From: a virus
DNA length: 20,292 nt
Strand: one strand, 5' to 3'
IMG/VR virus record: IMGVR_UViG_3300032286_001342
Coordinates: 1-20,292 of that record
Part shown: one piece after another, positions 1 through 20,292 of the stretch
How the letters are laid out: each line of letters opens with the position of its first letter
Position numbering within the stretch: position 1 is the stretch's first letter
Made by a program: the position numbers and the translations under genes
Notes under the pieces: generated by a model
Told to the model about the DNA's origin: nothing
Database searches by the model: none
What the model saw: only the letters and a program-made list of their open reading frames with translations

Positions 1-1
1 A

Positions 2-202
2 AAACCTTGGAATGACGAAACCCGTACTCACCTGATTAAAGAACTTGGAGATACGATGTGGTATGTTGCCCAAGCCTGTATTGCTCTTGAAGTTTCTTTT
101 GATGAAGTAATTCAAACCAATATTGACAAGCTAATGAAGCGTTATCCAGAAGGTTATTTTGATGCTTACTACAGCGAAAATCGTGAAGTGGGAGACATCT
201 AA
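2..202 (+). CDS. mazG: MazG-like nucleotide pyrophosphohydrolase, C-terminal part (cut by window edge)
   Basis: The window opens inside a gene whose last 66 residues are visible. They contain KELGDTMWYV, which matches the ExxD metal-binding helix of the all-alpha MazG/dUTPase-like pyrophosphohydrolases, followed by a helix and the family-like tail NIDKLMKRYPEGYF. MazG enzymes hydrolyse nucleoside triphosphates to the monophosphate and pyrophosphate in the cytoplasm using Mg2+. Cyanophages often carry a mazG; it was first proposed to lower ppGpp, while later biochemistry on a cyanophage enzyme favoured deoxynucleotide triphosphates as substrates. The upstream half, including the first metal-binding motif, is outside the window. 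The stop codon overlaps the start of the next ORF as TAATG, which suggests translational coupling. Family membership is fairly safe; the substrate is not determined by what is visible. Confidence 0.85.
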   Translation, partial: KPWNDETRTHLIKELGDTMWYVAQACIALEVSFDEVIQTNIDKLMKRYPEGYFDAYYSENREVGDI

Positions 203-366
203 TGAATACTTCAACTTGGCCATATAATCATAGACATTCTTTGGAATTGTGGGACATTGCTGCTGAAATTCTTACAGAACTTTCCAGAAGAGATGAAGTT
301 CGGTATCGCGTGAAAGCAACACCAGAATCTGTAAAGAAAAAATTGGAGAATTTGGAGAACAAGTAA
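202..366 (+). CDS. Small hypothetical protein (54 aa)
   Basis: A 54-residue ORF starts at the ATG that overlaps the mazG stop codon (TAATG) and ends 15 bases before a strong terminator hairpin. The protein is charged and probably helical: WPYNHRHSLELWDIAAEIL followed by a basic, Lys/Glu-rich C-terminus (ESVKKKLENLENK). It has no signal peptide or membrane segment and no motif I recognise. The tight overlap with mazG and the terminator directly behind it argue that it is a real last gene of the mazG operon. Function unknown. Confidence 0.6.
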   Translation: MNTSTWPYNHRHSLELWDIAAEILTELSRRDEVRYRVKATPESVKKKLENLENK

Positions 367-381
367 AAGAATAATTTAATC

Positions 382-419
382 CCCCCTCTTTCTAAATATA
401 AGAAAGAGGGGGATTTTTT
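382..419 (+). terminator. Strong intrinsic terminator after the mazG operon
   Basis: A perfect 12-bp stem (CCCCCTCTTTCT at 382-393 with AGAAAGAGGGGG at 401-412) with a 7-base AT-only loop is followed by ATTTTTTA. It lies 15 bases after the 54-aa gene and only 9 bases before the ATG of the next gene, so its 3' arm is also where the ribosome binding site of that gene would have to be. Confidence 0.92.
391..398 (+). promoter_or_regulatory. Possible late promoter variant in the terminator loop
   Basis: TCTAAATA differs from the T4-type late motif NATAAATA at one base (C for A at position 2). It spans the top of the 5' arm and the loop of the terminator hairpin. Initiation a few bases downstream would give a transcript with the GAGGGGG ribosome binding site but without the 5' arm that would pair with it. 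This is a positional inference; one mismatch to an AT-rich motif is weak evidence in AT-rich DNA. Confidence 0.25.
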
Positions 420-421
420 AT

Positions 422-1954
422 ATGGCATTAACAGGAGCTAGAGCAAATGAGACATTTTTTACAATATATTATGTAATTGCAAAAAAATCTAGAGTAAACA
501 ATAAAAAAGATTTTAAATTAAATAATATTGAAATTAATCCTTTTTTTTGGAAAGATTGTTATCTTTCACCTGGCAGATCCGGAAAGTTGGAAGATGCTTT
601 GAATAAACTTGAAATATATAATGAATTGAAATCTTTAAAAACTGACATTGATATTCTTGGTAAAAAAAGTGCGATAGATATCTATAACTTTTTTGAAACG
701 AGAAAATGGGATGATGCATTGAAACAGCAAACAATTAATTTTTCAAAAAATCCTAAAACTGCATTTATACGAAATAATAAACTTGTATTTTTAAGAGGAA
801 GTGAATTTTTAAAAATATCTAATCTAACACAATTTTTACAAAAATTTAAACAAATTTATTTTGGAAGTTCTGCATCATATAAAGATGAAAGATGGAATCC
901 AAGTGATTTGTGGTTTTATAATCAAAATAGTTTAGAAGAAATACAGGGTTATATATCTCAAACTTCTGTTATGAAAAATGATATAAAAAATAAAGAAATT
1001 ATAAAAAATTTAGCATTAGAAGACATTGATGGACTTAATCAATTGATATTTAAATTATATAAAGATAAAAGTTTAGCTCCAATTTCATTAAAAAAACCAG
1101 ATACTGTGTCTTTTGGAAGTTCCACTTTAAATATTAGTTTAATAAATTCTCCCGAAAAACCATATAGATATAAAAAATCACCAGAAAAAATTACAAATAT
1201 TAAAAATTCAATAGACTCCAACGAATATAAAATCAATGATAAACTTTCATTTGATATAGAAGTAGAACATATTCTCTTAACAGAAACTGGAAAAAAAGTA
1301 TCTAAAAAAATAATAGATAACGTTTTTTATGATAATAAAGCTAATGCATTTAAATCTCAAACCAAAGGTACTCCAGCTGCTGCAGGACAAACTGGAAAAA
1401 AATTAATAGAAAAAATTGTATATAATTCAAAATCATTAAAAAAATTGATAGATATTCGTAAATCAACAATTGAAAATAATTTTAATAAAAAAGATATAAT
1501 TAGTAGTGTTGATTCTATAAATCCATTATTGGGAGTAACGAAAAGATCTAAAATAAATCCATCTTATGATTATTTACAAAAATTAGCAGAAGATGCAGAT
1601 CCTTCTTTGATCAATAAAGAAATGAATTTTAACACTAATAGGCAAGATGTATATAAAAACGCCCAAGATAAACTTGAAATTAATTTTGCAATTGATAATG
1701 CAGGCACAAAAAAAGAACAAGATGAAATTAGAATCAATCTTTGGGAATCTTGTACTAGTAGAGGAATTGTAGATAGAAAAGAATATGAAAAAATGGTTAC
1801 TAGAATTGGAGCAAGATTACATAAAAAATCAAGAAAAAAAGGACAACAAAATATGACCATTCAAGAGGCAGAAAATTTAGCTAAAGATTTGATGAGGGCA
1901 AGAAATGTCAATCCAACAAGAATACCATCTTCATTTCATATAAAATTATATTGA
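422..1954 (+). CDS. Unidentified protein (510 aa), unusually AT-rich gene
   Basis: A 510-residue Lys-, Asn- and Ile-rich protein starting MALTGARANETFF. I cannot assign it to a family. A Trp-rich patch around residues 156-166 (KDERWNPSDLWFYN) is the only motif-like stretch; similar WNPxDxW patches occur in phage proteins of unknown function. No signal peptide or membrane segment is visible, and the C-terminal third is basic (HKKSRKKGQQN). The DNA is visibly richer in A/T than the flanking genes, with many AAA, ATA and AAT codons, which may point to recent acquisition. The ATG lies 9 bases after a terminator hairpin whose 3' arm (GAGGGGG) is the only ribosome-binding-like sequence. The stop codon overlaps the first base of the next late promoter. 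It could be a virion protein or a moron-like insertion; neither is shown. Confidence 0.85.
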   Translation: MALTGARANETFFTIYYVIAKKSRVNNKKDFKLNNIEINPFFWKDCYLSPGRSGKLEDALNKLEIYNELKSLKTDIDILGKKSAIDIYNFFETRKWDDALKQQTINFSKNPKTAFIRNNKLVFLRGSEFLKISNLTQFLQKFKQIYFGSSASYKDERWNPSDLWFYNQNSLEEIQGYISQTSVMKNDIKNKEIIKNLALEDIDGLNQLIFKLYKDKSLAPISLKKPDTVSFGSSTLNISLINSPEKPYRYKKSPEKITNIKNSIDSNEYKINDKLSFDIEVEHILLTETGKKVSKKIIDNVFYDNKANAFKSQTKGTPAAAGQTGKKLIEKIVYNSKSLKKLIDIRKSTIENNFNKKDIISSVDSINPLLGVTKRSKINPSYDYLQKLAEDADPSLINKEMNFNTNRQDVYKNAQDKLEINFAIDNAGTKKEQDEIRINLWESCTSRGIVDRKEYEKMVTRIGARLHKKSRKKGQQNMTIQEAENLAKDLMRARNVNPTRIPSSFHIKLY

Positions 1955-1961
1955 ATAAATA
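1954..1961 (+). promoter_or_regulatory. T4-type late promoter (AATAAATA)
   Basis: AATAAATA matches the NATAAATA late consensus described for T4-like cyanophages. It begins at the last base of the previous stop codon and ends 17 bases before the ATG of the nucleotidyltransferase-like gene. The following bases ACTAAAAA are identical to those after the late promoter at 15774. Confidence 0.7.
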
Positions 1962-1978
1962 ACTAAAAACCAATATAA

Positions 1979-3172
1979 ATGAAGACTTTTGCCCAGTTCA
2001 TAATAGAAGCACGAACTACTGCCGCATCCACGGAAGCAAGAAATCGTGGTCTTAAAAGTGATGCCCATGGAGATTATTACGATAATCAAGGAAATCTTGT
2101 AGCAAAAACTGTGGGAGGAAAGTTGCAATATTTTGGTCAAGGTGGTGCCGGGGCACAACAGCAGCAACAAACACAACAAAGGACTTCACAAACATCATCA
2201 CAACAAACTGCGCCACAGCAGATTCAAAATGCACCACAGGAAGAGCAACAAGAACCAAATGGTGTAGTAATTGTATTGGGAAGATTCAATCCACCATCCA
2301 AAAATCACGAAGCACTTTTAAGGGCAGGGTATTCACAGGCAAACAGAAGAAAATTTGAATATCGCATATACCCAAGTCGTATTCAGGATGATGCTACAAA
2401 TCCATTGAATGTAAGACTTAAAGTTTCTTATATGCAATCAATGTATCCACAATATGCAGAATATATTGTGGATAGTGATAAGATGAAAACAATATTTGAT
2501 GTTCTTGAATCTTTATATGGTGATGGATATACTGATGTAGTTATTGTTGTTGGTCAAGATAGACTTGGAGAGTTTCAAAGTTTAGCACACAAAGGCGAAG
2601 GAGAAGCATATCAATTCAATACCATTCAGGTAATTTCTGCTGGTGTGAAAGATCCAGATAGTGATGTTGGAGGTGCTGGTTCTTCTGCGATGATGAGAAC
2701 CGCTGCTGCTATGGGAGATTTTGAAAAGTTTTCAAGTGGCCTTCCCGCTACTATGAAGGTTAGTGAAAGAAAAGAAATGTTTAATACTATAAAAAGGTCT
2801 ATGAAGGTAAATGAAAATACTGAATTATGGAAAATAGCGCCTGAACTTGATTATAATGGAATGAGATGGAACTATAAGAAAAATGGATTATTTGAGGTGG
2901 GAGCATTCGTTGAAAATTTAAATACCGGATTGGTTGGAAGAATACTTCGTAAAGGTTCAAATCATCTTATCTGTGTGACAGAAGATGGAGTAATGTTTAA
3001 GAGTTGGTTAAGAGATTTGAGAGAAGTTCAAGAGATTGGAACTTGTGATTATAGAGCACACGCGCAATCAATGACGCCCGGACAACCAGTAGTTCCTTAT
3101 ACGGATACTGAAATTAAAATAACAGTACCAAAGAAAAAGATAAATACTAAAAGAAATAGTGGGTCTAAGTAA
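1979..3172 (+). CDS. Capsid-targeted nucleotidyltransferase-like virion protein
   Basis: A 397-residue protein in three parts. Residues 1-11, MKTFAQFIIEA, resemble the T4 internal-protein leaders that direct proteins into the prohead and are cut by the gp21 protease after (L/I)xE, here predicted after Glu10. A Gln/Thr/Ser-rich linker of about 40 residues precedes the second part. From about residue 95, VVIVLGRFNPPSKNHEAL (G101-H110) fits the N-terminal loop of the HxGH nucleotidyltransferase superfamily (cytidylyltransferase/NMN adenylyltransferase fold), and SSAMMR (235-240) fits its C-terminal ISSTxxR-like motif. The canonical HxGH reads SKNH here: the first His is Ser and the Gly is Asn, so activity is uncertain. 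A C-terminal domain (residues about 290-350) is unidentified. It heads a late block under the promoter at 1954, and the next gene starts 4 bases after its stop. The substrate cannot be told from the sequence. Confidence 0.8.
   Translation: MKTFAQFIIEARTTAASTEARNRGLKSDAHGDYYDNQGNLVAKTVGGKLQYFGQGGAGAQQQQQTQQRTSQTSSQQTAPQQIQNAPQEEQQEPNGVVIVLGRFNPPSKNHEALLRAGYSQANRRKFEYRIYPSRIQDDATNPLNVRLKVSYMQSMYPQYAEYIVDSDKMKTIFDVLESLYGDGYTDVVIVVGQDRLGEFQSLAHKGEGEAYQFNTIQVISAGVKDPDSDVGGAGSSAMMRTAAAMGDFEKFSSGLPATMKVSERKEMFNTIKRSMKVNENTELWKIAPELDYNGMRWNYKKNGLFEVGAFVENLNTGLVGRILRKGSNHLICVTEDGVMFKSWLRDLREVQEIGTCDYRAHAQSMTPGQPVVPYTDTEIKITVPKKKINTKRNSGSK
3139..3146 (+). promoter_or_regulatory. Possible internal late promoter (GATAAATA)
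   Basis: GATAAATA fits NATAAATA and lies inside the end of the preceding gene, 30 bases before the ATG at 3177, the spacing seen for other late promoters here. It is followed by CTAAAAG, similar to the ACTAAAAA following the promoters at 1954 and 15774. It is within coding sequence, so chance occurrence is possible. Confidence 0.35.
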
Positions 3173-3176
3173 AAAA

Positions 3177-4076
3177 ATGAAGACTTGGAAAGAAATTATT
3201 ACCGAAGAAAAGAAAAAAGGACTATCTTCATATCAAGATTATTTGAATAGGCAACTTGATTATAAAATCAAAAAGCACGAAGAACAAAAGAAAGCACAAA
3301 TTGAAAGAATAAAGAAAAGATATATAAAAAAACATATAGAAAAAGCAAAGATGTTGCTTTCTAAAATTAAATCCCAAACTATTTCTAGTAAAGATAAAGA
3401 AGGGACTGCATATTTTAAAGCAATGGGAAATGTGGGATCTGCTGCTGCTGGCGTTGCTGGTGCGGCTACTCACGGCACAAAAGCATATTTTGCAAAAAGA
3501 AAAGCAGATGCAGAGGCAAAAGAAGCAGAAAGAAATCAACCAAATAAGAAAGAAAAAAAATCTGCAGGAAGACCACCAACAATTAAAGAAAATAATTTAA
3601 ATGAAATGAAGACTTGGAAAGAAATCATTACCGAAGCAGAATCAAGAATACAGAAACAACGTAGAATTGAAGTAGAGAAACTTGCCGATACAGACCCATC
3701 AATGTCAAAATCTCTCCAAAGTAAAGAAAAAAGAGAAAAGTATAGACAAAAAAAGGCATCTGAATATACACAATATTTAAATAGGCAACATGAATTTAAA
3801 GTGCAAAAATATGAAGACCAAAAGAAAGCACAAATTGAAAGATTAAGAAAAAAAGGAGTAGAGCAACACGCAGCAGCAGCAAAAGCATCTCTTTCTGGTA
3901 TTAAAACTCAACAGATTAGTAGTCAAGATAAAGAAGGAACTGCATATTCCAAAGCAATGGGAAATGTAGGTTCTGCTGCTGCTGGCGTTGCTGGTGCAGC
4001 AGTTAATCTTACAAAGTTGGCTTTTGCAAAAAGAAAAGCAAATGCAGCAGCAAATGCAGCAAAAGAAGCACAACCA
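3177..4076 (+). repeat. Tandem in-frame duplication of a leader-containing module
   Basis: The stretches 3177-3605 and 3606 to about 4076 encode related modules in tandem. Shared blocks in the same order are MKTWKEIITE, YLNRQ, QKKAQIER, DKEGTAY, KAMGNVGSAAAGVAGAA and AFAKRKA/YFAKRKA. The DNA is also similar, for example ATGAAGACTTGGAAAGAAAT at 3177 and 3606. The second copy has an insertion of about 30 residues after the leader. It looks like a gene duplication fused into one frame by loss of a stop between the copies. Confidence 0.85.
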
Positions 4077-5534
4077 GAAAAGAAAGAACCAGGGGCACCA
4101 GGAAGACCACCACAAGCAAACAAAACTGCACCAGCAACTCCTGGGACTGGATCTTCAAGTTCAGCATCTACACCAAAAGCAACTGCGCCAGCAACTAGAC
4201 CTTCTGGACCCAAAGGACCTTCTGGACCATCGGGACCAGCAGCAATGAGACCAAAAGGACCTTCTGGACCAAAAGGACCATCGGGACCAGCAGCAATGAG
4301 ACCAAAAGGGCCGGGATCTAATGTATCAACCGGACAAAAACCAACTGCACAAGCATCAACAACATCAACAGTTCCAGCGAAACGTGTTGTACATAAAGCA
4401 CCAACCGCATTTGGATTTCCTGTTGGTCGTTTAGCCACAGCAACTGCAGTTGCTGGTAAAACTTTATCCGGAAAATTTCATACTATTGGACGAGGAGGAG
4501 AAAATCCACTCAGCAAAAGAATTGATAAAGCCAATGCGGTAAAAAGACCATATAAAGGAAATACGTCAAATATTAGAGAAAAATATTCCAATTGGAGAGA
4601 TGAATTGCTCACCGAACAGGGATTGATTATTGAAATTGATGATTTTGGTTTAAAAGATAATAAAAAAGAAAAGGGAAAGGAAAAGAAAAAAATTATTGAT
4701 GTGATGAAAGGGAAAAATAAAATTGATATTAATCCAAATGAAACATCAGTTAAAGAAGCAGTAGATAATCCAGATACTCAACAAAATCCAAATCAAGAAG
4801 ACAATTTACAAAAAAAACAAAAAGCAATACAAAGACAAATCTTAATGAAAAAAATACAGTCATTATCAGTTCCCGGAGCAACTGATATTACTGCATCTTA
4901 TGACCCAATGATTGGTGAGGCATATAGAGATGAGGAAGGAGGAATGGCTCGTAATGAACTTTCTACGATGGAAAGGGCAGTTAAATCACTTCGTAAAAAA
5001 ATAAAATCAAATAATCAACAATTGCCTGCGTGGGTTCAATCCAAAATCACAAAAGCAGCAGACCATATTGATACTGTTGCGGATTATATGATGGGCGAAA
5101 CCGAATCAATCAAAGAAGCATATGACGACGAAAATGAAACTTTCCGTCAGCATTCTCGTGAGAGATTTACTGCTGGTCCTGCTGATGATGATAGAGCACA
5201 AAGAACTTCCAGAGTTCTTCAAAAAATAAAAGAACTCAATAAAGATGCTGAACCAAAGAAAAAGAAAAAGAAAAAAAAAATTAAACTAGAAGAAGAAGGA
5301 CCCGTATTATCTGTTGGAAGAGGTGAAAAACTTTCAGTAAAAAGGGGTGGAGGACTTACCCAAAAAGGTAGAGATAAATACAATCGTGCTACTGGTTCAA
5401 ATCTTCAAGCACCAGTTACCGGTAAGGTAAAACCAGGAAGTAAGGCGGCAAAACGTCGCAAAAATTTCTGCTCCCGTAGTAGAAGTTGGCACGGAGAAAG
5501 AGGATTAGCAGCAAGAAGACGTTGGAAGTGTTAG
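3177..5534 (+). CDS. Capsid-internal virion protein with duplicated targeting leader (785 aa)
   Basis: I place the start at ATG 3177, not the GTG 18 bases upstream, because this puts the leader MKTWKEIITEE at the very N-terminus, as in T4 internal proteins. The leader recurs at residue 144 (MKTWKEIITEA). Residues 1-143 and 144 to about 300 are two copies of one module: each has YLNRQ, KKAQIER, DKEGTAY.KAMGNVGSAAAGVAGAA and a GRPP motif. Then come a Pro/Ala/Thr linker, a collagen-like GPSGPKGP stretch (about residues 340-380), and NWRDELLTEQG, another site that could suit the prohead protease. A Lys/Glu-rich segment and a helical domain (GGMARNELSTMERAVKSL) follow. The end is basic, with FCSRSRSWHGERG and RRRWKC. 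This architecture is familiar from cyanophage virion proteins of unknown function. It is probably cleaved and packaged in the head; that is inferred from the leader. Confidence 0.8.
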   Translation: MKTWKEIITEEKKKGLSSYQDYLNRQLDYKIKKHEEQKKAQIERIKKRYIKKHIEKAKMLLSKIKSQTISSKDKEGTAYFKAMGNVGSAAAGVAGAATHGTKAYFAKRKADAEAKEAERNQPNKKEKKSAGRPPTIKENNLNEMKTWKEIITEAESRIQKQRRIEVEKLADTDPSMSKSLQSKEKREKYRQKKASEYTQYLNRQHEFKVQKYEDQKKAQIERLRKKGVEQHAAAAKASLSGIKTQQISSQDKEGTAYSKAMGNVGSAAAGVAGAAVNLTKLAFAKRKANAAANAAKEAQPEKKEPGAPGRPPQANKTAPATPGTGSSSSASTPKATAPATRPSGPKGPSGPSGPAAMRPKGPSGPKGPSGPAAMRPKGPGSNVSTGQKPTAQASTTSTVPAKRVVHKAPTAFGFPVGRLATATAVAGKTLSGKFHTIGRGGENPLSKRIDKANAVKRPYKGNTSNIREKYSNWRDELLTEQGLIIEIDDFGLKDNKKEKGKEKKKIIDVMKGKNKIDINPNETSVKEAVDNPDTQQNPNQEDNLQKKQKAIQRQILMKKIQSLSVPGATDITASYDPMIGEAYRDEEGGMARNELSTMERAVKSLRKKIKSNNQQLPAWVQSKITKAADHIDTVADYMMGETESIKEAYDDENETFRQHSRERFTAGPADDDRAQRTSRVLQKIKELNKDAEPKKKKKKKKIKLEEEGPVLSVGRGEKLSVKRGGGLTQKGRDKYNRATGSNLQAPVTGKVKPGSKAAKRRKNFCSRSRSWHGERGLAARRRWKC
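4224..4309 (+). repeat. 51-bp tandem repeat encoding collagen-like GPx units
   Basis: A 35-base identical block occurs at 4224-4258 and 4275-4309, a period of 51 bases (17 codons). It encodes GPSGPAAMRPKGPSGPK-type sequence, with partial further GPSGP units just upstream. The Gly-Pro-x triplets are collagen-like but interrupted by AMRPK. Such short in-frame repeats can change copy number by recombination or slippage. Confidence 0.85.
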
Positions 5535-5535
5535 T

Positions 5536-8500
5536 ATGAATGAACTGTCAGAACTTTTTAAATTAGTAGCAGAAGAAAAGAAACGAAAAAAAGAAGAATA
5601 TGAATCTTTAGTCGGTGACTTGGAATTAGATTCTATTTTTGAGGAAGTTTCTGTCCTCAAAACGAAAAGTAAAATAAAAAATAAAAAAGGATATAAAGCA
5701 CTCAAAGTATTTGAGGACTTACTGTCTTCCAAAGAGATGGAACCAAATATTGAAGAAGAAATTGAAGAAATTTTTGAAGTAGTAGAAGAACTTCAAGAAG
5801 AACTGAAAGAACCAAAATATCCAACCCTGATAGAAAAAACATTAGGTCTTCTTGCCGAACCTTCAAATGTTAAAGTTCAGCAAGACCCACTAACTCCATT
5901 AGACCAAAAGTTCGCAACACTTGAGGATTTAGAGAAGCATTATAAACTTTTCCTCAATCGCATTCAACAACAACTCTCCACAATCGGTGGTGGTGGAGAA
6001 ACTAAATTAAGATATTTGGATGATGTTGTAGGTGTTGCAACCAATTCTGCTGCTTATGATGGAGCATTTTTAAGATGGAATTCATCTACAAATACTGCAG
6101 GATTTTCAACATCTATTGGAGGACTTTTAATTAATGAAACTCTGGATACAGTCACCGACCGTGGAAATACCACCACGAATGGTATTGGAGTTTCATTTGT
6201 AAATCTTCCAGTTGGTTCTGTGATTAGTGGTGTATCATCAATTGTTGCTAATATCACAAGAGCAAATTTAAATTCAGTTCTTGAATATGGTCCATATGCT
6301 AATCTTGGTATTGGTAGTTATGGATTAACCTATGGTATTACTGGTGTTCCATATGCAGTATATCAACTCCAAGCAGTTCCATCACCCACACTTCAAATCG
6401 GTGATGTGATTGCTGGTGCAGGTATTTCAGTTGGAAGTGCAATTATTGGTATTGGTACTGGTTCATATAATAATGTTATTATTACTGATAAGACTTTCCC
6501 CGTAGGTGCAGGTGTATCTCCTATACCTTATGGAACAATCATTAACTTTGCTCGTGCAGTTGTAAATCCTGGTTTATCAGTTGCAACTCAAGATTTTACT
6601 GATATTACCTTAAATGCTGGTGCTGGTGGTAATGTTGTTACTCACTCGGATATTCTTCCATATGTAACGAATGTTTGGTCGTTAGGTTCTCCCGCAAGAA
6701 GATTTAAAGAAATCTGGTTTGGAACTGGTACGATTTACGTTCAAGACGAAACATTAGGAAACGACCAAGCACTTGGAGCAAAGGATGGCAATTTCTATAT
6801 CAAAGGTGGTGCAGGTTTAGAAGTTGGTGAATGGATTTTTAGAGATAATGATATACGGATTAAAGATAATACTCGTGATGTTTATTTTGGTTCTCTTGGT
6901 GCAACTGCAGATGTTGTATTCAATCGTGCAATTAGAGTTCAAACATCTGCTGGTTCTACTACTTTTAGTGTCACAAGAAGTGGTTTAGTTCAAATTGATA
7001 CACCAAATATTCCTATACAAAGTCCTGGTGCTCTTAATATTGTAGGTAGTAGCAATGGAGCATATCAAGTTGTTAGTGGTGCTGGTAATATGTTACATAT
7101 TACTGGAAATGATAATCTTGCGGGCAAAATTACATTAGATGGATTTGGTACTAGTTATCAAACTGGTTCTGCTAGTATCACAGGTCGTGGTGCAAGAGGA
7201 ACAGCATCAACACCCACCAATACACAAGCAGGAGATGTGCTGTTTAGATTGAGTGCTATTGGATATAGTACAACTAACTATCTCACAACTAATACAGGTG
7301 GTTCGCCTTTAAGTATTGAATTTGCCGCAAGAGAAGCATTTAGCACTAGTTCTATTGGTTCTATCATAAACTTCTATACCAGTCCAGTTGGTGCTGCACA
7401 AAGAACATTATCGGCAAGTATCAATAGTAATGGTTTATCCTTTGCTGGTACAGGTAGTACCACTGGTATTACTTTTTATGATAATTCAAGATTAACATAC
7501 TTCCCATCACAAACCGCAGGAACTGCTGATAAGTTCCTGAAGGTTACTAATGTTGCTGGCAATTATGTAATGTCTTGGGAGACACCTCCTACTATTGTTG
7601 GTGCTGTTATATACAAAGGAACATATAATGTTGTTACCAATACTCCTCCAATTACAGATGCAACAGGACAAGCAGGATGGGAATATACAGTAGTTGGAGT
7701 TGGTACAACTAATTTTGGTAGTGGTAATCTATCACTTCAAGATGGAGATTTGTTAATTCATAATGGATCTCATTACGATCAAATTCCTGGACCAAGAACT
7801 CAACTCAATTCCGATTGGACTGCAACGACTGGTATTACTGCAATTGTAAATAGACCCGATTTTGTTAATAAAATTATTGGAGGAACTGGTGTATCACTAT
7901 CTCCTTCTAATGGAATTGGAACAGTCACGATTAATGCAACTGGAACACAGAATTTAGATTCTGTATTAACTAACGGAAATACTTCGGCACTTGGAATTAA
8001 TGTTGGAGTTGTATCCGCAACTTCTTATATTGGTAATGGTGTAAATCTAACTGGTATTGTGACTTCTATTATTGCTGGTACTGGTGGAATTACAGTATCA
8101 GGTTCAACAGGACGAGTTACGATTAATGGAACTGCTCAAGTCAATAGTGATTGGACTTCAACAGTTGGTGTTGCTTCTATTCTAAACAAACCAACGATTG
8201 TTAATCAAATTATTGCTGGAAGTGGAGTTTCAATCGCACCTGCGAATGGAATTGGTATTGTTACGATTACTGGAACACAAAACCTAAATTCAGTATTAGG
8301 TTTTGGAAATACTTCATCACTTGGAATGAGTGTTGGAGTTGTAACTACTACTAAACTTGTAAGTAGTGATGGTGGAACATTCTCTGGTGTAGTTACTGCA
8401 ACTTCTTATAGTGGTTCTGGAACAAATCTAACTGGTATTGTAACTTCTATTGTTGCTGGCACTGGTGTTACTATTTCCAATTCCACAGGGCAAGTTACAG

Positions 8501-8850
8501 TTAATGCAATACCATCTTATTTTATCTCTACTTCTACTACACAGGCAAGCACACTTACAGTAGATTTTACTGGTCCTGATGTAATATTCTGGCAACCAAG
8601 TGCTAATGGAAATAGAACAGTTACACTAACTAATTTTACAGCAAATAGAGGAATTAGAATTTTTATTACTCCTCATGCTGCTGCAAATACTTTTACATTT
8701 ACTGGAGTAACTGCAAGTCAATGTAGTAATGGTAGTAATGTTTATCAACTTGGAGGTGGTGGAGCCGCTCAGGCAAGTATGATGATTGAACTATTTTCAA
8801 CTTCAACTGCTGTTGGTGGTGTTTGGATATTTGCATATGGTGGGGTTTGA
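5536..8850 (+). CDS. Repeat-rich tail fibre/virion structural protein (1104 aa)
   Basis: The N-terminal 150 residues are acidic and probably coiled-coil (EPNIEEEIEEIFEVVEELQ), ending in LNRIQQQLSTIGGGGE, which could be an assembly segment. The rest is Gly/Thr/Ser/Val/Asn-rich beta-type sequence typical of phage fibres. Recognisable patches are WSLGSPARRFKEIWFGTGTIYV (about residues 383-404), common in cyanophage fibre-like proteins, and a YKGTYN...GDLLIHNGSHYDQIPG segment (about 690-752). Two tandem repeats follow (756-867 and 868-991). The C-terminal 110 residues are distinct and could be the tip. It starts 1 base after the preceding stop codon, so it belongs to the same late operon. Receptor-binding or fibre function is inferred from composition and repeats; it could also be a head or neck decoration. 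No chaperone gene or catalytic motif was recognised. Confidence 0.8.
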   Translation: MNELSELFKLVAEEKKRKKEEYESLVGDLELDSIFEEVSVLKTKSKIKNKKGYKALKVFEDLLSSKEMEPNIEEEIEEIFEVVEELQEELKEPKYPTLIEKTLGLLAEPSNVKVQQDPLTPLDQKFATLEDLEKHYKLFLNRIQQQLSTIGGGGETKLRYLDDVVGVATNSAAYDGAFLRWNSSTNTAGFSTSIGGLLINETLDTVTDRGNTTTNGIGVSFVNLPVGSVISGVSSIVANITRANLNSVLEYGPYANLGIGSYGLTYGITGVPYAVYQLQAVPSPTLQIGDVIAGAGISVGSAIIGIGTGSYNNVIITDKTFPVGAGVSPIPYGTIINFARAVVNPGLSVATQDFTDITLNAGAGGNVVTHSDILPYVTNVWSLGSPARRFKEIWFGTGTIYVQDETLGNDQALGAKDGNFYIKGGAGLEVGEWIFRDNDIRIKDNTRDVYFGSLGATADVVFNRAIRVQTSAGSTTFSVTRSGLVQIDTPNIPIQSPGALNIVGSSNGAYQVVSGAGNMLHITGNDNLAGKITLDGFGTSYQTGSASITGRGARGTASTPTNTQAGDVLFRLSAIGYSTTNYLTTNTGGSPLSIEFAAREAFSTSSIGSIINFYTSPVGAAQRTLSASINSNGLSFAGTGSTTGITFYDNSRLTYFPSQTAGTADKFLKVTNVAGNYVMSWETPPTIVGAVIYKGTYNVVTNTPPITDATGQAGWEYTVVGVGTTNFGSGNLSLQDGDLLIHNGSHYDQIPGPRTQLNSDWTATTGITAIVNRPDFVNKIIGGTGVSLSPSNGIGTVTINATGTQNLDSVLTNGNTSALGINVGVVSATSYIGNGVNLTGIVTSIIAGTGGITVSGSTGRVTINGTAQVNSDWTSTVGVASILNKPTIVNQIIAGSGVSIAPANGIGIVTITGTQNLNSVLGFGNTSSLGMSVGVVTTTKLVSSDGGTFSGVVTATSYSGSGTNLTGIVTSIVAGTGVTISNSTGQVTVNAIPSYFISTSTTQASTLTVDFTGPDVIFWQPSANGNRTVTLTNFTANRGIRIFITPHAAANTFTFTGVTASQCSNGSNVYQLGGGGAAQASMMIELFSTSTAVGGVWIFAYGGV
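7801..8508 (+). repeat. Two tandem about 110-125-residue repeats in the fibre gene
   Basis: Residues 756-867 and 868-991 of the fibre protein align block by block: Q.NSDWT, a short NRP/NKP turn, IVNQIIAGSGVS-type and NGIGTVTI strands, GTQNLDSVL, a NTSSLGMSVGVV strand, and NLTGIVTSIIAGTG ending in GRVTING. The second copy has an extra segment of about 10 residues (KLVSSDGGTFSGVV). The DNA remains similar, for example AAATCTAACTGGTATTGT in both copies. Confidence 0.85.
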
Positions 8851-8866
8851 TTAAAACTTATAAAGT

Positions 8867-8874
8867 AATAAATA
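8867..8874 (+). promoter_or_regulatory. T4-type late promoter (AATAAATA)
   Basis: AATAAATA lies 27 bases before the ATG of the 59-aa gene, in the gap after the fibre gene. It is followed by AGATAGGAAACT, nearly the same as the sequence after the late promoter at 9137. Confidence 0.7.
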
Positions 8875-8901
8875 AGATAGGAAACTATTATAGAGGTTAT
8901 T

Positions 8902-9081
8902 ATGTCAGCACTTATCGCATGGGCATTTGCTAATCAAGCACTCATCGCAACTGTACTTTTTGCAGTTTCAGAAGCACTTGGCGCAAACCCAAAAATCAAA
9001 GCAAACGGTCTTCTTTCACTTATTCTTTTACAAGTCCAAGGACAACTAAAATCAAAAGGTGCAAAAGATTTAACACCTTGA
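8902..9081 (+). CDS. Small membrane-associated protein (59 aa)
   Basis: A 59-residue ORF starts MSALIAWAFANQALIATVLF; residues about 3-24 form one hydrophobic helix. A short polar turn (GANPKIKANG), a second amphipathic or hydrophobic stretch (LLSLILLQVQGQL) and a basic tail KSKGAKDLTP follow. It has its own late promoter, an AGAGG ribosome binding site 5 bases before the ATG, and a terminator behind it, so it is a complete late transcription unit. Similar short proteins next to fibre genes are, as I recall, common in cyanophages, but without a proven role. Size and topology would permit a holin or a small virion membrane-active peptide; neither is shown. Confidence 0.75.
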   Translation: MSALIAWAFANQALIATVLFAVSEALGANPKIKANGLLSLILLQVQGQLKSKGAKDLTP

Positions 9082-9102
9082 ATATAAATTAAATAAATTA
9101 CC

Positions 9103-9137
9103 AAATGGAGACTTAATTTGGAGGTCTCCATTTTTTT
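9103..9137 (+). terminator. Intrinsic terminator running into a late promoter
   Basis: A 10-bp perfect stem (AAATGGAGAC at 9103-9112 with GTCTCCATTT at 9124-9133) with an 11-base loop is followed by a T run ending at 9137. The last T of the run is the first base of TATAAATA, so terminator and next promoter are physically fused. Confidence 0.88.
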
Positions 9138-9144
9138 ATAAATA
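9137..9144 (+). promoter_or_regulatory. Perfect T4 late promoter (TATAAATA)
   Basis: TATAAATA is the exact T4 late consensus. It starts at the final T of the terminator tract and lies 26 bases before the ATG of the 339-aa structural gene. It is followed by AAAATAGGAAACT, sharing ATAGGAAACT with the region after the promoter at 8867. Confidence 0.85.
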
Positions 9145-9170
9145 AAAATAGGAAACTTACGGAAAAGAGA

Positions 9171-10190
9171 ATGGCACTCTGGGGCATTTCAACAACATCG
9201 GAAACTGCGGCAAACAATTACGCTATTCCAAAATTTCAAAAAGAAACAGATCGCAACACGAGTCCTTGGAATACTTTTACAGATGTTCGTGGTTGGATTC
9301 AAAGAAGATACAAAACTAAAGAGAATTCAGGAATTTCCACTCGTTACTTTGATGAAGTTTTAGTTCCTGTTGTTGGAATTAATAGTACTAATATTGGCGG
9401 AACTATTGGTATTGGAACTGCTGGTCCAGTTGCAGTGTTCTTTGAAGATCCAAATCAAGCATCACCAATTTCTGTTGGTGGTGGTGGAACTACTGGTATT
9501 GCTACAAATACTACTGGATACGTTCATGTGGTATTCAATGAACTTGTTTTTGCTGGTGCTGGTGCAACAGTTAGAATTCGTACTTTTGATGCAAATAATG
9601 CTAACGAATCAACAGCAATTGTTGGAACTGCAGTATCAAACACTGGCACTCAATATGCTTGGGCAGGACCTGCTGCAAATCATGGATCACCAAATGTATA
9701 CACTGGATTTAATGGTCAGATTACAAATAGAGTAGCATTTGCATTCACTTCACCAAGTTCAGTTCTTACTGCAAATGTCAATTTCTTAAGTACTACCATT
9801 AATGCCACAGTTGCTGCTGGTTCTACCATAATTTATGTTGCTAGTTTGACTGGCGTTTCGGCAGGAAGTTCAATTACTGTGGGAACTGCAATCACGACAA
9901 GATCAGTAGTTGCTGTTGGTGATACCTTTGTTACAATTGGAACCGCATCTACAGTTGGATCTGTGATTGGTATTGGAACTGTTGTTACATTCAGCACAAG
10001 AACCAATGCTACTAAATTGTTTATTGATATTCCAAGTGGATTTGTTGGTGTAATTACCGATGGTTCAAATGGTGTTGGTGTAATTAGTTCGTTTACATCA
10101 CAATTTGGAGATGTTCTTCTTCGTAATGTTGGTGGCGCAGGAACCACTGGTTCAGTTGGACTTGGAACTACTACATTAACTGTTAGATAA
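9171..10190 (+). CDS. Virion structural protein (339 aa), beta-rich
   Basis: A 339-residue protein starting MALWGISTTSETAANNYAIP. The N-terminal 70 residues (PWNTFTDVRGWIQRRYK, then TRYFDEVLVPVVGI) resemble a segment that I remember from virion structural proteins of T4-like cyanophages. The remainder is Gly/Thr/Val/Ser-rich with repeated GIGT, VGTA and IGTAST units, pointing to a beta-sandwich or beta-helix virion protein. No enzyme motif, signal peptide or membrane helix is seen. It has its own perfect late promoter and lies between a fibre gene and small conserved phage genes. A structural role is likely; the exact location in the particle (neck, tail or head decoration) is not determinable. 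Confidence 0.75.
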   Translation: MALWGISTTSETAANNYAIPKFQKETDRNTSPWNTFTDVRGWIQRRYKTKENSGISTRYFDEVLVPVVGINSTNIGGTIGIGTAGPVAVFFEDPNQASPISVGGGGTTGIATNTTGYVHVVFNELVFAGAGATVRIRTFDANNANESTAIVGTAVSNTGTQYAWAGPAANHGSPNVYTGFNGQITNRVAFAFTSPSSVLTANVNFLSTTINATVAAGSTIIYVASLTGVSAGSSITVGTAITTRSVVAVGDTFVTIGTASTVGSVIGIGTVVTFSTRTNATKLFIDIPSGFVGVITDGSNGVGVISSFTSQFGDVLLRNVGGAGTTGSVGLGTTTLTVR

Positions 10191-10197
10191 AAAATAA

Positions 10198-10569
10198 ATG
10201 AAATTTGATGAATTGAACGAAGAAAATTATATAATCTTTGCTATCAAACACTATGAAAATCCTCAAGCAATGACGCAAGAGGATTTTTTTGAAGATATGA
10301 AACGGTTTAAGTGGATTAAACGACTTCTAAACAAATACAAAAATACAGGTGAATTGAATATTCATCTAATTATTAATCATTTTATGGTTCTTTATAATGT
10401 ATTTGGCGAAGCAGCAACACCTTTGTTGTTTTACAAATTAAATAAAGAATTGTGGAGTATATTAAAGACTTTTGTTTTATATCTTGGGCGACTTCCAGAG
10501 TATCCAAAGACATCTATACACGATATACCAATTGATATTGAATGTCTTAAAATTTTAAAATCAATCTAA
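10198..10569 (+). CDS. Conserved-looking phage protein of unknown function (123 aa)
   Basis: A 123-residue helical protein, MKFDELNEENYIIFAIKHYENP..., with a patch KHYENPQAMTQEDFFEDMKRFKWIKRLL that I remember from short hypothetical proteins of T4-like cyanophages. There is no signal peptide and no clear membrane helix, though IHLIINHFMVLYNVF and ELWSILKTFVLYL are hydrophobic. It starts 7 bases after the structural gene and its stop overlaps the next start as TAATG, so the two are probably translated together. Function unknown; position suggests a structural or assembly-related operon. Confidence 0.75.
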   Translation: MKFDELNEENYIIFAIKHYENPQAMTQEDFFEDMKRFKWIKRLLNKYKNTGELNIHLIINHFMVLYNVFGEAATPLLFYKLNKELWSILKTFVLYLGRLPEYPKTSIHDIPIDIECLKILKSI

Positions 10570-10799
10570 TGAAAGAAGAAACTCTTTTAAAGTTAATTAA
10601 TATTATTCGTAATCTTCGTGAAGATGGAGGAATGGTTACCTCATCAATTGCGAATAATGCATCAAGTGGAAAAATTGCAGGATTGCCACCAGATAATCCT
10701 CCGGTCTTTAAGAATAGAAAAACTGAACCAAAAAGAAAAAATCGCAATCCATTTTTTAAAAATTTAGATCAAATAGAAAGACGAAACCCACCGCAATAG
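10569..10799 (+). CDS. Small phage protein with GLPPDNPPVF motif (76 aa)
   Basis: A 76-residue protein, MKEETLLKLINIIRNLREDG then MVTSSIANNASSGKIAGLPPDNPPVF and a strongly basic tail (KNRKTEPKRKNRNPFF). The helical start, Ser/Ala/Gly middle, and AGLPPD.PPVFKx ending form a layout I have seen in small hypothetical proteins of cyanophages. Its ATG overlaps the previous stop by one base and the next ATG is 4 bases downstream of its stop, so it sits within a compact operon. The basic tail could bind nucleic acid or a partner protein; no function is known to me. Confidence 0.65.
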   Translation: MKEETLLKLINIIRNLREDGGMVTSSIANNASSGKIAGLPPDNPPVFKNRKTEPKRKNRNPFFKNLDQIERRNPPQ

Positions 10800-10803
10800 A
10801 AAA

Positions 10804-11268
10804 ATGTTCAATCAAAACGTTACCTCTGATACAAAGATAGCTGTTCTAGAAGAAAGATTATCTGTATATGAGCAGATGGTAAGTAGGATTGACATAGCAA
10901 TTCAAAAAATTAGTGAGACTAATCAAGGAATTAGCAAAATGCTCACAATTCACAATGAAAGAATTGAGCAATCAATTAGAACTGATGATATAATTGTAAA
11001 AATGATAGAAGATATGAAAATATCATCAAAAATACAACACGAAATAATCAGTGAAGAGATAGGAGAAAGAATAGAAAAATTAGAAGAAAAAGTAGAACAT
11101 ATATCACAAATAAAATGGATGACAGTTGGTTGTGGTGCAGTTCTTGTAGTACTTGCAACAGCATTTTCTACCCTTGCTTCTGGAATGTGGGTTCCTTCTG
11201 GAATGCAACCAAATAACATTAATCAAAATCAAAGTTTGACTCAATTCAAAAATAATGCTAGCATATAG
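10804..11268 (+). CDS. Coiled-coil protein with C-terminal membrane segment (154 aa)
   Basis: Residues about 9-104 are a long heptad-like helix (VLEERLSVYEQMVSRID, later IGERIEKLEEKVEHISQ). One hydrophobic segment follows (about residues 106-126, MTVGCGAVLVVLATAFSTLAS) and a polar Asn/Gln-rich tail of about 28 residues. This topology fits a membrane-tethered rod. XhlA-type phage lysis accessory proteins and some spanin-like proteins share this layout, but I see no diagnostic sequence match. It is the last gene before the DNA synthesis cluster and starts 4 bases after the previous stop. Function unknown; membrane anchoring is a confident reading, a lysis role only a possibility. Confidence 0.7.
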   Translation: MFNQNVTSDTKIAVLEERLSVYEQMVSRIDIAIQKISETNQGISKMLTIHNERIEQSIRTDDIIVKMIEDMKISSKIQHEIISEEIGERIEKLEEKVEHISQIKWMTVGCGAVLVVLATAFSTLASGMWVPSGMQPNNINQNQSLTQFKNNASI

Positions 11269-11286
11269 GTCCTGGACTTTTTGTGA

Positions 11287-12291
11287 ATGAATTTTATTGA
11301 TCAAAAATACATTGGCCTAGTTTCTTCAAGACTGGAAAAATTCAAACAAGTCAAAACTGGACTGTATAATTTTAGATGTGTATATTGTGGGGATTCACAA
11401 AAGAATAAGAATAAGACAAGAGGATATATTTACGGTTATAAGAACGATCATAATTACAAGTGCCATAATTGTGGAGTATCTAAATCTTTTACTAATTTTC
11501 TAAAAGATATTGATTCCACTCTTTATGATCAATATATTATGGAAAGATATAAGAATGGTTCTACTGGAAAGGGATCTAATACACCAGAGCCAAAATTCAC
11601 CTTTGAGAAACCAAAATTCACAAAAAAAGCATTTGATTTGCCATCCATTGCAGAACTAAATAAAGAACATTCGGCAAGAATTTATTTAGAAAACAGAAAA
11701 ATTCCTCAAGATTTTTTGAGTCAATTATTTTATTGTGAAAAGTTCAAACAATGGACGAATGAACAAAAAGAAACTTTTGAATCTACAAAATACGATGAAC
11801 CTAGAATTATAATTCCACTTATCAACAATGGAGAAATATTTGGATTTCAGGGTCGTAGTTTAAGTAAGAAACCAAAAGTAAAATACATCACAATTATTCT
11901 AGATGAAGATCAACCAAAAATTTATGGATTAAACAGAATTGATTGGAACAAAACTGTTTATGTTGTAGAAGGACCATTTGATAGTATGTTTATTGAAAAT
12001 TCAATTGCGATGGTTGGTGCGGATATTGATAAAATGTTTTTCATAGCAAATTTTGAAACCAATTTTGTTATGGTCTATGATAATGAAAAAAGAAATAAAG
12101 AGATGGTTGCACGATTAGAAAAAAGCATTGAGATGAAATTTCCTGTGGTAATTTGGCCAAAAGATTTAAAGGAAAAAGACATTAATGATATTGTATTATC
12201 TGGACAAGACGTGGAATCTATGCTAAAATTAAATACTTACCAAGGATTAGAAGCAAAACTTAAATTTACCAACTGGAAAAAAGTAGCATGA
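11287..12291 (+). CDS. 61: T4 gp61-like DNA primase
   Basis: A 334-residue primase. An N-terminal zinc-binding motif is formed by C31/C34 (CVYCGD) and C59/C62 (CHNC). A TOPRIM domain follows, with the conserved acid E228 in VEGPFDS and the D265-N-E267 motif in VYDNE. The C-terminal part (VVIWPKDLKEKDINDIVLSG) fits the end of TOPRIM folds. In T4, gp61 works with the gp41 helicase in the primosome to lay RNA primers for lagging-strand synthesis, and the length matches T4 gp61 closely. The start at 11287 follows a short gap after the previous gene without a clear promoter. The stop overlaps the nrdA start as ATGA, implying translational coupling between priming and dNTP production genes. Confident assignment. 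Confidence 0.92.
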   Translation: MNFIDQKYIGLVSSRLEKFKQVKTGLYNFRCVYCGDSQKNKNKTRGYIYGYKNDHNYKCHNCGVSKSFTNFLKDIDSTLYDQYIMERYKNGSTGKGSNTPEPKFTFEKPKFTKKAFDLPSIAELNKEHSARIYLENRKIPQDFLSQLFYCEKFKQWTNEQKETFESTKYDEPRIIIPLINNGEIFGFQGRSLSKKPKVKYITIILDEDQPKIYGLNRIDWNKTVYVVEGPFDSMFIENSIAMVGADIDKMFFIANFETNFVMVYDNEKRNKEMVARLEKSIEMKFPVVIWPKDLKEKDINDIVLSGQDVESMLKLNTYQGLEAKLKFTNWKKVA

Positions 12292-14585
12292 GTAACGGCA
12301 TAAACGTAGTTAAGAGAGATGGGTCTATTGAGAGTTTAGACCTCAACAAACTTCATTTGATGGTTGAAGAGTCTTGTAAAGACCTTTCAGGGGTTTCTGC
12401 ATCTCAAGTTGAGATGACTTCCGGAATTCAATTTTATGATGGGATTTCAACGGGAGAAGTTCAAGAAATTTTGATTAAATCTGCTGCAGATTTGATTGAT
12501 TTGGAAAATCCAAATTATCAATTTGTAGCAGCAAGACTTCTTTTATTTTCTATTCGTAAATCACTGTATGGAAAGATTAAAGACCATCCTACATTCTTTG
12601 AACATATTAATAAATGCGTAGATGCAAGTGTTTATGATAAGGAAATCTTATCATATTATACAGAAGAAGAACTAAATCGTCTTGGTGATTATATCAAACA
12701 TAAACGGGATTATCTCTTCACTTATGCTGGTCTTCGTCAAATTGTTGATAAGTATCTTGTTCAAGATAGAAGCACCGGAAAGGTATATGAAACTCCACAG
12801 TTCATGTATATGATGATTGCTGCCACAATCTTTGCTCAATATCCAAAAGAAACTCGTATTTCATATGTAAAAAGGTACTATGACGCAACATCAAAACACA
12901 AAATCAACATCCCAACACCAATTATGGCAGGAGTTAGAACTCCTCTACGACAATTTGCAAGTTGTGTTCTTGTTGATTCTGATGATACCCTCGATAGCAT
13001 CGGTCACTCTGATTTGGCTATTTACAAGTACGTTGCTCAAAGGGCTGGCATCGGCATCAATGCGGGCAGAATTCGTGGTATCAATTCTAAAATCAGAGGT
13101 GGAGAAGTACAACACACAGGTGTGGTGCCCTTCCTCAAAAAATTTGAATCAACTGTCAGAAGTTGCACTCAAAACGGTATCAGAGGTGGTTCAGCAACTG
13201 TTCACTTTCCAATTTGGCACCAAGAAATAGAAGACATTATTGTTCTGAAAAATAATAAGGGAACTGAAGATAATCGTGTTCGTAAGTTAGACTATTCCAT
13301 TCAAATTAGCAAACTCTTTTATGAACGATTTATCCGCAACGAAGAAATTACACTCTTCTCTCCCCACGATGTTCCTGGTCTTTATGATGCTTTTGGCACT
13401 GATGGATTTGACGACCTTTATGTGGGTTATGAACGAAATGAATCTATTCCAAGAAAAACTATCGGTGCTCAAGAACTCTTTCTGGACCTTCTAAAAGAAC
13501 GTGCAGAAACAGGTCGTATTTATATTATGAATATTGACCATTGTAATTCTCACAGTTCTTTTCTTGATAAGGTTTCAATGTCAAACCTCTGCCAGGAAAT
13601 CACACTTCCAACTAAACCTCTTCAACATATTGATGATCCAGATGGAGAGATTGCTCTCTGTATTCTTTCTGCAATCAATGTTGGTAAAGTTAAGGATGAT
13701 AGTGAATTTGAAGAACTTTGTGATTTGGCTGTTCGTGGGTTGGAAGAACTCATTGATTATCAGCAATATCCAATAGTTGCTGCCGAAAAATCAACAAAGG
13801 CACGTAGATCTCTTGGTGTTGGATTTATTGGTTTGGCACATTATCTTGCTAAACTTGGTTTTGATTATGATTCTCAAGAAGCATGGGATGCAGTTCATAG
13901 TCTTTCTGAATCATTCCAATATTTCTTACTCAAATCTTCTAATCAGATTGCCAAAGAAAAAGGTGCTTGTGAATATTTCAATCGCACAAAGTATTCCCAA
14001 GGAATTCTTCCAATTGATACATACAAAAAGGATGTTGATGAACTGTCAAATCCAACTCTTCAACACGATTGGGAAACACTTAGAGAAGATATAAAACTGT
14101 ATGGTCTTAGACACTCTACACTATCAGCACAGATGCCCTCCGAGAGCAGTTCAGTCGTCTCTAATGCAACTAATGGAATTGAACCCCCTAGAGGTTATTT
14201 GTCCGTCAAACAGTCTAAAAAAGGTCCTCTCAAGCAAATTGTTCCACAGTTTCAAAGTCTTAAAAACAATTATACGCTTCTTTGGGATATGCCTAGCAAT
14301 CGTGGTTATATTAATATTGTTGCAGTTATGCAAAAATTCTTTGATCAAGCGATTTCTGGAAACTGGTCTTATAATCCGGAGAATTATCCCGATAATGAAG
14401 TTCCTGTTAGCGTAATGGCACAAGATATGCTTACCTGTTTTAAGTATGGACACAAAACCGCATATTACCAAAACACTTACGATGGTAAATCAGATGAAAT
14501 CAAAGAAGAGAAATTTAACCTTGACAGTTTAGTGCAGGACATACTAAACTCTAATGAAGATGACTGTGAGAGTTGCAAAATTTGA
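12288..14585 (+). CDS. nrdA: Class Ia ribonucleoside-diphosphate reductase, alpha subunit
   Basis: A 765-residue large subunit that reduces ribonucleoside diphosphates to deoxyribonucleotides together with NrdB in the cytoplasm. An N-terminal ATP-cone-like region (about residues 5-93, VVKRDGSIESLDLNKL) would sense ATP/dATP. The catalytic set is complete: C226 (FASCVLVD) and C458 (LCILSAIN) form the redox pair, and N433, C435 and E437 lie in SNLCQE. Y726-Y727 (KTAYYQNT) are the radical-transfer pair and C760/C763 near the end (CESCKI) shuttle electrons from thioredoxin or glutaredoxin. NGIEPPRGYLSVKQSKKG is a family signature. Size is close to T4 NrdA. The gene overlaps the primase stop by 4 bases and nrdB starts 2 bases after its own stop, so all three are likely co-translated. 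No intein or intron interrupts it. Confidence 0.97.
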   Translation: MSNGINVVKRDGSIESLDLNKLHLMVEESCKDLSGVSASQVEMTSGIQFYDGISTGEVQEILIKSAADLIDLENPNYQFVAARLLLFSIRKSLYGKIKDHPTFFEHINKCVDASVYDKEILSYYTEEELNRLGDYIKHKRDYLFTYAGLRQIVDKYLVQDRSTGKVYETPQFMYMMIAATIFAQYPKETRISYVKRYYDATSKHKINIPTPIMAGVRTPLRQFASCVLVDSDDTLDSIGHSDLAIYKYVAQRAGIGINAGRIRGINSKIRGGEVQHTGVVPFLKKFESTVRSCTQNGIRGGSATVHFPIWHQEIEDIIVLKNNKGTEDNRVRKLDYSIQISKLFYERFIRNEEITLFSPHDVPGLYDAFGTDGFDDLYVGYERNESIPRKTIGAQELFLDLLKERAETGRIYIMNIDHCNSHSSFLDKVSMSNLCQEITLPTKPLQHIDDPDGEIALCILSAINVGKVKDDSEFEELCDLAVRGLEELIDYQQYPIVAAEKSTKARRSLGVGFIGLAHYLAKLGFDYDSQEAWDAVHSLSESFQYFLLKSSNQIAKEKGACEYFNRTKYSQGILPIDTYKKDVDELSNPTLQHDWETLREDIKLYGLRHSTLSAQMPSESSSVVSNATNGIEPPRGYLSVKQSKKGPLKQIVPQFQSLKNNYTLLWDMPSNRGYINIVAVMQKFFDQAISGNWSYNPENYPDNEVPVSVMAQDMLTCFKYGHKTAYYQNTYDGKSDEIKEEKFNLDSLVQDILNSNEDDCESCKI

Positions 14586-14587
14586 TT

Positions 14588-15745
14588 ATGGAAGAAACCA
14601 AAGCAATAACAGGTATGACTGTTCTTAATACCCAACAAGTAGATTTCAAAAAACAACCGATGTTTTTTGGAGCACCACAAGGAATTCAAAGATACGATTC
14701 TTATAAGTATCCTGTCTTTGATAAACTCACACAGCAGCAACTTGGTTTCTTCTGGAGACCAGAAGAAATTTCTCTTCAGAAAGATCGTTCTGACTATCTG
14801 ACACTGCGACCTGAACAAAAGCATATGTATACTTCAAACTTGAAGTATCAAATTATGCTTGATAGTGTTCAGGGTCGTGCTCCGGGTATGGCATTTATTC
14901 CATACTGTTCTCTTCCTGAACTAGAAGCTTGTATGACTGTGTGGGGATTTATGGAAATGATTCATTCCAGATCTTATACTTACATTATTAAAAATATCTA
15001 TCCTGATCCATCAGAAGTCTTTGATACTATTTTGAATAATGATGAAATTTTGGAGAGAGCATCTTCAGTTACTGGAACTTATGATGATTTTATCAATTCA
15101 GCACAACAATATGGATCCTCAAATCTTTGGGTTCATGCACAAGAAGGTGCCGGTGCTGCAAGAGAGGAAAGATTGGAACTTAAAAGAAAACTTTATCGTG
15201 CGGTCGCAAATGTCAACATTCTCGAAGGTATCAGGTTTTATGTCTCGTTCGCTTGCTCGTTTGCGTTTGGTGAACTCAAACTTATGGAAGGATCCGCTAA
15301 GATTATCTCTCTCATCGCAAGAGACGAAAATCAGCACCTTGTCATTACTCAAAACATCCTCAATAAGTGGCGTGAAGGAGATGATCCTGAAATGCAACAA
15401 ATTGCTAATGAAGAAGAAGGATGGGTAAGAAATGCTTTTAAGATTTGCGTAAATGAAGAAAAAAGATGGGCAAAGTATCTTTTTAGAGATGGTTCTATGA
15501 TTGGTTTGAATGATAAACTACTTTGGAACTATGTTGAATGGATTGCCAATCGTCGTATGAAGGCAATTGGTCTTAAACCAGAATATGATATTCCGGCAAA
15601 GAACAATCCACTTCCTTGGACTGATCATTGGTTGAATAGTAAATCAGTTCAAATGGCACCACAAGAAGTAGAAATTTCTTCGTATATAGTAGGAGGAATC
15701 AAACAAGATATCAAAAACGATACATTCTCTGGATTTCAGTTGTGA
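14588..15745 (+). CDS. nrdB: Class Ia ribonucleoside-diphosphate reductase, beta subunit
   Basis: The small subunit houses the diiron-tyrosyl radical. I use ATG 14588 (385 aa), 2 bases after the nrdA stop; a TTG at 14573 would overlap nrdA and add only 5 residues. All ligands are visible with E. coli-like spacing: D92 (IMLDS), E123 and H126 (EMIHSRSY), E213 (ILEGIRFY), and E247 and H250 (RDENQH). Y130 is the radical tyrosine in HSRSYTYI. The C-terminus ends in SGFQL, matching the flexible tail that docks onto NrdA. It is the last gene of the primase-nrdA-nrdB cluster and is followed 3 bases later by a terminator. The enzyme should be a canonical active Ia pair for dNTP supply during infection. 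Confidence 0.96.
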   Translation: MEETKAITGMTVLNTQQVDFKKQPMFFGAPQGIQRYDSYKYPVFDKLTQQQLGFFWRPEEISLQKDRSDYLTLRPEQKHMYTSNLKYQIMLDSVQGRAPGMAFIPYCSLPELEACMTVWGFMEMIHSRSYTYIIKNIYPDPSEVFDTILNNDEILERASSVTGTYDDFINSAQQYGSSNLWVHAQEGAGAAREERLELKRKLYRAVANVNILEGIRFYVSFACSFAFGELKLMEGSAKIISLIARDENQHLVITQNILNKWREGDDPEMQQIANEEEGWVRNAFKICVNEEKRWAKYLFRDGSMIGLNDKLLWNYVEWIANRRMKAIGLKPEYDIPAKNNPLPWTDHWLNSKSVQMAPQEVEISSYIVGGIKQDIKNDTFSGFQL

Positions 15746-15748
15746 TGC

Positions 15749-15774
15749 AAGAGGGGTTTATCCCCTCTTTTTTT
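15749..15774 (+). terminator. Intrinsic terminator after nrdB, fused to a late promoter
   Basis: An 8-bp stem (AAGAGGGG at 15749-15756 with CCCCTCTT at 15762-15769) with a 5-base TTTAT loop is followed by a T run to 15774. The final T begins TATAAATA, the same terminator-promoter fusion as at 9137. Confidence 0.9.
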
Positions 15775-15781
15775 ATAAATA
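15774..15781 (+). promoter_or_regulatory. Perfect T4 late promoter (TATAAATA)
   Basis: The exact T4 late consensus, starting at the last base of the nrdB terminator T-tract and ending 19 bases before the ATG of the HAD-domain gene. Downstream bases ACTAAAAA are identical to those after the promoter at 1954. Confidence 0.85.
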
Positions 15782-15800
15782 ACTAAAAAGTATTTGTAAA

Positions 15801-17327
15801 ATGAACTCACAGGATTTACAAAATTTACAAGAAGCATATATGGAAGTTTGTGAAGGCGCTGCCGCAGAACATCCTGATATTGCCAATCAATCAGAGTTTC
15901 AAAAAAAAGCTGATGAAGTTCTAAAACAAAGGCAACAAAAAAGAGCAAAGAAAGTATCACCTGAACTTCCTTCTTTTGTGAAGAGATTGAAGAAAGAAGA
16001 ATTTGAACTTGACGAAAGACACATGACTTCTGCGGAAAAAAGAAAGGAAGAGGCACTTGGAAAGAAAACTGCTTCCGCAAAGACATCAATGATGAAGCAA
16101 TATGGGTCAAAAAAAGGAGAACAAATTTATTATGCTTGGAAAAGAAAGCAAGCAATGAAAGAAGAACTTTCAGTTGATGATGCGTATGATTATATAATTG
16201 AAACTTTAATTGATTTAGAATTCGCAGAAGATTATGAGAATGCGGAAAATATGTTTGAGAGTATGAGTGATGAATTTGTAGAAGTTATTCTGGAAGAATA
16301 TATTGAAGAAAAGGCAAGAGGAACCAGACCAAAAAGAACAGTTCATGCATATGATGTAGATGAAACTTTGGTCGGGCACGGTAAGAAAGGAAAAACAAAC
16401 GTGAAAGTTCACGTAAATGATGCATCCGGCAAAAGAGTTAAGAGTTTAAGTAATCAAGAGTTCAATACCCATAAACTTGATAAAGGTCATTCTTATGATT
16501 TTAGTGAATTTAAAAGTGCTAAAAAGTTTGGAGAAACTTCAAGTGCAAACAAAAAAGTAATTAAAGACGTTAAGAGAAAACAAGCAAGAGGTCAAAACGT
16601 TCATATCATTACTGCTCGTTCAAAGTTTGATAATCCATCAGAGTTTCAAGGTCATTTGAAGAAACACGGTGTTGATGTTCCTTTAAATAAAATTCATTAT
16701 ACTGGTGGAATGAAGGGCAGTGATATTGGAAAGAAAAAAGTAGATGTGGCAAAAGGAGTCGCAAAGCAAAGTGGTGCCAAGAAGATCCATATGTATGATG
16801 ATGCCGCAAAGGTTCATAAAGCATTTGAGGGAGAAAAGAAAAATCAACCAACTTCTACAAAAATTAAAACTCATTTGGCAAAACCAAATGTGTCTGGGGA
16901 AACCCAACTTCGTTCCTATCAGGCAACAAAAGGTGGAAGATCTAGTGATAATCCATCATCAACCATAAAGCAAACACAACGCAGAAGACAAAAAGCAAGA
17001 AAGAATATGGGCGAAGAAGTATCTTCTTATCTAAATATAGAAGAAGGAAAAGTCAAAGGAGAAATTATGTCACATTCCTACCAAGAAACCAAAGAAGATT
17101 TTGATCTTAGAGATAAACTCTTTATCAATTTCTCTGGAACTTCAAAAGCAAAAAATGAATTAAAAGAAGAAATTGAAATGACTCCATACGAACAATGGAA
17201 GACTTATATGAAAGAAAATAATGTTAAAGAAATTCAAGAGTCTGTTGATATTGAAGAAGATTTAAATGAAGATACTTCAACTATGAATTCTTATCAAACT
17301 TGGAAGTCATATCTTGAATCTATTTGA
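15801..17327 (+). CDS. Probable capsid-internal protein with HAD phosphatase-like domain (508 aa)
   Basis: The N-terminus MNSQDLQNLQEA contains LQE-A, a possible prohead-protease site. A basic helical region (HMTSAEKRKEEALGKK, MMKQYGSKKGEQIYYAWKRKQ) and an acidic helical module (about residues 124-167) follow. Residues about 180-350 form a HAD-like domain: motif I D185-V-D187-E-T189, motif II T271 in HIITARS, and motif IV D333-D334 in MYDDAAKV. HAD enzymes use the first Asp as nucleophile in Mg2+-dependent phosphoryl transfer; all key residues are present, so activity is plausible. The C-terminus has two similar segments, MTPYEQWKTYMKE and MNSYQTWKSYLES. Expression comes from a perfect late promoter. 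Related cyanophage proteins are, as I recall, annotated as hypothetical or structural. The HAD domain is confident; packaging is inferred. Confidence 0.8.
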   Translation: MNSQDLQNLQEAYMEVCEGAAAEHPDIANQSEFQKKADEVLKQRQQKRAKKVSPELPSFVKRLKKEEFELDERHMTSAEKRKEEALGKKTASAKTSMMKQYGSKKGEQIYYAWKRKQAMKEELSVDDAYDYIIETLIDLEFAEDYENAENMFESMSDEFVEVILEEYIEEKARGTRPKRTVHAYDVDETLVGHGKKGKTNVKVHVNDASGKRVKSLSNQEFNTHKLDKGHSYDFSEFKSAKKFGETSSANKKVIKDVKRKQARGQNVHIITARSKFDNPSEFQGHLKKHGVDVPLNKIHYTGGMKGSDIGKKKVDVAKGVAKQSGAKKIHMYDDAAKVHKAFEGEKKNQPTSTKIKTHLAKPNVSGETQLRSYQATKGGRSSDNPSSTIKQTQRRRQKARKNMGEEVSSYLNIEEGKVKGEIMSHSYQETKEDFDLRDKLFINFSGTSKAKNELKEEIEMTPYEQWKTYMKENNVKEIQESVDIEEDLNEDTSTMNSYQTWKSYLESI

Positions 17328-17337
17328 TAATATTGAG

Positions 17338-17366
17338 GGTCTTTCTAGTTATAGAAAGACCTTTTT
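17338..17366 (+). terminator. Intrinsic terminator after the HAD-domain gene
   Basis: A 10-bp stem (GGTCTTTCTA at 17338-17347 with TAGAAAGACC at 17352-17361) and GTTA loop are followed by TTTTT. It lies 10 bases after the stop codon. Confidence 0.92.
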
Positions 17367-17374
17367 ATTATTAC

Positions 17375-17386
17375 AATAAATAAATA
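17375..17386 (+). promoter_or_regulatory. Tandem overlapping late promoter motifs
   Basis: Two overlapping copies of AATAAATA (17375-17382 and 17379-17386) follow the terminator and precede the ATG at 17423 by 36 bases. The sequence continues CCTAAATAATAATAAG. Which copy is used cannot be told. Confidence 0.65.
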
Positions 17387-17422
17387 CCTAAATAATAATA
17401 AGAAAAAGTATTTTTCAGTCAT

Positions 17423-18169
17423 ATGGAAACTTGGAACACTGTCAAAACTCTTAAAGATATTGCAGGGGCATATCAATCAATCTACGAGAAAAAGGAGTAC
17501 GAACCATCCAGAGACAAAGATGGTGATGGTGACAATGACTTTGCGGATAATATGATTGCGAGAATGGTTGCTTCTGGTATGTCCAGAGAAGAAGCAATTA
17601 AAAAAGTAAAGAATAAATCATATAATAAAAAAGAAGTTGAAGCAGTTGATGAAAAGTATATAGGATTTAAAAAGTTAGAAGCATCCATTGCTGCTAAAGG
17701 TGGAGTTAGAAATCCAGCTGCCGTTGCTGCTTCAATTGGACGCAAAAAGTATGGAAATAAAAAGTTCCAAAACGCAGCAGCAACAGACCACAAACTCAAT
17801 GAAGCATATGAAGCATATGAGTTTGTAGCATCATATCTTCTTGAAAATAATTTTGCTAATACAATTGAAGATGCAAATGCCATTATCAACAATATGAGTG
17901 AGGGTTGGTTTGAAAGTATTATGGAAGAAAAAGGATCTCTTCCTATTGCTAAAATGAAGAGAAAAGAAACAGAACTTCTTGGAAGTGATGAAGAACATTT
18001 TGCAACATTGAACACACCTATGGGTTCTCCTGAAAGAAAAAAAGCAATGAAAAACCTTGACAGATTTGATAATATAAATACGGCAAGAAGAAGTGTAGCA
18101 ACTAGAGGTGGCAAGAGACCATTACCAATGCCCGAAGTTGGTAGATATAGATCAAAAGACGAAGATTAA
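17423..18169 (+). CDS. Probable virion protein with EF-hand-like loop (248 aa)
   Basis: A 248-residue protein starting METWNTVKTLKDIAGAYQ. Residues 31-42, DKDGDGDNDFAD, form an EF-hand or dockerin-like calcium-binding loop (D31, D33, D35, with D42 in place of the usual Glu at position 12). Next comes a helical segment, then KKLEASIAAKGGVRNPAAVAAS and IGRKKYGNKKF, a Lys/Ala-rich motif I know from cyanophage virion-type proteins. Residues 127-169 (AYEFVASYLLENNFANTIED...MSEGWFESIMEE) resemble residues 124-167 of the preceding 508-aa protein, so the two share a module. The tail is basic and Pro-rich. It has its own late promoter and terminator. A capsid-internal or structural role is inferred from this company; there is no enzyme motif. 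Confidence 0.75.
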   Translation: METWNTVKTLKDIAGAYQSIYEKKEYEPSRDKDGDGDNDFADNMIARMVASGMSREEAIKKVKNKSYNKKEVEAVDEKYIGFKKLEASIAAKGGVRNPAAVAASIGRKKYGNKKFQNAAATDHKLNEAYEAYEFVASYLLENNFANTIEDANAIINNMSEGWFESIMEEKGSLPIAKMKRKETELLGSDEEHFATLNTPMGSPERKKAMKNLDRFDNINTARRSVATRGGKRPLPMPEVGRYRSKDED

Positions 18170-18188
18170 TATAATATTACAATTCATT

Positions 18189-18215
18189 AAGCACCTCTTG
18201 ACAGGTGCTTTTTTT
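18189..18215 (+). terminator. Intrinsic terminator containing a promoter -35 box
   Basis: An 8-bp stem (AAGCACCT at 18189-18196 with AGGTGCTT at 18203-18210) with a CTTGAC loop is followed by TTTTT, 19 bases after the stop of the 248-aa gene. The loop and first base of the 3' arm spell TTGACA, the -35 of the promoter annotated next. Confidence 0.92.
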
Positions 18216-18226
18216 ATGACTATAAT
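18198..18226 (+). promoter_or_regulatory. Perfect sigma70 consensus promoter (TTGACA-N17-TATAAT)
   Basis: TTGACA (18198-18203) and TATAAT (18221-18226) are separated by exactly 17 bases, the full bacterial housekeeping consensus. T4-like phages use host sigma70-type promoters for early genes. Transcription would start near 18233, about 55 bases before the ATG of the GIY-YIG gene, after the terminator hairpin. The -35 lies in the hairpin loop of the upstream terminator. The match is full consensus at both boxes with optimal spacing, unlikely by chance in the only early-looking gap of the window. Confidence 0.85.
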
Positions 18227-18287
18227 CACTCTGTTAGGGTTGAAGATAAGTTGTATCTATATAACTTGAAGAATATTAGAGACCCGA

Positions 18288-18722
18288 ATGAGTTATGATA
18301 ATCCTTGGTTATATCAAGGAAAGATTTTTGAGACAGAAGATATTGGAGAATATTTTGGATTTGTTTATTTGATAGAATGTAAAGAAAATAATAGAAAATA
18401 TCTAGGAAGAAAATACTTCTGGTCGTTTAGAACACCAAAGGGAAAGAAAAGAAAAGTCAAACAAGAATCTGATTGGAAGAAATATTATGGTTCTTGTCCT
18501 GAACTTAAAGAAGATATTACGAAATTGGGAAAGGATAAGTTTCAACGAAGTATTCTTTCTCTTCATAAAACATTAGGTAAAACTAATTATGAAGAAACAA
18601 GGCAATTGTTTTTTAATAATGTATTGACAGAAGCACTTGAAGATGGATGCCCGAAGTATTATAATTCAAACATACTTTCAAGATATTACCGAAAAGATTA
18701 TTTCACATCAAATAATAAATAA
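18288..18722 (+). CDS. SegE-like GIY-YIG domain protein (144 aa)
   Basis: A 144-residue protein with a GIY-YIG-type start: FGFVYLI (V26-Y27 as the GIY part) and KYLGRKYFW (Y38-L39-G40 as the YIG part, then R41). A basic segment KKRKVKQESDWKKYYGS and YEETRQLFFNNVL with a candidate catalytic Glu follow. The arrangement matches the putative SegE-like endonucleases of T4-like phages. In T4, Seg proteins are free-standing homing endonucleases that cut DNA of related phages and spread by repair. Here it sits alone between late virion and lysis-type genes and behind an early-type promoter, a typical place for a mobile gene. The last codons overlap the next late promoter. Whether it cleaves DNA is not proven by the sequence. 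Confidence 0.75.
   Translation: MSYDNPWLYQGKIFETEDIGEYFGFVYLIECKENNRKYLGRKYFWSFRTPKGKKRKVKQESDWKKYYGSCPELKEDITKLGKDKFQRSILSLHKTLGKTNYEETRQLFFNNVLTEALEDGCPKYYNSNILSRYYRKDYFTSNNK
18714..18721 (+). promoter_or_regulatory. T4-type late promoter (AATAAATA)
   Basis: AATAAATA overlaps the stop codon of the GIY-YIG gene and lies 28 bases before the ATG at 18750. It is followed by AAATAGGA, sharing ATAGGA with the regions after the promoters at 8867 and 9137. Confidence 0.7.
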
Positions 18723-18749
18723 AATAGGATTACAATATAGAGAATAAAG

Positions 18750-19586
18750 ATGACTTTTAATCTTAATAATTTTTTCAAGTATTATGACGAGCATAATGCA
18801 AATCATGTTGCTGCCGTAGGTATTCTTTCAAAGGCAATTCCAAGTCTGTTAACTCCAAGTTCAGAATGGGTAGTTTCTTATCGTGGAAAGGATACTGGAG
18901 AAGCAGTTGAACTTCATAAGTTCTTTCAATACTTCAGTGAAAAGAATTCCAATCATACAAAAGCAATTGATCAACTAGAAAAAGTAATTCCAGCAGAATT
19001 ACTTTCTGATGCTGCTGCATGGGTTGTAAAATACAGAGAAAAACCACCAGCACCAAAAGAACTGAACCTAAATGTTCCTTATTATAATCAGGTAGATAAT
19101 TACCGTGATGCTTTTAGATCTTGTAATAGTTCCTCCTGTGCAATGTGCTTAGAGTTTATTAAACCAGGAACATTACATGGACCTAAGGGAGATGATGCTT
19201 ATATTCAAAAAGTATTCGCAATTGGTGATACAACGGATCATTCAGTTCAAACCCAAGTTCTTGCATCTTATGGGGTTAAGTCTGAATTTGATTACTCTTT
19301 GGGTTTTGATGATCTTGATAAGAGTTTATCCGCTGGGAAACCTGTTGTTATTGGTATCCTACACAGGGGTTCTTTGTCTGCTCCTACTGGTGGGCACATG
19401 GTTGTAGTTAGAGGTAAGACTGCTAAAGGGGATTATTATGTAAATGACCCATTTGGGTCTCTGAATGATGCTTATACTGGACCTGTAGGGAATGGTAAGA
19501 ATGTTGTTTATAGAAAAGAAGTTCTTAAGTATCGTTGGTTAGAAAATGGAAGAGATAATACTGGATGGGGAAGAATTTTCAAATGA
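18750..19586 (+). CDS. C39-like cysteine peptidase, possible endolysin or virion peptidase (278 aa)
   Basis: Residues about 105-278 carry a peptidase C39-like papain fold. The visible set is Q114 (PYYNQVDNYRD), C125 (RSCNSSSCAM), H216 (GGHMVVVRG) and D233 (YVNDPFG), the oxyanion-hole Gln and Cys-His-Asp order of the family. C39-like domains in phages are linked to peptide-bond cleavage, some in cell-wall lysis. The N-terminal 95 residues are two similar modules of about 42 residues (NNFFKYYDEHNANHVAAV and HKFFQYFSEKNSNHTKAI, each ending in WVVSYRGK or WVVKYREK). They may bind the cell wall or another partner. It has a late promoter and is followed by a DUF1003 membrane protein. No signal peptide is visible, so a lysin would need a holin. 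A virion-associated role is an alternative. Confidence 0.8.
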   Translation: MTFNLNNFFKYYDEHNANHVAAVGILSKAIPSLLTPSSEWVVSYRGKDTGEAVELHKFFQYFSEKNSNHTKAIDQLEKVIPAELLSDAAAWVVKYREKPPAPKELNLNVPYYNQVDNYRDAFRSCNSSSCAMCLEFIKPGTLHGPKGDDAYIQKVFAIGDTTDHSVQTQVLASYGVKSEFDYSLGFDDLDKSLSAGKPVVIGILHRGSLSAPTGGHMVVVRGKTAKGDYYVNDPFGSLNDAYTGPVGNGKNVVYRKEVLKYRWLENGRDNTGWGRIFK

Positions 19587-19623
19587 TTCCAATTTGGTTT
19601 AATCCTATAATCAATATGTTTTA

Positions 19624-19631
19624 AATAAATA
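19624..19631 (+). promoter_or_regulatory. T4-type late promoter (AATAAATA)
   Basis: AATAAATA lies 25 bases before the ATG at 19657 in a 70-base gap. A TATAAT-like hexamer at 19606-19611 lies upstream, but no matching -35 box was found at proper spacing. Confidence 0.6.
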
Positions 19632-19656
19632 GCAATAACCACTGCACTTCAAAAAA

Positions 19657-20079
19657 ATGTCAACCAAAAAGTCTTCTCATGAGACTTTGACGTTGGGACA
19701 AAAACTTGCTGATCAAGTATCCAGTATAGTAGGATCTTGGAAATTTATTATAATCCAATCAAGTTTTATAGTATTCTGGATTATCTTAAATACGTGCTCT
19801 CCGAAAAAACCAGATCCATTTCCATTTATGTTTTTAAATATTCTGCTTTCTTTCCAAGCAGCATATACTGGACCAGTTCTTTTAATGGCTTCTAATCGTC
19901 AATCTGAGGTTGATCGCAAAAGAGCAATTGAAAATTTGGAATTGGATCATACCGATCACATCCATCTCATCAAATTAGCAAAACATATTGATGAGCATTT
20001 TGATAATCTTCACGTAAAAATTGATAATATTGAAGACAATACTAAAAAAGAAAATAAACCAAATAAGTTTATTTTTTAA
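19657..20079 (+). CDS. DUF1003-family membrane protein (140 aa)
   Basis: The sequence follows the DUF1003 pattern: LGQKLADQVSSIVGSWKFII, then DPFPFMFLNILLSFQAAYTGPVLLMASNRQ and a DRKRA motif. Two membrane helices are predicted (about residues 28-47 and 56-78) joined by a short loop with KKPDPFPF. A charged, helical C-terminus (HTDHIHLIKLAKHIDEHFDNL) should be cytoplasmic. The family is widespread in bacteria but has no firm biochemical role known to me. The gene stands directly behind the C39-like peptidase with its own late promoter, which makes a lysis-related (holin-like) or membrane-remodelling role worth considering; this is context only. The length is typical to slightly short for the family. 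Confidence 0.85.
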   Translation: MSTKKSSHETLTLGQKLADQVSSIVGSWKFIIIQSSFIVFWIILNTCSPKKPDPFPFMFLNILLSFQAAYTGPVLLMASNRQSEVDRKRAIENLELDHTDHIHLIKLAKHIDEHFDNLHVKIDNIEDNTKKENKPNKFIF

Positions 20080-20084
20080 TTCTT

Positions 20085-20110
20085 AAACCACCCCTAAAAG
20101 GGTGGTTTTT
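20085..20110. terminator. Hairpin terminator between converging genes
   Basis: A 9-bp stem (AAACCACCC at 20085-20093 with GGGTGGTTT at 20100-20108), 6-base loop and TTTTT tract serve the + strand DUF1003 gene. The same hairpin lies immediately after the stop of the minus-strand 36-aa ORF, but the minus-strand tail is only TTTAAG, so termination there would be weaker. Confidence 0.88.
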
Positions 20111-20219
20111 ATTCTTTCATTTCCAGATATGCTAATTTTAAAATATAATAAATTCCCCAAATAGTTCCTATTAAACCTGAACCTAAAATAATAATTACTC
20201 CCCAAGGCAATTCATTCAT
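20109..20219 (-). CDS. Small single-helix membrane protein (36 aa)
   Basis: A 36-residue minus-strand ORF starts MNELPWGVIIILGSGLIGTI; residues about 6-29 form one hydrophobic helix ending in KLAYLEMKE. A perfect Shine-Dalgarno AAGGAGG ends 5 bases before the ATG, the best ribosome binding site in the window, and the start overlaps the upstream stop (ATGAATGA). These features support a real gene despite its size. Function unknown; a phage membrane micropeptide. Confidence 0.65.
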   Translation of the reverse strand: MNELPWGVIIILGSGLIGTIWGIYYILKLAYLEMKE

Positions 20220-20292
20220 CCCAACCTCCTTCTTCTTTGTGTATCCAAACTTTTAAATCTTTAACGTATTTTCTTAATATCTGTGCTTGCTC
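20212..20292 (-). CDS. C-terminal end of a minus-strand gene (cut by window edge)
   Basis: The last 26 codons of a minus-strand ORF enter from the right edge, reading EQAQILRKYVKDLKVWIHKE and ending EGGWDE. The sequence is charged and helical. Its stop overlaps the start of the 36-aa ORF by a few bases, and its final codons encode the Shine-Dalgarno of that ORF, so the pair is probably coupled. The identity cannot be told from this fragment. Confidence 0.5.
   Translation of the reverse strand, partial: EQAQILRKYVKDLKVWIHKEEGGWDE
20225..20231 (-). promoter_or_regulatory. Strong ribosome binding site for the 36-aa ORF
   Basis: Reading the minus strand, AAGGAGG is followed by 5 bases (TTGGG) and ATG. 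It decides the start of the 36-aa membrane protein at 20219 over the second in-frame-looking ATG 4 bases further on, which is in another frame. Confidence 0.7.

Follow-up and report, generated by a model that had tools for sequence, protein, structure and literature searches.

Two adjacent genes in the DNA analysed here, a 20,292-nt virus contig fragment (IMGVR_UViG_3300032286_001342; hereafter the window), start with similar stretches of residues, MKTFAQFIIEA for the gene at 1979 and MKTWKEIITEE for the gene at 3177. The question is whether these stretches are capsid-targeting leaders of the phage T4 type, by which both products would be loaded into the phage head. The virus is T4-like and of cyanophage type, and its host is probably a cyanobacterium, which is an inference only. 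The gene order runs from a mazG-like piece at the left end through unknowns, the NMNAT-family gene at 1979, the gene at 3177 and others to a primase (11287), nrdA (12288) and nrdB (14573); the same order is found in Kyanoviridae such as S-SZBM1 and S-SCSM1. In the S-SCSM1 record, SSCSM1_89 to 93, 95 and 97, which lie in the interval from mazG to primase, carry the label virion protein; the genes at 1979 and 3177 therefore sit in a region with virion products in a relative. Pfam returned no domain for the products of the window's ORFs at 422, 1979, 5536, 9171 and 15801. Coordinates are collected in Table 1.

Table 1. Features of the two neighbouring genes, in window coordinates.
Feature	Position	Strand	Details or basis
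Late-promoter-like ATAAATA	1955..1961	+	24 nt upstream of the 1979 start
NMNAT/cytidylyltransferase-family protein, 397 aa, with capsid-targeting leader (inferred)	1979..3172	+	phrog_395; fold; virion homologues
Leader MKTFAQFIIE, predicted cut after Glu10	1979..2008	+	Homologue invariance; T4 ipII/ipIII form
Module, residues 13-54, common to other leader-bearing virion proteins	2015..2140	+	HMM matches to S-CREM2 gp14 and gp12
Nucleotidyltransferase domain, about residues 95-274, signature SKNH	2261..2800	+	Alignment, predicted fold
Late-promoter-like ATAAATA	3140..3146	+	37 nt upstream of the 3177 start
Low-complexity basic protein of 785 aa (pI 10.1); leader at the N-terminus, DUF6321 at the C-terminus	3177..5534	+	
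Leader copy 1, MKTWKEIITE then Glu	3177..3206	+	Kept in close relatives
Two duplicated segments, 534-nt spacing (3224-3466/3758-4000 and 3488-3578/4022-4112)	3224..4112	+	77% identity
Internal leader copy 2, MKTWKEIITE then Ala	3606..3635	+	Scan of the window
DUF6321 (PF19846) domain	5343..5495	+	E 3e-13, 50.6 bits, cut-off 28.5

The original prediction had recognised in these N-termini a leader very similar to that of T4 IPIII, and the T4 record bears this out, since both ipII and ipIII begin MKTYQEFIAEA. The likeness extends to the ten-residue length, an aromatic residue at position 4, Phe7, a hydrophobic residue at position 8 and Glu10, as well as to a protease of the S77/gp21 type in the phage group, likely late expression, and the use of one leader on unrelated cargoes. 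The IPIII residues of importance are 4 and 7 for targeting and 8 and 10 for processing (PMC9026906). The two systems differ in their cargoes, small anti-restriction proteins in T4 as opposed to an NMNAT-fold protein and a large basic DUF6321 protein here, in the host group, which is inferred to be cyanobacterial here, and in the 3177 protein, whose leader is of the Trp4/Ile7 form and recurs once inside the protein. T4 Alt, an ADP-ribosyltransferase, travels in the phage head, is processed by gp21 and reaches the host cell (PMC9026906); it resembles the present case as proposed here, that of an enzyme as head cargo, although no homology between Alt and the window proteins was seen (the leaders being outside this comparison). 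T4 gene 61.1 (NC_000866, 18966-19130) encodes a 54-aa product of unknown function that begins MKTFKEFIKED, and gp61.1 may be an unrecognised head-targeted protein.

The 1979 protein, whose ORF and N-terminus were confirmed as originally read, belongs to phrog_395 (profile search, E 9e-82) and has relatives in 547 phage records. AlphaFold predicts a confident domain at about residues 95-274, and the closest PDB folds to this predicted domain are NadD/NMNAT, that is, nicotinate/nicotinamide mononucleotide adenylyltransferases (8aih, E 2e-5). Searched by sequence, the PDB yields no match to the protein; the fold link rests on the predicted structure alone. The usual nucleotide-binding signature (H/T)xGH is not met, this protein and its close relatives having SKNH, where many other members of the family have TIGH and that of S-SZBM1 has HAGH. 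NMNAT activity is thus uncertain in this lineage; we file the protein as NMNAT-fold rather than as an active NMNAT, and any role in NAD metabolism is inferred. It satisfies the criteria of family membership with a nucleotidyltransferase fold and of an N-terminal leader with an aromatic residue at position 4, hydrophobic residues at 7 and 8, and Glu10. Across 19 divergent homologues, M1, K2, F4, F7 and E10 never vary, and conservation of A11 is 90% or more. Nucleotidyltransferase-family members of RaK2, Syn1 and HTVC008M lack the leader, though the protease is present in these phages. One has to keep in mind that residues behind the leader are also conserved across the NMNAT family, as they would be if the shared N-termini reflected no more than family conservation or coincidence, the virion detections described below being then a carry-over of abundant proteins.

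The 3177 protein also has the N-terminus that had been reported for it, MKTWKEIITEE. The span originally proposed for the pair, 1979-3209, is correct in its two starts; its end falls at about the end of the second leader and is no gene boundary. The mechanical ORF call places the start of the second gene at GTG 3159, which we set aside in favour of ATG 3177 because relatives have their ATG at the equivalent position, only a few nt away from the preceding stop codon. The protein contains 15% lysine, meets the curated Pfam cut-off for PF19846 that serves as the criterion for DUF6321, and is likely DNA-associated. A stand-alone DUF6321 protein of 95 aa, found elsewhere, begins MKTFKQFIKEA. By residue class, MKTWKEIITEE fits the leader, but Trp4/Ile7 departs from the Phe/Tyr4 and Phe7 of T4, and a Glu follows the putative site in copy 1. 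To our knowledge, the Trp4/Ile7 form has no experimental precedent. Close relatives carry the leader as MKTWKEIITEA, MRTWKEVIAEA, MRPWNEIIAEA or MKNWKDIIKEE, and farther relatives begin MASWEEFSRIVAEA. The positional equivalents SSCSM1_92 and S-SZBM1_139, which share a YSxWR-like motif with the 3177 protein, are both reported in virions, and their N-termini are unlike the 3177 leader; packaging of the 3177 protein is hence probable, not established.

A third leader copy, MKTWKEIITEA, absent from the original prediction, lies at 3606 inside the 3177 protein and comes from a tandem duplication of the N-terminal segment. The duplicated pieces, of 243 and 91 nt, are about 77% identical, and the 33 leader nucleotides are 97% identical between copies; at the protein level, the ten leader residues are the same in both copies and the whole duplicated segment is about 50% identical. 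A leader better conserved than the rest of the duplication fits selection on the leader, and gene conversion could explain it equally. The copies differ at about 23% of their bases, which makes an assembly error unlikely. The near relative L057, whose NMNAT protein is 97% identical, has only one leader copy. Since the segment duplicated in 3177-4112 includes its leader, a cut inside the protein might set free a piece of about 143 residues.

A large, basic, low-complexity protein of this kind is what one might expect if the packaged proteins were head-assembly or DNA-condensing factors with no action in the next host; mutants of T4 IPIII show head aberrations, and a scaffolding role has been suggested for it (PMC9026906). 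This reading, which we keep as a possibility and consider unlikely, has to contend with the many leader cargoes that are enzyme-like and better fit delivery, and with the action of T4 IP1-3 in the host (PMC12373910).

Both genes are preceded by the late-promoter-like sequence ATAAATA (Table 1). The number of copies in the window is close to chance (12 vs 9.7 +/- 3.1 expected) and only their placement is non-random, 9 of the 11 plus-strand copies lying 10-60 nt upstream of gene starts (P about 4e-11, or 3e-7 with an AT-rich null). Those at 1955, 3140, 8868, 9138, 15775, 17376/17380, 18715 and 19625 stand 24-47 nt upstream of eight gene starts, and these eight are probable late genes of the window. 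The late-type products of 15801-17327 and 17423-18169 share another recurrent stretch at their N-termini (LQEAYMEVCE, AGAYQSIYE). It is also seen on virion protein 89 of S-SCSM1 (LSEAYAAVYS), among others, and may represent another N-terminal motif of virion proteins. The 15801 product has a weak polynucleotide-kinase/HAD-like match (E 2e-4). Downstream of nrdB, 18750-19586 encodes a C39-family peptidase (PF13529, E 6e-13); the S-SZBM1 and S-CREM2 annotations include C39 peptidases as well.

No gp21/S77 protease gene lies in the window itself, a 20,292-nt fragment. A peptidase S77 is found in 15 of 16 related records and in a sister contig of L057; it is also present in all seven (7/7) contigs of at least 170 kb that match the leader search key described below, among the matches listed. 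In three relatives, the capsid proteins have ILTE/A, FLAE/A and FISE/A near the N-terminus, where the maturation cut would be expected.

The leader had further been proposed as a search key for packaged proteins, and it does work as one, bringing up many unrelated proteins. The key MKT[FY]x[EQ]FIxEA matched at least 119 IMG/VR stretches, as against 0 for two scrambled keys of similar degeneracy. Among the matches listed (127), 114 begin at most 20 codons from an upstream stop or contig end, 121 are open frames of at least 60 aa and, once the leader is removed, more than 40 protein clusters remain; counts from the leader-gene scans rest on part of the matches and are to be taken as "at least". 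With a looser pattern, 14 phage records gave 21 matches vs 1 for a reversed control, and T4 ipII, ipIII and 61.1 were recovered. The leader matches are not due to chance. As far as can be judged from sequence, the leader is a portable tag for many unrelated cargoes in T4-like phages of the cyanophage group.

Cargoes found with the key comprise the NMNAT family, a T4 IPIII homologue, DUF5661, DUF6321, RlpA-like and glucosaminidase domains, a GNAT family (PF13508, E 6e-9) and a possible ADP-ribosyltransferase (PF00644, E 4e-4, under its cut-off). Leader-bearing GNAT acetyltransferases occur at loci L198, L221, L226, L244 and L245, PF13508 being above its cut-off in L198. Small leader-bearing proteins at L213, L168, L218, L233 and L188 show the pattern YHGT...VY and match the PARP/ADP-ribosyltransferase fold below threshold; they are a possible functional parallel to T4 Alt.

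Virion proteomes of cyanophages provide a link between leader and particle. Published mass spectrometry places members of the NMNAT family in the virions of S-SM1 (T4-GC190; PMC3037559), S-SCSM1 (ORF91; PMC9602691), S-SZBM1 (S-SZBM1_140; PMC9146016) and S-CREM2 (ORF154; PMC10665884), and S-CBWM1 is cited in this literature as a further case. The four members detected in S-SM1, S-SCSM1, S-SZBM1 and S-CREM2 begin MKKFSAFLNEA, MKSFLQFLKEA, MRFRQFIIEA and MKNFSSFLTEA, respectively. These NMNAT/cytidylyltransferase-like proteins, found in virions, resemble the 1979 protein in family, gene neighbourhood and leader form and differ in that the window lineage has the SKNH signature. In S-CRM01, homologues carry the leader as MKLFNQFFKEA on a cytidyltransferase and MISFDQFLSEK on a kinase. 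Two of the papers state that the enzymes in virions may be either cargo or carry-over (PMC10665884, PMC9602691); the accessible text of the cyanophage proteome papers does not mention the leader and leaves packaging open.

A relaxed form of the leader is rare, occurring at 4 of 6648 candidate start codons in S-CREM2, 6 of 6296 in S-SCSM1 and 2 of 6960 in S-SZBM1. The four S-CREM2 genes with it (gp6, gp13, gp14 and gp154) all figure among the 52 entries of the published virion list (hypergeometric P 0.003); they include a SAM lyase, gp6 (PF23780, E 2e-19), and a kinase-like protein, gp14. For the three phages together, 6 of 8 annotated leader genes are represented in virions, the figure for all genes being 127 of 717 (P 6e-4); the number of S-CREM2 genes that enters this comparison is approximate. 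The relaxed expression was adjusted after the S-CREM2 N-termini had been seen; with a stricter pattern fixed beforehand, 3 of 5 leader genes have products in virions (P 0.04). Both misses are one small conserved leader family (SSCSM1_30, SSZBM1_191), unreported in virions. A conserved leader-bearing family of about 105 aa, starting MK[ST]F..F[LM]SES.NI.GDFNG, lies near terminase genes (L129 44215-44535, L116 22311-22628, L145 and L173) and is missing from the S-SCSM1 and S-SZBM1 virion lists.

That the shared N-termini mean nothing beyond family conservation or coincidence, with carry-over, a process mentioned by proteome authors, accounting for the detections, now appears very improbable. The same leader stands on dozens of unrelated proteins in the search above, where scrambled keys find none; the S-CREM2 leader genes are all represented in virions; and the duplication in the 3177 protein keeps the leader intact in a segment that has otherwise diverged. 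Whole-virion mass spectrometry gives no location, and the same interval also encodes tail-fibre-like virion proteins, so that the leader might instead be an attachment helix for portal, neck, tail or baseplate, its carriers being virion components neither packaged in the head nor injected. We give little credence to this: at the important residues the leader agrees with the head-targeting sequence of T4, it ends in a site of the prohead-protease type resembling that of the capsid protein, and its carriers include soluble enzymes, e.g., the SAM lyase and kinase-like proteins.

The similarity between leader-bearing proteins does not stop at residue 10. With the leader excluded, an HMM of NMNAT-family residues 13-54 matches two copies in the kinase-like gp14 of S-CREM2 (E 1.5e-18), as well as gp12, a PHROG 3561 protein (E 1.8e-10), and several proteins of 200 aa; conversely, the PHROG 3561 profile weakly matched residues 6-50 of the 1979 protein. 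A leader-like stretch lies upstream of N-terminal copies of the module, mostly directly and about 18 residues ahead in gp12. This suggests a putative packaging module larger than the ten-residue tag, the 42-residue stretch being known only from the loci examined here. S-CREM2 gp12 (L284 4705-7314), a PHROG 3561 member with the leader-like stretch and the module near its N-terminus, is annotated as "CRISPR-associated endonuclease Cas9", for which Pfam gives no match.

The original prediction had both products packaged in the head. For the 1979 protein, this is well supported by inference from homologues (invariant residues, match to the T4 leader, S77 in a relative, virion homologues); for the 3177 protein, with its atypical leader, the case is weaker and packaging only probable. 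The explanation we favour for both, with good confidence although no protein of this virus has been observed, is T4-type capsid targeting, enclosure, cleavage after Glu10 and delivery. Late in infection, the N-terminal helix, with its aromatic residue at position 4 and hydrophobic residue at position 7, would bind the prohead core, and the tagged protein would become enclosed in the prohead, a head location that is inferred; a protease of the S77/gp21 type would cut after (I/L)-x-Glu10, a cleavage likewise inferred here, leaving the mature protein free inside the head, from which it would most likely enter the next host along with the DNA, injection being again an inference. The cargoes would be an NMNAT-fold nucleotidyltransferase (1979) and a basic low-complexity DUF6321 protein (3177).

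A wider reading, to which we would give even chances, is that loading in T4-like phages of the cyanophage group is modular: the ten-residue tag, often with the 42-residue module, would bring a variable set of proteins into the head, to be delivered as soon as infection begins, and the set of a given phage could be read from its genome. It would include the NMNAT fold, the SAM lyase, kinase-like proteins, PHROG 3561, GNAT, the possible ADP-ribosyltransferase and wall-acting domains. The tag is already known in T-even phages and the kind of system is known from T4; no report of the leader in cyanophages was found in the open-access literature, and within that literature what appears to be new is that the system extends to the cyanophage group, that it has enzymes as cargoes, that it connects with virion enzymes so far unexplained, and that a module is shared.

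Cyanophage virion proteomes repeatedly hold metabolic and regulatory enzymes for which cargo and carry-over have remained undecided, and the tag offers a mechanism for their entry. It allows head-loaded, probably injected proteins to be predicted from sequence, and the first-minute effectors of marine and freshwater T4-like phages become a genome-search question.
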